Assembly: GCF_002979865.1 (NCBI RefSeq)
Contig: NZ_PCPZ01000003.1
Span: forward strand, 62,001-126,000
From: Arthrobacter sp. MYb214
Lineage (GTDB): Bacteria; Actinomycetota; Actinomycetes; Actinomycetales; Micrococcaceae
Reading direction: 5' to 3'
Length of the DNA stretch: 64,000 nt
Made by a program: the position numbers and the translations under genes. Under the pieces are notes generated by a model that saw only the letters and a program-made list of their open reading frames with translations, was not told the origin of the DNA and searched no databases. Positions 1 through 64,000 of this stretch are shown here, in pieces (within the stretch, counting starts at the first letter, position 1; each line of letters begins with the position of its first letter).

Positions 1-1
1 G

Positions 2-130
2 CTGCAGAACCTGGCCTTCGTCCGCGTTGAATTCTTCTTGATCCATTCCACGGCCCCGCTGTGGCTTGTCCTGCTCATTACCCTGGCCGCGGGGTATGCC
101 ATCGGGTGGTTCTCCAGACGGCGAGGCTAG
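2..130 (+). CDS. C-terminal end of a LapA-domain (DUF1049) membrane protein, partial
   Basis: Only the last 42 codons are in the window, because the gene starts upstream of base 1. The visible part is a short stretch with VRVEFF followed by one hydrophobic segment (PLWLVLLITLAAGYAIGW) and a basic tail ending SRRRG. This arrangement, with a beta-strand-like piece and then a membrane helix that ends in Gly-Trp plus basic residues, is typical of the LapA/DUF1049 family of small inner-membrane proteins. The stop codon overlaps the end of the convergent small gene that follows. The function in actinobacteria is not established, and the call rests on a short fragment. Confidence 0.5.
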   Translation: MQNLAFVRVEFFLIHSTAPLWLVLLITLAAGYAIGWFSRRRG

Positions 131-315
131 TCGTCGAGGATTGCCCACTCCCCTACCTGCTCGTTATCCGAGTCGTAGACATCTTCCTGGGCGCCGGCAA
201 CGATCGGATACATCGTGATGTTCGTCGACCAGTCGCGCAGAATCTTCTGCAGCTCCTCCAATGGCTTGAGCTGCATGTTCTCGGTATCGAAGTTAACTTC
301 CAAAACAAAACGCAT
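127..315 (-). CDS. Small hypothetical protein, 62 aa
   Basis: A 62-residue acidic soluble protein beginning MRFVLEVNFDTENM and ending in WAILDD. It has no membrane segment, signal peptide or cysteine. I do not recognise a family. The pattern of an N-terminal beta strand, a Leu-rich helix (LKPLEELQKILRDW) and a second strand suggests a small alpha/beta fold. It is convergent with the LapA-like gene and the two stop codons overlap. A purine-rich stretch (gggag) lies upstream of the ATG. It is supported mainly by its protein-like composition and its placement between two other genes. Confidence 0.5.
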   Translation of the reverse strand: MRFVLEVNFDTENMQLKPLEELQKILRDWSTNITMYPIVAGAQEDVYDSDNEQVGEWAILDD

Positions 316-420
316 GGCCTGCTCCCGTCCTTCCCGTTGCCGCCATCCTATGCCTGCCGGGCAAGAAATACGAGACTTGCCGCAAGCCCGGCCTCGGAGT
401 AAGCACCTGGTCCGGAAACA

Positions 421-460
421 GGAAAACGGGATCCCGAGTTGCCTCGGAATCCCGTTTTCC
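421..460 (-). terminator. Hairpin terminator after the 479-850 gene
   Basis: Long inverted repeat: ggaaaacgggatcccgag, a short loop, then ctcggaatcccgttttcc. Read on the minus strand it lies just after the stop codon of the gene at 479-850 and ends in a T-rich arm. Confidence 0.6.
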
Positions 461-478
461 TGGAAATGCTTGCGAGAG

Positions 479-850
479 CTACTGGCTTGCGCCCATGTAG
501 CTCAGCGACTGGAGAGCTTCATTGCCGCCGACCTTGTACAAAGCCAAGACCAGGCCGCCGAAGACGATGCCCATGATGGCAGAAAAGCCGAGCGAGATCT
601 TGACCAGCGAACGAACTTCGCCGCGGCTAACCTCGGCTTCATCGTTGAGGTAGCGAGCCGCGCCCTGAGTGAAGCTGGCTGCCGGGGTCAATGCGGGAAC
701 TGGTGCGGTGAGCAGGTTCGAGGCCGTATCGGTGGCTCCACCGCGCAGATGGGCAACAGTGGTGCGGTTCTTCCGATCCTGGCGGAGCTTGACGATGTTG
801 GCGCCGTGGCGTGCCAAGAGGATGTCTTCACCGAGTGGGATCGAGGCCAT
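479..850 (-). CDS. Hypothetical protein with one C-terminal membrane helix, 123 aa
   Basis: The start is placed at the ATG at 850 (MASIPLGEDILLARHG) because AGGAG sits 8 nt upstream; an in-frame ATG further upstream at 913 lacks a ribosome binding site. The first 80 residues are polar and basic, followed by a charged stretch (LNDEAEVSRGEVRSLVKI) and one membrane helix rich in Gly and Ile (FSAIMGIVFGGLVLALYKV) near the C-terminus, then a short polar tail. The topology suggests a single-pass, tail-anchored type protein with the bulk in the cytoplasm. I do not recognise a family, and the neighbours give no functional clue. Confidence 0.55.
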   Translation of the reverse strand: MASIPLGEDILLARHGANIVKLRQDRKNRTTVAHLRGGATDTASNLLTAPVPALTPAASFTQGAARYLNDEAEVSRGEVRSLVKISLGFSAIMGIVFGGLVLALYKVGGNEALQSLSYMGASQ

Positions 851-1209
851 TGTTGTTGCTCCTAAAGAATTAACGCTGCTGCATTTCCAGTCATATCCAT
901 CATTTCCGACCATTTATCTATTGAGAAGTGGTTTGTTCAGAACCCCACATGCCCCTGTGATGCAATCCGCATGATTCAGGGGTTAAATCGGCTTTTCCGG
1001 TGACCGGGGACATAGTTTCCCGGAATTGCGCGAGGTTAATTACCTGCCTGCATTCCGCTGGCACCTGCCGTTTATTCCCGACGCCATTTCCCGGTTCATC
1101 AGCTTTGGATAAAGACGGGGCCAGCGGCCGCCCAAGGGCCCTTGACGCGGCTGAGCCCCAGTCCGGAAATGGACTGGGGCTCAGCATCGTCAGCGCATGG
1201 GTGCAAACC
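851..1209. other. Intergenic stretch with a terminator only
   Basis: I see no convincing gene here. The 3' part holds the perfect hairpin listed separately at 1151-1184. The part next to 850 carries the ribosome binding site of the preceding minus-strand gene. Confidence 0.5.
1151..1184. terminator. Perfect 14-bp stem-loop terminator
   Basis: ctgagccccagtcc, loop ggaaat, ggactggggctcag. It lies 26 bp beyond the stop codon of the minus-strand gene at 1210-1455. There is no strong T run, so strength is uncertain. Confidence 0.6.
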
Positions 1210-1455
1210 CTATGCGGTCTTCAGGTCCTGCCCATCCTGCTTTCGCTGGCGCTTTGCCGCGCGGATCTGCAGTACCAGATCGTGGTTCGACAGGTCTTCC
1301 GGCGAGGCAACGCCGCGCTTCCGGGCCTTGGCAACCAGGGCCTGGCGGATTTCTGCCTGGTGGGTGCGCTTGTACCGGATCACCAGCACAACGGTTGCGA
1401 TGGCCAGAACAATCAAGGTCACCAGTGCGGTGACAACAGTTGCGTCAAAATGCAT
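1210..1455 (-). CDS. Small membrane protein, 81 aa, unknown function
   Basis: The protein starts MHFDATVVTALVTL and has one N-terminal membrane helix (about residues 6-26), followed by a strongly basic cytoplasmic tail (RYKRTHQAEIRQALVAKARKR and RAAKRQRKQ) that ends KTA. Conserved-looking short motifs such as SNHDLVLQIRAAKRQRK suggest a coding sequence rather than a chance frame. Single-helix proteins with basic tails of this size are common in Micrococcaceae and mostly unnamed. A perfect stem-loop follows the stop codon. No function can be assigned. Confidence 0.5.
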   Translation of the reverse strand: MHFDATVVTALVTLIVLAIATVVLVIRYKRTHQAEIRQALVAKARKRGVASPEDLSNHDLVLQIRAAKRQRKQDGQDLKTA

Positions 1456-1549
1456 TATCTTCTCGACCTCCCCATTCTTTCAGTCGCAGCTGCGGTGGGG
1501 TCCGTTGCTTGTCTGGAGAACCGATCCCCAGCTGCCAACGGGCCGCAGC

Positions 1550-1581
1550 CATGCTAAGAGAAGAACATCAAGTTTAGCATG
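1550..1581. terminator. Possible stem-loop between 1455 and 1656
   Basis: catgctaa and ttagcatg form an 8-bp inverted repeat around a 16-nt spacer. It could end the minus-strand lrp-type gene at 1656-2144 or be an operator for the gene at 1210-1455. The loop is long, so this is weak. Confidence 0.3.
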
Positions 1582-1655
1582 TTTCTTCGACCAACGCAGG
1601 GCTGCGGGTTGTTCCTGCGAACATCGGCGAGATGGAAATCGGTCAAGAATGGGGC

Positions 1656-2144
1656 CTAGTACTCTCCGCTGCCGTGGCCGTGTTCGAATACCAGGGAGGT
1701 TTGGGTGGTGGCCACGGCCGGATTGGCCGAGAGGTTATCGAGCACGAACTGGCGCACATCCGAAGAATTGCGCACCGCTACGTGCAGGACGAAGTCGTCA
1801 GCGCCGCCCAGGAAGAACAGCTGTCGCACCCCCGGTTTGCTGCGCATGTCAGTAGCGAAGTTCGACATCAGGTGACGGGCTCCGGGACGGATTTTCACGA
1901 AGATCAGCGCTTCGAGCTCCCGGCCCAGAACCTGCGGATCCACTTCGATGGTGAAGCGCGAAATCACTCCCGAATCGCGCAAGGCATTCAACCGCGCCAG
2001 GCAGGTGGACGGTGCTATGCCCAGCTCCTCGGCCAGGGAGTTGTTGGTCCGCCGGGAGTTCTTCGTCAGCAACGCCAGCAGTTTGCGGTCTATGCCATCA
2101 AGCTGCGTCGCACGGCTCTCCCGTCCTGATTCGTTCATCGACAT
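1656..2144 (-). CDS. Lrp/AsnC-family transcriptional regulator
   Basis: A 162-residue protein of normal length for the family. An N-terminal helix-turn-helix region (about 15-60) contains LDGIDRKLLALLTKNSR and SLAEELGIAPSTCLARLNALRDSG, the standard AsnC-type DNA-binding sequence. The C-terminal RAM-type effector domain (about 70-150) contains FVKIRPGARHLMSNF and VRQLFFLGGADDFVLHVAV. Such proteins form octamers and usually respond to an amino acid. Two in-frame ATGs (2144 and 2138) are possible starts. It sits next to the MFS/ferredoxin operon and may regulate it, but the two transcription units are on the same strand, so neighbourhood alone does not show this. Confidence 0.85.
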   Translation of the reverse strand: MSMNESGRESRATQLDGIDRKLLALLTKNSRRTNNSLAEELGIAPSTCLARLNALRDSGVISRFTIEVDPQVLGRELEALIFVKIRPGARHLMSNFATDMRSKPGVRQLFFLGGADDFVLHVAVRNSSDVRQFVLDNLSANPAVATTQTSLVFEHGHGSGEY

Positions 2145-2295
2145 TCAGCCGCACCTGCTCCTCATTATTGCGGTTCGCTGGATTCATCATACGGCCCGAT
2201 TGGCGTCGCCTTGGCGTTTTCTCGCCACCAGTTCCTGGCGCCGCGCCGTTTCGGTTTCAGTCGTTGCGCGATGCTGGAGAATCTTCGTCCAGGAT

Positions 2296-3552
2296 CTACG
2301 GAACGCTCTTGATCTGGCGTACCAGCACGGCGCCGAAGAGGCTGATCACCACCGAGCACAGGAACAGGGTCGGGTAGCCGCCGAACCAGCTCACCGCCAG
2401 CCAGGCGATCAGCGGGGCGACCACCTGCGGCAGCGAGTTGGCAATGTTGATCATGCCCAGGTCCTTGCCGCGCGAATCGGCGTTCGGCAATACCTGGGTC
2501 AGCAGCGCAAAGTCCACCGCCAGGTAGGCGCCGAAGCCGATGCCCAGGAGCACTGCGGCGACAATGGCGGTGGCGAAGGAGGTTGCCGTCGCCAGCACGC
2601 CGGCCGCGGCGGCCACGATGACCGAAGAGATGATGACGTACTTCTTGCGCTTGCCGTCCTTGTCCGAGAGCTTGCCGGAGATCACCGAAGAGAAGATCAC
2701 GCAGAAGGCGTAGATCGCGGTCAGCACCAGCACGCCCTGGGCCGGTTCTGGATGCTTGATGGCATCCTGCAGGAAGAACAGCAGGTAGACCAGGCACAGC
2801 TGGCAGCCGAGATACAGCAAGAACCGGGTCAGCCACGCCCATCCGAAGTCGGCATGCTTGACCGGGTTGATCCAGAAGCTGCGCACGAATTCCAGCGGCT
2901 TGACAGGCTCCAGTGCTCCCTTGGGCAGCGGAACATCCTGGCGCATCAGCACGAACGGAATGGAGCAAATGGCCACGGCGGTAGCGACGATGGCGTAGCC
3001 GAAGACCAGGTTGCTCGCAGCGACCATGCCGATCACGGCACCGATCAGCGAACCGCAGGTTTGGCCCAAGGCCACCAGCCCGCCAACCATGCCGCGCTGC
3101 TCTACCGGCACCTTGTCCGGGATGGCCGCGAAGATCGCAGCCAGCGCGGCGTTGCCGGCAGCTTGCATCAGCGCCCAGCCGATGACCAGCGTGCTCACGG
3201 TTTGCGAGGTCGACATCAGCAGCAGGGCCAGCGCAGCGCAGATAGTTCCAAAGAACACCCACGGGATGCGGCGCCCGAATTTCGATGTGCTGCGATCGCT
3301 GAGCGCGCCGAACAGCGGGTTGGCCACCAGCGAGACTGCCGCGCCGACGCCGGTGACCAGCGAGAGAATCGCGTTCTTCTGGCTGGCATCCAGCTGTTCG
3401 GCGTGCAATCCGAGCAGTACCTGGATCGGTGCGAAGAAGCCGACATTGATACCGATATGGACAATGACAACCGCAGCGATCCAGCCAGGGCCGACCCGTT
3501 TGGTGGGCGTCTGCAGGGCCGCGGGAACCTTCAGTGGTTCGGCTGCATTCAT
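2296..3552 (-). CDS. MFS transporter, 418 aa
   Basis: A twelve-helix major facilitator protein of normal length. After a polar N-terminus the first helix is WIAAVVIVHIGINVGFF. The loop between helices 2 and 3 carries the family motif GALSDRSTSKFGRR, and the equivalent loop of the second half carries SGKLSDKDGKRKKY. It resembles transporters of the sugar/glycoside-cation symporter type found in Arthrobacter, but the substrate cannot be read from sequence. It is the last gene of the unit ferredoxin, reductase, MFS, and starts 7 nt after the reductase stop, so co-transcription is likely. A link to import of the substrate of the missing oxygenase is inference. Confidence 0.8.
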   Translation of the reverse strand: MNAAEPLKVPAALQTPTKRVGPGWIAAVVIVHIGINVGFFAPIQVLLGLHAEQLDASQKNAILSLVTGVGAAVSLVANPLFGALSDRSTSKFGRRIPWVFFGTICAALALLLMSTSQTVSTLVIGWALMQAAGNAALAAIFAAIPDKVPVEQRGMVGGLVALGQTCGSLIGAVIGMVAASNLVFGYAIVATAVAICSIPFVLMRQDVPLPKGALEPVKPLEFVRSFWINPVKHADFGWAWLTRFLLYLGCQLCLVYLLFFLQDAIKHPEPAQGVLVLTAIYAFCVIFSSVISGKLSDKDGKRKKYVIISSVIVAAAAGVLATATSFATAIVAAVLLGIGFGAYLAVDFALLTQVLPNADSRGKDLGMINIANSLPQVVAPLIAWLAVSWFGGYPTLFLCSVVISLFGAVLVRQIKSVP

Positions 3553-3559
3553 AAGTTTC

Positions 3560-4693
3560 TTACCGGCCTAACTCGCGCGGACCCGTCAGGGGGTCCTTCA
3601 ATTGTTCAATGCTTGGGGTGGCTGATTTCGCAATGAGCCGTTTCGCGGCCTTGGCCATCAGGCCGCCATCGATCATCGAGGCGGACACCAATGCGCCCTT
3701 GGCGTCGAGCCCGAAGACCGTCTGGATCTTGCCTCGCCGGTTCAGGCGCGTCACGGTGCTGGCGGCCTGGCTGAAGTCGCCCACCGTTTCCACGTGCATT
3801 TCGTGGCGGTCGCTCCAGAACCATGGCACCGAACGCTTCGGTGCGGCTGTGCCCATGATGGTTGCCGCCGCTTGGGCGGCATCTTCCATGGCAGCTTCCC
3901 AGTGCACCGCACGGGGCTGGTTTTCCTCCCGGGCGACGTCGCCGATAGCCAGCACCTGGGGGCAGCTGGCAGAACGCTGCTGCGCGTCGACCACGATCCC
4001 GTCGTCGACTTCCAGGCCCAGCTGCTCGGCGAGCGCAGTTTCGGGTTCGACGCCGATGGCTGCCACGATCAGCTCCGCATCATGGCGCTGGCCATTGGCC
4101 ATTGCATAGTTGGGGCCGAGCTCGGTCACCGCACCGGTCAAGGTGGCAATGCCGTGGTTGGCATGATCCGCGTGCAGCTGTTCGGCAAGTTCGTGGCCCA
4201 GCACGTGGGCAAGAGGTGCGTCGGAGCTGGAAATCAAGGTGACTTGTGCCCCGGACATCTTGGCGGTGGACGCGAACTCGGCCCCTACCAGCCCCGCTCC
4301 GATGACAAGCACCCGCTGGCCGAACATCCCCGATTCCAGGACGTCTGATATGCGGGCGGCGTCAGCTGCGCTGTGCAGGCTGAGCGCATGGTGCCCGCCG
4401 GGAACATCCAATGCCTTGGGCGTGGTGCCGGTAGCCAGCACTACCCAGTCGTCAGCGGACTGCGGCAGTTGCAGGCTTTGGACATCTTCCTGGATCAGGC
4501 CGACGCCATGGTGCTGGTACCAGGACACCGGTGCGAACGGTTCAACCTGCAGGGACTTGCTCAGCGGCGGACGATCATAGGGCAGGCCCTGGGCATCGCT
4601 GATCTTGATGGATCCGGCGTACTGCTGCTGCACCAGGTGCCGGGCCAGTGCGTACCCCGCGACCCCGCCTCCGATGATGTGCACGGAAGGCAT
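3560..4693 (-). CDS. FAD-dependent ferredoxin reductase, 377 aa
   Basis: NAD(P)H:ferredoxin reductase of the rhodocoxin/putidaredoxin reductase class. The FAD-binding Rossmann motif GGGVAGYALARHL is at the N-terminus, DRPPLSK follows near residue 42, ATGTTPKALDVPG lies at the end of the first FAD segment, the NAD motif VIGAGLVGAEFA is around residue 130, and VLAIGDVA is the second FAD motif near 245. The C-terminal domain is somewhat shorter than in typical 400-residue members. The gene begins one base after the stop of the Rieske ferredoxin gene, so the two are certainly one unit. The pair would pass electrons from NAD(P)H to an oxygenase encoded elsewhere. Confidence 0.85.
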   Translation of the reverse strand: MPSVHIIGGGVAGYALARHLVQQQYAGSIKISDAQGLPYDRPPLSKSLQVEPFAPVSWYQHHGVGLIQEDVQSLQLPQSADDWVVLATGTTPKALDVPGGHHALSLHSAADAARISDVLESGMFGQRVLVIGAGLVGAEFASTAKMSGAQVTLISSSDAPLAHVLGHELAEQLHADHANHGIATLTGAVTELGPNYAMANGQRHDAELIVAAIGVEPETALAEQLGLEVDDGIVVDAQQRSASCPQVLAIGDVAREENQPRAVHWEAAMEDAAQAAATIMGTAAPKRSVPWFWSDRHEMHVETVGDFSQAASTVTRLNRRGKIQTVFGLDAKGALVSASMIDGGLMAKAAKRLIAKSATPSIEQLKDPLTGPRELGR

Positions 4694-5011
4694 TTAGATT
4701 TCAAGCTCCAAGAAGCCGTCCACGACGTCCACCTTGTAGGTCCGGGCGTCCACGGTGGCTGGCATGCACTGCACCTTGCCGGTTTTCAGGTCGAAGGTCG
4801 AGGAGTGGATGGGGCATTCGATGCTGCAGTCTTCGAGCCAGCCGTCGGAAAGCGAAGCGACCTCGTGGGTGCATTCATCCTGCAGCGCGTAGAAGTTGCC
4901 GTCTTCGGCGTGGAAGATCGCGATGTCTTCGCATGCGCCGCTGTCTTTGGCTTCAACCAGCAGCGATTCGCCTTCGGGGACAAGATCTACGGGACCGACT
5001 CGGAAACTCAC
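4694..5011 (-). CDS. Rieske-type [2Fe-2S] ferredoxin, 105 aa
   Basis: A small Rieske protein with the two cluster motifs CTH (in DECTHEVASLSDG) and CPIHSS about 17 residues later, giving the two Cys and two His ligands. Length and sequence match ferredoxin components of non-haem iron ring-hydroxylating oxygenases. The start is GTG at 5011, with AAGGAG a few bases upstream. It is directly followed by the ferredoxin reductase gene. No oxygenase alpha or beta subunit is encoded in the window, which is unusual because these are normally clustered. The alternative NirD-like class is less likely because the partner is a ferredoxin reductase. Confidence 0.88.
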   Translation of the reverse strand: MSFRVGPVDLVPEGESLLVEAKDSGACEDIAIFHAEDGNFYALQDECTHEVASLSDGWLEDCSIECPIHSSTFDLKTGKVQCMPATVDARTYKVDVVDGFLELEI

Positions 5012-5107
5012 GATGACTCCTTAATAATCACGACGTTCTCCACTAATCTTGTCACCTATTGATTGCCTGCGCCTATTTGATGGCCAGTTATCACCGCTGC
5101 CCACGTC

Positions 5108-6037
5108 TTATGGCTGGGCGCCAAAGCGCGATACGAGGCCTTGCAAGGCGTGGTCCGCTGGCAGGAGGGCCAATGCACGGGCTCCGTCCAGCCCATTTCC
5201 CGGCGAATCCTGGACTTGCGCGGCAGGGACCAGCAGGTGCAGCTCCCGCACGAAGCTGCTTCTGGCGAATTCGCCGGCGAGCACTCCCCCGATGGCTGCG
5301 ACCGGAATCGCTCCGGCCTGCTGTTCCAGCCTCGCGCGGCGCAATGCCGTTGCTGCGGAGCTGGCCAGTTCTGCACCGGCGAGCGCGCAGATCCGCGCCG
5401 CCATTTCATCGGTCGAGGCCAACTGGGCAACCCTCTGCGCAAAGGAGGCGACGATGGCCACCCTGTCCGGCATCGCTTGCAAGTCAATATACGCTTCGGA
5501 GAGATCGGGCCAGCGCTTCGCGAGTTCCCCGGTCAGCGCGGTAGCTGGCCCGCGGCCGTCAAAGCCGCGCATGGCCGCGTTCATTGCCTTCTGGCCAATC
5601 CAATAGCCGCTGCCGGCATCACCCATGATGTGGCCCCATCCATCAACTCGGGCCACCGAGCAGGGGCCTACCGCCAAGGTGACGACACCGGTACCGGCTG
5701 CAACGACAGCGCCGTGGCGTTCTCCCAGCGCTCCGAGATAGCTGGTCACCGAGTCGTGGGCCAGCGCAATATGGGAAATAGCGCTGGATCCGATGAGGTC
5801 GTAGAACTGCCGTGCATCATGTTCGGCTTTCACCAGGCCTGTGGTGCCTACGCTCACGGTGCTGCACTCCCATTCGGCGGCAGCGGCAGCTTGGTTAATG
5901 GCGCGTGCCAGTTGGGGCAGGACGGGTTCATGGGTTTGCACACCGGGAAGCGCTAATTCTGCAGTTTCGCCATCCTGCTCGAATCTCAGCTTGATTCCGG
6001 TCTGCCCGCCGTCTACTGCCAAAAGTCCAGATGCCAT
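5108..6037 (-). CDS. BadF/BadG-type sugar kinase (N-acetylglucosamine-kinase-like), 309 aa
   Basis: An ASKHA-fold ATPase. The start at 6037 (MASGLLAVDGGQTGIKLRF) is chosen because the phosphate-1 motif AVDGGQTG must sit at the N-terminus and a GAGGAA ribosome site precedes it. VVAAGTGVVTLAV is the phosphate-2 type motif, GWGHIMGDAGSGYWIG is the characteristic BadF-family segment, and AIGGVLAG is the adenosine motif. Members include N-acetylglucosamine kinase and other hexose kinases; the substrate here is unknown. The neighbouring sugar-binding lipoprotein and LacI regulon suggest it phosphorylates an imported sugar or an intermediate of that pathway. Confidence 0.8.
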   Translation of the reverse strand: MASGLLAVDGGQTGIKLRFEQDGETAELALPGVQTHEPVLPQLARAINQAAAAAEWECSTVSVGTTGLVKAEHDARQFYDLIGSSAISHIALAHDSVTSYLGALGERHGAVVAAGTGVVTLAVGPCSVARVDGWGHIMGDAGSGYWIGQKAMNAAMRGFDGRGPATALTGELAKRWPDLSEAYIDLQAMPDRVAIVASFAQRVAQLASTDEMAARICALAGAELASSAATALRRARLEQQAGAIPVAAIGGVLAGEFARSSFVRELHLLVPAAQVQDSPGNGLDGARALALLPADHALQGLVSRFGAQP

Positions 6038-6063
6038 TTTTCCATTCCTCTTGCACTTAGTTT

Positions 6064-6348
6064 TCAGGATACTTTGTGCTCCCCGCATTGGCCGCAAAGC
6101 TGGCGGGGTTCGACCTGCAATCCGCAGGTGCCGCAAACCGATCACCGGCAAGGTCGAGCCAGCAGCTTTGCGGCCCAGAACTGCGGGCACCGCGGTGTGG
6201 TTACCTCTGGCAATGGATGGAAGAAAGCAGGAACCCATTGGCAATTCACCTCTGCGGGATTCCAGCTGATTGGCAGCACCCTTCCGATAGGCCATGCTCT
6301 GGAAAGTTCAACGGCCGCTGGCGCCTCGCATCCCGGTTGCTGGTGCAC
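6064..6348 (-). pseudogene. Possible broken zinc-ribbon gene upstream of the kinase
   Basis: Reading the minus strand from a GTG at 6348 gives VHQQPGCEAPAAVE and then TTPRCPQFWAAKLLARPCR before an in-frame TGA at 6142-6144. The same frame continues SVCGTCGLQVEPRQL and CGQCGEHKVS to a second TGA at 6064. The run of CPQ, PC, CGTC and CGQC looks like a double zinc ribbon in which one cysteine has become Phe (a one-base change) and a stop has been acquired. The same stretch forms a long inverted repeat (arms 6090-6116 and 6151-6175), so a structured RNA is an alternative explanation. I do not know a named family. Confidence 0.3.
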
Positions 6349-6544
6349 TCGCGACTCGTCGCACGCAAATGGCTAGAGAGGCTTGCTTGGGCGCAGATCA
6401 CGACCGAACAAGGTTATGAGGCATCTGGAAGCCCTGGTTCAAACCGCAGCCCTGTACGGCACGCGCCGTGGCGAATTCAAGGATTGCACCGCGCAGAGAG
6501 TTGAAGGAGGAGCAGAATGAACTTTCCCTCGAACGCGCAAAGGC

Positions 6545-6577
6545 CGTTGCAATCCCCGGGATCCAGGGATTGCAACG
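6545..6577. terminator. Perfect 12-bp stem-loop after the sugar-binding protein gene
   Basis: cgttgcaatccc, 9-nt loop, gggattgcaacg. It lies 32 bp beyond the stop of the minus-strand gene at 6609-7925 and should end that transcript. Confidence 0.7.
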
Positions 6578-6608
6578 ACCGCAAGAACGATGGTTGATTC
6601 TCGTTCAG

Positions 6609-7925
6609 CTATTGGGCTACCGCAGTTTCGATTTCCTTGAAGGCATTCTGCGCCGCGTCGCTTACGCTCTGGCGCTCGAAGAACACTTCCATTTCATAAC
6701 GGTAGAGGACATCCTGAACCGCACTGAACCCCATTGGCGGGATTGGTTCCGTGCTCTGAAGTTCGGGTTTCAAGCTCGTCACGAATTCTGCAGAAGAAGC
6801 TTCGATTGAATCCAATTTTGAGACGACTTGTTCCCGCACTTCGGTGTTCGAAGGTAACCCGCGGTCCATCTGGTTCAGCGCGCCAGCTTCTTGCGAATTC
6901 ACCATGAAGTCAACAAATCTCTTGACCTCTTCCGGGTGTTCGGTGCGAGCATACCCCGACATCATCATTGACGACTTGTGCCAAAGACCATTGTCCTCAG
7001 CCTTGCCGGTGTGGCTTGGCAGTCGCAGCGGAACCAAGTCCGAACCAACCGCTGTGGAAAGGCCTCCCAACTGGTTGCTCCACCACATGCCGAAGGCTGC
7101 CACTCCCGTGCCTGTCATAGAACGGTCTGGACCTGCATTCTGGTTTTCCGCCAGGACCGAGGCCTTTGGATAAGAACCGTTATCCATCAAGTCCTTGTGG
7201 TGCTGGAAGTACTTGGCCAGATCGTCAGGCGAGAATCCGAGTGATCCATCCGAGCTCGTCAGATTCTTCTTGTCTTGACGCAACCAGGTCTGCAACCCGG
7301 CCGGTTCGTTCGGGGCTTCGGCTCCATATTTGCCGTCGAGCTTCTGGCTCACCGTCTCGGTGATCGTCCGGTAGTCATCCCACGTCCAGGTCTTGTCATC
7401 TGGAACTTCCAGGCCAGCTTCGGCTAAGACTTTTGGATTGGCGGTCAATGTGAAGGAATTGATTCCGGTGGTAATGCCGACAAGGCCGGCATCGGTCGTA
7501 CCGTTTTGAACGGCAACGTCTTCGAACTTGGAAACATCTACGCCTTCGAGGTCCAGCAATGCGCCGCGGTCCGCGTATTCGCGAAGGTACTTGTCGTCCA
7601 TCTGGATAATGTCCGGAGCATCGTTGGAGGCAACCTGTGTTGCGAGCTTGTCCCAGTAGCCGCTCCAGTCGGAGTACTCGCCTTGGACATCGATGTCCGG
7701 GTTGGCCGCTTCGAAAGCCTCAATAATTTCATTGGTTGCCTGGGCCCGCGAATCCGAGCCCCACCATGAGAAACGAAGCTGGATCTTCCCGTCCTCACCG
7801 TCGGCAGCGCTGCTACCGCCACAGCCAGTGAGGGCCAGAGCGGCTACCGCCACAACTGCAACTGATTTGCTTAGCCGCAGACCGAATTTCCGTCCAGTTT
7901 TTCTCGTGCATACCTGCTGAGTCAT
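6609..7925 (-). CDS. ABC sugar transporter substrate-binding lipoprotein, 438 aa
   Basis: Family 1 extracellular solute-binding protein. The ATG at 7925 has AAGGAAG upstream. The signal peptide has a basic start (RKTGRKFGLRLSK), a hydrophobic core and the lipobox LTGC followed by GGSS, so it is a lipoprotein. The mature part begins with LRFSWWGSDSRAQATNEII, typical of oligosaccharide or sugar binders, and has APDIIQMDDKYLREYADRGALLDL. No permease adjoins it; the likely partners are the MalF/MalG-type permeases at 18286-20185, because both promoters carry the same LacI-type operator. It is transcribed alone, from the TTGACC/CTAGAT promoter, and ended by the hairpin at 6545-6577. Confidence 0.88.
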   Translation of the reverse strand: MTQQVCTRKTGRKFGLRLSKSVAVVAVAALALTGCGGSSAADGEDGKIQLRFSWWGSDSRAQATNEIIEAFEAANPDIDVQGEYSDWSGYWDKLATQVASNDAPDIIQMDDKYLREYADRGALLDLEGVDVSKFEDVAVQNGTTDAGLVGITTGINSFTLTANPKVLAEAGLEVPDDKTWTWDDYRTITETVSQKLDGKYGAEAPNEPAGLQTWLRQDKKNLTSSDGSLGFSPDDLAKYFQHHKDLMDNGSYPKASVLAENQNAGPDRSMTGTGVAAFGMWWSNQLGGLSTAVGSDLVPLRLPSHTGKAEDNGLWHKSSMMMSGYARTEHPEEVKRFVDFMVNSQEAGALNQMDRGLPSNTEVREQVVSKLDSIEASSAEFVTSLKPELQSTEPIPPMGFSAVQDVLYRYEMEVFFERQSVSDAAQNAFKEIETAVAQ

Positions 7926-7992
7926 GAAAATCTTCCTTGGGTGGGGTGGTGATGCGAGGCCATCCTGCAAGCAACACCTGGTTTTTCATTGT

Positions 7993-8006
7993 GGAAAGCG
8001 CTTGCC
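7993..8006. promoter_or_regulatory. LacI-type operator upstream of the binding protein gene
   Basis: GGAAAGCGCTTGCC, within the near-perfect 16-bp palindrome TGGAAAGCGCTTGCCA (7992-8007). The centre AAGCGCTT is the classical core of LacI/GalR-family sites. It lies just downstream of the -10 hexamer (8012-8017) of the binding-protein promoter, where a bound repressor would block transcription. Closely related copies occur at 9207-9220 and 20297-20310. Confidence 0.75.
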
Positions 8007-8011
8007 AAACA

Positions 8012-8040
8012 ATCTAGGTGTGATTGCGGTCACTGGTCAA
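8012..8040 (-). promoter_or_regulatory. Sigma-70-type promoter of the sugar-binding protein gene
   Basis: On the minus strand TTGACC (8040-8035) and CTAGAT (8017-8012) are separated by exactly 17 bp. The LacI-type operator starts 5 bp downstream of the -10 hexamer. Confidence 0.6.
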
Positions 8041-8098
8041 GGGGTTTCGGGAATCAAGTCAGTTAGTTTTCGCATGGCACGATTCCCAATGAACATCA

Positions 8099-9118
8099 CT
8101 ACTGGCCGTCAGCCAGCTGCGTGGACTCGCGCAGGACCGGCACACCGGAAACCACAATCTTCCGCAGTTCGCCGTGGTTCAGCGCCATCTCACCAGCCCA
8201 TTTTCCGATTTCTTCCAGAGGAAGTCGAGCAGTGCTGACCGTGGGCGTAATGTCGATAAGGGTCGGGATGTCGTCGAATCCCACCACAGCGATATCTTCG
8301 GGAATACGCAAGCGGTTCTCGCGAATCGCCCGAATGGCACCCAGGGCCATGACATCCGAAACGCAGAACACGCACACCCGATGGACACCGCCTGCCGACT
8401 TCTGCCGCTTGAGGTAATCGCTCATTGCAACATAGGCCCCCTCGCGCGAGAAGGGGCCGCTGATAACTTCCTCTGCATCCAGGCCACTGCGCTTCAGCTT
8501 CTCCAGGAACCCGTTGGAACGGTCCCTTGATGTCAGCAGATTCGCTTCCCCGGCCAATACGACAAACCTGCGGTGGCCGGCACTGATCAACTCGGCCGCC
8601 AGGTGCTCGGCAGTTGCCTCGTTGTCGATTTGTATGCCGCCCATATCGGTCATGGGCTGGCCGATAATCATGACTTGGCCACCATTTTCCTGATAATTCT
8701 CGATCAGTTTCAGCAACTGCCCGTTCTCGCCCAAACTGCGCGATCCCGACAGGATGATAGCGTCCGTCCGTTGCGACATGAATGCCTGAACGGCTTCGAT
8801 TTCCCGCTCGGGATCGTACTCCGTGCTGGCCAAAAGCAGCTGGACACCGCTATCACCAAGAGAGCGCTGCACTCCCCGGGCGATGGTAGAGAAGTAGGGG
8901 TCGGCTATGTCCCTGACCACCAAGCCGATCAGCTTCGTGGTGGATCTGGCAAGCGCTTGCGCTTGGGCATTGGGGAAGTAACCGAGCTTTTCAGCCGCAG
9001 CACGCACTTTATCCGAGATTTCCACAGCCGGCTTGCGTGCTGACCCATTGAGCACTCGCGAAGCGGTCGCCAGGGAAACCCCGGCTTCATTAGCCACATC
9101 AGTTAGTCGAACAGCCAT
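8099..9118 (-). CDS. LacI-family transcriptional repressor, 339 aa
   Basis: The N-terminal helix-turn-helix (about 4-24) reads LTDVANEAGVSLATASRVLNG, with the hinge helix segment NAQAQALARSTTKLIGLVV around 50-68. The periplasmic-binding-protein-like effector domain follows, with IADPYFSTIARGVQ, a D-A-I-I-L-S-G segment and VVGFDDIPTLIDITPTVST near the C-terminus, all standard. ATG at 9118 has AAGGA upstream. It is divergent from the Gfo/Idh/MocA gene at 9263, and an operator-like palindrome lies between them, so autoregulation and control of the neighbours are likely. The same palindrome precedes the binding protein and the permeases, marking this protein as the probable regulator of the whole sugar region. 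Confidence 0.9.
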   Translation of the reverse strand: MAVRLTDVANEAGVSLATASRVLNGSARKPAVEISDKVRAAAEKLGYFPNAQAQALARSTTKLIGLVVRDIADPYFSTIARGVQRSLGDSGVQLLLASTEYDPEREIEAVQAFMSQRTDAIILSGSRSLGENGQLLKLIENYQENGGQVMIIGQPMTDMGGIQIDNEATAEHLAAELISAGHRRFVVLAGEANLLTSRDRSNGFLEKLKRSGLDAEEVISGPFSREGAYVAMSDYLKRQKSAGGVHRVCVFCVSDVMALGAIRAIRENRLRIPEDIAVVGFDDIPTLIDITPTVSTARLPLEEIGKWAGEMALNHGELRKIVVSGVPVLRESTQLADGQ

Positions 9119-9177
9119 CTGAAATCCTTATCATTCTCTGCAACCTGGCACAAGCTTATCTTTCGCGAACGTGATGG

Positions 9178-9206
9178 TTGACACTCCAATTACACCTCAC
9201 TATCGT
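9178..9206 (+). promoter_or_regulatory. Promoter of the oxidoreductase/DUF993 operon
   Basis: TTGACA (9178-9183) and TATCGT (9201-9206) with a 17-bp spacer. The operator at 9207-9220 begins at the base after the -10 hexamer. Confidence 0.65.
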
Positions 9207-9220
9207 GGAAAGCGCATTCC
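9207..9220. promoter_or_regulatory. LacI-type operator in the lacI/oxidoreductase intergenic region
   Basis: GGAAAGCGCATTCC. Its reverse complement is found exactly at 20297-20310, upstream of the permease operon, and a variant (GGAAAGCGCTTGCC) lies at 7993-8006. It abuts the -10 hexamer of the rightward promoter. Confidence 0.75.
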
Positions 9221-9262
9221 CATTCTATTCCCTTACGCATTCCCCGTTTCGAGGAGACCCCA

Positions 9263-10429
9263 GTGACAGAAACAAAAGTTCTACGCATCGCCATGAACGG
9301 CATCACCGGCCGCATGGGATACCGCCAGCACTTGCTGCGTTCAATCCTTCCTATCCGAGACCAGGGAGGAATCACTCTCGGGGACGGTTCGAAGCTGACC
9401 GTTGAACCGATCCTCGTTGGACGTAACGAAGCGAAGCTGCGCGAACTTGCGCAGAAGCACCAGGTTGAGCACTACAGCACCGATCTTGACTCCCTGATTG
9501 ATGACCCGAGTGTCGACATCATTTTCGACGCGTCCATGACTTCCTTGCGTTACGAAACGCTGTCGAAAGCCATCGGGGCAGGCAAGCATATCTTCACCGA
9601 GAAACCGACCGCTGAAACCCTCGAAGAGGCCGTGGATCTCGCCCGCCAGGCACAGGCCAAGGGAATTACCGCCGGCGTCGTGCACGACAAGCTCTACTTG
9701 CCGGGCCTGGTGAAGTTACGCCGTTTGGTCGACGAAGGCTTCTTCGGACGCATTCTCTCAATGCGCGGCGAGTTCGGCTACTGGGTATTCGAGGGAGACA
9801 TCCAGGAAGCGCAGCGGCCTTCCTGGAACTACCGTCTTGCGGATGGCGGATCGATGACCACCGACATGTACTGCCACTGGAACTACGTCCTTGAAGGAAT
9901 CATCGGCAAGGTCAAGTCCGTCACCTCGACCACGGCAACCCACATCCCTACCCGCTGGGACGAACAAGGCGAAGCCTACGAAGCCACCGCAGATGATGCG
10001 GCCTACGGCATCTTCGAACTCGAAACTCCTTCCGGCGATGCAGTAATTGCGCAGATCAACTCCTCGTGGGCAGTGCGCGTCTACCGCGATGAACTGGTGG
10101 AATTCCAGATCGACGGCACCCACGGTTCCGCCGTCGCGGGATTGAACAAGTGCGTTGCCCAGCAACGCGCCCACACTCCGAAGCCTGTTTGGAACCCCGA
10201 TTTGCCAGTCACTGAGTCGTTCCGCGACCAGTGGATGGAAGTTCCCGCCAATGCCGACCTGGATAACGGATTCAAGCTGCAGTGGGAAGATTTCTTGGCC
10301 GACGTCGCAGCGGGACGCGAACACCAGTATGGCCTGCTTTCGGCCGCTCGCGGTGTCCAGCTAGCGGCTTTGGGATTGCAGTCAGCCGCCGAACGACGCA
10401 CCCTCGATATCCCGGAGATCACGCTATGA
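9263..10429 (+). CDS. Gfo/Idh/MocA-family oxidoreductase, 388 aa
   Basis: NAD(P)-dependent sugar oxidoreductase fold. GTG start at 9263 with GAGGAG 7 nt upstream. The N-terminal Rossmann segment is IAMNGITGRMGYRQHLLR, an unusual form of the GxGxxG loop. DIIFDASMTSLRYETLSKAI and the family signature IFTEKPTAETLEEA (Glu-Lys-Pro) follow near residue 113, and the substrate-domain segment DGGSMTTDMYCHWNYVLEGIIG near 195. The stop codon overlaps the ATG of the DUF993 gene (ATGA), so the two are translationally coupled. This triple of oxidoreductase, DUF993 protein and TIM-barrel isomerase recurs in actinobacteria. It probably oxidises a sugar or derivative; the substrate is unknown. Confidence 0.85.
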   Translation: MTETKVLRIAMNGITGRMGYRQHLLRSILPIRDQGGITLGDGSKLTVEPILVGRNEAKLRELAQKHQVEHYSTDLDSLIDDPSVDIIFDASMTSLRYETLSKAIGAGKHIFTEKPTAETLEEAVDLARQAQAKGITAGVVHDKLYLPGLVKLRRLVDEGFFGRILSMRGEFGYWVFEGDIQEAQRPSWNYRLADGGSMTTDMYCHWNYVLEGIIGKVKSVTSTTATHIPTRWDEQGEAYEATADDAAYGIFELETPSGDAVIAQINSSWAVRVYRDELVEFQIDGTHGSAVAGLNKCVAQQRAHTPKPVWNPDLPVTESFRDQWMEVPANADLDNGFKLQWEDFLADVAAGREHQYGLLSAARGVQLAALGLQSAAERRTLDIPEITL

Positions 10430-11679
10430 GCTACGCATCCTTGCCCGAATTGACACTCATTGACGAAAACGGGCAGAACTTTTCCTATCGGTTGAAAGGC
10501 CCCGGAGAATTCCAGCGGCCGTCTGCCCCGCTTTCCTCGCGCAAGGCCTATGCCGCAGCCCATGTCATCCCCCTCATGGGAGCAGACAATACGCCTGGCG
10601 CACCGGCAAGCATCGATTGGGATGCGACGCTGGCCTACCGGCACGAGCTATGGTCCTACGGGCTGGGTGTCGCCGATGCGATGGATACGGCGCAGCGAGG
10701 CATGGGGCTGGACTACGCGGCTACCTGCGAGTTGATCAGGCGATCGGCGATCGAAGCGGCCGGGGTTCTCCAGAAGAACAGCTACCCGGCCTTGGCCGGG
10801 CTCACCGTCAGGGATATTCTCGCCTGCGGTGTCGGCACGGACCAGCTGTCGGCAGACACTGTCCAGCCGGGCCAGCTGGCTGAAGTCACCAACGCTTATT
10901 TGGAGATGCTGCGCCTTGTTGAAGATTCAGGTTCGAAGGCGATCTTGATGTGCTCCCGGGCCCTGGTCAAGGCTGCGCGCACCTCGCAGGATTATCTGGA
11001 CGTGTATGCGACTTTGCTCGATGCTGCCAAGCAGCCAGTGATCCTGCATTGGCTTGGAGACATGTTCGATCCACAGTTGAGCGGCTACTGGGGAACACCG
11101 GATTTGGCAGAAGCCACCGGGGTTTTCCAGTCCATTCTGGAGCAGCATGCGTCGAAAATCGACGGCGTCAAAGTCTCTTTGCTCAATGCCGAGCATGAGA
11201 AGCAGCTTCGTGCCGCATTGCCAGCTGGAGTGCGCCTCTACACTGGCGACGATTTCAACTATCCCGAGCTGATCCACGGTGACGGGCAACTGCATTCCGA
11301 TGCGTTGCTGGGAATTTTCGCCGCCATCTATCCCGCTGCGTCAACGGCCCTGCAGGCTTTCGATGCAGGCGACGCAGAACGCGGCCGGAAGATCCTGGAC
11401 TCCACCAGAGAGCTGGGATTGCATATTTTCAGCGCCCCAACGTTCTACTACAAGACCGGGATTGCCTTCCTTTCGTGGCTCAATGGGCACCAAAGCGGTT
11501 TCCAGATGATCGGCGGGCTGCACGCCGGACGTTCCCTGCCGCATTTGGTGCGCACATTCGTTCTCGCTGATGGCGCTGGCCTGTTGCAAAACCCTGATCT
11601 GGCTGCTGAGCGAATGGAACAGCTCGTGGCAATTTCTGGAATCAAAACTACAACTTCGTCCCTGACAGGTGTGTCATGA
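10426..11679 (+). CDS. DUF993 family protein (dihydrodipicolinate-synthase/aldolase-like), 417 aa
   Basis: The start is the ATG at 10426 that overlaps the previous stop; the frame is open further upstream, but that part is out of frame with the oxidoreductase gene and has no ribosome site. The sequence shows RKAYAAAHVIPLMGADNTPGAP, then a TIM-barrel-like series with LAGLTVRDILACGVGTDQL, KAILMCSRALVKAARTSQDY, ILHWLGDMFDPQLSGYWG and YTGDDFNYPELIHGDG. These are typical of DUF993 proteins, often labelled dihydrodipicolinate synthase family. KVSLLN near residue 248 may carry the Schiff-base lysine, which is inference. It is coupled at both ends by ATGA overlaps. A retro-aldol or dehydration step is plausible, but no reaction is established. 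Confidence 0.8.
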   Translation: MSYASLPELTLIDENGQNFSYRLKGPGEFQRPSAPLSSRKAYAAAHVIPLMGADNTPGAPASIDWDATLAYRHELWSYGLGVADAMDTAQRGMGLDYAATCELIRRSAIEAAGVLQKNSYPALAGLTVRDILACGVGTDQLSADTVQPGQLAEVTNAYLEMLRLVEDSGSKAILMCSRALVKAARTSQDYLDVYATLLDAAKQPVILHWLGDMFDPQLSGYWGTPDLAEATGVFQSILEQHASKIDGVKVSLLNAEHEKQLRAALPAGVRLYTGDDFNYPELIHGDGQLHSDALLGIFAAIYPAASTALQAFDAGDAERGRKILDSTRELGLHIFSAPTFYYKTGIAFLSWLNGHQSGFQMIGGLHAGRSLPHLVRTFVLADGAGLLQNPDLAAERMEQLVAISGIKTTTSSLTGVS

Positions 11680-12584
11680 CATTCGAACTATCGCTTAATA
11701 CCGGCACTACCCCGAATCTCAGCCTCCACGAAGCCGCCGAAGCTGCAGCGCAGGCGGGCCTGAGCCATATTGGTCCGTGGCGGCATTTGCTTGCCGAGGC
11801 CGGTGGCGCTGGGCCAGCAGCCCAGATCATCGCTGGGGCAGGGCTCAAAGCCAGCACCTTGTGCCGTGGCGGCTTTCTCACTGCACCTTCTGCCGAAGCC
11901 CAAGCTGCCGCGCTGGCATCGAACCGGCAGGCCATCGAGGAAGCTGCCGTCATCGGCGCCAATGAATTGATCATGGTCGTGGGCGGCTTGCCGTCGGCCG
12001 CGCATATTCTGGGCGGCACCGGAGATCCAGCAGACAAGAACATTGTCGCGGCTCGCGATCGCGTCGCGCGAGGCTTGGAAGAGCTGGTTCCCATCGCCCT
12101 GGAACACGGCGTTCGGCTGGTGCTAGAACCGTTGCATCCAATGTATGCCGCCGACCGAGCAGTGCTTTCCACGCTCGGACAGGCCCTGGACTTGGCCAGT
12201 CCTTATCCGACCAAGGCCGTAGGCGTTGTTGTTGACACCTTCCATGTGTTCTGGGATCCGCAATTGCAGCAGCAGATCCAGCGGGCAGGCCTTGAGCATC
12301 GCCTGGCCAGCTACCAGATCTGTGATTTCAATCTTCCGATTGCCAGCAATGCGCTGCAATCCAGAGGCATGATGGGCGACGGCCATATCGATTTCTCGGC
12401 GATTTCCCGATGGGTGTCACAGGCCGGATACCGAGGTCCAGTTGAAGTCGAGATCTTCAATGACGAGATCAACCAGCAGGATTCCGCGCTGACCTTGGCA
12501 ACCATGTCCCAGCGCTACGAAACTCTCGTATTGCCCCACCTTGAGCAAGCTGCGGGCGTTCAGCCGGCCAGCGCATTAAACTGA
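11676..12584 (+). CDS. Sugar phosphate isomerase/epimerase-type TIM barrel protein, 302 aa
   Basis: Xylose-isomerase-like TIM barrel (AP endonuclease 2 superfamily). It begins MTFELSLNTGTTPNLSLHEAAEAAAQAG; metal-site segments are VRLVLEPLHPMYAADRAV (Glu around 150), VVVDTFHVFWDP (Asp and His around 187-190), YQICDFNLP and the C-terminal VEVEIFNDE. These correspond to the divalent-metal Glu, Asp, His and Glu ligands of the family. ATG overlaps the DUF993 stop codon (ATGA). Members act as isomerases, epimerases or dehydratases of keto-sugars and inosose-like compounds. The placement in an oxidoreductase/DUF993 operon suggests it acts on an oxidised sugar; the substrate is not known. Confidence 0.85.
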   Translation: MTFELSLNTGTTPNLSLHEAAEAAAQAGLSHIGPWRHLLAEAGGAGPAAQIIAGAGLKASTLCRGGFLTAPSAEAQAAALASNRQAIEEAAVIGANELIMVVGGLPSAAHILGGTGDPADKNIVAARDRVARGLEELVPIALEHGVRLVLEPLHPMYAADRAVLSTLGQALDLASPYPTKAVGVVVDTFHVFWDPQLQQQIQRAGLEHRLASYQICDFNLPIASNALQSRGMMGDGHIDFSAISRWVSQAGYRGPVEVEIFNDEINQQDSALTLATMSQRYETLVLPHLEQAAGVQPASALN

Positions 12585-12614
12585 TCTGAATTCGAATATC
12601 TCTGAAGGAACACG

Positions 12615-14744
12615 ATGAATCAGCAAGCCACCGCAGCGGGATCTGCAACGACTAGTGCCCTGGCAGCGCCAACTGCTCCTGCGGTGGTGCTGATTGGTCT
12701 GAACGGATTCGGACGCCAGCATTTGGCAAATATCCATCGACTCGCAGCCGAGGAGAAAATCACGTTCCTTGCCGGCATCGATCCGGTCGATCCCGGGAAA
12801 GAGATGCGCGGCAAGGACACGCACGTGTTCGCCGACTTTGATGCTTTCCTCAGCTCCGGATTAACCCCGGACATCATCATTATTTCAACGCCGATCAGTA
12901 CGCATGCCGACCTTGCGATGGAGGCCTTGCGTACAGGTGCAGATCTCTACCTCGAAAAACCGCCGACAGCGACCCTGGATCAGTATTCACGCCTGCTGCA
13001 AGCCGCGGCCGATGCTGGCGCCCACGTGCAAGTAGGGTTCCAGGCCCTTGGCTCGACAGCCTTGAAAACCATAGATGGGTTCTTCGCCGATAACGCGAAG
13101 AACTCTCCCATCGGGGCCCTTCGTGCGGTGGGTGCCAGTGGAAATTGGCTCCGCACCACGGGCTACTATGCACGTTCGCCTTGGGCAGGACATCGAAAAC
13201 TCGACGGCGTCGAGATTGCCGACGGTGTAGTGACCAATCCCCTGGCCCACGCGGTCGCCAGCGCCTTGCACATCGCCGGAGCGCGCAAAGCCCAGGACGT
13301 CGCCCATCTTGCCACCGAGCTGTATCACGCGCACAGCATCGAAGCAGACGATACCTCCGTGGTGCGCGTGCAAACGAGCACCGGAATCCCCGTCATTGCC
13401 GCGCTGACCGTTTGCGCCAGTGAACAGCAGGATCCATGGATCACCATCTATGGCACCGAGGGCACCGCAACGTTGTACTACACCCGTGATGAGCTGCTGG
13501 TTCGACCCAACCCGGACTTGGGACTTCCAGAATCTTCTGAAGTTTTCGGACGAGTCAACCTTCTCGAGAACCTCGTCGAGGTGCGCAACGGCAGCGAAAC
13601 TGAACTCTTGAGCTCTTTGGCGTCGGCCGGTGCTTTCATGCGCGTCCTCGAGCAGATACGGACCTCGGATGCTCCAACTCAGATCGCAGAAGAGCAGGTT
13701 ATCCCTGCCGGGGATGGAGCAGATTTCCACCCAGTGATACCGAACATCGAACGATTCATCGACCGGGCGGTGGCGGCGCAGTCCAGTTTCTCTTCGCTCG
13801 GAGCGCCTTGGGCCTTGCCAGCGAAAACCAGTGGCTCGTTGTCGCTGATCAATCCCGCAACGGGGAAACAGCGCACCCTTGCGGAGTTGAGGACGGGAGA
13901 AGATATTTCCCGCACCAATTCACCGCGTCCCTTCTTGGATAACCTGAAGACCTTCAACGGAGTTGTGGTCAGTGAGCAGCAACCGCTTGACCACACCTGG
14001 CATCTAGGTGTCGGGGTTGCATTGCAAGATGTGAACGGGACCAATTTCTGGGGTGGGCGCACCTACACCCGCGACGCCTCACGCTACATATGGCGCGCGG
14101 ACCATGGACATATCCGCACAGCGTCCAATGCGTTCGCCCGCAATGGCAGCGCTTTGGATTCGCAGCTCGAATGGGTCAGCCACGAACAGGAAATCCTGCT
14201 CGATGAGTACCGTTCGATTGAGCTCAATGCATTTGAGGACCATGAAAGCGCCATCACCGGCTGGAGCCTGGATTTCAGTTTCAGGCTCTCGGCGCGCGAA
14301 CGCCAGGTGTCGCTTGGCTCTCCGGGTACCAACGGCCGTCACAACGGCGGCTACGGAGGTTTCTTCTGGCGTCTGCCGCCAATCGCTGATCCACAGATTT
14401 TTACCCCATCGGCTTCCGGGGAATCGCAAGTCCACGGTGTGCACAGTCCATGGCTCGCCTTCAGTGCTACGTTCTCCTCGGACTCGGTGGCTTTGGCTGA
14501 TCTTGCTGAAGGCCACGGGGATGCCACCATCATTTTCTGCAGTGAGCATGATGACCCATGGTTTGTTCGCAGTTCCGGATATCCGGGTGTCGGCAGTTCG
14601 CTGGCCTGGTCTACACCGGTTGTGCTGGACCCTCAGGAAGCGATAACCCGCCAAGTTCGAGTACTCGTGGTTGATGGGAGGGTCCCGGTGCAGACCGTGG
14701 CCCTGCTAGCCCGAAAATACGGTTCAGGTTCCAAGGAAGGCTGA
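12615..14744 (+). CDS. Fusion of Gfo/Idh/MocA oxidoreductase and DUF6807 (PmoA-like) domain, 709 aa
   Basis: Residues 22-400 form a Gfo/Idh/MocA oxidoreductase: AVVLIGLNGFGRQHLANIHR is the Rossmann start, DIIIISTPISTHADLAMEAL follows, and LYLEKPPTATLDQ carries the Glu-Lys-Pro signature. From about 435 a separate domain begins with DNLKTFNGVVVSEQQPLDHTW, followed by VNGTNFWGGRTY, GHIRTASN, RSIELNAFEDH and GYGGFFWRLP. This pattern of His and aromatic residues fits DUF6807, annotated as PmoA-like although no relation to methane oxidation is shown. Length is about twice a normal oxidoreductase. AGGAAC precedes the ATG. It follows the TIM-barrel gene after 30 bp and probably belongs to the same transcript. 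Confidence 0.78.
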   Translation: MNQQATAAGSATTSALAAPTAPAVVLIGLNGFGRQHLANIHRLAAEEKITFLAGIDPVDPGKEMRGKDTHVFADFDAFLSSGLTPDIIIISTPISTHADLAMEALRTGADLYLEKPPTATLDQYSRLLQAAADAGAHVQVGFQALGSTALKTIDGFFADNAKNSPIGALRAVGASGNWLRTTGYYARSPWAGHRKLDGVEIADGVVTNPLAHAVASALHIAGARKAQDVAHLATELYHAHSIEADDTSVVRVQTSTGIPVIAALTVCASEQQDPWITIYGTEGTATLYYTRDELLVRPNPDLGLPESSEVFGRVNLLENLVEVRNGSETELLSSLASAGAFMRVLEQIRTSDAPTQIAEEQVIPAGDGADFHPVIPNIERFIDRAVAAQSSFSSLGAPWALPAKTSGSLSLINPATGKQRTLAELRTGEDISRTNSPRPFLDNLKTFNGVVVSEQQPLDHTWHLGVGVALQDVNGTNFWGGRTYTRDASRYIWRADHGHIRTASNAFARNGSALDSQLEWVSHEQEILLDEYRSIELNAFEDHESAITGWSLDFSFRLSARERQVSLGSPGTNGRHNGGYGGFFWRLPPIADPQIFTPSASGESQVHGVHSPWLAFSATFSSDSVALADLAEGHGDATIIFCSEHDDPWFVRSSGYPGVGSSLAWSTPVVLDPQEAITRQVRVLVVDGRVPVQTVALLARKYGSGSKEG

Positions 14745-14746
14745 TT

Positions 14747-15841
14747 GTGCCCACCACCGCCACTCATGAATACGCAAAGAAGCATACCCAACTGGTCGAG
14801 CTCATCAGAAGCCGCGATGGGCAGTATCTGCTTCTCTCAACCCCCGCTTCGCTTGCCTGGCTCTTGGGCGGTGCCCGCACGCACGTATCTCTTGCGGCAC
14901 CACCCATTGCCAGGGTTCTGGTTCATGCCCAGGGGTGCGAGCTTGCAACGTCCGTGAGTGAAGCTGCACGGATCCAGCGAGAAGAGCTCGGCAACGTGGA
15001 ACAAGTTTCGGTGCATGTCACCGCCTGGTACCAGGATCTCGACAATGTCCGAGAATGGTTTCCAGCGGCGAGCGGACAAAAGATCCTCAGCGAGCGGGAA
15101 ATCGAGTCCGATTTGCGAGCCCTTCGCTCAGCACTCAATGAAACTGAGATTAATAGGTATCGCGCTCTTTGCCGCGACACGGCTGCGCTCATGACCCAAG
15201 TGCTGTCGGCCGCCCGTAGCGATGATTCCGAGTTCGACGTGGCAGCCAAGCTGACAGCTGGAGCCGTCGTCCAAGGAGGCGAAGTGCTCGTTGCCTTGGT
15301 CAGCGGCGATTCACGTGCCGCAGCCCGGCACCCCCTGCCCACCGCGGCCCCGCTCGGAGGCAAAGCCATGGCAGTGCTGTGCGTAAGACGTCATGGGCTC
15401 ATTGCCAACATCACCAGGTGGGTGCGATTCGGTGCGCCGACGCCTCAGGAACTCTCTGGAGAAGACGACATCCTGGCTGTCGAGGCAGATATCCTTGCGG
15501 CAATTCGCCCTGGCGGCGTTCTCGGTGAATTATTGCCCGTCATCCAGGAATCCTACCCGGAGCATGGTTTCGATGCCGGGGAATGGTCGTTGCATCATCA
15601 AGGCGGCATTGCCGGCTACAACGGACGAGATCCCCGGCTCACCCCAGGAGCAACTGATCTCTTCCAGTTGAACCAGGCTTTTGCGTTCAATCCCAGTGCA
15701 GCACGCGATGGTCTTGCGTTCAAAGTTGAGGACACCATGCTGCTGACCGAGTCCGGGGATTTTGAGGTTCTCACCTTCGATCCGCTCTGGCCCTCAAACC
15801 TGGTTAACGGTTTGCCACGGCCAGCAGTACTTCAACGCTAA
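14747..15841 (+). CDS. Peptidase M24-fold (creatinase/aminopeptidase-like) protein without clear metal ligands, 364 aa
   Basis: GTG start at 14747, 2 bases after the fusion-gene stop, with AAGGAAGG upstream. The N-terminal part (LLLSTPASLAWLLGGARTHV) is a creatinase N-domain. The pita-bread domain has LHHQGGIAGYNGRDPRLT near 280, FAFNPSAARDGLAFKVEDTMLLTESG and EVLTF at the end. Metal M24 peptidases use two Asp, one His and two Glu; the segment where the first Asp pair normally lies reads MAVLCVRRHGLIANITRWV, with no Asp. It may be a metal-independent hydrolase like creatinase, or inactive. The role in the sugar operon is unknown. A perfect bidirectional terminator follows. Confidence 0.75.
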   Translation: MPTTATHEYAKKHTQLVELIRSRDGQYLLLSTPASLAWLLGGARTHVSLAAPPIARVLVHAQGCELATSVSEAARIQREELGNVEQVSVHVTAWYQDLDNVREWFPAASGQKILSEREIESDLRALRSALNETEINRYRALCRDTAALMTQVLSAARSDDSEFDVAAKLTAGAVVQGGEVLVALVSGDSRAAARHPLPTAAPLGGKAMAVLCVRRHGLIANITRWVRFGAPTPQELSGEDDILAVEADILAAIRPGGVLGELLPVIQESYPEHGFDAGEWSLHHQGGIAGYNGRDPRLTPGATDLFQLNQAFAFNPSAARDGLAFKVEDTMLLTESGDFEVLTFDPLWPSNLVNGLPRPAVLQR

Positions 15842-15854
15842 GCGCACCCTAAAC

Positions 15855-15899
15855 AATTATTGGCTGGGAAATCCTTTTGAGGTTTCCCAGCCAATAATT
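15855..15899. terminator. Bidirectional terminator between convergent operons
   Basis: A 17-bp perfect inverted repeat (aattattggctgggaaa and tttcccagccaataatt) around an 11-nt loop. It separates the rightward operon ending at 15841 from the leftward gene ending at 15917 and has A/T-rich ends in both directions. Confidence 0.85.
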
Positions 15900-15916
15900 T
15901 TATGTACCGATGCCTT

Positions 15917-16825
15917 TTATACGGTGGCCTTCAATTCCGAGCGCCAGCTGCGTTTCGGTTCCCAGCCAAGGACATCTCGCGCTTTCTGGATACTGAAGGC
16001 AGGGCTATCCGTGGTGAGTCCCGCTGCGACGTCCTCGAGCTCCGGATAAATCTCTGGGATCAGCTCTGCGAGCGGACGCGTTGCCATGGCATCCTTTGCA
16101 CCAACGAAGAACACCGAGCCATTCTCTACGCGGTCAAACCGTTCAAGCAGTACCAGCAGGAAATCTGCCACGTCCCGCGCATCAACGTAATTGAATAGCG
16201 CAGGCGCTGACAAGCGAGGATCTTGTAGGCGCTCAGCAACAGTGTGTCCCTGCTGCGTTGGAGCGCCGGCCCACTCTTCCTCTGCGATCACATAGCAGGG
16301 CCTGAAGGAAGCGAACTTCACCGAACTTGCCGGTCCCATTTTCGCTGCGAACATGGCGGCAATCTGCTCGGCTACGAATTTGGAAAGCCCATAAGCATGC
16401 CATGGCTTGGGAACTTCGTTTTCATCAAGAGGCAGCTTCTCCGGCACCCATCCGCCCGGAGAACCATAGCCCATTATTGATGGGCTGGAGGCCAGCACGA
16501 CCCTGGTAGCACCGGCCTCCACTGCCGCCGAGGTGACGTTATGGGCAATGGTCGCGTTCGTGTGCAGAAGCACCTCTTCCGGGGCCATGAAAGGAACAGC
16601 CATTGCCGCGAGGGACACCACCGCTTGCGGAGCAAGCTGCTCGAATAGCGCATGCGTAGCCTTCGCATCCATCAGATCGATGCAGTGATACTCCACGCCA
16701 TCGAGAGGTTCTTCCGGAATCTGCCTGTCAAGAGAGATCACTTCATGCCCTGCGTGAGAAAACCCCGCGAGCACGGCACGGCCTAAACGCCCTGCTCCCC
16801 CGGTGATGACGACTTTTTCACCCAT
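15917..16825 (-). CDS. NAD-dependent epimerase/dehydratase family protein, uronate-dehydrogenase-like, 302 aa
   Basis: Extended short-chain dehydrogenase. MGEKVVITGGAGRLGRAVLA gives the GxxGxxG NAD loop at the very N-terminus, which fixes the start at 16825. The next acidic strand ends ISLDRQIPEEP, suggesting NAD preference. VVSLAAMAVPF, VVLASSPSIMGYG (catalytic Ser/Thr region) and the YxxxK pair in WHAYGLSKFVAEQ follow. The shape and the region YGSPGGWVPEKLPLDE resemble uronate dehydrogenases and related sugar epimerases. It starts 8 nt after the stop of the preceding Gfo/Idh/MocA gene. If it is a uronate dehydrogenase, its product would feed the aldarate dehydratases nearby; this is inference. 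Confidence 0.75.
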   Translation of the reverse strand: MGEKVVITGGAGRLGRAVLAGFSHAGHEVISLDRQIPEEPLDGVEYHCIDLMDAKATHALFEQLAPQAVVSLAAMAVPFMAPEEVLLHTNATIAHNVTSAAVEAGATRVVLASSPSIMGYGSPGGWVPEKLPLDENEVPKPWHAYGLSKFVAEQIAAMFAAKMGPASSVKFASFRPCYVIAEEEWAGAPTQQGHTVAERLQDPRLSAPALFNYVDARDVADFLLVLLERFDRVENGSVFFVGAKDAMATRPLAELIPEIYPELEDVAAGLTTDSPAFSIQKARDVLGWEPKRSWRSELKATV

Positions 16826-16833
16826 GGCTCCGT

Positions 16834-18189
16834 TTACACCTTGACCTTCGGTTGAAACGAAATGTCCACGCCCAGGCCAGCACTCCCGACGTCCACGAGC
16901 TGCCTGGTTTCCAGCGATTGATTTCCGCAAATCCCGACAGCAATGGCGCGCACACCGTCGATGAATCCGGCTTGCCGCGCATATCCATCCTCGTTGGCTC
17001 CGCGGAAGAGCTCTTCGAGCAGGAGCTTGTCGCCGCCACCATGCGATCCATTCGAGTTTTCGATCTGAATCTCCACTGCTTCTTCCCAATGCCGCTGCAA
17101 AAGCAATCTCTCGCCTTTCGACCTGGCATTGCCGCTCTGGCCATCATTGCTATATGAAGGATCCACCGGATGCCCGCCGGCCGCGGGCAGTACTGCTGCC
17201 CGTTCGACAACGTCCAGTTCCAGGCGTCCTTCCGTCCCGTTCACCGCAACCCGGTATCCTTCCCATGGGCTGTGCGCGTTCAGGGAATATGAAAGCACCG
17301 GTCCGTTTTGATACTCAGCAGTCAGGCTCAAATTGTCTTCGATGGTGATCTCGCCATTGAAGACTCCCTGGTCTCGGCGGTACCCATCAAAGTGTTCGTT
17401 CTCTAGATAGAGCTTTTCCAACCGCTCATCGCTGCGAAGATCCAAATCAAACGGATCCTTATCGCTTAGCCCGTGGGTACCGCGTTCGTTGGCTTGGCGG
17501 CCCCTGAACTCTGCGTTGTCGGGCCCGTAGAACTTCAGCCCTCCTGTTGCAAAGACCTTCTGCGGTGAATCGTCGAGCCACCAATTGACCAGATCGAAAT
17601 GATGGCTGGACTTATGGATTAGCAAGCCGCCAGAGTTTTCCTTGAGTCGATGCCATCGGCGAAAGTAGTCTGCTCCGTGAACGGTATCCAGCATCCAGTT
17701 GAAGTCCACGGATGTGACTTGGCCGATTTTCCCATCGTCGATGGCCTTCTTCAGGGCTGTATTCCGAGGAGAATAACGGTAGTTAAACGTGACCACGATT
17801 TCATGGCCGCTTTCTTCCACCGCCCGAGCTATACGAGCGGTGCTCGGCGCATCAATTGTTAGTGGTTTCTCAACTATCACATCGGCGCCGGCATACAGAG
17901 CGGTGCAGATCAGCTCAGCATGCGTGTAGTCCGGGCTCGTGATGATTACCCGGTCAATGTGGCGTTCTCGAATGACTTTGGCCAAGTCTTGCGGGTCAAA
18001 GGACCCAACCTTCTCGCCGAAGGTCTGTTCAACTACGTCTTGGTAGTACTCGATTCGCCCCTGGTTGGTATCTGCCAATGCGACAAGTTCAGCGACGTCG
18101 CTATGTTCACCGAAGATAGCAGTCAGGTACATTTCGCATCGGTTCCCTGTGCCGATCAGTACGTAGCTGGTGCGTGATGAGCTTCCCAT
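16834..18189 (-). CDS. Gfo/Idh/MocA-family oxidoreductase, 451 aa
   Basis: ATG at 18189 with AGGAG 9 nt upstream. The Rossmann segment is SYVLIGTGNRCEMYLTAIFGE, followed by RVIITSPDYTHAELICTALYAG, the Glu-Lys-Pro signature in DVIVEKPLTIDAPS near residue 110, and the substrate-domain motif SGGLLIHKSSHHFDLVNWW near 195, in which the His of HKSSHH is the likely catalytic residue. Longer than usual because of a long insert around 230-290 (NAEFRGRQANERGTHG and DPFDLDLRSD). This subtype (GTGNR start) is distinct from the two other Gfo/Idh/MocA genes in the region. It lies downstream of a stem-loop that follows the permease genes and upstream of the uronate-dehydrogenase-like gene. Confidence 0.85.
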   Translation of the reverse strand: MGSSSRTSYVLIGTGNRCEMYLTAIFGEHSDVAELVALADTNQGRIEYYQDVVEQTFGEKVGSFDPQDLAKVIRERHIDRVIITSPDYTHAELICTALYAGADVIVEKPLTIDAPSTARIARAVEESGHEIVVTFNYRYSPRNTALKKAIDDGKIGQVTSVDFNWMLDTVHGADYFRRWHRLKENSGGLLIHKSSHHFDLVNWWLDDSPQKVFATGGLKFYGPDNAEFRGRQANERGTHGLSDKDPFDLDLRSDERLEKLYLENEHFDGYRRDQGVFNGEITIEDNLSLTAEYQNGPVLSYSLNAHSPWEGYRVAVNGTEGRLELDVVERAAVLPAAGGHPVDPSYSNDGQSGNARSKGERLLLQRHWEEAVEIQIENSNGSHGGGDKLLLEELFRGANEDGYARQAGFIDGVRAIAVGICGNQSLETRQLVDVGSAGLGVDISFQPKVKV

Positions 18190-18240
18190 GCGGTTTCTCC
18201 TACGATAAGTTTCTGGCGCTTGTGTCTGGTATCGGTCGAG

Positions 18241-18276
18241 GCCACTGGCCTAGCGCTGTTGTCCTAGGCCAGTGGC
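18241..18276 (-). terminator. Stem-loop between the permease operon and the oxidoreductase gene
   Basis: gccactggccta, 12-nt loop, taggccagtggc: a 12-bp perfect stem just 10 bp after the MalG-type permease stop. It would end or attenuate transcription before the gene at 16834-18189. Confidence 0.6.
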
Positions 18277-18285
18277 ATATTCCTG

Positions 18286-19266
18286 CTATTTGATACCAGT
18301 AGTTGCGATGCCCTTGACCAGGTATTTCTGCCCGAAGAGGAAGGCAAGGAATACAGGGACCAACGTGACGATCGACATTGCGAACAGTGCGCCCCAGTTG
18401 GATTCTCCGGTGGAGTCTATGAATGCGTTGAGCGCAACTTGCACGGTGTAATTACTCGGGTTGGTGAGGTAGATCAGTGAGGTAAAGAAGTCGCTCCAGG
18501 TCCAGATGAACGTGAAGATTGCCGTAGTTGCCAAGGCTGGAACCATAAGCGGCAGGATGATCTGCAGGAAGATCCGTGGATGGCCGGCGCCATCGATTCG
18601 GGCTGCTTCATCCATATCCTTAGGGATTCCTCGGATGAATTGGATCATCAGGAAGATGAAGAACCCGTCCGTGGCAAGCAGTTTCGGAACGATGATTGGC
18701 CAGAAGGTATTGACCCAGCCGATCTGAGAAAACATGATGTACTGCGGAACGATAATCACGTGGATCGGCAGCATGATGGTCATCAGCATCAGCGCGAACA
18801 TAATCTTCTTGAACTTGAAGTCAAGCCTGGCAAATGCGTATGCCGCCATGGAGCAGGACACCAAGTTGCCAAGGATGCATCCCAAAACCAAAATCGCAGA
18901 GTTCATCAAGTACTTGCTGAAAGGTTCAGACAGCGCGTTCCAACCGCTGGGGTAGTTATTCCAGTCCACCTGGGAAATAACCAAACCGGCCTCGCGGAAG
19001 ATCAGGTCGTTCGGGCGGAAGGAGCTAGCTACCATCCACAGCAATGGATAGATCATGACTCCGGCACCCAGGATCAGCAGCGCATGCTTTAGCAATGAGC
19101 GCATTGAAACCTTGAACTTCGGGCTCTTACCCTTTACGGTCTTGCCTCGTTCATCAGTACCGCCAACCGGCGGCTTTTTTCCGAGAAGTTCTTCCTCATC
19201 AAGCACGAGTTCTTGCGGTGACCCACCGCGTACTTGCGAATCTGGAAGTGAAGTTTGATTAGTCAT
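18286..19266 (-). CDS. Carbohydrate ABC transporter permease, MalG type, 326 aa
   Basis: Inner-membrane permease with six predicted helices after an unusually long polar N-terminus of about 55 residues (it contains SPQELVLDEEELLGKKPP). The cytoplasmic ATPase-docking loop is DEAARIDGAGHPRIFLQIILPL, the EAA motif in its MalG form, around residue 216. The C-terminus YLVKGIATTGIK is typical of sugar permeases. It overlaps the end of the MalF-type gene by 8 bp. No ATPase gene is adjacent; in actinobacteria such systems commonly share an MsiK/MsmX-type ATPase encoded elsewhere. The partner binding protein is probably that at 6609-7925. Confidence 0.9.
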   Translation of the reverse strand: MTNQTSLPDSQVRGGSPQELVLDEEELLGKKPPVGGTDERGKTVKGKSPKFKVSMRSLLKHALLILGAGVMIYPLLWMVASSFRPNDLIFREAGLVISQVDWNNYPSGWNALSEPFSKYLMNSAILVLGCILGNLVSCSMAAYAFARLDFKFKKIMFALMLMTIMLPIHVIIVPQYIMFSQIGWVNTFWPIIVPKLLATDGFFIFLMIQFIRGIPKDMDEAARIDGAGHPRIFLQIILPLMVPALATTAIFTFIWTWSDFFTSLIYLTNPSNYTVQVALNAFIDSTGESNWGALFAMSIVTLVPVFLAFLFGQKYLVKGIATTGIK

Positions 19267-20185
19267 CGTAAAACACCCAATACTTAGAAACGAAGAAGTT
19301 CACAGCGGTAAATGCACCAACTATGAGCACCAGGAGCCATGCCATGGCTGAGGCATAACCCATATCGAACTGTTTGAATCCTTGCTGGTACAGGTAGAGC
19401 GTGAAGAACATGGTGGAATCGGCAGGACCGCCCGATCCATTGGACACGATGAAAGCTTGAGTGAAGTTCTGGAAGGCCCCAATGATCTGCAGGACCAGGT
19501 TGAAGAAAATAATGGGGCTAATCATCGGCAACGTGATACTCAGGAACTGCCGCCATTTGCTCGCCCCATCAATGGAGGCTGCTTCGTAATACATCATGGG
19601 AACTTGACGCAGACCTGCAAGGAAGATCACCATCGGTGAGCCGAAGGTCCACACGTTGAGCAAGATCAGGCTTCCAAGTGACGTGTTTGGATCGGAGATC
19701 CATCCAATGCCTTGGATACCGACCAATTCCAAGAGCTGATTCACCAGGCCGGTGGTACCGAAAATCTGCTTCCACAGCACTGCGATTGCAACTGAGGAAC
19801 CCAGCATGGAAGGCAGGTAGAAAATTGAGCGGTAAAAAGAGAGCCCGCGCATTCCCCGGTCAAGCAAGATTGCTACGGCGAGGGCCACTGCCAGCTGCAA
19901 CGGAACACCGATCAAAACATAGGTGAACGTGACCCGCAATGAATTATGCAGCCGCTGGTCGTCGAGCATCCGTTCAATGTTCTCAAACCCTGAAAAGGAC
20001 GGAGCCTGCAAAAGGTTGTAGTCCGTAAACGCAAGATACAGCGACATGGCCATGGGCCCCAGGGTGATAAGGAATAACCCGATCGTCCACGGAATGAGGA
20101 AGATATGCGCTGCCTTGTTGTCCTTGGGAGGGACTTTGCGGCCATTGTTCTTGCTGAGGTTCTGCAGTTCGGCAATGGCGCTCAT
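19259..20185 (-). CDS. Sugar ABC transporter permease, MalF type, 308 aa
   Basis: ATG at 20185 preceded by AAGGAGGT, an excellent ribosome site. The first helix follows NKAAHIFLIPWTIGLFLITLG, which is the standard start of UgpA/MalF-type permeases; the EAA loop reads MYYEAASIDGASKWRQFLSITLPM around residue 205, and the C-terminal FFVSKYWVFYDD is typical. It is the first gene of a two-permease unit whose promoter region holds a LacI-type operator identical to the one at 9207-9220. The operon therefore appears co-regulated with the oxidoreductase/DUF993 operon and the distant binding-protein gene. Confidence 0.9.
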   Translation of the reverse strand: MSAIAELQNLSKNNGRKVPPKDNKAAHIFLIPWTIGLFLITLGPMAMSLYLAFTDYNLLQAPSFSGFENIERMLDDQRLHNSLRVTFTYVLIGVPLQLAVALAVAILLDRGMRGLSFYRSIFYLPSMLGSSVAIAVLWKQIFGTTGLVNQLLELVGIQGIGWISDPNTSLGSLILLNVWTFGSPMVIFLAGLRQVPMMYYEAASIDGASKWRQFLSITLPMISPIIFFNLVLQIIGAFQNFTQAFIVSNGSGGPADSTMFFTLYLYQQGFKQFDMGYASAMAWLLVLIVGAFTAVNFFVSKYWVFYDD

Positions 20186-20296
20186 TGACCACTACCTCCT
20201 TTCGACGAAACGCGAAGGCAGCCCTTACGAATCGGGACCGACATGAGTGACTCCTTGCTAGAAGCGCTTGGTGAAGATGATTCGAAATCGACTTCA

Positions 20297-20310
20297 GGAA
20301 TGCGCTTTCC
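20297..20310. promoter_or_regulatory. LacI-type operator upstream of the permease operon
   Basis: GGAATGCGCTTTCC, the exact reverse complement of the 14-mer at 9207-9220. It lies about 110 bp upstream of the MalF-type start codon. A possible minus-strand -35 TTGACC lies further upstream (about 20352-20357). Confidence 0.72.
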
Positions 20311-20465
20311 AATCTCTATTCCTCAACGCTAAACTAAACACCAACGTGAGGTCAACCACACTGGCGAGATAGGTTTGAGGAATCGCCTCGGAGCCACCGC
20401 TGGACGCCATCACACGGTGCGAACAGTCGCTGGATGCGTCCATATGAAAATAGGAGATCAGTAAA

Positions 20466-21689
20466 ATGTCGCAGGCCAAAGACGGTTTAAGTGACACTAT
20501 CGTGTCAATAGAGCTCTATCGGATATCACTGCCTTTTGATGCCGCGCGGCGAAGCCAGGAAGATTCCAATGCGGAATCAATCGATGCTTTCAATGCATCA
20601 TCACGCACGTTGACCCAGATGGAATCATTAATGGTGAAGGTGCAAACCGCGGATGGGTTCACCGGCTGGGGCGAAGCCTTCGGCCACAAATCCAATCCCG
20701 CGACATGGGCTGCCCTTGAACAGATCGTGGCCCCCTTTTTCTTGGGGCGTTCATCGGCCCTCGACGGGAGCATTGCCTCGGCCGAATATGCATTCCACGC
20801 TTTCGGGCGCACCGGACCCATTCACTTCGCACTATCCGCAGTGGACATCGCTCTTTGGGATATAGCGGCACGTCGTGCAGGACAGACGCTGCGGGAATTC
20901 ATCAATATCGATGCCCGCCATGAAATCAATGCCTACGCGTCTTTGGTCCACTATGCCGAGGATCCGCAGGAGGTTGCTTTTCATCTTTCCAGGGCTTTGG
21001 AACACGGATTCAAGGCGTTCAAAATCCATGAGTCCTCGATTCCAGCCATCAAGGCCGCACGGCAGGCCGTGGGCTCCCACCCGCTGATGGTCGATGTCAA
21101 TTGCAAGTGGCATCATCCAGCCGAAGCCGGGTCGTCGATTGCTGCCATGGCGGCCCTGGAGCTGCTGTGGATCGAAGAACCGATCTTCCCGCCAGATGAT
21201 TCGCAATCACTAGCCGCCCTCAATGCTCGTTTCGGCAACGTCTCCGGTGGAGAAAACCATTCAGGGGTCCAGGGGCTGACCTCGGATATGGAACTCGGCG
21301 CCCTGCAGTTTGCCCAGCCTAGCGTCGGAAAGATTGGCGGACTCAGCGCCATGCTCAAAATTCGCGAGGCGGGTCAACGGCTTAATGTCCATGTGGTGCC
21401 ACACTGCTTCTACTACGGTCCGGCCCTCCTGGCCACCGCGCAGCTGATCGCCGCAGACCAGGAAGTCCAGCTTGCCAACGGGTCACTCCGTCCGGAATTG
21501 GAAATCCCCTTCCTCGGTTGGGAAACCCAGCTCCACCCTTGGCATGCGCCGCATCAGGGGAAGCTCACTAACGAGGGTACGATCCGCCTGCCAACGGAAG
21601 CCGGGCTCGGTTTCACTCCGGATCCAGTCGTTCTTGAAAACCATGCCCTCAAGCATCTGGTCTTGACCACTGCGCCTTGCGAAGGGTAA
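20466..21689 (+). CDS. Enolase-superfamily (mandelate racemase subgroup) protein with altered active site, 407 aa
   Basis: AGGAG 10 nt upstream of ATG. The N-terminal capping domain has VKVQTADGFTGWGEAFGHK; the barrel has metal-ligand strands LMVDVNCKW (Asp), LLWIEEPIFPP (Glu) and VSGGENHSG (Glu). The strand normally bearing Lys-x-Lys reads GFKAFKIHESS, so the second Lys is His. The strand normally reading QPD is FAQPSVGKIGG, so the Asp of the His-Asp pair is Ser, while the His-bearing strand NVHVVPHCFYYGP is kept. It is therefore a sugar-acid dehydratase or racemase relative whose chemistry may differ from known members. It is divergent from the permease operon and shares its control region. 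Confidence 0.82.
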   Translation: MSQAKDGLSDTIVSIELYRISLPFDAARRSQEDSNAESIDAFNASSRTLTQMESLMVKVQTADGFTGWGEAFGHKSNPATWAALEQIVAPFFLGRSSALDGSIASAEYAFHAFGRTGPIHFALSAVDIALWDIAARRAGQTLREFINIDARHEINAYASLVHYAEDPQEVAFHLSRALEHGFKAFKIHESSIPAIKAARQAVGSHPLMVDVNCKWHHPAEAGSSIAAMAALELLWIEEPIFPPDDSQSLAALNARFGNVSGGENHSGVQGLTSDMELGALQFAQPSVGKIGGLSAMLKIREAGQRLNVHVVPHCFYYGPALLATAQLIAADQEVQLANGSLRPELEIPFLGWETQLHPWHAPHQGKLTNEGTIRLPTEAGLGFTPDPVVLENHALKHLVLTTAPCEG

Positions 21690-21884
21690 ATGATCCGGCA
21701 AGGCAATAGCCGCTTCAAGCATTGCGGACAGCCCGCGATTGCCTGGAGCCCCGCCGTCCAGACGGGAACCTGCCGTGGTTTCAAGCACCCGAGCGGCAGC
21801 TCCGGGCGCATTCGACCACAGAGAAGATAGGGGCAGCAGGCCACCGAAGAAAACACTCGAAAAATCACTTGTGTAATAAGTTTC

Positions 21885-21903
21885 TTACTTATAGGATAAG
21901 TAA
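21885..21903. promoter_or_regulatory. Operator-like palindrome upstream of the galactarate dehydratase gene
   Basis: TTACTTAT AGG ATAAGTAA: perfect 8-bp arms around a 3-bp spacer. A weaker overlapping half (TAAG ttt CTTA) lies just upstream. The GntR-family gene at 23150 is the natural candidate to bind it. Confidence 0.5.
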
Positions 21904-21949
21904 TTAAATGAGCTTACCCCCACAGTGATCCCAACAGGAGATTCCCGCC

Positions 21950-23083
21950 ATGACCTATACCCCCGACGCCATCCGCCACGTCAAGCTTTCAACGGCCCGG
22001 TTGCCGCTGGCCACACCGATCTCCGATGCGAAAGTTTTCACCGGTCGCCAGAAGCCAATGACCGAGGTGGTCTTCCTCTTCGCGGAGATCACCACGGAAC
22101 AGGGCCATGAGGGTTTCGGGTTCTCCTACTCCAAGCGGGCTGGCGGTCCTGCACAGTACGCCCATGCCAAGGAAGTCGCACAAGCGATGATTGGTGAAGA
22201 TCCAAGTGACATCGCCAAGTTGTACACCAAGCTCCTCTGGGCCGGCGCTTCGGTGGGCCGCTCTGGTGTGGCTACCCAGGCGTTGGCCGCACTGGATATC
22301 GCGCTCTACGACATGAAAGCCAAGCGCGCGGGGCTTCCGCTAGCCAAGTTCCTCGGCTCCCACCGCGATTCGGTGCGCACCTACAATACTTCCGGCGGCT
22401 TCTTGAACGCCAGCATCGAGGAGGTCAAGGATCGGGCTACCCAGTCCATCGAGGAAGGGATCGGCGGCATCAAGATCAAGGTCGGCCTGCCGGACAGCGC
22501 CGAAGACCTGCGCCGAGTTGCCGCAGTGCGCGAGCATATTGGCCCGGATTTCCCGCTCATGGTCGACGCCAACCAGCAATGGGACCGCGCTACCGCATTG
22601 CGCATGGGGCGCAGGCTCGAGGAGTTCAACCTCGTCTGGATCGAAGAACCGCTGGATGCCTACGATGCTGAAGGCCATGCGGCCCTGACCGCTGCCCTGG
22701 ATACGCCAATAGCCACAGGAGAGATGCTTGCTTCGGTTTCCGAGCACGAACGCCTGATTGCCGCACGCGCCTGCGACATCATCCAGCCTGACGCTCCCCG
22801 GGTTGGTGGCATCACCCAGTTCCAGAGACTGGCTACTTTCGCTGACCAGGCTGGTCTGGATCTGGCACCGCACTTCGCAATGGAAATCCACTTGCATCTG
22901 GCAGCAGCGTACCCACGCGAGCCTTGGGTGGAGCACTTCGACTGGCTCGACCCGCTGTTCAATGAGCACCTGGAAACCAAGGACGGCCGGATGATCGTTC
23001 CGAACAGGCCGGGGCTCGGCTTCACCCTGAGCGACCAGGCCCGCGCGTGGACCACCGAAACCGCGCAATTCGGCACCGCCTGA
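21950..23083 (+). CDS. L-talarate/galactarate dehydratase-type enolase-superfamily enzyme, 377 aa
   Basis: AGGAG 9 nt upstream of ATG. Characteristic of the talarate/galactarate dehydratase group are FTGRQKPMTEVVFLFAEI, EGFGFSYSKRAGGPAQYAHA, LLWAGASVGRSG and the closing region GLGFTLSDQARAW. Catalytic features are intact: GGIKIKVG (Lys-x-Lys), PLMVDANQQW (Asp), LVWIEEPLDAYD (Glu), ATGEM (Glu), IIQPDAPRVGG (Asp of the dyad) and LAPHFAMEIHLH (His). It dehydrates galactarate (and in characterised relatives L-talarate) to 5-keto-4-deoxy-glucarate, which is the substrate of the KdgD encoded at 30491. A GntR-family regulator gene follows after a hairpin, and an operator-like palindrome precedes it. 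Confidence 0.85.
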   Translation: MTYTPDAIRHVKLSTARLPLATPISDAKVFTGRQKPMTEVVFLFAEITTEQGHEGFGFSYSKRAGGPAQYAHAKEVAQAMIGEDPSDIAKLYTKLLWAGASVGRSGVATQALAALDIALYDMKAKRAGLPLAKFLGSHRDSVRTYNTSGGFLNASIEEVKDRATQSIEEGIGGIKIKVGLPDSAEDLRRVAAVREHIGPDFPLMVDANQQWDRATALRMGRRLEEFNLVWIEEPLDAYDAEGHAALTAALDTPIATGEMLASVSEHERLIAARACDIIQPDAPRVGGITQFQRLATFADQAGLDLAPHFAMEIHLHLAAAYPREPWVEHFDWLDPLFNEHLETKDGRMIVPNRPGLGFTLSDQARAWTTETAQFGTA

Positions 23084-23102
23084 GTCCCCATGACTGGACC
23101 TT

Positions 23103-23135
23103 CGCGCCGGAACCGCCTGCCAGGCGGTTCCGGCG
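23103..23135 (+). terminator. Hairpin between the dehydratase gene and the GntR gene
   Basis: cgccggaaccgcctg directly followed by the complementary ccaggcggttccggcg, a 15-bp GC-rich stem 20 bp after the dehydratase stop. It supports placing the GntR start downstream at 23150. Confidence 0.65.
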
Positions 23136-23149
23136 CTTATCCTTTAAGC

Positions 23150-23863
23150 ATGCACAACGCCAAACCCAATCTGGCATCGGCCTTGGTCGGGCACCTGCGC
23201 GCGCAGATCAGCGGCGGGGCCATTCCTCCGGGACAGAAGCTGCCCAGCGAGAACGAGCTGATCGCCGAGCACGGGGTATCGCGCACCGTGGTCCGCGAGG
23301 CCATTACCCGGCTGCAGGCCGAAGGGCTGGTCTACACGCGGCGCGGCGCGGGCAGCTTCGCTTTGACTCCTCCACCGCCCGCCGAGCCTGCCGCTCAAGC
23401 ACTGGTTCCGCGTACCGTCGAGGAACGCCGCCAGTTGATCGAGTACCGGGTGGGTTTCGAAACCGAGGCCGCCGCCGTCGCGGCCCACTCCCGCACCGCG
23501 CAGGATTTGTCCGCAATGGACCAGGCCCTGCGGGGCTTCGAGGCCGCAGCGGGCAATGCGGCGGTGAGCATGAGCTGCGATTTCGAGTTCCACCTGGCCG
23601 TGGCCAGGGCTACCGGCAATCCCTACTTCGGCCAGGCTGTGGAGAATTTCGGTCCCTCCATGATCGCGATGCCGCGCGGCCGGCTGGATTCGGCCGACAC
23701 GATCACCGCCGACCGGCTGGGTTCGGTGGCCGCAGAGCACCGCGCCGTGCGTGATGCCATTGCCTCCGGCGACCCGCACATGGCGGCCGCGGCCATGCGC
23801 ATGCATCTGGGCAACTCCATGCTGCGGCTGCAATCCGAAGCGGGGCTCGGCCCCGCGCTTTAG
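23150..23863 (+). CDS. GntR/FadR-family transcriptional regulator, 237 aa
   Basis: Start at the ATG at 23150 (MHNAKPNLASALVGHL); an in-frame ATG at 23090 would place a terminator-like hairpin inside the gene. The winged helix-turn-helix (about 8-70) reads GGAIPPGQKLPSENELIAEHG and SRTVVREAITRLQAEGLVYTRRGAGSF, classical for GntR. The C-terminal all-helical FCD effector domain has LIEYRVGFETEAAAVAA and CDFEFHLAVARATGNPYF with the metal-ligand His pattern. No clear ribosome site precedes the start, so leaderless translation is possible. It probably senses an aldarate or its dehydration product and controls the adjacent dehydratase, and perhaps the divergent-side GntP permease downstream. Confidence 0.85.
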   Translation: MHNAKPNLASALVGHLRAQISGGAIPPGQKLPSENELIAEHGVSRTVVREAITRLQAEGLVYTRRGAGSFALTPPPPAEPAAQALVPRTVEERRQLIEYRVGFETEAAAVAAHSRTAQDLSAMDQALRGFEAAAGNAAVSMSCDFEFHLAVARATGNPYFGQAVENFGPSMIAMPRGRLDSADTITADRLGSVAAEHRAVRDAIASGDPHMAAAAMRMHLGNSMLRLQSEAGLGPAL

Positions 23864-23876
23864 GGCCGGGACGCGG

Positions 23877-23938
23877 AAAAGACCTCCGGCTGGCCGTGGC
23901 AGCTGCCATCAGCTCCATGTCGCCGAGAGGTCTTTCCT
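23877..23938. terminator. Bidirectional terminator between gntR and gntP
   Basis: ggaaaagacctc and gaggtctttcc form a stem with one bulged base. The long loop contains its own palindrome tggcagctgcca. It lies between two convergent stop codons. Confidence 0.5.
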
Positions 23939-23957
23939 TCAAAGTTCCGTACCGGGC

Positions 23958-25316
23958 CTAGGCGATCACCAGGTCCAGTGCGAAGACCCCGAGCAACCCG
24001 AGTACCGCCAACGTCGTGGTGTAGGTGGTGCGCACCGCGAGCGCCTGCCCGACATTGAGGTTGAAATACTCCTTGAACATCCAGAAGCCCGGGTCGTTCA
24101 CGTGGCTGAAGGCGATCGAGCCGCAGGCGGTGGCTAGCACCATCAGCTCAGGCGACGCTCCGGTGGCCGCGACCAGCGGTGCGGCGATGCCGGCGGCGGT
24201 CGATACCGCCACCGTAGCTGATCCCAGCGCGATGCGCAGGATCACCGCAATGATCCAGGCCAGGAACAGCGGGCTGAGATTCCACCCCGCAGTGGTGTCC
24301 GCAATGTAGTCGGCAATGCCGGCGGAAACCAGCACCTGCTTGAAGGCGCCGCCGGCGCCGATGACCAGCAGGATCATGGCCATGGCCCGCGCGGCCTCGC
24401 TCATCGACTTGGCGACCTGCGCCATGGAACGGTTGTTCAGCGGGCCGAAGGCGGCAATCGCCACCAGCAGGGCGATCAGCAACGCAATTTCCGCCGAGCC
24501 CAGCAGCGCGAGCACATCGTCGGCCTCCTCGCTCAGCGTCACGGTCATGCGCAGGATTTCCGAACCGGCAATCAGCACGATGGGCAGCAGCGCCACCAGG
24601 AAGGACAAGGCGCCCGAGGGCAGCTCGTCGTCGGCGAAGTCCTTTTCCGCGAGCAGCCCCGAGGGCATCTGCGGGTTCATCTGCCGCACGAAGGACAGCC
24701 GCGGCCAGGCCATCGCAATGGCCACACCGGCCGGAATGGCGATGAGCAGGCCGTAGGCCAGCGTCAATCCGACCGATGCGTTGTACAGCCCGGCCACTGC
24801 GGTCGGACCCGGGTGCGGGGGCAGGAAGGAATGCATGGTGGACAGCGAGATGGACATGGGCAGGCCCACCCACAGCAGGTTGACCTTGGTGGCGCGCACC
24901 AGGGTGAAGGCGACCGGCACCAGGATCACGAACGCGACCTCGTAGAACATGGTCACGCCGATCAGCATCGCGGAAATGATCATGGCCCACTGCACGCCAC
25001 GCTCGCCGAAGACCGAGAGGATCTTGCGGGCAATGCGCTGCGCCGCCCCGGCGTCGCCCATGACGCGGCCAATCATGGCACCCAGGCCGATGACGACGGC
25101 GGTGCTTCCCAGCTGCCCGCCCAGGCCCTCGGTGATGATCTCCGGAATGTCAGCGACGCCCGCGGGCTCGCCGTCCACGCTCAGCGATCCGGTGGCGACG
25201 GCCCAGAAGGCCACGAGGGTGGCGACGAGGATCAGGGCGATGAATCCGTTGAGCTTGAACCTCATCATGAGGATCAGCAGCACGACTACCGCCAGCGCTA
25301 CGACAAGCAGGGGCAT
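23958..25316 (-). CDS. gntP: Gluconate:H+ symporter family permease (GntP), 452 aa
   Basis: A twelve-helix permease of the GntP family at usual length. It begins MPLLVVALAVVVLLILMMRFKLNGFIALILV; LGAMIGRVMGDAGAAQRIAR and FYEVAFVILVPVAF follow, then LPPHPGPTAVAGLYNASVG, the hallmark segment of gluconate permeases, and FSHVNDPGFWMFKEYFNL near the C-terminus. It would import gluconate or a related sugar acid with a proton. The gene is monocistronic, and GGAG precedes the ATG. Neither gluconate kinase nor 6-phosphogluconate genes adjoin it; the idonate/gluconate 5-dehydrogenase pair at 44-46 kb could use the same substrate. Confidence 0.88.
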   Translation of the reverse strand: MPLLVVALAVVVLLILMMRFKLNGFIALILVATLVAFWAVATGSLSVDGEPAGVADIPEIITEGLGGQLGSTAVVIGLGAMIGRVMGDAGAAQRIARKILSVFGERGVQWAMIISAMLIGVTMFYEVAFVILVPVAFTLVRATKVNLLWVGLPMSISLSTMHSFLPPHPGPTAVAGLYNASVGLTLAYGLLIAIPAGVAIAMAWPRLSFVRQMNPQMPSGLLAEKDFADDELPSGALSFLVALLPIVLIAGSEILRMTVTLSEEADDVLALLGSAEIALLIALLVAIAAFGPLNNRSMAQVAKSMSEAARAMAMILLVIGAGGAFKQVLVSAGIADYIADTTAGWNLSPLFLAWIIAVILRIALGSATVAVSTAAGIAAPLVAATGASPELMVLATACGSIAFSHVNDPGFWMFKEYFNLNVGQALAVRTTYTTTLAVLGLLGVFALDLVIA

Positions 25317-25735
25317 AAAGGGGCTCCGATCTGGGGAATACTTTGGAAAGGGTGGAATCTCGGCATCGCGGGTGGCGGCGGGGGCTTGGGTTTACGTGAG
25401 CTGCCGCATATCGCCATGTGCCTGTAGTCACGTTAGTAAGCCGGGATCGCTCCCGTCCAAGACTCGATCCGCATGTTTTGATACCCAGCAGGCATCGCGT
25501 TGCGTGCCCGGGTGGCGGCCATCCCCGCGATCCCGCGACATTCCGGCACTCCGCGCCCGGTAGCGCATTCGGCTCGGCGTTTCGGCACTCCCCGGGAACC
25601 GTGCATTGAGTGACGAGCCTCACAGTAGTTGACGCGCTGCAACCATTGAGGAGCCACCGGACCGTGGACGCGCAAAGGCCGCGGAAGGCTTCCGTTGAAG
25701 CCTTCCGCGGCCCTTGGCAGCGGTGCGGTAGCGGG
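25317..25735. other. Intergenic stretch upstream of gntP
   Basis: No convincing gene. It is GC-rich and carries two similar pieces, ATTCCGGCACTCC near 25538 and TTTCGGCACTCC near 25580, of unknown meaning. The 3' end holds the terminator at 25677-25712. Confidence 0.4.
25677..25712 (-). terminator. Terminator of the tctCBA-usp operon
   Basis: ggccgcggaaggct, 8-nt loop, agccttccgcggcc: a 14-bp stem located 24 bp after the stop of the last gene of the operon. Confidence 0.75.
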
Positions 25736-26128
25736 TCAGCCGGCCTTGACGGCCAGCACCGGATGCTGCGCCTGCAGCAGGATTCGCTGGGCGTGCGAGC
25801 CCATGATGAACTTGCCCACCTGGCTGCGCTGGCGCAGCCCGATGACGATCAAGGACACCTCGTGCTTCTCGGCCAGCCCCAGGAACTCCTCGGTCAGGTC
25901 ATCACGGTAGCTGGACTCCACGATGCGAGCCTCGACTCCCGCCGTGGCGGCAGCTAGCAGCACGCGTTCCAGGTCCTCGGGCGAAGCGGTGTGCTTGTCC
26001 ACCAGCGACCCCTCGCGCGAGGAGTTCACGATCAGCAACGGTTCGGCGCGCAGCTTCGCCTCGATGATGGCCGCGTCGACGGCGGCCTGCCCTACTGGGG
26101 TGGGGACGTATCCCACGATGATGCTCAT
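25736..26128 (-). CDS. Universal stress protein (UspA family), 130 aa
   Basis: Single UspA domain. Start at the ATG at 26128, preceded by AAAGGAAAAGGAAA and overlapping the tctA stop codon (ATGA). MSIIVGYVPTPVGQAAVDAAIIEA is the first strand and helix. The C-terminal nucleotide-binding motif GLRQRSQVGKFIMGSHAQRILLQAQHPVLAV is a variant of the G-x2-G-x9-G(S/T) ATP-binding signature. A USP fused to or next to the TctA gene is a recurrent arrangement and suggests the USP modulates this transporter in response to nucleotide state, which is inference. Confidence 0.88.
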   Translation of the reverse strand: MSIIVGYVPTPVGQAAVDAAIIEAKLRAEPLLIVNSSREGSLVDKHTASPEDLERVLLAAATAGVEARIVESSYRDDLTEEFLGLAEKHEVSLIVIGLRQRSQVGKFIMGSHAQRILLQAQHPVLAVKAG

Positions 26129-27654
26129 GCGTTTTCCTTTTCCTTTACGGCCTGCACGGCCACCAAGCGGTTCTTGCGCTGATCGATGGCGGACTTGATC
26201 ATCGGCCACACGGCCACGAACACGAACACCACCAGCAGCGTTGCGGAGATGGGTCGGGACAGGAAGCCCGAGGGGTCGCCTTCCAGCACCAGCAGGGATC
26301 GGCGCAGGTTGGATTCCAGCAGGCTGCCCAGCACGAACGCCAGCACCAGCGGGCCGGGCTCGAAACCGAATTTCTTCATCAGGTAGCCCACGGCGCCGAA
26401 CATGACCACCAGCATCACGTCGAACATGGAGTTGCGGATGGTGTACGCGCCCAGCAGGGTGATCAACGCGGTGATCGGCGCCAGGATCGCGGCGCGGATG
26501 CGCAGGATCCGCACGAATACCCCGATCAGTGGGATCGACATGATCAGCAGCAGGATGTTGCCGATATACATCGAGTTCACCACGCCCCAGAACAATTCCG
26601 GGTCATTGGAGATCAGCTGCGGGCCGGGGGTGACCCCCTGGATCAGCAACGCCCCGAAGATGATCGCCATTGTCGCATTCGCAGGAATGCCCAGAGTCAG
26701 CAATGGGATGAACGAGCTGGTCGCCGCCGCATTGTTCGCGGTTTCCGGTCCGGCGACACCCTCGATCGCCCCCTTGCCGAAGCGCGTAGGGTCCTTGGCG
26801 GTCTTCTTCTCCAGCGCGTAGGAGGCCAGCGAGGAGATCGTCGCGCCGCCGCCAGGCAAGATGCCCAGGAAGAAGCCGAGCACCGACCCGCGGCCGATCG
26901 CCCCGGAGGCCTGCTTCAGGTCCTGGCGCCGCGGCCACACGTTGGCCACCTTCAGCGGGGCGGACACGGCCCGGTGCCGCTCCTCCAGGTTGTAGAGGAT
27001 CTCGCCCACGCCGAACAGGCCCATGGCGATCGGCACGAAGTCGATCCCGTCGGCCAGCGACAGGTTGCCGAAGGTGAAGCGCTCGGCCCCGGTGAAGCCA
27101 TCGCGACCCACCGTGGCCAGGAACAGGCCCAACGCCGCGGCGATGATCGCCTTGATCTTGGAGCCTCCGGAGATGGTGGCCACCAGCAAGATGCCCAGCA
27201 GCGCCAGCGCCGTGTACTCCGGCGGGCCGAAGTCCAGCGCGAAACTGGCCACCAGCGGAGCCAGGAAGGTCAGGCCCACAATGGCGATCGTGCCGCCGAT
27301 AAACGAGCCGATGGCGGCAATGCCCAGTGCGGTGCCGGCCCGGCCCTGCTTGGCCATGACATAGCCGTCGAAGACCGTCACCACCGAGCTGGCCTCGCCG
27401 GGAAGGCGCAGCAGCACCGAGGTGATCGTGCCGCCGTACTGGGCACCGTAGAAGATGCCGGCGAGCATGATGATGGCGGTCACCGGCTCGACACCGTAGG
27501 TCAACGGCAGCAGGATCGCGATCGTGGCCGCCGGGCCCAGGCCCGGCAGCACGCCGATCAGCATGCCAATGACAACGCCGAGCAGGCAATACAAGAGGTT
27601 TGTGGGGTCCAGGACGGTGCCGAAGCCGTCCAGGACTGGTCCGAAGAAGTCCAT
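26125..27654 (-). CDS. tctA: Tripartite tricarboxylate transporter, large permease subunit TctA, 509 aa
   Basis: Large integral membrane protein with about twelve helices. Early segments are GVVIGMLIGVLPGLGPAATIAILLPLTYG and GIFYGAQYGGTITSVLLRLPGEASSV, the two conserved glycine-rich signatures of TctA; the internal repeat shows FFLGILPGGGATISSLASYALEK and EGVAGPETANNAAATSSFIPLLTLGIP. ATG at 27654 is preferred to an upstream TTG because AAAGG lies 9 nt upstream. Together with the TctB and TctC genes it forms a secondary, binding-protein-dependent carboxylate transporter. Location beside glucarate catabolic genes suggests D-glucarate or galactarate as substrate. Confidence 0.92.
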   Translation of the reverse strand: MDFFGPVLDGFGTVLDPTNLLYCLLGVVIGMLIGVLPGLGPAATIAILLPLTYGVEPVTAIIMLAGIFYGAQYGGTITSVLLRLPGEASSVVTVFDGYVMAKQGRAGTALGIAAIGSFIGGTIAIVGLTFLAPLVASFALDFGPPEYTALALLGILLVATISGGSKIKAIIAAALGLFLATVGRDGFTGAERFTFGNLSLADGIDFVPIAMGLFGVGEILYNLEERHRAVSAPLKVANVWPRRQDLKQASGAIGRGSVLGFFLGILPGGGATISSLASYALEKKTAKDPTRFGKGAIEGVAGPETANNAAATSSFIPLLTLGIPANATMAIIFGALLIQGVTPGPQLISNDPELFWGVVNSMYIGNILLLIMSIPLIGVFVRILRIRAAILAPITALITLLGAYTIRNSMFDVMLVVMFGAVGYLMKKFGFEPGPLVLAFVLGSLLESNLRRSLLVLEGDPSGFLSRPISATLLVVFVFVAVWPMIKSAIDQRKNRLVAVQAVKEKENA

Positions 27655-27677
27655 GGGAGTCAACCTTTAATTGCGAC

Positions 27678-28262
27678 TTAGAACAGTCGGGGAATCGTGG
27701 TGCCGAGCGCGGCAATGAAGATGGCGTAGAAGGCCACGACCACCAGCACCGAATACAAGGCGGCAGAGCGCCAGCGCTCACCGCCCAGCCAGCGCATCCA
27801 CACGAAGCACAGCAGCAGCGCGGGAATCTCGAAGCCGATCAGCGGCATGAGCACCACCATCAGGATCAGGGTGGCGAAACCAATGACGGTGTACCAGCTC
27901 ATGGCACTGAACTTCTCCCCGTCCTGCCCGCCGCGCCTGCCCACGATGAGCTGCACCACGGCCATGACGGCGGCAATCAGCGTGACGATGAAGGGCCACA
28001 TCCCGGCGCTGGGCGCCGCGGGGGTGCCCAGCCCCAGGCCAACGGACAGCGCCATGCCGGCGCAGCCCAGCGCGAGCACCACCAGGCTGGAGGCAAGGTT
28101 CGCCACCGGTCCGGCCGGTTCCGGGGCCTCGGCTTCCCACTGGGCGGCGAGTTCCTCCGGGGTCAGCGCCTCGGGCGACGAATCGTCCTCGGGCTGCACC
28201 GGGCCGGATTCCGCGCGGGGCGCGGCGGGCACCGGCGGGCGTTCAACGTGTTTGGCTTGCAT
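27678..28262 (-). CDS. tctB: Tripartite tricarboxylate transporter, small permease subunit TctB, 194 aa
   Basis: AGGAGG precedes the ATG at 28262. A polar, Pro/Glu-rich N-terminal extension of about 50 residues, longer than in most TctB proteins, is followed by four membrane helices, with LGTPAAPSAGMWPFIVTLIAAVMAV in the loop after the first helix, as is typical for TctB, and ILMVVLMPLIGFEIPALLLCFVWMRWLGG. It lies between the TctC and TctA genes. TctB pairs with TctA in the membrane to form the transport channel. Confidence 0.88.
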   Translation of the reverse strand: MQAKHVERPPVPAAPRAESGPVQPEDDSSPEALTPEELAAQWEAEAPEPAGPVANLASSLVVLALGCAGMALSVGLGLGTPAAPSAGMWPFIVTLIAAVMAVVQLIVGRRGGQDGEKFSAMSWYTVIGFATLILMVVLMPLIGFEIPALLLCFVWMRWLGGERWRSAALYSVLVVVAFYAIFIAALGTTIPRLF

Positions 28263-28311
28263 GATGTCCTCCTGTGCTTGAAGTGTTCCGGATCAGCTGG
28301 CTGCCGGGAGG

Positions 28312-29310
28312 CTACTTGCCGGCCAGCGAGATGTCGTACTCATCGGTCAGTTCCTTGTACTTCGCGGCCAGCTCATTCCATTCGGCGGTGACTTCCTCGC
28401 CGGAAATCTCGTTCGGAGTCAGCATGTTCTTCTCGTTGAACGAGGTGTAGGTGTCCGTGGCTACCGCGTCCTTGATGGAGGCCACCAGCTTCTGCTTGGC
28501 GTCATCGCTCAGGCCCTTCGGGGCTGCGATGGCGCGGTACTGGGAGACCGGGACTTCATAGCCTGCCTCGATGGCGGTGGGCACATCGGGAAGGAACTCA
28601 TTGCGCTCGGAGGAGAAGACCACGATCGGGGTGACGGTGCCGGCGTCGATCTGCGGCTTGGCTTCGCCCAGCTGCACTGTGGAGACCTGTACCTGGTCGC
28701 CCATGACGGCGGTCAGTGCCGGGGAACCCGAGTCGAATGGTACTGTGGTGCCTTCGATGCCCGCCTGGGCCAGGATCAGTTCCTGGGCCAGCTGCGAGCC
28801 GGTGCCCACGCCGGTAGTGCCGAAGGACAGCTTCTTGCCGCTGTTCTTGATGTCATCGAAGTTCTCCATCCCCGACTTGGTGCTGGCTACCATGACGTAG
28901 TCATCCTGACTCAGTCCCATGAGGACATCGAGGTCATCGAGCGAAACCGCCTCGTCCGCGGATACCGCCAGCGGGGTAATGGTGATCAACGAGGCGTTGA
29001 GCAGCACGAGGTTCTGCCCGTCCGGGGCCATGGCCGCCACTTCTTCGGTGGCCAGCGCGCCGTTGGCGCCCGGCTTGTTCACCACGGGCAGGGCCACGCC
29101 CAGGGAATCCGCCATGCCGTCCGCCGCGGCGCGCGCGATCAGGTCGGTGGAGCCGCCAGGCGCCTGGCCGACGGTCAGGGTGATGGGGCCGCTGGGGAAT
29201 TCGGCGGAGGCCGAGCCCCCGCCGACGTTGCCGCCGCAGGCGGAAAGCGCTAGTACCGCGCCAGTGGCCGAGAGGGCGAGCAGCGAGCGGCGAGTCAAGC
29301 GATTTTTCAT
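28312..29310 (-). CDS. tctC: Tripartite tricarboxylate transporter substrate-binding lipoprotein TctC, 332 aa
   Basis: Start at the ATG at 29310 (MKNRLTRRSLLALSATG), with AGGAG upstream. Signal peptide with twin basic residues and the lipobox LSAC-GGN. The mature protein has PSGPITLTVGQAPGGSTDLIARAAADGM, VNKPGANGALATEEVA, LSFGTTGVGTGSQLAQEL and DVPTAIEAGYEVPV, all hallmarks of the TctC/Bug family. It is the first gene of the tctCBA-usp operon and is divergent from a LysR-type regulator. By context it probably binds glucarate or galactarate. Confidence 0.92.
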   Translation of the reverse strand: MKNRLTRRSLLALSATGAVLALSACGGNVGGGSASAEFPSGPITLTVGQAPGGSTDLIARAAADGMADSLGVALPVVNKPGANGALATEEVAAMAPDGQNLVLLNASLITITPLAVSADEAVSLDDLDVLMGLSQDDYVMVASTKSGMENFDDIKNSGKKLSFGTTGVGTGSQLAQELILAQAGIEGTTVPFDSGSPALTAVMGDQVQVSTVQLGEAKPQIDAGTVTPIVVFSSERNEFLPDVPTAIEAGYEVPVSQYRAIAAPKGLSDDAKQKLVASIKDAVATDTYTSFNEKNMLTPNEISGEEVTAEWNELAAKYKELTDEYDISLAGK

Positions 29311-29461
29311 GGGAAGTTCTCCTGTGGTGTCGAGTGTGGGACCCCGGCCGAGGCCTCGAGTGAGACAGCTCACCTTGCTGGTCTTGGAGTCAAGCGTAGA
29401 AACTTGAAGTGATGCATGTCCAAGGTTGAATGTGCATAGAATGATTCCAGAAAGGTATCAA
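29311..29461. promoter_or_regulatory. Divergent tctC/lysR control region
   Basis: It contains ATGCA (29413-29417) and TGCAT (29433-29437) as an inverted pair. AGGTATCAAA at 29453-29462 recurs exactly at 30361-30370 upstream of kdgD. These may be LysR-type binding elements. Confidence 0.4.
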
Positions 29462-30352
29462 ATGTTTACTCTGGACCAAGCACGCAGTTTCGTTGCCGTT
29501 GCCGAGGAATTGCACTTCGGCCGTGCCGCCGAGCGGCTGAACATGACCCAGCCGCCGCTGAGCCGGCAGATCCAGAAACTCGAGCGCACGGTCGGCGTGG
29601 AACTCCTCGAGCGCGACAACCGCCGCGTGGCCCTCACCGCGGCGGGCCATGCTTTCCTCCAGGATGCCCGCCGGCTGGTCGTGGCCGCCGAGCGTGCCCC
29701 GGACAATGCCCGCCGCATCGCCGCCGGCCAGCTGGGCGAGCTGCGCATCGGCTTCACCGCGGCCTCGGGCTTCAGCCTGCTCGGCCCGCTGCTGGGAGAA
29801 ATCTCGGCGCAGATGCCGCAGGTGCACCTGGAGCTGTCGGAAATGGTGACCGGCGAGCAGGTCGACGCCCTGCTGGACGGCGACATCGATCTGGGCTTAG
29901 CCCGCCCGCCCTTCGACGAGAAGCTCTTCGAATCCGCACTGCTATTAACCGAGGGGCTCTACGTGGCAGTGCCCTCCGGCCACCGGCTGGCCCGGCTGCA
30001 GCGGGAGGTATTGTTCGATGACCTGCGCAATGAACCGCTGATCATGCACTCCCCCACCAAGGCCCGCTACTTCTACGACCTGGTGGTGCGCCGCGTCGAC
30101 ATCGAGCACAAGAACGTGCGCCATACCGTCAGCCAGGTGCTGACCATGCTCGCGCTGGTCTCCGCCGGGCGCGGTATTGCTTTCGTCCCGGAGAGTGCCA
30201 AGCTGCTGGGCGTGGGCGGGGTCAGCTACCTGCGGCTGGGCGAGGTTACCGACGATCCGGTGCAGCTGCACGCCATCTGGAGCAAGTCCTCGCGCAATCC
30301 GGCGCTGGAACGGGTGGTCTCGATCGTGCGCCACGCGCTGCACGCTGAATGA
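29462..30352 (+). CDS. LysR-family transcriptional regulator, 296 aa
   Basis: Start at the ATG at 29462 (MFTLDQARSFVAVAEELHFG), with AAAGG upstream. The helix-turn-helix is RAAERLNMTQPPLSRQIQKLE at about 21-41, and ELLERDNRRVALTAAGHAFLQ follows. The effector domain starts with GELRIGFTAASGFSLLGPLL, and there is GRGIAFVPESAKLL near 250. It is divergent from the tctCBA operon and directly upstream of kdgD, and by position should activate both in response to an aldarate or its catabolite. A 10-bp sequence overlapping its own start recurs before kdgD. Confidence 0.9.
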   Translation: MFTLDQARSFVAVAEELHFGRAAERLNMTQPPLSRQIQKLERTVGVELLERDNRRVALTAAGHAFLQDARRLVVAAERAPDNARRIAAGQLGELRIGFTAASGFSLLGPLLGEISAQMPQVHLELSEMVTGEQVDALLDGDIDLGLARPPFDEKLFESALLLTEGLYVAVPSGHRLARLQREVLFDDLRNEPLIMHSPTKARYFYDLVVRRVDIEHKNVRHTVSQVLTMLALVSAGRGIAFVPESAKLLGVGGVSYLRLGEVTDDPVQLHAIWSKSSRNPALERVVSIVRHALHAE

Positions 30353-30360
30353 TGCACAGT

Positions 30361-30370
30361 AGGTATCAAA
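30361..30370. promoter_or_regulatory. Repeated 10-mer AGGTATCAAA upstream of kdgD
   Basis: Identical to the 10-mer at 29453-29462. It continues as GTATCAAACAATAC, a GTAT-N6-ATAC dyad compatible with a LysR-type T-N11-A site. Confidence 0.4.
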
Positions 30371-30490
30371 CAATACAAATATGGGCTTGGACAGGCATCA
30401 TAGAGGGTTCCTAGGCTGAGGGTAATACCAATGCACCGCCCCCAGCTTTCCCGCCTCGCCTGAGGCGGGAACCAGTCAAAGGAACAAACC

Positions 30491-31429
30491 ATGGCCCAGT
30501 ACACCCCCGCCGAACTTGCCTCCAAGCTCAAGGACGGGTTGCTCTCCTTCCCGGTCACCGCATTCGACGCGAACCTGGAAATCGACGAGGCCGCGTACCG
30601 CAACCACCTGGCCTGGCAGTCCAGCTTCGATGTCGCGGGACTGTTCGCCGCCGGAGGCACGGGCGAAGGCTTCACGCTGACCCCGGCAGAGGCCTCGCGT
30701 GTGGTCCGCATGGCAGTGGAAGAAGCCGGCTCCAAGGTTCCGGTGCTGGCCTCGGCCGGCGGTTCGACCAAGCAGGCCATCCAGAATGCGCAAGACGCCG
30801 AGGCCGCAGGGGCCGAGGGCCTGCTGCTGCTGCCGCCGTACCTGACCGAATGCGACCAGGAAGGGCTCTACCAGCACGCGTCGGCCATCTGCGCCTCGAC
30901 GACGACCGGCGTAATCGTCTACAACCGCGCCAACGCGATCTATTCGGCGGACACCGTGGCCCGGCTGGCCGATAACCACGAGAACTTCATCGGCTTCAAG
31001 GACGCGCTGGGCGACATCGAGCACCTGACCAAGGTGTACGCCAAGAACGGCGACCGCCTGTTCTACCTGGGCGGGCTGCCTACCGCGGAGACCTTCGCGC
31101 TGCCGCTGCTGCAGCTGGGCATGAGCACCTACTCCTCGGCCATGTACAACTTCGTTCCGGAATTCGCGCTGGACTTCTACAAGGATGTGCGCGCCCAGGA
31201 CCTGAAGGCGGTCAACGAGAAGCTGAACCGCTTCGTGCTGCCGTACCTGGAAATCCGCGACCGCGTCAAGGGCTACGGCGTATCCATCGTCAAGGGCGGG
31301 CTGAAGGCCATCGGCCGCGACTCCGGCTCGGTGCGCCCGCCGCTGCAGGATCTGACCGAGCAGGACCTGGCGGACCTGTCCGCGCTGATCCAGCAGGCAG
31401 GCATCGTTCCCGCCGGCGCGAGCCTCTAA
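30491..31429 (+). CDS. kdgD: 5-dehydro-4-deoxyglucarate dehydratase, 312 aa
   Basis: DapA/NAL-superfamily TIM barrel. AAAGGA precedes the ATG. DGLLSFPVTAFDANLEID opens the barrel, GLFAAGGTGEGFTLTPAE is the substrate-carboxylate loop, GVIVYNRANAIYSA has the catalytic Tyr and FIGFKDALGDIEHL the Schiff-base Lys. These, together with the length, match KdgD, which converts 5-keto-4-deoxy-D-glucarate to 2,5-dioxopentanoate with loss of water and CO2. It is the first of three genes followed by the semialdehyde dehydrogenase and glucarate dehydratase, completing the route to 2-oxoglutarate. Confidence 0.93.
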   Translation: MAQYTPAELASKLKDGLLSFPVTAFDANLEIDEAAYRNHLAWQSSFDVAGLFAAGGTGEGFTLTPAEASRVVRMAVEEAGSKVPVLASAGGSTKQAIQNAQDAEAAGAEGLLLLPPYLTECDQEGLYQHASAICASTTTGVIVYNRANAIYSADTVARLADNHENFIGFKDALGDIEHLTKVYAKNGDRLFYLGGLPTAETFALPLLQLGMSTYSSAMYNFVPEFALDFYKDVRAQDLKAVNEKLNRFVLPYLEIRDRVKGYGVSIVKGGLKAIGRDSGSVRPPLQDLTEQDLADLSALIQQAGIVPAGASL

Positions 31430-31479
31430 CCAGCACTGGCACTTTACGACACACCAATCAGTCGACTCAGGAGCAATTC

Positions 31480-33081
31480 ATGAGCACAACCACGCAGAAC
31501 CTCACCGGCGAGTCCATCCTCGCCGGCGCCAGCACCGAAGGCAACGGACGCAAGGTCAACGGCTATAACCCGGCGACCAACGAGCGCCTGGAACCTGCCT
31601 ACAGCCTCATCAATGAGCAGCAGCTGAAGCTGGCCACCGCTGCGGCGGCCGAGGCCTTCGAGTCCTTCCGTTCCTTGGAACCGTCGAAGCACGCAGAGTT
31701 CCTGGAAGCCATCGCGGAGAACATCGAGGCAGTGGGCGCCGAACTGGTCGCTCGCGCCATGGCCGAAACCGGCTTGCCCGAGGCGCGCCTGACCGGCGAG
31801 CGCGGACGCACCACCGGACAGCTGCGGCTGTTCGCGCAGGTGGTGCGCCAGGGCGACCAGCACGGCGTGCGCGTGGACCCGGCCCTGCCCGAGCGCACCC
31901 CAGCCCCGCGCGTGGACATCCGGCAGCGCAAGATCCCGGTGGGACCGGTCGCGGTGTTCGGCGCGTCGAACTTCCCGCTGGCGTTCTCCACCGCAGGCGG
32001 CGACACCGCCAGCGCACTGGCTGCCGGCTGCCCGGTGGTCTTCAAGGCCCACAATGCGCACCCCGGAACCAGCGAGATTGTTGGCCATGCCATCAGCAAG
32101 GCCGTCGCCGACTTCGGGCTGCACCCGGGAGTCTTCTCACTGGTTTATGGCCCCGGCGCGTCGATCGGCCAAGCCCTGGTGAAGGATCCGGCCATCAAGG
32201 CCGTGGGCTTCACCGGCTCGCGGGCCGGCGGCACCGCCCTGATGGCCGCCGCGGCCGCGCGACCGGAACCCATCCCGGTGTATGCCGAGATGAGCTCCAT
32301 CAACCCGGTGATCTTCTTCGAGGGAGCATTGGCTCAGGATCCCGTTGCGCAGGCCAAGGCCTACTTGGCTTCTGTTGTCGGTTCTTCCGGGCAGCTGTGC
32401 ACCGCACCGGGACTCGTCTTTGTTCCCACCGGAGCTGCCGGCGACGCATTCGCCCGCGCCGTCAGCGGCCAGGCACCGGAAACTTCCGGGCAGACGATGC
32501 TCACCGAGGGAATCTACAATTCCTGGACCGCTGGTGTCCAAGCGCTCGGCAGCCAGGACGGTGTCGAACTGCTGGGCCGTGGCACCGAAGGGGCAACCGA
32601 GAACGCTCCGGCACCAGCCATCTACACCGCTGGAGTGGAGCAGCTGCTGGCCAACCCGGTGCTGCAAGACGAAATCTTCGGAGCCGCCTCGCTGGTGATT
32701 CGCTACGCCGATGCCGCACAGCTGCAAACCGCGCTGGGCCGGCTGGAAGGCCAGCTCACCGCCACCTTGCAGCTGGACGATTCGGATCACGAAGCCGCAG
32801 GGCAGATCATCGGGACGCTGGAAACCAAGGTCGGGCGCATCCTGGTCAACGGATGGCCAACCGGTGTGGAAGTGGGCCACGCGATGGTGCACGGAGGTCC
32901 ATTCCCGGCAACGTCCGACCCGCGGACCACCTCGGTGGGCACCCTGGCCATCGAGCGCTTCCTGCGCCCGATCGCCTACCAGAACTTCCCGGACGCGCTT
33001 TTGCCCAAGCCCATCGCGGAAGACAACCCGTGGAAGTTGACCCGCCGGATTGACGGCGTCCTGCAGGCGAAAGGCGAATAA
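31480..33081 (+). CDS. 2,5-dioxopentanoate (alpha-ketoglutarate semialdehyde) dehydrogenase, 533 aa
   Basis: NADP-type aldehyde dehydrogenase. CAGGAG precedes the ATG. The coenzyme region has GPVAVFGASNFPLAFSTAGGDTASALAAGC and VVFKAHNAHPGTS; the general-base Glu is in VYAEMSSINPVIFF and the catalytic Cys in SSGQLCTAPGLVFVP near residue 307. DEIFGAASLVIRY and WPTGVEVGHAMVHGGPFPAT are typical of the alpha-ketoglutaric semialdehyde dehydrogenase branch. It oxidises the product of KdgD to 2-oxoglutarate. Located 50 bp after kdgD and 3 bp before gudD in an operon. Confidence 0.9.
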   Translation: MSTTTQNLTGESILAGASTEGNGRKVNGYNPATNERLEPAYSLINEQQLKLATAAAAEAFESFRSLEPSKHAEFLEAIAENIEAVGAELVARAMAETGLPEARLTGERGRTTGQLRLFAQVVRQGDQHGVRVDPALPERTPAPRVDIRQRKIPVGPVAVFGASNFPLAFSTAGGDTASALAAGCPVVFKAHNAHPGTSEIVGHAISKAVADFGLHPGVFSLVYGPGASIGQALVKDPAIKAVGFTGSRAGGTALMAAAAARPEPIPVYAEMSSINPVIFFEGALAQDPVAQAKAYLASVVGSSGQLCTAPGLVFVPTGAAGDAFARAVSGQAPETSGQTMLTEGIYNSWTAGVQALGSQDGVELLGRGTEGATENAPAPAIYTAGVEQLLANPVLQDEIFGAASLVIRYADAAQLQTALGRLEGQLTATLQLDDSDHEAAGQIIGTLETKVGRILVNGWPTGVEVGHAMVHGGPFPATSDPRTTSVGTLAIERFLRPIAYQNFPDALLPKPIAEDNPWKLTRRIDGVLQAKGE

Positions 33082-33084
33082 TCC

Positions 33085-34413
33085 ATGACTTCCCAGCCCA
33101 CCATTGCCTCGGTGAAGGTCATCCCGGTCGCCGGGCATGACTCCATGCTGCTGAACCTCTCCGGGGCGCACGGGCCGTTCTTCACTCGCAATATCGCTAT
33201 CCTCACTGACTCCGAAGGCCGCACGGGCCTCGGCGAGGTACCTGGCGGCGAAGCGATCCGTTCGACCATAGAGGAGGCCGGCACACTGATTACCGGCGCC
33301 CCTGTGGCGACTTACCGTTCGCTGCTGCGCCAGGTGGCAGCCCGCTTCGCAGACCTCGATTCCGGCGGACGCGGTGCACAGACCTTCGATTTGCGCACCA
33401 CCGTGCACGCAGTCACCGCACTTGAGTCTGCACTGCTGGATCTGCACGGCCAGTTCCTCGGAGTGCCGGCGGCCGAACTGCTCGGCGACGGGCAGCAGCG
33501 CGACGCGGTTCCGATGCTCGGCTACCTGTTCTACGTGGGCAACCCGGATACGACGGATCTGCCGTATCTGCGCGAACCGCAGGGCAACGACGATTGGGAG
33601 CGCTTGCGCCGCGAGGAAGCCATGACACCAGAAGCCGTGGTGCGCCTGGCCGAGGCGGCTCAGGCCCGTTACGGGTTCAAGGATTTCAAGCTGAAGGGCG
33701 GCGTCCAGGACGGGGACTCCGAGGTCGATGCTGTCATCGCTTTGAAGGAACGCTTCCCCGAAGCCCGGATCACGCTTGACCCCAATGGCGGCTGGCTGCT
33801 CGAAGATGCTATCCGGCTTGGCAAGCGCATGCGTGGAGTGGTGGCCTATGCCGAGGATCCGTGCGGCCCTGAGGGCCGCTTCTCGGGCCGCGAGGTCATG
33901 AGCGAATTCCGCAGGGCGACCGGTCTGCAGACCGCCACGAACATGATTGCGACTGACTGGCGAGAAATGGCGCACGCGGTGCGCACCAATGCGGTAGACA
34001 TCCCCCTGGCAGATCCGCATTTCTGGACCATGTCCGGTTCAGTGCGCGTTGCCCAGCTGTGCAACGAGTTCGGACTGACTTGGGGGTCGCACTCGAACAA
34101 CCACTTCGACATCTCGCTGGCGATGTTCACCCAGGTCGGCGCCGCTGCTCCGGGCGAGATCACGGCACTCGATACCCACTGGATCTGGCAGGATGGACAG
34201 GGCCTGACCGAGGAACCATTGGTGATTCGGGACGGAGAGATCAAGGTTCCGCAGCGGTCCGGCTTGGGTGTCAGCCTGGACATGGATCGGGTCGCCCAAG
34301 CCCACGAACTGTACCTGGAACATGGGTTGGGCTCGCGTGACGACTCGGTGTCCATGCAATACCTGATTCCCGGCTGGACCTTCGATTCGAAGAGTCCCGC
34401 GCTGGTTCGCTGA
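33085..34413 (+). CDS. gudD: Glucarate dehydratase, 442 aa
   Basis: Enolase-superfamily enzyme of normal GudD length. [28 protein letters not shown] is the signature N-terminus of glucarate dehydratases. Active-site strands are [12 protein letters not shown] (Lys-x-Lys), ITLDPNGGW (Asp), VAYAEDPCG (Glu), [26 protein letters not shown] and [15 protein letters not shown] with the catalytic His. It dehydrates D-glucarate (and L-idarate) to 5-keto-4-deoxy-D-glucarate. It starts 3 bp after the upstream stop; AAAGG within the end of that gene serves as its ribosome site. A terminator hairpin follows. Confidence 0.94.
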
Positions 34414-34441
34414 TGGGCTGCCAGGGAATCTGAATAATGCA

Positions 34442-34484
34442 CCGTGGACGGTAGAGGGAGCTTTCGCACCCTCGCCGTCCACGG
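34442..34484 (+). terminator. Terminator after gudD
   Basis: ccgtggacgg and ccgtccacgg enclose a second stem gaggg/ccctc; the compound stem-loop starts 28 bp after the gudD stop codon. Confidence 0.7.
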
Positions 34485-34535
34485 CTTCGAGAAGCCCCGG
34501 AGCTGGGAACACCAGTACCGGGCGGGAAAGGCAAT

Positions 34536-35477
34536 ATGCAAGGAGTTCTACAGGGATTCTCCGTTGTCTTGATCCTCATCGGCATCGGCCTGCTGATGTC
34601 GGTCGCACTGCCGCGACAACGCGCGGCCATTGCCCAGGGGCTCACCCCGCTCATCTTCTACATCACCAACCCCGCCCTGATGTTCACCCTGCTTGCCAGT
34701 ACCGATCTGCATGCGGTGGTTGGTGTATTCACCCCGATAGCCTTGATGGTTGCGGTGCTGACCGGCTCCGCTTATGCATTGGTCGCGCGGCTGGCCTTCA
34801 AGACTCCAGCTCATCGGCTGCCCGTTGCGGCCATGTCCACGAGTTATGTGAATGCTGGAAATATCGGTGTGCCGCTGGCCCTTTATGCGGTGGGCAGCAC
34901 CAGTCCCGTAGTGTCGGTGCTCATCGCGCAGTTGCTGATCATCGCTCCCGTCTACCTGTGCATGTTCGCGGTGCTCTCCCGCGCCAAGTCCGGTGACGCG
35001 GATGGCCTGCCCGGTGCGAAAATGATCCTCAAGTCCATCGCCAACCCTGTCTCTATTGCGACCTTCCTCGGTGCGGTGTTCTCCTTCTTTGGCCTGGCAC
35101 TGCCCGAAGTCATTCATGCGCCAGTGCAAATGATTGGCGACGCATCCATCCCCCTGTTGCTGATGTCCTTTGGAATGGCGCTATACGGCCAGCGTCCATT
35201 GTCAGATAAGAACCTGCGCGGCGAAATCTATCTGGCGACCGCGTTCAAGGTGTTCTTCATGCCTTTGCTCGCCTGGCTCGTTGCCCGCTTCGTTTTCGGC
35301 CTATCAGGAATCGAACTTCTCGGAGTGGTGATCATGGCGGCGCTTCCAACCGCGCAAAACGTCTTGCTGTTTGCCCAGCAATTCAAGCTGCCCGTCGCCG
35401 TGCCGCGCGAAGTGGTGCTGGCAAGCACCCTGCTGACCTTTCCCAGTGTGCTGGTCATTGCCTTCTTGCTGGGCTAG
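34536..35477 (+). CDS. AEC-family (auxin efflux carrier type) transporter, 313 aa
   Basis: Ten-helix membrane protein. GGGAAAGG precedes the ATG. LQGFSVVLILIGIGLLMSV is helix 1, PLIFYITNPALMFTLLAST and STSYVNAGNIGVPLALYAVG (the conserved Asn-x-Gly-x-Gly-x-Pro segment) follow, and the second half repeats with ISIPLLLMSFGMALYG-like and MAALPTAQNVLLFAQQF segments. Members move organic anions such as malate or malonate. It follows the gudD terminator, so it is probably transcribed separately; a link to aldarate catabolism is only positional. Confidence 0.85.
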   Translation: MQGVLQGFSVVLILIGIGLLMSVALPRQRAAIAQGLTPLIFYITNPALMFTLLASTDLHAVVGVFTPIALMVAVLTGSAYALVARLAFKTPAHRLPVAAMSTSYVNAGNIGVPLALYAVGSTSPVVSVLIAQLLIIAPVYLCMFAVLSRAKSGDADGLPGAKMILKSIANPVSIATFLGAVFSFFGLALPEVIHAPVQMIGDASIPLLLMSFGMALYGQRPLSDKNLRGEIYLATAFKVFFMPLLAWLVARFVFGLSGIELLGVVIMAALPTAQNVLLFAQQFKLPVAVPREVVLASTLLTFPSVLVIAFLLG

Positions 35478-36119
35478 ATACGTGCAGCACCGGTATTCGC
35501 TCCGGTGGGCATCTTGGGCCTGCCGCTGCTACCCATCCCGTGCGACAGCGTAATCCCTGCCTCGAATGCGCTCGAACCACCTTGCCGAAGCTATCCGTTG
35601 CCAGCTGTCTTCCGAACGGTAACTCGGCGGAACTGATGGGCTGGCCAAGCGTCCAGCCGATGAGCTGGCAACCAAGCGGCTATTGGCCATCGCACGGTGC
35701 CGAATCCGGAGGGACGCCATTTATTCAATGAATTAGCCAAGATACTTAGCACGCTTGGACCACGGCTTCGACGCCAGGAGAGCTGGATCCCGGAATGTAC
35801 TCCTAGCGTGAAACAACTTTGGAAAGATAGCGTTCGCTATGCAAATAATTATGTGTTTTCCATGGTCAGTGCGGATCTGAAAATTTCGAACTCCCCAAAC
35901 ATGCAGATAACCATCATTCATTTTTCGAATCTGCGAGTCCGCCGGGATAGTTCCACAGAAATATGTGAAACACCTTTTTAGTACATGAGCGAATATAAAA
36001 GATTTATTTGAGAAGTACTTCCTTTAGGAGTTGCCGAGCAGTTACGCTCCTACCGGCACACACCACATCGATTGATCACCGACCTTTGTGCGCCCAAAAA
36101 CCCTACAAGGAGAACATCA
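35478..36119. other. AT-rich intergenic stretch before the subtilase gene
   Basis: No convincing gene. A small hairpin (caccgg, 8 nt, ccggtg at 35488-35507) may end the AEC transporter transcript. The part from 35750 to 36060 is clearly richer in A and T than its surroundings and probably holds the promoter of the secreted protease. AAGGAG at 36107-36112 is the ribosome site of that gene. Confidence 0.5.
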
Positions 36120-38081
36120 ATGGCACGTTTTTCTACCCCTCTTCGGAGAACCCTGGCCGTCTCCGCGGCCGTAGTGATCGGCATGAGCGGCTTCGGCGCT
36201 GGCGCCTTGCCAGCTACCGCCTCCCCCGTATCGGCTCCCGCTGAAAAGTCCCTCCCCAAGGCAAATGGCGAAGACAAGGTCAAGATCGGTTCGGTTCAAT
36301 CAGGCGAGGCCTACGACCAATTCATCGTCACCTACAAGGCTTCAGCCACGCAGACGGGCAAGTCCTCCCGCGCCAAGGCCTGGGGCCAAGCAGCCAAGGC
36401 AGCAGGCGTTACCGTCAAGGAAATGCGAGCCATGGCCACCGGCAGCTTCGTGGTGAAGGCCGACAAGAAACTCAAGGGCAACGGCGCCAAGGAGTTCATG
36501 GCCGATATTGCGCAGTCTGGTCTCGTGGAATCGGTGGAACCCGATGCCATCATGAAGATTTCCATGACGCCTAACGACACCCGGTACGGCGAGCAGTGGC
36601 ACTACAGCGGCACCAACGGGATGCGCTTGCCTTCGGCCTGGGACATCGCCACCGGCGAGGGCAGCATCGTCGCAGTCCTGGATACCGGCATCACCTCGCA
36701 CTCGGATCTGAACGCCAACATCGTTTCCGGCTACGACTTCGTCTCCAGCTCTGCCTCGGCCCGCGACGGCAACGGCCGCGACGCGAACCCCCAGGATGAG
36801 GGCGACTGGTCCGCCGCCGGTGAATGCGGCGGCAGCTACTCGGGCAATTCCTCCTGGCACGGCACCCACGTGGCCGGCACCGTAGCCGCAGTCACCAACA
36901 ACTCCAGCGGCGTGGCCGGAGTTGCCCCGGATGCCAAGATCCAGCCAGTCCGCGTCCTGGCCAAGTGCGGCGGCAGCCTGTCCGACATCGCCGATGCCAT
37001 CATTTGGGCTTCGGGCGGTGCGGTCCCGGGAATTGCCAATAACCCAACCCCGGCAGACACCATCAACATGTCCCTGGGCGGTGGCGGCGCTTGCGGAACT
37101 ACCTACCAGGCGGCCATCAACGCCGCGGTTTCGCGCGGCACCTCGGTGGTAGTTGCCGCCGGCAACGAAAGCCAGAACGCTTCGAATTCCCGCCCGGCCA
37201 ACTGCGAAAACGTCATTACCGTAGCGGCAAGCAACCCTTCGGGCGCTCCGTCGTACTACACGAACTACGGCTCGGCCGTTGACGTCACCGCACCTGGTGG
37301 CGACACCCGCTACGCCGGCCAAGGCGTGCTGTCCACCATCAATACCGGCACCACTACTCCATCCAGCCAGGGCTATGCCTTCTACCAGGGCACTTCCATG
37401 GCCACCCCGCACGTAGCGGGCATGGTCGCACTGATGAAGTCGGCAGACCCTGGGATGTCCCCCGCCTCCGTGGAAACTGCGTTGAAGCAGGGCACCCGCG
37501 CGATGCCAGGCGGTTGCAGCATCGGTTGCGGCGCCGGACTGGTGGATGCCGCCAAGATCATGAATGCCCTGGACGGCAGCAACCCAACACCAACCCCGGA
37601 GCCAACTCCGGATCCGGAGCCAAGCGGCAACCTGCTGAAGAATGCTGGCTTCGAGAACGGGGCGGATTACTGGACCGCCAACCGCGCCGACACCTTCGAG
37701 TCCGGCTCGGCAGCCCGCTCCGGCAGCGGATTAGCTGGGCTGAATGGTTGGGGCAATTCCAACACCTACACCCTGGACCAGAAGGTCGCCATCCCGGCAG
37801 ATGCCACCAATGCGCAGCTGGAGTTCTACCTGCATGTGCTGACCAATGAAACTACTGCCTATAGCCAGTACGACAAGCTGACCGTACAGGTTCTGGACGG
37901 CTACGGAACCTACAACATGGGCACCTGGTCGAACTTGGATGCCGGCTCGTCCTACGAACTGCAGGCTGTTGACCTGAACAACTTCCGCGGTAAGACCGTT
38001 ACTTTGCGTTTCAAGGGCGTGGAAGACAGCTCGCAGGCTACCTTGTTCCGCATTGATGATGCATCGGTAGCCGCCAGCTAG
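36120..38081 (+). CDS. Secreted S8-family serine protease (subtilase) with C-terminal beta-sandwich domain, 653 aa
   Basis: The ATG at 36120 is chosen for its AAGGAG. A signal peptide of about 35 residues (RRTLAVSAAVVIGMSGFG, then LPATASPVSA) is followed by an inhibitor-I9-type propeptide (about 66-148) and the peptidase domain. The catalytic triad is Asp188 (AVLDTGITSHSD), His247 (WHGTHVAGT) and Ser426 (GTSMATPHVAG), with oxyanion Asn349 (VVAAGNES). Six cysteines in the catalytic domain may form disulfides. A Pro-Thr-Glu linker (about 489-501) leads to a 150-residue beta-rich domain (NLLKNAGFENGADYW), resembling carbohydrate-binding or pre-peptidase C-terminal domains. It degrades extracellular protein. 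Monocistronic. Confidence 0.93.
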   Translation: MARFSTPLRRTLAVSAAVVIGMSGFGAGALPATASPVSAPAEKSLPKANGEDKVKIGSVQSGEAYDQFIVTYKASATQTGKSSRAKAWGQAAKAAGVTVKEMRAMATGSFVVKADKKLKGNGAKEFMADIAQSGLVESVEPDAIMKISMTPNDTRYGEQWHYSGTNGMRLPSAWDIATGEGSIVAVLDTGITSHSDLNANIVSGYDFVSSSASARDGNGRDANPQDEGDWSAAGECGGSYSGNSSWHGTHVAGTVAAVTNNSSGVAGVAPDAKIQPVRVLAKCGGSLSDIADAIIWASGGAVPGIANNPTPADTINMSLGGGGACGTTYQAAINAAVSRGTSVVVAAGNESQNASNSRPANCENVITVAASNPSGAPSYYTNYGSAVDVTAPGGDTRYAGQGVLSTINTGTTTPSSQGYAFYQGTSMATPHVAGMVALMKSADPGMSPASVETALKQGTRAMPGGCSIGCGAGLVDAAKIMNALDGSNPTPTPEPTPDPEPSGNLLKNAGFENGADYWTANRADTFESGSAARSGSGLAGLNGWGNSNTYTLDQKVAIPADATNAQLEFYLHVLTNETTAYSQYDKLTVQVLDGYGTYNMGTWSNLDAGSSYELQAVDLNNFRGKTVTLRFKGVEDSSQATLFRIDDASVAAS

Positions 38082-38113
38082 AGGATCGACCAGAAAAGTC
38101 CACTATTACCTGC

Positions 38114-38145
38114 GCAAGCGCGGCACCAATCGGTGCCGCGCTTGC
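38114..38145. terminator. Terminator between protease and dioxygenase genes
   Basis: gcaagcgcggcacc, loop aatc, ggtgccgcgcttgc: 14-bp perfect stem between two convergent stop codons. Confidence 0.8.
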
Positions 38146-38168
38146 TGCGGGAAAGATAGGGATATCGC

Positions 38169-38966
38169 CTAGCTCAAGGTCCAGGAGCGCTTGGACAGGC
38201 CGTACCAGAAACCGTCAATTGCCGTCTTGGCATCAATTCCACCCGAGGCGTATGCCGCACCCAGCGCAACGTACAGCGGAGCCCAATGCTCCGAGCGCGG
38301 GTGCGCTTCGCGGGCCGCCGGGGCCTTGTGCAGGAAGTCGAGGATGGAGTCCACATCCCCGCGGGCCATTGCCTCCTCGGCCCAATGGTCGAACTCGCTG
38401 GAGGCCGATGGCGGCGCCGAATCCGGCCCGCCGGCTGGGTTGAACCAGCGCAAGTTGTGGGTGGTGAATCCGGAACCAACGATCAAGGTTCCCCGCTCGC
38501 GCAAGGGCGCCAAGCTCTTGCCCAGATCAAAGAGTCCTGCAGGATCCAGTGTTGGCATGGACATCTGCACCACAGGTACATCCGCATCCGGGAACATTTC
38601 CTTCAGCGGCACGTAGGCGCCATGGTCCAGCCCACGCGTCTCGTCGCGCTCCACGTGATGGCCATAAGCCGAGGTCAGCCGTTCGACTTCATTGGCCAGC
38701 TCGGGCGCCATTGGCGCATCGTAGCGAACGTCGTAGTACTTCTGGTCGAAGCCCCAGAAGTCGTAGACCAATTCGTTCTTCTGCTGGGTAGCACTCAGCG
38801 TCACCGGCGCATTTTCCCAGTGCGCGGAGATCATCAGAATATCTTTCGGCTTCTCGAAAGTGCCGGACCAGCTAGCCAGCTCCTGGGTCCAGCGCTGGTC
38901 GTCGGCCAGTGGCGGTGCACCATGGCTAAGGAACAAGACGGGAGGGGCATCGGATAGCTGATTCAT
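38169..38966 (-). CDS. LigB-family extradiol dioxygenase (4,5-DOPA dioxygenase type), 265 aa
   Basis: Class III extradiol dioxygenase fold. Metal and active-site residues are in VLFLSHGAPPLADD (His), LMISAHWENAPV (His), RGLDHGAYVPLKEMFP (His) and VGSGFTTHNLRWF (His), the pattern of YgiD/DODA proteins. FWGFDQKYYDVRYDAPM is also characteristic. It may cleave catechols, or act in quinone detoxification; the real substrate in bacteria is uncertain. No clear ribosome site precedes the ATG at 38966. The palindrome TTGAAGCGTCAA lies 24 bp upstream and recurs before the YceI gene, so a MarR-type regulator is likely to control both. Confidence 0.87.
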   Translation of the reverse strand: MNQLSDAPPVLFLSHGAPPLADDQRWTQELASWSGTFEKPKDILMISAHWENAPVTLSATQQKNELVYDFWGFDQKYYDVRYDAPMAPELANEVERLTSAYGHHVERDETRGLDHGAYVPLKEMFPDADVPVVQMSMPTLDPAGLFDLGKSLAPLRERGTLIVGSGFTTHNLRWFNPAGGPDSAPPSASSEFDHWAEEAMARGDVDSILDFLHKAPAAREAHPRSEHWAPLYVALGAAYASGGIDAKTAIDGFWYGLSKRSWTLS

Positions 38967-39389
38967 GATTAAAAACTACCAACCATTAGTTGAAGCGTCA
39001 AGCTTTATTTTCATGAATCCCGATATCCAATTCATGCAAGACCCTCAATGCTCTCCAAGAGGGCCGTGGACAGTGCGGACAGCTTCGCCGCACCACGTTG
39101 GGTCCAACGCCAGCGGCAACGGAGGCCATGGCTTTCTTGCTCTGCTTCTGAGCGGCGGCGGGAATCTATTGCTTCTCTAATCACGAATGCAATTGGCAAG
39201 TCGGTCCTAAGCTGCGCCGGAGCAGTGGAACTGTACGGCTTTGCAGGCATCAGGCGTTGCCTGGCCAGTCTTTTCCAAGCCATTAATTACGCTCAGCTGG
39301 GGATTCGCAGTACGTTCAACACTTCGGCTTCGAACGGCTGCGGTCTCCAATATCAGACTTATTGACCATTAATCTTTAGAATGGTTTGT
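38967..39389. other. Intergenic region between dioxygenase and MarR genes
   Basis: No convincing gene on either strand. It holds the operator-like motif at 38990-39001. A minus-strand frame ending LSTALLESIEGLA near 39032 looks protein-like over a few residues only and I do not support it. Confidence 0.45.
38990..39001. promoter_or_regulatory. Operator-like 12-mer TTGAAGCGTCAA upstream of the dioxygenase gene
   Basis: The same 12-mer, within an identical 14-mer beginning AG, occurs at 54459-54470, and a one-mismatch copy at 54412-54423, both in the YceI control region. The TTGA/TCAA ends form an inverted repeat typical of a dimeric regulator site. Confidence 0.6.
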
Positions 39390-39833
39390 ATGCAAGAAGA
39401 AGAACTGATGCAGACGGTCGAAGAAGAATTCACCGCCATCTTATTGCGCGCCCGCCAGATGCTGATCCGTCGCGCCAAGATCATCCACCCGGACCTGCAG
39501 GATCCGGGGTACCGCTTGCTTGCAGTGGTCATCCGTGATGAAGCCCAGCAACAGGGAGCACTCGCAGAAAAACTGCGTCTGGACAAGGCGACTATTTCCC
39601 GCCTCGTGCAGCACCTCGAGTCTCTGGAACTTGTCACCCGCACCCAGGATCCTTCCGATGGCCGAGCCCAGCTGGTCTCGGCAACAGAAAACGCCAAGGA
39701 AAAATGGCGCTCCAGCGGTAACACGCTGCGTGAGGAACTGCGCCGCCAGCTCAAGGAATGGGAAGCCTCCGAACTGAAGAATTTTGGAGATCTCCTGCAC
39801 CGCCTCAACGACAGTTTTGAACAGATTCTCTAG
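39390..39833 (+). CDS. MarR-family transcriptional regulator, 147 aa
   Basis: Start uncertain: ATGs at 39381, 39390 and 39408 are in frame and none has a strong ribosome site; 39390 is a compromise. The winged helix region reads DPGYRLLAVVIRDEAQQQGALAEKLRLD, KATISRLVQHLESLELVTRTQDPSDGRAQLVSAT, with the wing Asp-x-Arg typical of MarR proteins. A C-terminal amphipathic helix (about 100-147) forms the dimer interface. No cysteine is present in the DNA-binding domain, so thiol redox sensing is not evident. It is divergent from the dioxygenase gene and is the obvious candidate to bind TTGAAGCGTCAA. Confidence 0.85.
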   Translation: MQEEELMQTVEEEFTAILLRARQMLIRRAKIIHPDLQDPGYRLLAVVIRDEAQQQGALAEKLRLDKATISRLVQHLESLELVTRTQDPSDGRAQLVSATENAKEKWRSSGNTLREELRRQLKEWEASELKNFGDLLHRLNDSFEQIL

Positions 39834-39846
39834 TCCCCGATCATCA

Positions 39847-39886
39847 GCTGAAGCCTTGGAGACCTTCTGGTTTCCAAGGCTTCAGC
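39847..39886. terminator. Bidirectional terminator between marR and the SNF2 gene
   Basis: gctgaagccttgga, 12-nt loop, tccaaggcttcagc followed by TTTT on the plus strand; 14-bp stem between convergent genes. Confidence 0.8.
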
Positions 39887-39895
39887 TTTTTAGGC

Positions 39896-42800
39896 TCACT
39901 CCATCAGCGCCAGGAAATCATCGGCGCTTAACGCAGCACTCTGCGCGGCTTGGGCAGTCTCTCCCAGGACATCATTGAACAGCTGCGTCTTCTTGGCCTG
40001 CAGCGCGAGCACCTTGGATTCGATGGTGTCCTTTGCCACCAAGCGATACACATAGACCGGACGAGTTTGCCCAATGCGGTGGGCCCGGTCAATAGCCTGG
40101 GCTTCGGCCTGCGGGTTCCACCATGGGTCCAGCAAGATGCAGTAGTCGGCGGAAGTGAGATTAATGCCGAAGCCGCCGGACTTCAGCGAGATGAAGAAGA
40201 CCGGGAAATCTCCCTCGCTGAAACCGTCAATCAGTTCCTTGCGCTTTGGGCCAGTGGTGGACCCATCAAGGTATCCGTGCTCAATGCCCAGCTCTTCAGC
40301 GACGTCGCGTGCCTTGGCCAAGAAACTGGTGAATTGGCTGAAGACCAGAATCTTATGCCCTTCAGAAACCGCGTCCCCCATGAGTTCGCGCAGCATTTCC
40401 AGCTTCGCGCTCGGAGCATCGCCCTCGCCTACCAAGGACGGATCCAAGGCCAGCTGGCGCAGCAAGGTCAGCGATTGGAGAATCTGGAAGCGATTCGAAT
40501 CAACGTCGTCAACCAGCCCCAGAACTTCTTGCCGCACACGCTGGAAGCGGCGGTCATAAGCTTTGCGGTGCCCCGGCTCCAGTTCGACTTCCAGCACCTG
40601 CTCGGTCTTCGCCGGCAACTCTGGAACGACCTGTTCCTTGGTACGGCGCAGCACGAACGGACGCAGTCGGCTCTTCAGGCGCTCCAGGCGCTCCTGGTCT
40701 CCGTCGGCAATGGGCTTCTGGTAGTTGTCCTTAAAGGACTTCGCACCGCCCAGCAGGCCTGGTGCAGCCAGTGAGACCAACGCCCACAGTTCCAGCAGGT
40801 TGTTTTCCATGGGAGTGCCAGTGACCACGAATTTGCACGGCACTGGCAGCTGCCGGGCCTGCTTGTAGCCTTTGGAGGCATGGTTCTTCAGTTGCTGGGC
40901 CTCGTCCATGATCATGACGTTGAATCCGGCGGCTTCAAAATCCTCATAGGCCAGGCGGAAGATCGTGTAGCTGGTAACTACCAATTGGGCGTCACCGATC
41001 TGCGACGCCATGCTTTGGCCGTTCTTTCTAGCTGTTGAAGTGATGCCGGTGACTCTCATCTGCGGCGCAAATCGCTGCGCCTCATTGATCCAGTTGCCCA
41101 CCACCGAGGTAGGAGCCAGCACCAGGAATTTCTGGGCAGGATCCTCGACGCGCGCTTGTTCAAGGCAAGCCAGCAACTGGACGGTCTTGCCCAGACCCAT
41201 ATCGTCGGCAAGGACGCCACCGAGATCATGGGTACGCAAGAAGTTGAGCCAGGATAGGCCGTGGCCCTGATACGGGCGCAGTTCAGCGTTGAACGTTTCC
41301 GCTAGCTGGACCGGCTGCATTTCTTCACCGCTTTGCAGCGCCTTCATGGTCTGCAGCCACTGGTTGTGCTGGGCTTCGATAATGCCCAGATCCACCAGTT
41401 CTTGCCACCAGTCGATGCTCAACCTATGGATGCGGATCGTATCGCCCTGCACCGTGCCCAGCTCCCCGGCCTCTGATATCAGCTGGCGCAGCTGCGTGAA
41501 ATCTGCACCATCAATCGGGATCACCGTAAGGTCATCGAGGACGAGATACTCATCTTGCTTGGTCAAGGCCTCCAGCAGCAGTGGGAACGGGACCTTGGTC
41601 TCGTCCAGGAGCACTTCCACAGACAAGTCGAACCAGTCCCCCGTGCTTTCGCCGGCTTCGACACTGACAGCGGCCGGGGCGTGGCTGATCCGGTACTTCG
41701 GCAGCCTGTTCTGCTCTTCAACGACCACATCGGGATGCTCTGCCAATAGCGGCAACGCGTAGACCAAGAAATCGATGGATTCGGAGGTGCTGAATTCCTT
41801 CGGCGGGAAGATTCCTGAAGAGGTCAGTTGCCCCAAGGAAGCCTGCGCGCCGAGCTTGTCCTGCACCGAAGCAGCAATTTCCTTTTCCACGGCATACTGG
41901 CGGGGTCCCGCGGAGGCGTACTCCCAGGAATAGCTCACGGTCAGCGGAGTTCGGATGCTCTCCAGGGACAGCTTGAGGCTGGGGCGTGCTGGAACAGGGA
42001 TGCTGTAGCTGTCATCCTCGCTCTTCAACGGTGCCATCAGGCGCAATCGGTCCAGGTGCTGGCGCTCGAAAAGCTCAACGCCTTCCTGCGGGATGGATTG
42101 CGCACCGGATTCAATAAATGTGGCCAGTTCCTTCGTGACCGGTTCAGCGAACCGGGCCAAACCGATTTCCCTGGCCTTCGGCAAGGGGCTGGACGCGTAA
42201 GCCAACAAGGTCGGCGGCGTGCCTATGGGCAAGAGGTAGACGTGCTCTTCGCTCGGCCCGCGCAGCTTCCCTTCCATGCTCAGGCCATGTTCACCGCGAC
42301 GCACATCCACGTGTGCCATGGCTGGTTGCTCGCTGAACTCCACCGGGGCCTTGGCCGTAGAACCGCCGTTGACGATCTGCACTCCAGCTTCACGCAGGGC
42401 TTCGAACGCATCCAGCAGGTCCTGGCCTGGAAGATCCATCAAGGAGATCCACTCCTTGGGATCCCACGAATGGCGATAAGTATCTTGTTCAACGTGTTCA
42501 CGCAACCGGTCCAGTTCAACGACCGCACGACGCTGCTTCTTGGAGAACCGCGTATCAAAAGCAACATTGCGCCAGCTGATCCCGGTTTGGATCCAGGGGC
42601 TCTTGGTGCCCTGGCGGGCCGGGCGTGCCTGCAAGGTCAGCGCGTCCTCGCCGCCATAACGCGGTTCGCTTACCACTTTCAGGATCAATCCCAGCGGTTC
42701 TTCGGCAACCAGCGGCTCATCGGAAATGACTGGAAGCAGACGGTCAAGGGTACGTTCCCACTGCGGCTTGCTATTGCGTTTCCAAGCGTGGGGATCCACC

Positions 42801-43111
42801 CCGGAGTCGGAGACGAAAAAGCCCTGGTCTTCTTCGGTGGTGACCTCAATGAGCAAGGCGGCGACATCTTCACAGGACTGAACCCCCGGATGCTTGCCGC
42901 AGAAGCTGGTGAAGCTGATATTGCCCTCGGTGATTTCCAATTGGGCCATCACCGATTCACGCAGCACCACACCGGAGATGCGGGTAGATCCCGGTTGCAT
43001 TACCCGGTTGGCGATCTGCACTTTTCCGGAATCACACAGGAATTGGCCCAGGTTGTATTCGGATTCGGTCACCAAGGTCTGGGCCGCAGAAAGTGTCAGC
43101 TGGAATTCCAT
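39896..43111 (-). CDS. SNF2-family DEAD/DEAH-box ATPase (RapA/HepA-like), 1071 aa
   Basis: Swi2/Snf2 ATPase of the bacterial HepA type. The N-terminal 560 residues carry regulatory segments with no recognised name. The RecA-like core begins [15 protein letters not shown]; Walker A is [17 protein letters not shown] near 650, motif II DEAQ in [12 protein letters not shown], and [15 protein letters not shown] motif III. The helicase C lobe has [65 protein letters not shown] (broken here as one continuous region near 985-1030) and the final [17 protein letters not shown]. Such proteins remodel protein-nucleic-acid complexes, for example recycling RNA polymerase. It is monocistronic, with no phage-defence partners visible. 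Confidence 0.9.
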   Translation of the reverse strand: [1071 protein letters not shown]

Positions 43112-43250
43112 ACTCGCCGTTCATTGTTCGTGCAGTGGGCGCCCGAGAGCTAGATTCCATCTTAGCGAGCCGGAAAGCAAGATGCCCGGTGACGAAAAGT
43201 TACTTCTGCCCTTTACCCGCGGGCCCTGCAACCGATAGAAATTAATCACT

Positions 43251-43336
43251 GAATCACGAGTTCCACTCTTTGAGCCCTGGCTGAGTGGACGGCAACCCTC
43301 CTGCGTCATTGTGCGGGGTGCCCCAGGTGAAGATTC
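43251..43336 (+). ncRNA. SAM-IV type S-adenosylmethionine riboswitch
   Basis: P1 is GAATC (43251-43255) with GATTC (43332-43336). P2 is TCCACTC (43262-43268) with GAGTGGA (43283-43289); its loop carries GCCCTGGC. The conserved core CGGCAACCCTCC follows, then P3 closing with GCGGGGTG and the 3' element CCCCAGGTGA. CCTGG in the P2 loop can pair with CCAGG of the 3' element, the expected pseudoknot. This order and the core sequences match the actinobacterial SAM-IV (and related SAM-I/IV) aptamers. A downstream hairpin (43339-43361) and the sequence pairing CCCCTT with the ribosome site AAGGGG suggest translational control of the OsmC-like gene. Confidence 0.85.
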
Positions 43337-43338
43337 GA

Positions 43339-43404
43339 CGCATCTTGAACGCCAAGATGCGTAAGCGATGGCGCCCCTTGCGCCAGAAAGGGGATCAATT
43401 CCCC
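43339..43404 (+). promoter_or_regulatory. Expression platform of the riboswitch
   Basis: Hairpin cgcatctt, 7 nt, aagatgcg (43339-43361), followed by CCCCTT (43374-43379) that can pair with AAGGGG (43388-43393), the only plausible ribosome site of the gene starting at 43405. GGGG/CCCC flanking the start codon is a further competing pairing. This is inference from complementarity. Confidence 0.55.
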
Positions 43405-43956
43405 ATGACTAATGCAGCATCTGCCCCAACCGTATCCGAAGACCGCGCACAGCGCCTGCAGGAAGCAGGCAAGGGCTGGGGCGAACGAATTTCGGCTGCC
43501 CCGCAAAGTGCCCAATTGACTTTCACCGTCGAGGGCGAAGGCTTCGATTCGGTAGCCAGCAACATTGTCTCCGGCAAGCACACCTTCCAGGTCGACGAGC
43601 CAGCTGCCCTGGGCGGCAGCGACCTGGCCGCAAGCCCCGTGGAATACGCGCTCGGAGCGCTCATCTCCTGCCAGGTTGTGGTCTACCGCTTGTACGCGCA
43701 GAACCTCGGCATCCAGGTGGACGACGTGAAGATCCAGGCCAATGGCCACCTCGATGTCCGCGGACTCTTCGGCATCGACCAGACCATCCGCCCCGGCTTC
43801 TCGTCGGTGGATCTGGACATCCGGATTGCCGGACCGGAATCAGCTGAACGCTATGAAGAACTGCGCCGCGCAGTGGATGCACACTGCCCGGTGCTGGACC
43901 TCTTCGCCAATCCGGTGCCCGTGACATCCGCGGTAAGCATCGCAGAGACCAACTAG
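43405..43956 (+). CDS. OsmC/Ohr-like family protein under SAM riboswitch control, 183 aa
   Basis: Start at the ATG at 43405; the upstream in-frame start would lie inside the riboswitch. The OsmC fold is shown by FTVEGEGFDSVASNIVSGKHTF, SPVEYALGALISCQVVVYRLYAQNLG and VDAHCPVLDLFANPVPV. Both reactive cysteines of the family are kept (Cys89 and Cys161). Classical Ohr and OsmC proteins reduce organic hydroperoxides, but the SAM-responsive leader points to sulfur metabolism, for example handling of persulfides or sulfur transfer in methionine or cysteine supply; this is inference. It is monocistronic, ended by the bidirectional hairpin at 43975. Confidence 0.87.
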   Translation: MTNAASAPTVSEDRAQRLQEAGKGWGERISAAPQSAQLTFTVEGEGFDSVASNIVSGKHTFQVDEPAALGGSDLAASPVEYALGALISCQVVVYRLYAQNLGIQVDDVKIQANGHLDVRGLFGIDQTIRPGFSSVDLDIRIAGPESAERYEELRRAVDAHCPVLDLFANPVPVTSAVSIAETN

Positions 43957-43974
43957 AGTTCGCTGAACTAAAAA

Positions 43975-44014
43975 GCACCGCGGCGGCCCCCGACTTCAGG
44001 GGCCGCCGCGGTGC
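43975..44014. terminator. Strong bidirectional terminator
   Basis: gcaccgcggcggcccc, 8-nt loop, ggggccgccgcggtgc: 16-bp GC-rich perfect stem between convergent stop codons. Confidence 0.85.
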
Positions 44015-44032
44015 ACTTCTAGCTGAAGCCAA

Positions 44033-45088
44033 CTATTGCCCCAGGAAGTTCAGCAGGACTTTGCCGGAGCGAGCCGAATCCTTGGCCGTTTCGAAGGCTT
44101 CAAGCGCATCGGCGACCGGGAACTCGTGGGTTACCGCCTCGGAAACCTGCAGTGAACCGTCGGCCAGGGCAGCAAGCACATGGTCGATTTCGTCGTTGAA
44201 GCGGAAGGAACCAACCAGTTCCAGCTCGCGGGTAATAGCCAGCGAAATGAGTGCGGGTTGTTCTCCTGAGGGCAGCAACCCGACCATGACCACTCGACCG
44301 CCGCGCACGGCACCGCGCACGGCGGAGGCCAACCCACGGAAGTTGCCGCTGGCCTCGATCACCACGTCCGCGCCCACCTGGGCAAGAGCTTCCTGGTCAT
44401 CGGCGCGCAAAGTTGAAGTGGCACCGAGTTTCCCGGCGATTTCCAACGGCTTCTCGTGCATGTCCACTGCGATGATTTCTTTGGCTCCGGCACGCTTGAG
44501 CACTGCTACAGCGAGAGCTCCGATCGGCCCAGCACCAATAACCAGCGCCTTCTTGCCGGCGACTTCACCGGCGCGCGACACCGCATGCCAAGCAACCGCA
44601 GCCGGTTCTGCCAGTGCCGCATCACGCAGTGCTAAGCCAGCAGGCAGCTCACGCAGCATGCGTGATGGCAGGTTCACTTCGCGGGCGAATGCGCCCTCGG
44701 CGTGCGGGTAGCGGGCGGCCGAGCCCAGATAGGTGCACCCCGGGGAAAGATTCGGGCGGTCGGCCGGGTAGGGTTCCCCGGTCTCGCCTGGTGTTGCCGG
44801 GTGCACGGCGACTTTGGTTCCGGCTGCCGGCCCGCTGCCGTCAGCGGCGGCCTGCATGACGGTCCCGACGATTTCATGCCCGAGAACCATTGGAGCCTCG
44901 AGGATCGATTCCCCGGCGGCGCCGTGGCTCCAGTAATGCAAGTCTGATCCGCAAATACCGCCGTAAGCGATGGCAACGCGTGCTTCATCTGCTCGCGGCG
45001 CTGCCAGCTCGATTTGTTCAATACGCAAATCATCGGCTGCATGGGCCACGACGGCCAACGTGCTGGTGGCGAGGGAATTAGACGACAA
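44033..45088 (-). CDS. idnD: Zinc-dependent alcohol dehydrogenase, L-idonate 5-dehydrogenase type, 351 aa
   Basis: Medium-chain dehydrogenase. YGGICGSDLHYWSHG carries the catalytic-zinc Cys, LGHEIVGTV the zinc His-Glu pair, and PNLSPGCTYLGSAARYPHAEGAFA the following segment; the usual four-cysteine structural zinc loop is reduced, as in idonate and sorbitol dehydrogenases. The coenzyme motif ALVIGAGPIGALAVAVLKRAGA is near 175, with VDMHEK ending the next strand. L-idonate 5-dehydrogenase oxidises L-idonate to 5-keto-D-gluconate. It overlaps the SDR gene by 11 bp, matching the idnD-idnO pair of the idonate pathway. No idonate transporter or gluconate kinase is adjacent. Confidence 0.8.
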   Translation of the reverse strand: MSSNSLATSTLAVVAHAADDLRIEQIELAAPRADEARVAIAYGGICGSDLHYWSHGAAGESILEAPMVLGHEIVGTVMQAAADGSGPAAGTKVAVHPATPGETGEPYPADRPNLSPGCTYLGSAARYPHAEGAFAREVNLPSRMLRELPAGLALRDAALAEPAAVAWHAVSRAGEVAGKKALVIGAGPIGALAVAVLKRAGAKEIIAVDMHEKPLEIAGKLGATSTLRADDQEALAQVGADVVIEASGNFRGLASAVRGAVRGGRVVMVGLLPSGEQPALISLAITRELELVGSFRFNDEIDHVLAALADGSLQVSEAVTHEFPVADALEAFETAKDSARSGKVLLNFLGQ

Positions 45089-45848
45089 CGCTCATGCCTC
45101 CGTCGATGAAAATGGTCTGTCCGTTCACGTAATTTGATCCGTCCGAGGCCAACCAGACTGCTGGTCCGGCCAGATCCTCGACGGCGCCCCAACGCGCTGC
45201 GGGGGTGCGGCCCAGAATCCAGGAGTTGAATTTTTCGTCGTCCACCAGATTCTGTGTCATTTCGGTGTGGATGTAGCCCGGTGCGATGCCGTTGATTTGC
45301 AGTCCCGAACCAGCCCATTCGGCGGTCATGGCGCGGGTGAGATTGCGCAGACCTCCCTTGGCCGCGGTGTAGGCGGAGATGGTGGGGCGGGCCAGGTCGG
45401 TTTGCACCGAGCAGATGTTGATGATCTTGCCTTCGCCACGCTGCACCATGGAGCGTGCGACCTCTCGGCCTACCAGGAATGCGCTGGTGAGGTTCGTGTC
45501 GATCACGCGCTGCCAGTCAGCCACCTCCAGATCCAGCATGGGCACGCGGTGCTGGATACCCGCGTTGTTCACCAAAATGCGGATGGGGCCGATGTTCTTT
45601 TCAATGGCTGCGATGTTCTCGCGCACGGCGGCATCATCGGTGACATCGAAGCAGGCGCTATGGATTTTTTCAGCTCCATAGCGTCTGCTGAATTCGGCAA
45701 CGGTTTCGGCCAGGCGTTGCTCGTCGCGGCCATGCAGGATGATGGTGGCACCGGCATCCGCCAAGGCACTGGCAAGTTCGCGGCCAATGCCGCGGGAGGA
45801 TCCGGTGACCAAGGCCAGGCGTCCGGACAGGTCAAAAAGTTGGCTCAT
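45078..45848 (-). CDS. idnO: SDR-family oxidoreductase, gluconate 5-dehydrogenase type, 256 aa
   Basis: Classical short-chain dehydrogenase. The NAD(P) loop TGSSRGIGRELASALADAGA, with HGRDEQRL indicating NADP, is followed by NNAGIQHRVPMLDLEVADWQRVIDTNL, catalytic Ser in INICSVQTDLARP and the YxxxK pair in SAYTAAKGGLRNL. APGYIHTEMTQNL and FIDGGMSVVV close the protein. IQHR after NNAG and the sequence length match gluconate 5-dehydrogenase (5-keto-D-gluconate reductase). Together with the downstream overlapping idonate dehydrogenase it would convert L-idonate to D-gluconate, or run in reverse. Confidence 0.85.
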   Translation of the reverse strand: MSQLFDLSGRLALVTGSSRGIGRELASALADAGATIILHGRDEQRLAETVAEFSRRYGAEKIHSACFDVTDDAAVRENIAAIEKNIGPIRILVNNAGIQHRVPMLDLEVADWQRVIDTNLTSAFLVGREVARSMVQRGEGKIINICSVQTDLARPTISAYTAAKGGLRNLTRAMTAEWAGSGLQINGIAPGYIHTEMTQNLVDDEKFNSWILGRTPAARWGAVEDLAGPAVWLASDGSNYVNGQTIFIDGGMSVVV

Positions 45849-45951
45849 GAATTCCCTCGCATGAAGTGTCGATGGTACATCGACGGGAACTCATCAGCGG
45901 TATGAACCAGCTGTTAAATCCGAAAAATCAGCCCCGTCGCTTCCCCAAAAC

Positions 45952-45962
45952 ATATCAGATAT
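45952..45962. promoter_or_regulatory. Palindrome ATATC-A-GATAT upstream of the idnO-type gene
   Basis: A perfect odd palindrome of 11 bp located about 105 bp upstream of the idnO-type start. It could be the site of a FadR- or IclR-type regulator of the idonate pair. It does not resemble the LldR sites. Confidence 0.35.
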
Positions 45963-46020
45963 AAGAGGTGCGAGGTGCCTTAAAGTCCGACTTATTTACC
46001 TGAAAACTATCCTGCCGGAT

Positions 46021-46728
46021 CTAGCGGGTCTGCGAGTAGAACCAGTTGATGTGCTCTTCGAGCAGCTGGGCCGCCCGTTCGCGCTGGTTCGTCGCGAACG
46101 CGTGGTGGATGGCCTTGTGCTGGCGGCGCAGGATGCGCACCACCGGCTGCCAGGCCTCGTCGCTGGGCACCGATTCGGAAACATAGTCGCTGATCGAGTT
46201 GCGCAGCGATTCCATCATCGATTCCACTACCGCGTTGCCGGCCATGGAGGCCAGGAGCACATGGAACTCGGCATCAATACGGTGGAAGGCCTCGCGCGAG
46301 AGCTGCGCGTCGTCCATGCGCATGATCAGCACCGCGGTGCGGTCAATGACCTGCTGGGCATGGATTGGATCGCGCGGCGTCATTTGCGCTGCCCAGGTTT
46401 CCAGCAGGATGCGAGATTCGACGATCTCGCGGACGTTGATCCCCTTGGCCGCCAGATGCAGGCGCAATGCCTGCGAAATGCCAGCCGAGGGGTTGGAGAT
46501 GATCACCGCTCCGGAGTTGGGTCCGGAGCCGGTGGAAGTCTTGATAATGCCCATCACATCAAGGATGCGGATGGCATCGCGGACCGAGGCCCGCGAGATC
46601 CCATGCTGCTCCGCGAGCGCACGCTCGCCGGGAAGCTGGTCTCCAACGGAGAGCTTCTCCTTGCGCAGATCCTCTTCAATTGCTTGGAGAACAATCTGGT
46701 ACGCACGCGGAGCTGGGTTTACTGGCAT
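46021..46728 (-). CDS. lldR: FadR-subfamily GntR regulator, LldR-like (lactate utilisation), 235 aa
   Basis: Winged helix (about 1-75): AIEEDLRKEKLSVGDQLPGERALAEQHG and SRASVRDAIRILDVMGIIKTSTGSGPNSGAVII, followed by an FCD domain with IVESRILLETWAAQM and FHRIDAEFHVLLASMAGN, containing the metal-binding Asp and His pattern. It follows the lactate permease gene by 24 bp on the same strand. Three copies of TGGTC-N-GACCA, the form of operator recognised by LldR/PdhR-type FadR proteins, lie in the permease/lutABC intergenic region, which makes this protein the probable lactate-responsive repressor. Confidence 0.85.
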   Translation of the reverse strand: MPVNPAPRAYQIVLQAIEEDLRKEKLSVGDQLPGERALAEQHGISRASVRDAIRILDVMGIIKTSTGSGPNSGAVIISNPSAGISQALRLHLAAKGINVREIVESRILLETWAAQMTPRDPIHAQQVIDRTAVLIMRMDDAQLSREAFHRIDAEFHVLLASMAGNAVVESMMESLRNSISDYVSESVPSDEAWQPVVRILRRQHKAIHHAFATNQRERAAQLLEEHINWFYSQTR

Positions 46729-46752
46729 CGGATCTATTTTAGCCGTTCACGG

Positions 46753-48429
46753 CTAAGGCAGCATCCAGGACAGAACCGGGGTGGACTGCAGGTAAACCAA
46801 GCAGCACAGCACCAGCAGCATGCCTACGGACCAACCGGCAACCTTCTTGAGGATCACCGACTCCTGGCCTTCCATCTTCACCGAGGTAGCGGCGATGGCC
46901 AGGTTCTGCGGGGAGATCAGCTTGCCGACCACGCCGCCAGAGGTGTTGGCGGCAACCAGCAGGTTCGGATCGATGCCGGCATTGATGCCAGCGGTCTGCT
47001 GCAACTTGGCGAACAGCGCGTTGGCCGAGGTATCCGAGCCGGTCACCGCGGTGCCGATCCAACCCAGGATTGGCGACAGGAAGGCGAAGAATGCGCCGGT
47101 GCCTGCCAGCCAGGTGCCAATGGTGATGGTCTGGCCCGAAAGGTTCATCACGTAAGCCAGGCCGAGGACCGACAGGATGGTCAGCGCGGCGTAGCGCATG
47201 TTGTAGACGGTCTTGCCGATTTCGGCAGCACCCTCGGCGAAGGTCATCTTGTACTTGCCGTTGCCGTCGTTCTTCGCGTAGACCAGGGCCACGATCAGGC
47301 CGGTGATCAGCAGCAAGGTGCCCGGGGAGGATAGCCACTGGAAGTTGTAGATGGTCGAAGATACCGCTTCGCCATCAGCATTCAGGATCTTGCCGTCCAG
47401 TCCTGGCCAGCCGAACTTGATGTCCGTGGTTGCCAGCCATGCAGGAATGTCCACGCCCAGCTTCCACAGCTTGGCCACGCCGAAGATGACGATAACCAGC
47501 AGGTACGGGAACAAAGCCATCCAGGTGTTGACCGGGTGCAGCTTGGCATTGGCCTCGTATGGAATTGCGGCGGCTTCAGCAGTCAGCACGCGCTGGCGTG
47601 CCTCGTCGGCACCCTTTGGAGTCCAGAAGCGCAGCAGGATCACTGCGGCGGCCAGGCCAACCAGCGCAGCAACGATATCGGTCAGCTCATAGGAGAAGTA
47701 GGTCGAGCACAGCCACTGGGCGACACCGAAGGAGATGCCGATGGTCAGCGTTGCCGGCAGGGTCTGGCGCATGCCGCGCCAGCCGTCGAGGATCAGGACC
47801 AGGATCGACGGGACGAACAGCGCCAGCAGCGGGGACTGGTGTCCAACGATGGCGCCGATGTCGGCAGCCGGGATGCCGGTCAGGGCACCGGCGGTGGTGA
47901 TCGGGATCGCCACGGCGCCGAAGGCCACCGGGGCGGTGTTGGCGATCAGCACGGCGCAGGCTGCGCGCAGCGGCGACAGGCCCAATGCCAGCAGCATGGT
48001 GGCGGTAATCGCCACCGGTGCGCCGAAGCCGGCCAGCGCTTCAAGCAGGCCGCCGAAGCAGAAAGCAATCAGCACGGCCTGGATGCGCACGTCGCCGCCG
48101 CCGATGACGTCGAAGACGCGGCGCAGGTCTTCGAAGCGGCCCGACTTGACGGTGACCTGGTAGAGGAAGATCGCCATGACAACGATCCAGACAATAGGGA
48201 AGGCACCGAAGACCATGCCCATCAGTCCGGAGTTCAATGCCAATCCAACCGGCATGTTCCAGCCGAAGATCGCCACGAGGATGGCAACAGCGAGCGAGCC
48301 GAGGCCGGCCCAGTGGGCCTTGACCTTGACTACCGCCAGAAGTACGAAGAAGGCTACAAGCGGGATCAGTGCGATGAGCGCTGAAACAGCTATGCTCCCC
48401 GCGATCGGATCCGTGGAGGGTGTAAACAC
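46753..48429 (-). CDS. lldP: L-lactate permease (LctP/LldP family), 558 aa
   Basis: Large permease with about fourteen helices and usual family length. Conserved segments are FGAFPIVWIVVMAIFLYQVTVKSG, CFGGLLEALAGFGAPVAITATMLLALG, NTAPVAFGAVAIPITT, VGHQSPLLALFVPSILVLI and near the C-terminus SDTSANALFAKLQQTAG with NTSGGVVGKLISPQNLAIAA. These are all characteristic of lactate permeases, which take up L- or D-lactate (and glycolate) with protons. Divergent from lutABC, sharing an operator-bearing control region, and co-directional with the regulator gene. Confidence 0.92.
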   Translation of the reverse strand: MFTPSTDPIAGSIAVSALIALIPLVAFFVLLAVVKVKAHWAGLGSLAVAILVAIFGWNMPVGLALNSGLMGMVFGAFPIVWIVVMAIFLYQVTVKSGRFEDLRRVFDVIGGGDVRIQAVLIAFCFGGLLEALAGFGAPVAITATMLLALGLSPLRAACAVLIANTAPVAFGAVAIPITTAGALTGIPAADIGAIVGHQSPLLALFVPSILVLILDGWRGMRQTLPATLTIGISFGVAQWLCSTYFSYELTDIVAALVGLAAAVILLRFWTPKGADEARQRVLTAEAAAIPYEANAKLHPVNTWMALFPYLLVIVIFGVAKLWKLGVDIPAWLATTDIKFGWPGLDGKILNADGEAVSSTIYNFQWLSSPGTLLLITGLIVALVYAKNDGNGKYKMTFAEGAAEIGKTVYNMRYAALTILSVLGLAYVMNLSGQTITIGTWLAGTGAFFAFLSPILGWIGTAVTGSDTSANALFAKLQQTAGINAGIDPNLLVAANTSGGVVGKLISPQNLAIAATSVKMEGQESVILKKVAGWSVGMLLVLCCLVYLQSTPVLSWMLP

Positions 48430-48452
48430 GGTGTGGGCGTCCTTACTCGAGA

Positions 48453-48463
48453 TGGTCTGACCA
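48453..48463. promoter_or_regulatory. LldR-type operator 1 (TGGTCTGACCA)
   Basis: Perfect palindrome around a central T, 24 bp upstream of the lldP start. Confidence 0.75.
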
Positions 48464-48467
48464 TATG

Positions 48468-48478
48468 TGGTCCGACCA
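48468..48478. promoter_or_regulatory. LldR-type operator 2 (TGGTCCGACCA)
   Basis: A second palindrome, centre-to-centre 15 bp from operator 1, differing only in the central base. Confidence 0.75.
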
Positions 48479-48513
48479 CCTAGAGTACAAGGTGAGAGCT
48501 ATCACAACAAGTC

Positions 48514-48543
48514 TTGACTATTACGAAGTGCGTGGCATAGTAT
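48514..48543 (+). promoter_or_regulatory. Promoter of the lutABC operon
   Basis: TTGACT (48514-48519) and TAGTAT (48538-48543) with an 18-bp spacer; the third operator begins at the last base of the -10 hexamer. Confidence 0.65.
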
Positions 48544-48553
48544 GGTCTGACCA
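48543..48553. promoter_or_regulatory. LldR-type operator 3 (TGGTCTGACCA)
   Basis: Identical to operator 1. Overlaps the -10 end and start region of the lutABC promoter, 23 bp before the lutA start codon. Confidence 0.75.
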
Positions 48554-48575
48554 CACCCTGAAAGAGTCATTTATT

Positions 48576-49340
48576 ATGCGAATTGCTCTCTTTGCCACGT
48601 GCATTGTGGATGCTATGTATCCGGAAACCGCCAAGTCGACAGTGAAAATCCTGGAACGCTTGGGCCATGAAGTAATTTTCCCCAAGGCGCAAGCCTGCTG
48701 TGGGCAAATGCACATGAATTCCGGTTATATGCCTGAAGCCCTGCCCGTGGTCGAAAACCACATCAATGCCTTCGACACCGAAGACTATGACGTCGCGGTG
48801 GCCCCCTCGGGCTCCTGCGTTGCTTCGGTCAAGCACCAGCACCCTTTCCTGGCCGAGCGCCTGGGCAAGCCGGAGCTCAAGGAACGCGCAGTTGCCGTGG
48901 GCAAGCGCACCTATGAACTGAGCCAGCTGCTGGTGGATGTCCTGGGGATCACCAACGCCGCCGAGCAGCTGGGCAGCTACTTCCCGCAGACCATCACCTA
49001 CCACCCTTCCTGCCACGGCATGCGTTCGCTGAAACTCGGCGATCGGCAACTTGATCTGCTCAAGACCGTCGGCGGCATCACCGTCAACGAACTTCCGGAA
49101 GCTGACCAGTGCTGCGGCTTCGGCGGTACCTTCTCGATCAAGAACTCCGATGTCTCCACGGCAATGCTCGAAGACAAGATGAAGAACATCTGCTCCACCG
49201 GCGCCTCGGCCTGCGCGGGCGGCGATGCCTCCTGCCTGATGCACATCGGCGGCGGACTTTCACGCACCGGAGCCAAGCCAAGGACCCTGCACCTGGCAGA
49301 TATCCTGGCCAGCACCATGGAAGAGACGGTGTCACTGTGA
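48576..49340 (+). CDS. lutA: Lactate utilisation protein A, (Fe-S)-binding oxidoreductase subunit, 254 aa
   Basis: The ATG at 48576 follows operator 3 and is the first start with the family N-terminus MRIALFATCIVDAMYPETAK. Two CCG domains are present: KAQACCGQMHMNSGYMPEA near 40 and ADQCCGFGGTFSIKNSDVSTAM near 190, with DASCLMHIGGGLSR providing a further cysteine. These bind a non-cubane iron-sulfur cluster in the related heterodisulfide reductase subunits. LutABC together oxidises L-lactate to pyruvate. The stop overlaps the GTG start of lutB. Confidence 0.92.
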   Translation: MRIALFATCIVDAMYPETAKSTVKILERLGHEVIFPKAQACCGQMHMNSGYMPEALPVVENHINAFDTEDYDVAVAPSGSCVASVKHQHPFLAERLGKPELKERAVAVGKRTYELSQLLVDVLGITNAAEQLGSYFPQTITYHPSCHGMRSLKLGDRQLDLLKTVGGITVNELPEADQCCGFGGTFSIKNSDVSTAMLEDKMKNICSTGASACAGGDASCLMHIGGGLSRTGAKPRTLHLADILASTMEETVSL

Positions 49341-50809
49341 CTCAGGTATTCCTCGGCATGCCTGCCGGCGGGCAGGGCAACCTGTTCGAGACCGAGCCAT
49401 TCCCCAAGGCCGCGCACCGCGAACTGGGCAACACCCAGATGCGCAAGAACCTGCGCCACGCCACCCACACCATTCGCGACAAGCGGCTGAACGTCGTCGG
49501 CGAGCTTCCGGACTGGGAAGAGCTGCGCGACGCCGGCAGCGCCATCAAGAACCTGACGATGGCCAACCTCGAAGAGCGTTTGGAAGAGTTCGAGAAGAAC
49601 TTCACCGCCCGGGGCGGCATTGTCCACTGGGCCCGTGACGCGGACGAAGCCAACAAGATCGTTACCGAGCTGGTCAAGGCGACCGGCTCGAAAGAGGTCG
49701 TCAAGGTCAAGTCCATGGCCACCCAGGAAATCGGCCTGAACGAGCACCTGGAGACCGAGGGCATCGAAGCCTTCGAAACCGACCTTGCCGAGCTGATCGT
49801 CCAGCTGGGCAACGACAAGCCAAGCCACATCCTGGTTCCGGCGATCCACAAGAACCGCACCGAGGTGCGCGACATCTTCCTCAAGGAAATGCCGGTAGTG
49901 GATCCGAACCTGACCGATGAGCCAGCCAAGCTGGCCGAAGCTGCCCGCAAGCACCTGCGCAAGAAGTTCCTTTCCGCCAAGGTCGCCATCTCCGGCGCGA
50001 ACTTCGCGCTGGCCGATACCGGCACCCTGGGCGTAGTGGAATCCGAGGGCAACGGCCGCATGTGCCTGACCCTGCCCGAAACCCTGATCACGGTCATGGG
50101 CATCGAGAAGGTTCTCCCCCACTGGGAGGACATCGAGGTCTTCATGCAGCTGCTGCCGCGGTCTTCCACCGGCGAGCGCATGAATCCCTACACCTCGCTG
50201 TGGACCGGCGTGAGCGAAGACGATGGTCCGCAGAACGTGCACATCGTGCTGCTGGATAACGGCCGCACCCGCGCCCTGGCCGACCGCTTCGGCCGCACCG
50301 CGCTGAACTGCATCCGCTGCTCGGCCTGCATGAACGTGTGCCCAGTGTACGAGCGCACCGGCGGCCACGCCTACGGTTCGACCTACCCGGGCCCGATCGG
50401 CGCAATCCTCTCCCCGCTGCTGACCGGCATCGAGGTCGAGGAAAACGGTTCCCTGCCATATGCTTCCTCGCTGTGCGGCGCCTGCTACGACGCTTGCCCG
50501 GTGAAGATCAACATCCCGGAAATCCTCGTGCACCTGCGCGGCGAGGACGTGGATGCCAACCGCGACAAGCACAAGCTCCCGACCCAGATGGATCTGCTGA
50601 TGAAGGGCGGTTCCTGGGCGTTGGGCAAGGGCAAGAACCTCGGCCTGCTCGAAAAGGCCTTGCCGCTGGGCCGGCTGATGTCCGGCAAGGAAAAGAAGAT
50701 CAAGAAGCTTCCGGGCATCGCCGCAGGGTGGACCGCCAGCCGTGACATTCCCGCCCCGCCAAACAAGTCCTTCCGCGACTGGTGGAGCGACGAGAAGGAG
50801 TCCAAGTGA
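49337..50809 (+). CDS. lutB: Lactate utilisation protein B, iron-sulfur cluster protein, 490 aa
   Basis: GTG start at 49337 overlapping the lutA stop (GTGA). The N-terminal LUD domain has RHATHTIRDKRLNVVGELPDWEELR and KVKSMATQEIGLNEHLE, then SGANFALADTGTLGVVESEGN. Two [4Fe-4S] motifs follow: CIRCSACMNVCPVYE near 337 and CGACYDACPVKINIPE near 393. A C-terminal extension ends NKSFRDWWSDEKESK, typical of LutB. Length is normal. It is the core electron-transfer subunit of the lactate oxidase complex. The stop overlaps the lutC start. Confidence 0.93.
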   Translation: MTQVFLGMPAGGQGNLFETEPFPKAAHRELGNTQMRKNLRHATHTIRDKRLNVVGELPDWEELRDAGSAIKNLTMANLEERLEEFEKNFTARGGIVHWARDADEANKIVTELVKATGSKEVVKVKSMATQEIGLNEHLETEGIEAFETDLAELIVQLGNDKPSHILVPAIHKNRTEVRDIFLKEMPVVDPNLTDEPAKLAEAARKHLRKKFLSAKVAISGANFALADTGTLGVVESEGNGRMCLTLPETLITVMGIEKVLPHWEDIEVFMQLLPRSSTGERMNPYTSLWTGVSEDDGPQNVHIVLLDNGRTRALADRFGRTALNCIRCSACMNVCPVYERTGGHAYGSTYPGPIGAILSPLLTGIEVEENGSLPYASSLCGACYDACPVKINIPEILVHLRGEDVDANRDKHKLPTQMDLLMKGGSWALGKGKNLGLLEKALPLGRLMSGKEKKIKKLPGIAAGWTASRDIPAPPNKSFRDWWSDEKESK

Positions 50810-51438
50810 GCGCAAAAGACGAAATCCTGGGACGGATCCGCTCGGCACTAGCCGATGCTCCCGTCGCCCAAGAGGTACCCCGCGAATACCGCAAGACCTC
50901 GGATATGGGTGAAGCTGAGCTCATCGACCTGCTGGTGGACCGCTTGGTGGATTACAAGGCCGGGGTGGACGTCATTGACGCCGCGCAGATCCCGGAATAC
51001 GTAGCGGCCAAGCTGGCGGGAGCCTCCAGCGTTGTCTACCCGCATGGCTTGGACACCGGCTGGCTCTCAGGGCTGGGCGAGAAGGTCGAGCAGCGCATCG
51101 ATGCCCCGGGCGCACGGCTGAGCATCGCCGAACTGGATGAAACCAGCGCCGTGGTCACCTCGTCGGCCGTTTCGGTCGCCGAGTCCGGCACCATCATCCT
51201 CGATGGCGAGCCAAACCAGGGCCGCCGCGCGATTTCGCTGGTACCCGACCACCATGTGTGCATCGTGCCGATCTCCTCGATCGTGCGCCTGCTGCCAGAA
51301 GCCATGCCGCGACTGGCCATCACCCGTCCGCAGACCTGGATCTCCGGTCCGTCGGCCACCAGTGATATCGAGCTGGAGCGCGTTGAAGGCGTGCACGGCC
51401 CGCGTACCTTGGACGTCCTGATGGTTCGCGGTCTGTAA
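50806..51438 (+). CDS. lutC: Lactate utilisation protein C, 210 aa
   Basis: GTG start at 50806, overlapping the lutB stop and preceded by AAGGAG at 50794-50799; an in-frame ATG at 50782 is inside lutB and lacks a ribosome site. LUD domain with SAKDEILGRIRSALADAPV at the start, VVTSSAVSVAESGTIILDG and RAISLVPDHHVCIVPISSIV, ending GVHGPRTLDVLMVRGL, the typical C-terminus of LutC. Third subunit of the LutABC lactate oxidation system. A strong terminator follows 22 bp later. Confidence 0.92.
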   Translation: MSAKDEILGRIRSALADAPVAQEVPREYRKTSDMGEAELIDLLVDRLVDYKAGVDVIDAAQIPEYVAAKLAGASSVVYPHGLDTGWLSGLGEKVEQRIDAPGARLSIAELDETSAVVTSSAVSVAESGTIILDGEPNQGRRAISLVPDHHVCIVPISSIVRLLPEAMPRLAITRPQTWISGPSATSDIELERVEGVHGPRTLDVLMVRGL

Positions 51439-51459
51439 GGCTGGCGCAATATAAGCTTT

Positions 51460-51504
51460 CGCGGCCGGTTCCCCCCTCCTAAACCTCCAGGGGAACCGGC
51501 CGCG
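51460..51504. terminator. Terminator of the lutABC operon
   Basis: cgcggccggttcccc, 15-nt loop, ggggaaccggccgcg: 15-bp perfect stem shortly after the lutC stop. Confidence 0.8.
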
Positions 51505-51536
51505 AGTGCATTTAAGCGTGCTGTCGACTTCTTGCC

Positions 51537-51881
51537 CTAGCCGCCGGCAGTGAAATCCTTCAGGTCCGCTTCTATTCGATCGCGCGCGGCAAAAACCGAA
51601 GCCGACAGCCCGGCCTCGAACATTTCGCGGAAGCGCACCGGTGGAATGGAAACGCTCAACCCCGCGATGACTTCCCCGGCTCCACCGTGACGGCAATCCG
51701 TTATGCTTCCCTTGCCTCGGATTTTCATTACCGGATATACCTGGCGCACCCAGCCCGCCAATCCTGTCCAGGCTTGGACGTGTCCATGGTGCTGCCGCTG
51801 GACGCGACCGGTGAGTTGGGCGAATTCTTCGCTCAATTCATGACTGAAGCACCAGTAACTGCCTAGCTGCCGATCCGTCAT
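51537..51881 (-). pseudogene. Remnant of an IclR-family regulator (C-terminal part)
   Basis: The last 48 residues, GAGEVIAGLSVSIPPVRF with RDRIEADLKDF, match the end of an IclR effector domain. Upstream in the same frame only fragments look related (SHELSEEFAQLTG), the middle of the domain is missing, and no N-terminal winged helix is found before the divergent MFS gene. It therefore looks like a deleted or frameshifted regulator gene. The upper boundary is arbitrary. An intact regulator may once have controlled the divergent MFS gene. Confidence 0.4.
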
Positions 51882-51974
51882 CTGCCCGTGGCAGCTGTCA
51901 TCCAAAACAGCATCAGCGGGCAGATTCTGATTACATGGATAGGCAGGCGGAAGATTCTCACTTGAAAGGCCGGG

Positions 51975-53147
51975 ATGGAGAAACAACAGGACCTTCGGAT
52001 TTCGGTACGCACCATTCCCGATTCGGCTTTGCGCTTCGTCGGCTTCCTTTCCTTCTTCGATCGCTATGGCACCCCTCCCATGCTGGTCGCACTTTCGCTG
52101 GGCACCTCGCTCAGTTTCGCCCAAGCCGTCCAACTGGTAGCTTCCTATGCCTTGTTCTATGCCATAGGCCAGCCGATCTGGGGCGTGCTTAGCGATCGTT
52201 TCGGGCGTCTTGCGGTTTTGCGCGCGGCGCTCATCGGCGCTGGCCTCGGCGCGGTCGCCAGCATCATGTTCACCGACTATTTGCCGCTACTCGTTGCTCG
52301 CTCCGTCACCGGGTTCATGTTCGGCGCACTGTATCCAACCCTGATGACGCTCCTGGGCGATACCCGCACCGGGGTGGAACGCGCTCGCGGCTTATCTGAT
52401 TTGCAGATCTATTCCTCGCTGGGCACCACCCTGGCAACATTGGCTTCAGGAGCATTGGCAACATACGCGAACTGGCGGCTGGTGTTCCTGTTGCCTGCAC
52501 TGGGTTGCTTAGCGGCCCTGTATAGCTTGCGGAAGGCGGCAGAGCCCGAGCATTCGCGTTCCGGATTCAAATTCCGTGCAGCTTTACGTCCTATGAACTT
52601 GGCTCTTTATGCCATCGTCTTCCTCGAAGGCGGGCTACTCATGGGATTGCTGACCTATATCGTTCCCGCCTTGCAAGAATCCGGTGTCGCTATTGGCTTT
52701 GCAGGAGCGCTAGGTTGCGCTTTTGCCCTGGGAGTCATTCTGGGTGCACGCTTGATGCGCCGATTGGTGGCACGCTTCGGCCGAACGTGGCTTATTGGCG
52801 GTGGAGGCCTGGTGCTTTGCGCAGCTTTCCTCCCTTCGGCGTTCGCCCCGTCCCCTGCCTCATATACCTTCACCGCGTTCTTCCTGGGTGCCGCGAACGC
52901 GATCATGCACTCATCGATGCAGGGGTGGGCGACCGATATCTCGCCTGATGCGCGGGCCACCACCGTTTCACTGTTCGTTTTTGCCCTGTTCGCCGGGGCA
53001 TCTGCGGCGACCTACCTAACTGCAGATTTAGCGCAGAATGGCCACTACGGCCAGATCTTCGGGATCGGCTTGGCACTGAGCCTATTACTTGTGGCGGTGG
53101 CGACTGGCGCTCATGCGCTGTGGCGTAGAACGCATCCAGCCAGCTGA
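51975..53147 (+). CDS. MFS transporter, 390 aa
   Basis: Twelve-helix major facilitator protein. ATG at 51975 with GAAAGG upstream. After a short polar start, LRFVGFLSFFDRYGTPPMLVAL resembles helix 1 of drug or aromatic-compound transporters; IGQPIWGVLSDRFGRLAVLRAA is the conserved helix 2-3 loop motif, and VTGFMFGALYPTLMTLLGD follows. The second half has LGVILGARLMRRLVARFGRTW. No substrate can be inferred. It is divergent from an IclR-type remnant, as is common for transporters of aromatic or sugar acids. Confidence 0.82.
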   Translation: MEKQQDLRISVRTIPDSALRFVGFLSFFDRYGTPPMLVALSLGTSLSFAQAVQLVASYALFYAIGQPIWGVLSDRFGRLAVLRAALIGAGLGAVASIMFTDYLPLLVARSVTGFMFGALYPTLMTLLGDTRTGVERARGLSDLQIYSSLGTTLATLASGALATYANWRLVFLLPALGCLAALYSLRKAAEPEHSRSGFKFRAALRPMNLALYAIVFLEGGLLMGLLTYIVPALQESGVAIGFAGALGCAFALGVILGARLMRRLVARFGRTWLIGGGGLVLCAAFLPSAFAPSPASYTFTAFFLGAANAIMHSSMQGWATDISPDARATTVSLFVFALFAGASAATYLTADLAQNGHYGQIFGIGLALSLLLVAVATGAHALWRRTHPAS

Positions 53148-53274
53148 CTTCCCTGGCAGGTACGGGGCATTCTGGCATTGCAGAGAGTTCTTCTAGAGAT
53201 TAGATGTTATTGCCGGTTGCATGTGAGAATCTTGAATTAAGCGAACGAGCCTCACAAGCGGAAAGCAGGTTGCC

Positions 53275-53718
53275 ATGACCAGTCCAAGCGAAGAACCACG
53301 AAACCCTTATTCTTCAGGGCACCAGGGTCAGAACCGGCAGTACCAGCAGCCTGGTTCCTACGACCTCAACGGCGTCCCGCAACAGCCTTACTACAATCAA
53401 CAGGCACATGGCCAACCGGGCCAGTATCCCCCGGGCAACTTCGGCTATCCGACAGCATCCCAATTTCAAGGCACCCAGCTGGCACAGACCTCGATGATTC
53501 TTGGCATTGTGTCCATCTTCGTTGCAGGCGTGATCCTTGGCCCGATTGCTATTTTCAAGGCCAATAAAGCCGAAAGGGAATTCAATACGGTCTCCACGGT
53601 CGGCAAAGTGACCGGTTGGATCGGCACCATTTTGGGCGTGCTCTGGATCGTGTATGTCGCATTCCTTGTCATCGGTGCTATCGCATTTTCCGTGGACCCG
53701 TCATTCAGCGGTTCCTAG
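53275..53718 (+). CDS. DUF4190-type small membrane protein, 147 aa
   Basis: AAAGCAGG precedes the ATG. The first 75 residues are low-complexity, rich in Gln, Pro, Tyr and Gly (for example QQPYYNQQAHGQPGQYPPG). Two membrane helices follow, TSMILGIVSIFVAGVILGPIAIF and IGTILGVLWIVYVAFLVIGAIAF, joined by the polar KANKAEREF segment. This is the DUF4190 arrangement with its usual glycine-rich helix start. Function unknown. Flanked downstream by a strong terminator. Confidence 0.8.
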   Translation: MTSPSEEPRNPYSSGHQGQNRQYQQPGSYDLNGVPQQPYYNQQAHGQPGQYPPGNFGYPTASQFQGTQLAQTSMILGIVSIFVAGVILGPIAIFKANKAEREFNTVSTVGKVTGWIGTILGVLWIVYVAFLVIGAIAFSVDPSFSGS

Positions 53719-53743
53719 GCACGTCTTTCCTCGACTTTAACGA

Positions 53744-53781
53744 CAAAGCCTCCGGCTCACTTTCGTGAGCCGGAGGCTTTG
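53744..53781. terminator. Bidirectional terminator between the DUF4190 and YceI genes
   Basis: caaagcctccggctcac, loop tttc, gtgagccggaggctttg: 17-bp perfect stem between convergent genes. Confidence 0.88.
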
Positions 53782-53831
53782 CCGGTATCGGCCCTTATCC
53801 CGTCATCCCCATGACGGCCTTCGGGAAACTT

Positions 53832-54380
53832 TTACTCTGCGGTTGGCAGTACGAACGAAGCGTCGATTTCGATCTTGACCTTGTCGCTGACCAGAACGCC
53901 ACCGGCTTCCAATGCTGCGTTCCAGGTGATGCCGAATTCCTTGCGGGAGATGGTCGTGGATGCGAAGAAGCCAACGCGGGTTGCGCCGAAAGCGTCTACA
54001 GCTTCGCCGCCGAGCTCTGCTTCGAATTCAACTTCCTTGCTCACGCCGCGGATGGTCAGATCGCCAACGAGAATGAACTCGCCAGCCTCGCCCTTGACCG
54101 CAGTGGACTTGAAGGTCATGGTTGGGAACTGCTCGGCGTTGAAGAAGTCCTCGCCCTTCAGGTGGCCGTCGCGGTTAGCGTCCTTGGTATTGACCGATGC
54201 GATCTGGACGGTTGCCTCGACCGAGGAATCTGCCAGGGTTGCGCCGGTGGTCAGGGTTGCGTCGAATTCTGTGAAGCTGCCGCGAACCTTGGAGATGCCT
54301 GCGTGGCGAACCGAGAAGCCGATCTCGGAGTGCGATGCGTCGAGGTTCCAGGTTCCGGTGGTCAGTGCAGATGCAGTCAT
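53832..54380 (-). CDS. YceI-family (polyisoprenoid-binding-like) protein, 182 aa
   Basis: The start at 54380 (MTASALTTGTWNLDASHSEIGFSVRH) has AAAGGA upstream. TWNLDASHSEIGFSVRHAGISKVRG is the conserved first part of YceI, followed by VEATVQIASVNTKDANRDGHLKGEDFF, FPTMTFKSTAVKG and a final beta-barrel strand pair ending KIEIDASFVLPTAE. YceI proteins are lipocalin-like barrels that bind isoprenoid lipids such as ubiquinone precursors; no signal peptide is seen, so this one is cytoplasmic. Two operator-like palindromes upstream are shared with the LigB-type dioxygenase gene, hinting at a common quinone or aromatic stress response. Confidence 0.9.
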   Translation of the reverse strand: MTASALTTGTWNLDASHSEIGFSVRHAGISKVRGSFTEFDATLTTGATLADSSVEATVQIASVNTKDANRDGHLKGEDFFNAEQFPTMTFKSTAVKGEAGEFILVGDLTIRGVSKEVEFEAELGGEAVDAFGATRVGFFASTTISRKEFGITWNAALEAGGVLVSDKVKIEIDASFVLPTAE

Positions 54381-54411
54381 GTCTAAATCCTTTCGTCGGG
54401 CCATCAAGTAG

Positions 54412-54423
54412 TTGACGCCTCAA
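54412..54423. promoter_or_regulatory. Operator-like TTGACGCCTCAA upstream of the YceI gene
   Basis: Its reverse complement, TTGAGGCGTCAA, differs by one base from the 12-mer at 38990 and 54459. It lies about 32 bp upstream of the YceI start. Confidence 0.55.
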
Positions 54424-54458
54424 TTTGTTTTGCTGATACCAGTATGCCACTAATGAAG

Positions 54459-54470
54459 TTGAAGCGTCAA
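54459..54470. promoter_or_regulatory. Operator-like TTGAAGCGTCAA upstream of the YceI gene
   Basis: Exact copy of the 12-mer at 38990-39001; the match extends to 14 bp (leading AG). Confidence 0.6.
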
Positions 54471-54601
54471 CCACTTTCCCTAAAAAAGTTTCATCCGGAT
54501 ATTCAAGAGATCCTTATTTTGATACTGACTAGGAAAGTTTCTACTGAAGTTATTTTTCATGCACCCCTTTACTCAGACGTGTACATGGCTAGACTGAGGC
54601 C

Positions 54602-54760
54602 ATGAACGCAAATGACCCAGTTCCCGATCATGCCCAAGAAGAAGCCGAGTTATCCGCAGAGCTAGAGGAAATTTGGCAGGAAGAATCCATCACTACCGCT
54701 GCCACGACCGAAATCGCCGATGAAGTCGACGGCGAGCTAGGTACCCGGAATCAGCAATAG
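54602..54760 (+). CDS. Small acidic protein, 52 aa, unknown
   Basis: ATG at 54602, with GAGG 4 nt upstream, followed by 52 codons. The product is strongly acidic: it begins MNANDPVPDHAQEEAELS, has a Glu-rich helix (AELEEIWQEES), and ends ELGTRNQQ, without cysteines or a membrane segment. I do not recognise a family. The ribosome site and the regular codon use make it a plausible gene, but short acidic frames can arise by chance. It stands alone between the YceI gene and the osmoprotectant operon. Confidence 0.4.
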   Translation: MNANDPVPDHAQEEAELSAELEEIWQEESITTAATTEIADEVDGELGTRNQQ

Positions 54761-54844
54761 GTAGATGGCCTCCACCTATTTCCATCCTGCAAGCAAATCC
54801 ATCCGAGAGAAACCAATCCCCAGTGAATCCTCGGCGACATTGAA

Positions 54845-54878
54845 ATGGATCCCCGGCATCGCGATGCCGGGGATCCAT
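54845..54878. terminator. Terminator of the osmoprotectant ABC operon
   Basis: atggatccccggcatc, loop gc, gatgccggggatccat: 16-bp perfect stem 31 bp beyond the stop of the minus-strand binding-protein gene. Confidence 0.75.
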
Positions 54879-54909
54879 TGCTTAATCCATGCAGTTTTCG
54901 TTGCCTCGG

Positions 54910-55887
54910 TTAGGGATTGGAGACCAAGCCTTGGCCAACCATCCATTCGAAGGCAACATCTGCCGGTTCACGGCCAACCACGTCCACCTTGTAATTCAGG
55001 TCCATCAAGACCTGATCAGTCAGCAACGGAGCGATCTTGTCCATGATCTGCTGGATTTCCGGGTGCTTTTCAAGGAATTCTCCGTTGAAAGCCGGGGCGG
55101 CGTTGTAGCTTGGGAAATACTCCCGGTCATCTTCCAGCACGGTCAAGTTAAGCGCCTTGATGCGCCCGTCAGTGGTGAAGACTTCACCGAAGTTGCACGC
55201 GCCATTAGCGGTTGCCTGGTAAATGGCACCCACGTCGTACAGGCCGATATTGTCCTCAGCCACTTCTGAACCACGGTCGATATCGTAGTGTTCCAGCATT
55301 GGAGTCAGACCGTCTCGACGGGAATTGAATTCCGGGTCGACGCAGAACGTCAGATCTTCGGGGTCCAGCGTCTGCAGTTCGGAAAGCTTGGTGATACCCA
55401 GCCGCTTGGTCGTTTCTTCGTTCATCGCCAATGCGTAGGTGTTGTTCAACGGTGCCGGATTTCCCCAGATAATTCCATTGGCAACATCCTCATCGTGCAC
55501 CGACTGCCACTGCTCTTCTTCACCCACAACAGGTGATTCGTGGCCCAAGTAGGTCAGCCACGCGGTACCGGTGTACTCCCAGAGCACGCTCGCGTCGCCG
55601 GAAAGCAGCAACTGACGTGCCGGCTGGGAGCCAGGAACATTGGTCAGGTCGGTGACGTCATAGCCGGCAGCCTTGAGCGCGATCACGGTGATCTTCCCCA
55701 GCAGCAGCTGCTCGGTAAAGGACTTGGACGTGACGGTCACGGTGGTGTCTTCAGCGTTTTCGACCAGCGGCTTGATCTCGGCGGGGCCGGCGTTGGGCAC
55801 CGTCCCGGTCGATGGGCTAAGTCCGCACCCAGTCATTCCGATCAGCGCGGCCATGGACAGGACAGCTAAATTCAGTTTGCGGTTCAC
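54910..55887 (-). CDS. Osmoprotectant ABC transporter substrate-binding lipoprotein (OpuCC-type), 325 aa
   Basis: GTG start at 55887, overlapping the stop of the upstream permease gene (GTGA), with GAGAGGA as ribosome site. Signal peptide NRKLNLAVLSMAALIG with lipobox MTGC. The mature domain has VTVTSKSFTEQLLLGKITVIALKAAGYDVTD, ASVLWEYTGTAWLTYLGH and FGEVFTTDGRIKALNLTVLEDD, the features of QAC-family binding proteins of glycine betaine, choline or carnitine transporters. Last gene of the four-gene operon. Confidence 0.88.
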   Translation of the reverse strand: MNRKLNLAVLSMAALIGMTGCGLSPSTGTVPNAGPAEIKPLVENAEDTTVTVTSKSFTEQLLLGKITVIALKAAGYDVTDLTNVPGSQPARQLLLSGDASVLWEYTGTAWLTYLGHESPVVGEEEQWQSVHDEDVANGIIWGNPAPLNNTYALAMNEETTKRLGITKLSELQTLDPEDLTFCVDPEFNSRRDGLTPMLEHYDIDRGSEVAEDNIGLYDVGAIYQATANGACNFGEVFTTDGRIKALNLTVLEDDREYFPSYNAAPAFNGEFLEKHPEIQQIMDKIAPLLTDQVLMDLNYKVDVVGREPADVAFEWMVGQGLVSNP

Positions 55888-56612
55888 GAAAGTCCTCTCG
55901 GTCGTGCCACCTGTTCGACGACGCGGCCAAGCCAATCAATCGTCAAAGCCAGCAAGGCCACTAGCAACGAGCCGGCAATCAGCACCACATTCAGGTTCAG
56001 GTTCACTCCCGTAGTGATCAAGATGCCCAGCCCGCCGCCGTTGATAAAGGTTGCCAACGTCGCGGTGCCTACCAGCAGCACCAGGGCTGTGCGGATGCCC
56101 GATAGCATCACCGGGACGGCCAACGGCAGCTCGACCTTCAACAGCACGGACATCTGGCTCATGCCGATTCCCCGCCCGGCCTCCACCAGGCGTTCATCAA
56201 CCTGCTGCAGGCCAACAATGGTGTTGGAGAGCACCGGAAGAATCGCATAGATCACCAGTGAGACAATGGCAGTTTTCGGGCCGAACCCCAACCAGAAGGC
56301 CAAGAGCACGATGACGCCAATGGCGGGTGCGGCTTGGCCGAAGTTGGCAATGGCGCGCACCGCCGGGGCTGCCTTGCGCAGTCCGGGGCGAGTGAGCAGC
56401 ACGCCGAGCGGAATCGCGATCAGTAGCACGATGAGCGCCGAGATGACCGTGATCTTCAGGTGGTCGAGGGTGTAGCCCCAAATCGTTGCCGGATCCAGCG
56501 TTTGCTGTTCGGTCTCGGTCAGGTCGGCTGTTACCAGCCAACCCACCAAGATGGCGAAAGCAGCTGCGATTCCGGCGATCTGCCAAATCAAGCTGCGGGT
56601 TTCGGATCTCAT
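55884..56612 (-). CDS. Osmoprotectant ABC transporter permease, 242 aa
   Basis: Binding-protein-dependent permease with about six helices. The conserved EAA-type loop is VDERLVEAGRGIGMSQMSVLLKVELPLAVPVMLSGI around residue 145, typical of OpuCB/OpuCD-like permeases, with GVIVLLAFWLGFGPKTAIVSLVIYAILPVLSN before it. It overlaps the ATPase stop by 4 bp and the binding-protein start by 4 bp. Second of two permeases of the operon; the other is at 57864-58505. Confidence 0.88.
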   Translation of the reverse strand: MRSETRSLIWQIAGIAAAFAILVGWLVTADLTETEQQTLDPATIWGYTLDHLKITVISALIVLLIAIPLGVLLTRPGLRKAAPAVRAIANFGQAAPAIGVIVLLAFWLGFGPKTAIVSLVIYAILPVLSNTIVGLQQVDERLVEAGRGIGMSQMSVLLKVELPLAVPVMLSGIRTALVLLVGTATLATFINGGGLGILITTGVNLNLNVVLIAGSLLVALLALTIDWLGRVVEQVARPRGLS

Positions 56613-57871
56613 GCCGATTCACCATCCTGCCCGGTGGCCGCACTATCGATATTCACGACGTTGATGGCACCCGAGTTCAGGCCAACCGGCGCCTCGTGAT
56701 TAGCATCCGTGGTGTTGTTCGCGGCCGCGATCGCCTCCATGACGGTCTGCACCGTGATGACACCCGTGAGCACATCACGGCGTCCCGTTACCAGGGCCGA
56801 CTCGGAACTGGCCACCAGCATGGTGTCCAATGCGTCGTTCAAGGTGGCCTGCTCACCGACGACCGGCATGGATTCATCGTAGGTACCCTCGATGATCTGG
56901 GCACGCGACAGTTGCCGGCGGTCCATGCGGCGCAGCGGACGTCCCCGCGAATCAAGCACTACCGCGTATTTGCGTCCGGCGCCCTGCAGCTGCGAGAGCA
57001 CCTCCGAAGCATTCTTGCCCGGTGTGGTGGTGATGGCTTCTCCCAGTTCCACTTCGTTCACCCGCGTCAAGGTCAGCTGCTTCAAGCCGGCACCCGAACC
57101 GATGAAGTTCTCCACGAACTCGCTGGCCGGATTGGCCAGGATCCTTTCTGGGGAGTCGTACTGCTCCAACTGCGCACCTTCGTTGAAGATCGCAATCCAG
57201 TCGCCGAGCTTCACCGCTTCGTCGAAGTCGTGGGTCACGCACACGATCGTCTTCTGGACTTCAGACTGGATGTTCAGCAGCTCATCCTGCAGACGCTGGC
57301 GGGTAATTGGGTCAACTGCACCGAATGGCTCATCCATCAGCAAGACCGGTGGATCCGCTGCCAATGCACGGGCGACGCCCACACGCTGCTGCTGGCCGCC
57401 GGAGAGCTCCTTGGGGAAACGGTCCCGGTAAAGTTCCGGATCCAGCGAGACGAGTTCCAGCAGCTCGTCGACGCGGGCAGCGATCTTCTCCTTGGGCCAA
57501 CCCAGCATCTTTGGAACCATGGCGATATTGGTCGCCACGGTCATATGCGGGAACAGACCGCCAGCCTGGATCACATAGCCAATGCGGCGGCGCAGTTCAT
57601 CACCGTTCATGCCGGTGACATCTTCGCCGTCAATGACGATCTTGCCGCTGGTCGGCTCGATCAGGCGATTAATCATCTTCAGGGTGGTCGTCTTGCCGCA
57701 GCCCGATGGCCCCACGAACATCACGATGGACCCGGCAGGGATCTCCAGGGTCAGGCCGCCTACGGCCGATTTCTTTTGTCCCGGGTAGGTCTTGGTTACT
57801 TCTTCAAGCATGATCGAAGCGCCAGTGACATTCTGGGCCACGGCATTTTCAGGGATCTTATGTTCAGACAC
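56609..57871 (-). CDS. Osmoprotectant ABC transporter ATPase with CBS domains, 420 aa
   Basis: Walker A is FVGPSGCGKTTTLKMINR near 52, the Q loop VIQAGGLFPHMTVATNIA, the signature KELSGGQQQRVGVARALAAD, Walker B VLLMDEPFGAVDP and the H loop IVCVTHDFDEA. LEPTSGK-type spacing and DGEDVTG match the OpuA/OpuC class. After about residue 255 two CBS-like halves (VVLDSRGRPLRRMDRRQL and VVGEQATLNDALDTMLVASSESALVTGRRDVLTGVITVQT in overlapping segments) would sense ionic strength or nucleotide. A Val/Asn-rich tail is added. It powers uptake of betaine-like compatible solutes. First permease stop overlaps its start by 8 bp. Confidence 0.9.
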   Translation of the reverse strand: MSEHKIPENAVAQNVTGASIMLEEVTKTYPGQKKSAVGGLTLEIPAGSIVMFVGPSGCGKTTTLKMINRLIEPTSGKIVIDGEDVTGMNGDELRRRIGYVIQAGGLFPHMTVATNIAMVPKMLGWPKEKIAARVDELLELVSLDPELYRDRFPKELSGGQQQRVGVARALAADPPVLLMDEPFGAVDPITRQRLQDELLNIQSEVQKTIVCVTHDFDEAVKLGDWIAIFNEGAQLEQYDSPERILANPASEFVENFIGSGAGLKQLTLTRVNEVELGEAITTTPGKNASEVLSQLQGAGRKYAVVLDSRGRPLRRMDRRQLSRAQIIEGTYDESMPVVGEQATLNDALDTMLVASSESALVTGRRDVLTGVITVQTVMEAIAAANNTTDANHEAPVGLNSGAINVVNIDSAATGQDGESA

Positions 57872-58505
57872 GGATACCTCGCGGGGTAGTCAGTCGGCCA
57901 ATGCCGAGCAAAATCAAATCAAGAATGAGCGCCAGGATCACGACGCCAACTACGCCGGTGATCACGGATTCCAGGGAGTTCGCGCCGCCCAGACGCGAGA
58001 GTCCTTGGAAGATGAACCCGCCGAGGCCAGGACCCAGGGCGTAGGAGACCACTGCGGCGACGCCCATCACCATCTGGGCTGAAATTCGTACGCCAGTCAG
58101 GATCACCGGCCAAGCTATGGGAATTTCTACTGATATCAGAGTCTTCAGCCGGCTCATGCCGATGCCGCGCGCTGACTCGATAATGGTTGGTTCGATGTTG
58201 TTCAGCCCAACGATCGCGTTGCGCAGAATTGGCAGGGCGGCGAAGAACGTCACCACGATGACTGCCGGAGTAACCCCGAAGCCCACGGGGACAATAAGCA
58301 AACCGATCAGGGCAAAGGACGGAATAGTCAGGCCGATGGCGCTAATGCCGTTAGCCAAGCCTGATAGGGGCTTGTTGCGGTATACCAATACGGCAATCAG
58401 CACAGCAATAATTGTCGCCAGGATCAAGCACTGCGCGACTAGCGAGAAGTGCTGCCACGAGGCGAAGAGGATATGGCGAGATCGCTCGCCAAAAAAGTCA
58501 CCCAC
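57864..58505 (-). CDS. Osmoprotectant ABC transporter permease, 213 aa
   Basis: First gene of the operon. Membrane permease with the docking loop NIEPTIIESARGIGMSRLKTLISVEIPIAWPVILTG and upstream SGLANGISAIGLTIPSFALIGLLIVPVGFG, characteristic of OpuCB-type permeases. GLGGFIFQGL near residue 165 is also conserved. Ends overlapping the ATPase gene. The 220-bp intergenic region to the divergent FAH-family gene should hold the promoter, possibly osmotically controlled; no operator was recognised. Confidence 0.88.
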   Translation of the reverse strand: MGDFFGERSRHILFASWQHFSLVAQCLILATIIAVLIAVLVYRNKPLSGLANGISAIGLTIPSFALIGLLIVPVGFGVTPAVIVVTFFAALPILRNAIVGLNNIEPTIIESARGIGMSRLKTLISVEIPIAWPVILTGVRISAQMVMGVAAVVSYALGPGLGGFIFQGLSRLGGANSLESVITGVVGVVILALILDLILLGIGRLTTPRGIRV

Positions 58506-58725
58506 ATTAAAACCTGCTTCACTTTAGTTTCGTATCTAGATCGTTATTTCAAGACTGGTCTCTGGGACCGTAGCTTGCCATGAGTTTAGCCGGGTCAGCG
58601 GAGCATGGCCAAGCCACGTTTTCCAGATCAAAGCTCTGGCTCGGCCGTATTTAAGGCCAATTGCTATCAATTGCCGATCACGAAATATGGTGCACTTTCA
58701 GCGAGAAGTGTAGTGAGATAGATTC

Positions 58726-59583
58726 ATGAAACTTGCAACGCTCCGCCTCGCCAGCGAACCAGGCCATACCACCGCTGCTGTCATTGAAGATGGCCGCGCC
58801 TACTACTTGGACAATCTCGATTCAGTGCAGCGTTTCCTGCGTCTTGATGACGCAACTCAGCAAGAAGTAGTTGCTCGCGCTTTGGTGGGTGATTCCATCG
58901 CCGAGGGCGAAGCCGACTACGCTCCGCTGATCCCCAAGCCGGAGAAAATCTACTGCATCGGTTTGAACTACAAGACGCATGCGGCCGAGGTCGGCGAAGA
59001 CCTGCCGAAGTATCCGACGGTGTTCGCGAAGTTCGCTTCCACCCTATGCGGCGCCAAGGACACCATCGAAATTCCAGTGGAAGACCACCGGGTGGACTAC
59101 GAAGCAGAGCTGGCTATCATTATCGGCAAGCCGGGTCGCCGCATCAGCCAGGAGGATGCTGCCGCGCATATTGCCGGCTACGCCGTGGCCAGCGATGTGT
59201 CGATGCGCGGCTACCAGGGCCGCACCCAAGAGTGGCTGCAGGGCAAGATCTGGGATCGTTCCACTCCCCTGGGCCCGTGGCTCGTGACCCCGGATGAGCT
59301 GGATCCCGCCGCCCGCATTACCAGCACGGTCAATGGCACCGTGGTGCAGGACGAACAGATCGATGATCTGATTTTCTCGGCTGACGCCTTGGTTTCCTAC
59401 CTCTCGACATTCAATGAATTGCAGCCAGGCGACGTCATCCTGACGGGTACGCCCTCTGGTGTTGCGTTAGGCCGCCGCGACGAGAATGGGCGTCACCCGT
59501 GGCTCAAGCACGGCGATTCACTTGAAACTTCGATCGAAGGCCTGGGTACCTCTGCGGTAGTTTTCAACGCGCCGCAGAACTGA
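58726..59583 (+). CDS. Fumarylacetoacetate-hydrolase-family protein, 285 aa
   Basis: FAH fold. KIYCIGLNYKTHAAEVGEDLPKYPTVFAKF is the family signature, followed by the metal ligands in RVDYEAELAIIIGKPGRRIS (Glu-x-Glu) and VASDVSMRGYQG (Asp), and the C-terminal LQPGDVILTGTPSGVALGR. Such enzymes hydrolyse acylpyruvates or decarboxylate and isomerise homoprotocatechuate-pathway acids. The particular substrate is not evident, and no aromatic-degradation genes adjoin it. Only weak ribosome-site sequence (AGTGAGAT) precedes the ATG. A terminator follows. Confidence 0.85.
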   Translation: MKLATLRLASEPGHTTAAVIEDGRAYYLDNLDSVQRFLRLDDATQQEVVARALVGDSIAEGEADYAPLIPKPEKIYCIGLNYKTHAAEVGEDLPKYPTVFAKFASTLCGAKDTIEIPVEDHRVDYEAELAIIIGKPGRRISQEDAAAHIAGYAVASDVSMRGYQGRTQEWLQGKIWDRSTPLGPWLVTPDELDPAARITSTVNGTVVQDEQIDDLIFSADALVSYLSTFNELQPGDVILTGTPSGVALGRRDENGRHPWLKHGDSLETSIEGLGTSAVVFNAPQN

Positions 59584-59599
59584 TATTCCTTGTCGCTTC

Positions 59600-59633
59600 C
59601 GGGGGCCTGTCCGCATTGGCGGGCGGGCCCCCG
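59600..59633 (+). terminator. Terminator after the FAH-family gene
   Basis: cgggggcc and ggcccccg form an 8-bp GC-rich stem around a loop with further complementarity; 17 bp after the stop. Confidence 0.6.
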
Positions 59634-59664
59634 AGGCGTTAAGCCCCGTTCCCAATTTTGCTAT

Positions 59665-59679
59665 TGAGACTCATTCTCA
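59665..59679. promoter_or_regulatory. Candidate Zur box upstream of the CobW-like gene
   Basis: TGAGACTCATTCTCA, an imperfect palindrome with TGAGA and TCTCA ends, matches 11 of 15 positions of TGAAAATCATTTTCA, the actinobacterial Zur-site form. It is 16 bp upstream of the start codon of a gene that is classically Zur-regulated with the zinc-free L36 paralogue. Confidence 0.65.
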
Positions 59680-59694
59680 TATAAGCTTGAACGC

Positions 59695-60756
59695 GTGAAT
59701 CTCATCGTTCTCTCCGCACTTGATACTTCCAGCCGCGACTCCGGCCTCAGCCACCTGGGACACCACCATCCTGACGCCGTCATCTTGCGCTATGACTTCG
59801 TCGACGGCAATCGGCTGGTGCGCCACGTCTCCGGATCTGCAGCCGCAGAACATGCCGAAACCGTTCTTGGGCACCCCTGCATCGGCTGTGCCACGAAGTT
59901 CGAGATCCTGCCGACGATCCAACGCCTGGCCCCCGAAGATTCCGAGGCCACAATGATCCTGGCGTTGCCCGCCACATGGCATAGCGGAACAGTGCTGGAC
60001 ATGCTCGGAGCAAAGCTCGAACCACTGGAAATCCGGATCAGCAGCATCGTCTTGTCCCTGGATCCCTCCGAATTGGAAAACCAGATGTGGGACCGGCACA
60101 CCCTCTGGGAATCGGGATTCAACGCCATGGAACGCGATGCGAGGACGTCGGGAGAGTTCTTCTTCACCGAATTAATGCAGGCAGATACCCTCATTCCGGT
60201 CGAAGGCCTGGAAACCCAGCTGCTCGAAAGCGCCACCGGTCCACGACGCGCTGGCGGCGCCGACTATGAAGCCGGCCTCGAATTAGCTCGGCAGATGGCA
60301 CCGCATGCGCATATCTGCGTGCACGAAGAAGGACTCGGCTCCTTCCACCCCGGAGCAGCGCGCCAACGCACCAGGGCCGGGCACCTGCCGCGAACAGCAA
60401 CCAATGCCCGCACTGCGCCGATCCGCCTGCATGCCGAACGTCCGCTTCATCCCGAGCGCTTCCGCAAAGCCCTGCCGTCCCTGGCTGAATCCTGCACCTG
60501 CATCCGCGGAATCCTCTGGGTGGCTAGTGCCCTCAGCGAGCGCGTCGCCATCGGCGGAGCCGGTCCGCGCATCTGGATGGAAAACACCGGCGCGTGGAAT
60601 TCGAATATCGCCGTCTCGGAATTGCTGCTCTACGGATCCGAACACGAAGCTTCGCAGATCGAGACGGTCTTCGAGCAATGCCAGGTCACCGAAGAAGAAC
60701 TCAAGGACCTGTTCAGCTCCGCACATCATGAAGGAGGTGAATGGCATGAAAGTTAG
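59695..60756 (+). CDS. CobW C-terminal-domain (COG0523-like) zinc-homeostasis protein, 353 aa
   Basis: GTG start at 59695. The usual GTPase P-loop is not present: the corresponding stretch is [20 protein letters not shown], lacking the Gly-x4-Gly-Lys-Ser/Thr pattern. The metal-binding type segment [20 protein letters not shown] (Cys62-x2-Cys65) is kept. The C-terminal half is a CobW_C domain with [36 protein letters not shown] and WMENTGAWN. In actinobacteria such degenerate COG0523 proteins accompany alternative ribosomal proteins under Zur. It overlaps the L36 gene by 11 bp. Probable zinc allocation factor; activity without a P-loop is unclear. Confidence 0.78.
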
Positions 60757-60868
60757 GAATTCCATCCGCGCACTGAAGAAGGCGCCCGGCTCCCAGGTGG
60801 TCAGAAGACGAGGTCGCGTCTTCGTGATCAACAAGCAAAATCCGCGCATGAAAGCGCGGCAGGGCTGA
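60746..60868 (+). CDS. rpmJ: 50S ribosomal protein L36, zinc-free (type B) paralogue, 40 aa
   Basis: ATG at 60746, preceded by AAGGAGGTGA at 60730-60739. The 40 residues [40 protein letters not shown] have none of the cysteines that bind zinc in ordinary L36, so it is the C-minus paralogue that replaces the zinc form when zinc is scarce. It overlaps the end of the CobW-like gene by 11 bp, so both belong to one transcript, under the candidate Zur box at 59665. A UUCG-loop terminator follows. Confidence 0.92.
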
Positions 60869-60877
60869 AGCCCGGAA

Positions 60878-60911
60878 ATTGCCGGCGTCCACTTCGGTGG
60901 ATGCCGGCAAT
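60878..60911 (+). terminator. UUCG-tetraloop terminator after L36
   Basis: attgccggcgtccac, loop ttcg, gtggatgccggcaat: 15-bp stem capped by a stable UUCG loop, 9 bp after the stop codon. Confidence 0.82.
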
Positions 60912-61095
60912 GCAGCAGCCAGCCCGAGCCCCGGGCCTGATCGTGAAATAAAGTTAAGAAACCGGACATGGCATCCGCCAGCGCGCTTTGTGACACAGTT
61001 CTCCCCTTGCCATATGATGGCACTCACATAAGGGGATCGGCTTCTCGCCTGAAACTCTTCATCATCAGTCACTCGCACATAAGGATATTGAGTCC

Positions 61096-62586
61096 ATGGA
61101 CGCTTTGGGCGATCTCTTCGGGGACATCTCCTCCGTCATTTGGGGACCGTTTGTCCTCATCCCGCTACTTTTGGGTACTGGCCTGTACCTGACCATCCGC
61201 TTGGGTGGCCTGCAATTCTTCAAGCTCGCTGCCGCATTGCGCCTTGGCCTGCTCAAGCGCAAGGATGCCGAGGCAGAAGGCGACATCTCGCAATTCCAGG
61301 CACTGACCACAGCGCTGGCGGCCACTGTCGGAACCGGTAACATCGTCGGTGTCGCAACCGCCATCGGCATCGGCGGCCCAGGTGCCCTGTTCTGGATGTG
61401 GGTCACCGGCCTGCTGGGCATGGCATCGAAGTACACCGAGGCCTATCTCGGCGTGCGTTACCGCGGCACCGACGCCGCAGGCGAAAAGTCCGGCGGTCCG
61501 CAGTACTACCTGGAACGCGGCATCAAGGGTCCGCTGGGCAAGTTCCTGGCCCTGTTCTTCGCCATCGCCGCCACCCTGGCCTGCTTCGGCATCGGCAACA
61601 TGACCCAGGGCAACTCCATCGCCCTGAACTTGGAGAATTCGTTCCACGTCACCCCATGGGTTACCGGTGTCGTGCTGACCGTGCTGTCGATCGCTGTCCT
61701 GGTCGGCGGCATCAAGTCCATCGGCCGTGTCACCGCTGGATTCGTTCCGGTCATGATCGTCTTCTACGTGGCCGCATCGATCTACATCCTGATCGCTAAC
61801 GTCGGCGGCATTCCTGCAGCTTTCGGCGAGATCTTCACCGACGCCTTCACCGGCACTTCCGCTGTTGGCGGCTTCGTCGGCTCGGCCATCATCATCGCTG
61901 TCCAGTACGGTGTTGCCCGCGGCATCTTCTCCAACGAATCCGGCATGGGTTCGGCTGCTATCGCTGCCGCGTCGGCACAGACCACCCACCCGGTTCGCCA
62001 GGGCCTGGTCTCCATGACCCAGACCTTCATCGACACCATCATCGTTGTTACCTGCACCGGCCTGGTCATCATCACCACCGGCACCTGGAAGGTGATCGAT
62101 GAATCCACCGGCGAGCAGATCTCCGCTGCGTTGATGACCGGCCAGGCTTTCACCCACGGCCTGCCTGGTGAATGGGGCCACTGGATCGTGACCATCGGAC
62201 TGGTCATGTTCGCCTTCTCCACTATCTTGGGCTGGAGCTACTACGGCGAGCGCAACATCGAGCGCCTCTTCGGCCGCAAGCTCGTGATGCCATTCCGCAT
62301 CGTCTTCTCGCTGGTAGTCTACGTAGGCTGCACCACCGAGCTGACCGCCGTTTGGAACTTCTCGGACATGATGAACGGCCTGATGGCGCTGCCGAACCTG
62401 ATCGGCCTACTGATCCTCTCGGGCATGGTGGCTCGCGAAACCCACTGGTACCTCAAGCATGACCCGAAGCTGGAAGCCAACAAGGCGCAGATCGAGGACT
62501 TCATGAATGATCGTCCGGGTTGGGCTGAATGGAAGGCTGGCGACGTCGTCGGTTCCTCTCGCAACCGCGGTGCCCACGAGGCATAG
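61096..62586 (+). CDS. Alanine/glycine:cation symporter family protein, 496 aa
   Basis: AGCS-family sodium or proton amino acid symporter with about eleven helices. FQALTTALAATVGTGNIVGVATAIGIGGPGALFWMW is the family signature region (given in two overlapping parts around residues 75-110), ASKYTEAYLGVRYR follows, and AIIIAVQYGVARGIFSNESGMGSAAIAAAS around 275 is the second conserved signature. Usual length. A large intergenic region with AAGGATAT about 10 nt upstream of the ATG precedes it. It imports alanine, glycine or serine with a cation. A strong terminator follows. Confidence 0.92.
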   Translation: MDALGDLFGDISSVIWGPFVLIPLLLGTGLYLTIRLGGLQFFKLAAALRLGLLKRKDAEAEGDISQFQALTTALAATVGTGNIVGVATAIGIGGPGALFWMWVTGLLGMASKYTEAYLGVRYRGTDAAGEKSGGPQYYLERGIKGPLGKFLALFFAIAATLACFGIGNMTQGNSIALNLENSFHVTPWVTGVVLTVLSIAVLVGGIKSIGRVTAGFVPVMIVFYVAASIYILIANVGGIPAAFGEIFTDAFTGTSAVGGFVGSAIIIAVQYGVARGIFSNESGMGSAAIAAASAQTTHPVRQGLVSMTQTFIDTIIVVTCTGLVIITTGTWKVIDESTGEQISAALMTGQAFTHGLPGEWGHWIVTIGLVMFAFSTILGWSYYGERNIERLFGRKLVMPFRIVFSLVVYVGCTTELTAVWNFSDMMNGLMALPNLIGLLILSGMVARETHWYLKHDPKLEANKAQIEDFMNDRPGWAEWKAGDVVGSSRNRGAHEA

Positions 62587-62599
62587 GCACCGCAAGCTA

Positions 62600-62649
62600 A
62601 AAGAACCCGTTCAGCATCTGATTGATTCCAGATGCTGAACGGGTTCTTT
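62600..62649. terminator. Strong bidirectional terminator
   Basis: aaagaacccgttcagcatct and its complement, a stem of about 21 bp around an 8-nt loop, flanked by A on one side and TTT on the other, between convergent genes. Confidence 0.88.
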
Positions 62650-62672
62650 GCTGTTGGAAGACAGCTAAAGGC

Positions 62673-63518
62673 TTAGGCGTTCCACAGGCCGTAGGAGTCG
62701 GCCAGGTCGGCGATCTTCTGGGCACGGGCCAGACGCGGCAGGTATGAGCCATCGCCCACCGAAGCGCCGGCGGCGTGCGCTTCGAGCAGTTCCATGGCCC
62801 AAGACAGCTCGTCTTCGCTGGGTGCCAACGCGGCGTTAATGCCATCTACGTGATCGGTGGACAACGACAGCTTGCCGGTCATGCCCATGGAGGCGGTGAT
62901 GCGGGTTTCTTCGGTCACCTTGGCGGCATCGGCACCTGCCGGTGGAGGTCCGTCGATAGCGCCAGGCAGCTTGCCTACACGCGAAGCGATCACGAGCCGG
63001 CCGCGTGCGTAGGCCAGTGCCATCGGGTCGTCGGAGACGCCCGTGTCCTTGCGGAAGTCGTTGATGCCGAACGCCAGGCGGAAGGTACCCGGGGCCGAAG
63101 CGATCTGCGTGGCGTTCTCGATACCCAAAGCGGTTTCGATCAAGGCCAGGACCGGAGTGCCCGCGCGCAGCCTCATCGCGCTGTAGGTAACCTGTTCAGG
63201 CTGCTCGGTCATGGCCAGCATGATTCCACGCAGGCCGGGAGTTCCCGACAGCGCGGCAAGGTCATCGGCCCAGAAATCAGTGTCAATGCCGTTGACGCGC
63301 ACCCACGCAGTCATGCCATTGGACAGTGCGCGCACTACGTTATCGCGAGCCTGGATCTTCTGGTCGTCAGGAACGGCAGCTTCCATATCAAAAATCACCG
63401 AGTCCGCTTCACAAGCCAGCGAAGGAGCGAAAGTTTCCTCCTTGGCCGCATTGACCAAGAGCCAGGAACGGGACAATTTTGCAGGAAGAGCCGCAGCTCG
63501 ACGATTTCGGAATGCCAT
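62673..63518 (-). CDS. HpcH/HpaI aldolase or citrate-lyase-beta family protein, 281 aa
   Basis: The start at 63518 (MAFRNRRAAALPAKLSRSWLLVNA) precedes the first barrel strand. ADSVIFDMEAAVPDDQKIQARDNV carries the metal-ligand Asp/Glu loop of CitE, WVRVNGIDTDFWADDLA follows, with LALIETALGIENATQIA (Glu metal ligand) and LAFGINDFRKDTG near 165. Alanine/glycine-rich C-terminus. Such proteins cleave or form beta-hydroxyacyl-CoA or malyl-CoA-type substrates; L-malyl-CoA and citramalyl-CoA lyases are alternatives. No partner subunits are adjacent. Confidence 0.85.
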   Translation of the reverse strand: MAFRNRRAAALPAKLSRSWLLVNAAKEETFAPSLACEADSVIFDMEAAVPDDQKIQARDNVVRALSNGMTAWVRVNGIDTDFWADDLAALSGTPGLRGIMLAMTEQPEQVTYSAMRLRAGTPVLALIETALGIENATQIASAPGTFRLAFGINDFRKDTGVSDDPMALAYARGRLVIASRVGKLPGAIDGPPPAGADAAKVTEETRITASMGMTGKLSLSTDHVDGINAALAPSEDELSWAMELLEAHAAGASVGDGSYLPRLARAQKIADLADSYGLWNA

Positions 63519-64000
63519 ACGTCCTACACTACTCACTTGGCCCTCCAAGCTTCCACTGGCCATGTACAGTATTTGCTTCAAGTGAACCAAAAGGCGCGGA
63601 ATGCAGCGCTGGAGCAGTCCTGTTACGCATTGCCAAGATGGGCCGGGTCATCTTCTGCGCGGTAGAGCTGAACATGGATGCAGTGTTGCCCGTGGTGCTT
63701 CCCGGCTCCCGCGTTCCGCCATTTCCGAAGTCCAATTGCAGGTGGGACATACGGGTATTGATCTTCGGTGGTACTGATTCTCCAGATCAACCGCCTCCCG
63801 CTAATTCCATTTGCCGGAACCGGAGGATTTCCTTCGCACAATTTCCCGCGGCTTTATTTTCGGGTACATGCCGCCACCCTGCGGTCCAGCAGCATCCAAA
63901 TGCCCCATTCAAGTGCAGGTTCTGCCCATCTGGCTACTGCGCGAAGCAGCGGGCTGCCTGCCCGAATCCAGTGGCGTATAACCAATTTCACAACTGTTAA
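63519..64000. other. Right end of the window, no supported gene
   Basis: One plus-strand frame stays open from about 63479 to the window edge, but its composition (many Pro, Cys, Arg, no recognisable motif) is not protein-like. It overlaps the start region of the HpcH-like gene, whose promoter should be here. A gene beginning beyond 64000 cannot be excluded. Confidence 0.4.

Follow-up and report, generated by a model that had tools for sequence, protein, structure and literature searches.

A conserved SAM-IV riboswitch upstream of an OsmC-like gene in Arthrobacter sp. MYb214 and a probable role of the encoded protein in sulfur assimilation

Proteins of the OsmC family mostly carry annotations that point to peroxide or osmotic stress. 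Why, then, should a gene of this family be preceded by a riboswitch of a type that responds to S-adenosylmethionine (SAM)? The question was raised by a preliminary description of a 64,000-nucleotide stretch of the Arthrobacter sp. MYb214 genome (contig NZ_PCPZ01000003.1, positions 62,001 to 126,000, hereafter the window), in which a SAM-IV type riboswitch was proposed to control an osmC-like gene and a role in sulfur metabolism, not in organic peroxide defence, was suggested for the gene product. The riboswitch, its expression platform, the distribution of the riboswitch–gene pair and the protein were analysed in turn, and coordinates are collected in table 1.

A covariance search, named in the preliminary description as a check on the riboswitch, was run over the whole window with cmscan. 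The plus-strand leader of the osmC-like gene matched the SAM-IV model RF00634 over its full length (model positions 1–116) with 81.2 bits (E = 6.7e-13; gathering score 38), and this was the sole Rfam match above threshold in the window. P1 (GAAUC/GAUUC), P2, the CGGCAACCC core, the GCGGGGUG/CCCCAGG element and the pseudoknots were found where they had been placed, with no disagreement in coordinates. By covariance, the aptamer is a real member of SAM-IV, sharing its core and pseudoknots, and the riboswitch itself is of a known kind. It differs from reported SAM-IV riboswitches in its target, since an OsmC-like gene was not found reported as a target of this class in the literature searched. 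Four SAM-IV copies were found in the source genome; the best-scoring one precedes metY and another precedes a flavin reductase gene.

Table 1. Features of the osmC-like locus (window coordinates).
Feature	Position	Strand	Support
SAM-IV aptamer: P1, P2, P3, P4 and two pseudoknots	43252–43373	+	RF00634, 81.2 bits; covariation
P1 5' strand GAAUC (partner 43332–43336, GAUUC)	43251–43255	+	identical in 29/29 leaders
Tail-pseudoknot strand GCGUCAU in the P3 loop (partner 43368–43374)	43303–43309	+	six-pair core paired in 93% of cells
Shared strand AUGGCGC, paired either with the P3 loop (tail pseudoknot) or with 43380–43385 (hairpin)	43368–43374	+	
Anti-Shine–Dalgarno strand CCCCUU (partner AAGGGG, 43388–43393)	43374–43379	+	compensatory changes
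GCGCCA, 3' arm of the competing hairpin (43369–43374/43380–43385)	43380–43385	+	29 leaders
Shine–Dalgarno region GAAAGGGG	43386–43393	+	sequence; 11 bases 5' of ATG
osmC-like gene, 183 aa, ATG at 43405; C89, C161, motif S77-P78-V79-E80	43405–43956	+	
GC-rich hairpin in the gap between the osmC-like gene and the convergent minus-strand gene	43975–44014	.	T run on minus-strand side only

The expression platform was examined in an alignment of 29 leaders, in which the named helices were compared with 500 shuffles and with partners slid out of register. Aptamer helices and pseudoknots were kept in 94.8% of 840 pair cells, as against 30–47% of cells with slid partners, and the covariation score of 0.269 (0.130 when shuffled) was reached in 0 of 500 shuffles; the conserved core, helices and two pseudoknots of SAM-IV are kept in the relatives. 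The six-pair core of the tail pseudoknot (43304–43309 with 43368–43373) was paired in 93% of cells and showed C-G/U-G and A-U/G-U exchanges. An alternative form of this pseudoknot, CAUUG with CGAUG, was replaced by GCGUCAU with AUGGCGC, the core of which held in nearly all leaders. The competing hairpin AUGGCGC/GCGCCA was paired in 95.3% of cells (20–54% when slid) with little covariation, there being little variation available for such a test. Hairpin and tail pseudoknot are both conserved in the 29 leaders and are mutually exclusive. Within the Shine–Dalgarno region, AGGGGA gave the best duplex with the 16S tail, and the helix formed over this site by the anti-Shine–Dalgarno strand showed compensatory C-G/G-C and C-G/U-A exchanges; both partners differed in 23 cells, and none of 500 shuffles reached the observed score. 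In Arthrobacter relatives its strands read CGUG and CACG.

These elements fit a translational OFF switch comprising conserved aptamer, pseudoknot and anti-Shine–Dalgarno helix. SAM would stabilise the aptamer together with the tail pseudoknot GCGUCAU × AUGGCGC, which would use up one strand of the AUGGCGC/GCGCCA hairpin and leave CCCCUU free to pair with AAGGGG (OFF); without SAM the hairpin would form and the anti-Shine–Dalgarno strand would be kept in its loop (ON). Translation of the osmC-like gene would thus be repressed when SAM is plentiful, and its product would accumulate when SAM runs low, and with it methionine or sulfur. The design is supported by sequence comparison and not by energies. 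When the pseudoknot strand was blocked, the predicted pairing of the ribosome site with the anti-Shine–Dalgarno strand rose from 0.003 to 0.18, and mean Shine–Dalgarno accessibility over the 29 leaders was predicted to fall only from 0.49 to 0.43. In the window sequence, the GGGG of the ribosome site was folded into a local hairpin (GGGGA/UCCCC) beside the AUG whether the strand was blocked or not. The case for the platform rests on covariation because folding with the strand blocked gave no clear release or capture of the Shine–Dalgarno region in the window sequence, and masking of the ribosome site is only weakly supported by predicted folding energies. Of the platform proposed in the preliminary description as able to mask AAGGGG, the pairing with CCCCUU is possible and is backed by covariation, but the folding energies of the window sequence do not support it.

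We infer the ligand, the direction of control and the dynamics of the platform from these comparisons. Sequence cannot give ligand and direction with certainty, and the folding showed no clear Shine–Dalgarno release, which leaves some room for an aptamer that binds another ligand (e.g. SAH) or switches the other way round (ON with ligand). Such a reading is very improbable against a match of 81 bits to a SAM-validated family with its core kept, a further SAM-IV of the same genome in control of metY, and an anti-Shine–Dalgarno helix that is the ligand-side alternative.

Other SAM-IV riboswitches of the source genome and its relatives precede metY, flavin reductase, class-V aminotransferase, rhodanese and acyl-CoA-dehydrogenase-like genes. 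In an Arthrobacter-group genome, further targets were an acyl-CoA-dehydrogenase-like gene (locus L182, 1690–2928), DszC/SfnB-like on our own reading of its product, a class-V aminotransferase gene (L178, 1655–3031) and a rhodanese gene (L194, 1844–2206). A separate group of SAM-IV matches (L004, 1501–1614 on the minus strand, 76.8 bits; also L187, L184 and L185) carried an altered core, ACCAACCC and UUCGGAUGAGGAAG, and its P2-loop pseudoknot appeared to covary. These copies, from Glutamicibacter, precede a small unknown open reading frame and a gene that we read as a ferritin-like/VIT1-type membrane protein; their ligand is possibly altered.

Conservation of the riboswitch–gene pair was determined in 149 Micrococcaceae genomes. 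SAM-IV was present in 148 of them, at about 1–8 copies per genome, and an orthologue of the window protein was present in 29 (57–100% identity); one further genome contained a distant paralogue only (L144). In 24 of the 29 genomes, spread over 7 genera, a SAM-IV of 66–85 bits lay directly 5' of the orthologue on the same strand, a linkage far beyond chance because there are only about 1–8 SAM-IV copies per genome of this family. Among the relatives, the leader was present in Glutamicibacter nicotianae, G. soli, G. protophormiae, G. uratoxydans, several Arthrobacter and Paeniglutamicibacter terrestris; judged by the genus groups, the source genome itself most likely belongs to Glutamicibacter. 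The five orthologues lacking SAM-IV belonged to three Yaniella genomes and to two genomes of an otherwise positive genus. In one genome of the same genus as the source, the orthologue match (L120, around 1501–2025) contained one internal TAG stop, explained perhaps by a pseudogene or by an alignment that overruns the end of the gene.

The Microbacteriaceae orthologue loci that were scanned contained no riboswitch, and SAM-IV was absent from 5 of 5 such genomes. In these genomes, tandem direct repeats (GTTRCG-N4-RTGACG, period of 10 bases) were observed ahead of the orthologue, upstream of position 5001 in L047, L042, L017, L049 and L020, and the start codon lay a few bases 3' of a -10-like box. 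This arrangement suggests control by a protein operator, and an mRNA without a leader, instead of a riboswitch. A motif search of the five genomes returned repeated tandem matches at the osmC loci only, and no regulon could therefore be drawn.

The osmC-like gene of the window is a single-gene unit, because its upstream neighbour (39896–43111, minus strand) is divergent and its downstream neighbour (44033–45088, minus strand) is convergent. The hairpin between the convergent genes is notable for its 18-pair stem, its count not being above that of shuffles. The gene is solitary in Micrococcaceae, and when 80 orthologous loci were clustered by neighbourhood, no neighbour was conserved across families; genomic context in Micrococcales therefore yields no functional clue. 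A solitary gene, which some relatives express without SAM-IV, might be taken to mean that a real riboswitch merely survives, or happens to lie, beside a gene that has no function specific to sulfur. Conservation of aptamer and platform in 7 genera speaks against such an accident, as do an independent linkage to SAM-I in another class and the SAM-V riboswitch of Pelagibacter (both below), and this explanation can be given very little weight.

Distant members of the protein clade were collected by a phylum-wide profile search, followed by a search of the class to which the genome of locus L215 belongs, a different class of the same phylum. At L215 a SAM-I riboswitch (RF00162, 65.3 bits), the osmC-like gene and metY follow one another in this order. 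Clade members were found in 48 of 296 genomes of that class, and SAM-I riboswitches of 65–73 bits lay 5' on the same strand at 16 of the 30 loci fetched from it. The gene directly 3' of the osmC-like gene was metY at L215, L241, L243 and L250, the identity of MetY being confirmed for L250 and L243; at L259, metY is upstream and divergent. An APS kinase gene adjoins the clade member at L214, elsewhere in the phylum. The osmC-like gene has thus kept its place in a SAM regulon, and the arrangement recurs with a riboswitch of a second class.

At 11 loci, the next gene encodes a flavin-dependent monooxygenase related to MSMEG_0569, with scores below the model cut-off. This MSMEG_0569/ArsO-related gene follows the osmC-like gene at L249, L251, L255, L258, L259, L260 and L261 (also L238, L239, L242 and L257), and at the first seven of these the pair is under SAM-I. 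The osmC-like/monooxygenase pair is a candidate organosulfur-cleaving operon.

The window protein matched PF02566 (OsmC) with 60.1 bits (cut-off 27.5) and contains C89 and C161, in keeping with the OsmC-like protein with both cysteines first described. Its AlphaFold2 model had a pLDDT of 90.8, and the closest solved structure was Geobacter GSU2788 (2opl; TM 0.79–0.80, 25% identity, Foldseek E 1.5e-12), which differs in having Ser at the position of the second cysteine. The best NCBIfam match was to NF041052, OsmC-related (seleno)protein, at 77 bits and yet below the cut-off of 95. At E <= 1, the protein matched none of TIGR03561 (Ohr), TIGR03562 (OsmC) and NF008009 (YhfA), whose cut-offs are 88.85, 85.8 and 138. 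C89 was present in 42 of 42 sequences and C161 in 41 of 42. The window protein thus shares with Ohr/OsmC peroxidases the PF02566 fold, the invariant cysteine at the peroxidatic position and the second of their two redox cysteines, which is kept in the SAM-IV-linked members of its clade, but it has P-V-E where Ohr and OsmC have N-P-E, and it matches neither of their models. E. coli YhfA is alike in its P-x-E motif (P-M-E) and two cysteines, but is only 21% identical, belongs to a family whose model is not matched, and lies on a separate branch of the tree. In YhfA proteins, whose activity is described as unknown, the Arg and Glu that support the peroxidatic cysteine are reported to be missing (PMC8945050; PMC5962072).

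In a tree of 159 proteins, the whole clade was placed apart from Ohr, OsmC and YhfA, with moderate support for the deep nodes (0.74–0.89). One half of the clade contained the SAM-IV-linked members among unlinked Micrococcales members, and the other contained the SAM-I-linked members. The second cysteine was kept in 28 of 28 SAM-IV members and was Ser in 16 of 16 SAM-I members. By sequence, the clade is distinct from the Ohr/OsmC peroxidases. The source genome also encodes an N-P-E paralogue, a YhfA-like paralogue and a canonical Ohr (TIGR03561, 176.6 bits against 88.85) adjoining a MarR-type gene; because of this separate Ohr, organic peroxide defence has its own gene. With no Ohr/OsmC model match and the P-V-E motif, this makes it likely that organic peroxide defence is not the role of the window protein, as had been proposed.

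The main rival explanation is that the protein remains an ordinary antioxidant, namely a thiol peroxidase which SAM control turns on when sulfur is short. Induction under such conditions would make sense because low-molecular-weight thiols are then scarce, and peroxidases of the OsmC type, being lipoyl-dependent, can do without them. Lipoyl systems serve as reductants of OsmC and Ohr (PMC8945050), and in Pseudomonas antioxidant defences are reported to be induced by sulfur starvation (PMC12581299). The OsmC fold, and both cysteines in the SAM-IV-linked members, would suit such an enzyme. The Val at the catalytic Glu position (P-V-E) and the lack of a match to the Ohr and OsmC models would not, and the clade has metY and APS kinase genes as neighbours. 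With either cysteine replaced, Corynebacterium glutamicum Ohr is reported to lose its activity (PMC4486171), and because both are needed there, the classical peroxidase cycle with two cysteines is an unlikely candidate for a function common to the SAM-IV and SAM-I groups, the latter with Ser at the second position. The antioxidant explanation was accordingly judged unlikely, if less so than the alternatives discussed above.

A role in sulfur assimilation is well supported by regulation and context, as far as these can be read from sequence, and bears out the sulfur-metabolism role first suggested: distant relatives are under other SAM switches and have methionine and sulfate gene neighbours, and the protein therefore probably helps to obtain sulfur and does not simply destroy peroxides. 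The reading preferred here, to which a probability of roughly 0.7 is given, is that SAM-IV represses translation of the osmC-like gene when SAM is plentiful and that the protein works in sulfur acquisition as a thiol enzyme or a sulfur carrier. We infer for its chemistry a centre on C89 and a place next to MetY, where it would probably handle a sulfur compound, either oxidised or persulfidic, ahead of the entry of sulfur or methanethiol into methionine. A broader proposal is put forward tentatively, at slightly less than even odds: that the OsmC-fold clade is a dedicated sulfur-assimilation component, in which a single cysteine acts on a persulfide, sulfenate or organosulfur compound alongside MetY and flavin monooxygenases, and that control by SAM-IV, SAM-I and perhaps SAM-V was acquired independently.

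Nothing on SAM-IV or SAM-I with osmC in Actinobacteria was found in the literature searched. The nearest precedent is Pelagibacter, in which a SAM-V riboswitch precedes osmC and osmC was the top induced transcript in sulfur-limited exponential growth (mRNA 50-fold, protein 4.5-fold), explained by the authors as a peroxidase (PMC5069961). It resembles the window in having a SAM riboswitch over an osmC gene and adds induction of that gene by sulfur limitation, but riboswitch class and phylum are different, and the likeness drawn here is one of arrangement. In Rhodococcus erythropolis MI2, an OsmC-like protein encoded near a sulfide:quinone oxidoreductase was induced by an organic disulfide (PMC5157978). 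Apart from the Pelagibacter SAM-V precedent, a recurrent SAM-regulated OsmC clade appears to be undescribed in the literature searched. If the clade is repeatedly under different SAM riboswitch classes and beside metY or APS kinase genes, many annotations of its members would name the wrong process, and a general explanation may follow for the so far unexplained induction of Pelagibacter osmC under sulfur limitation.
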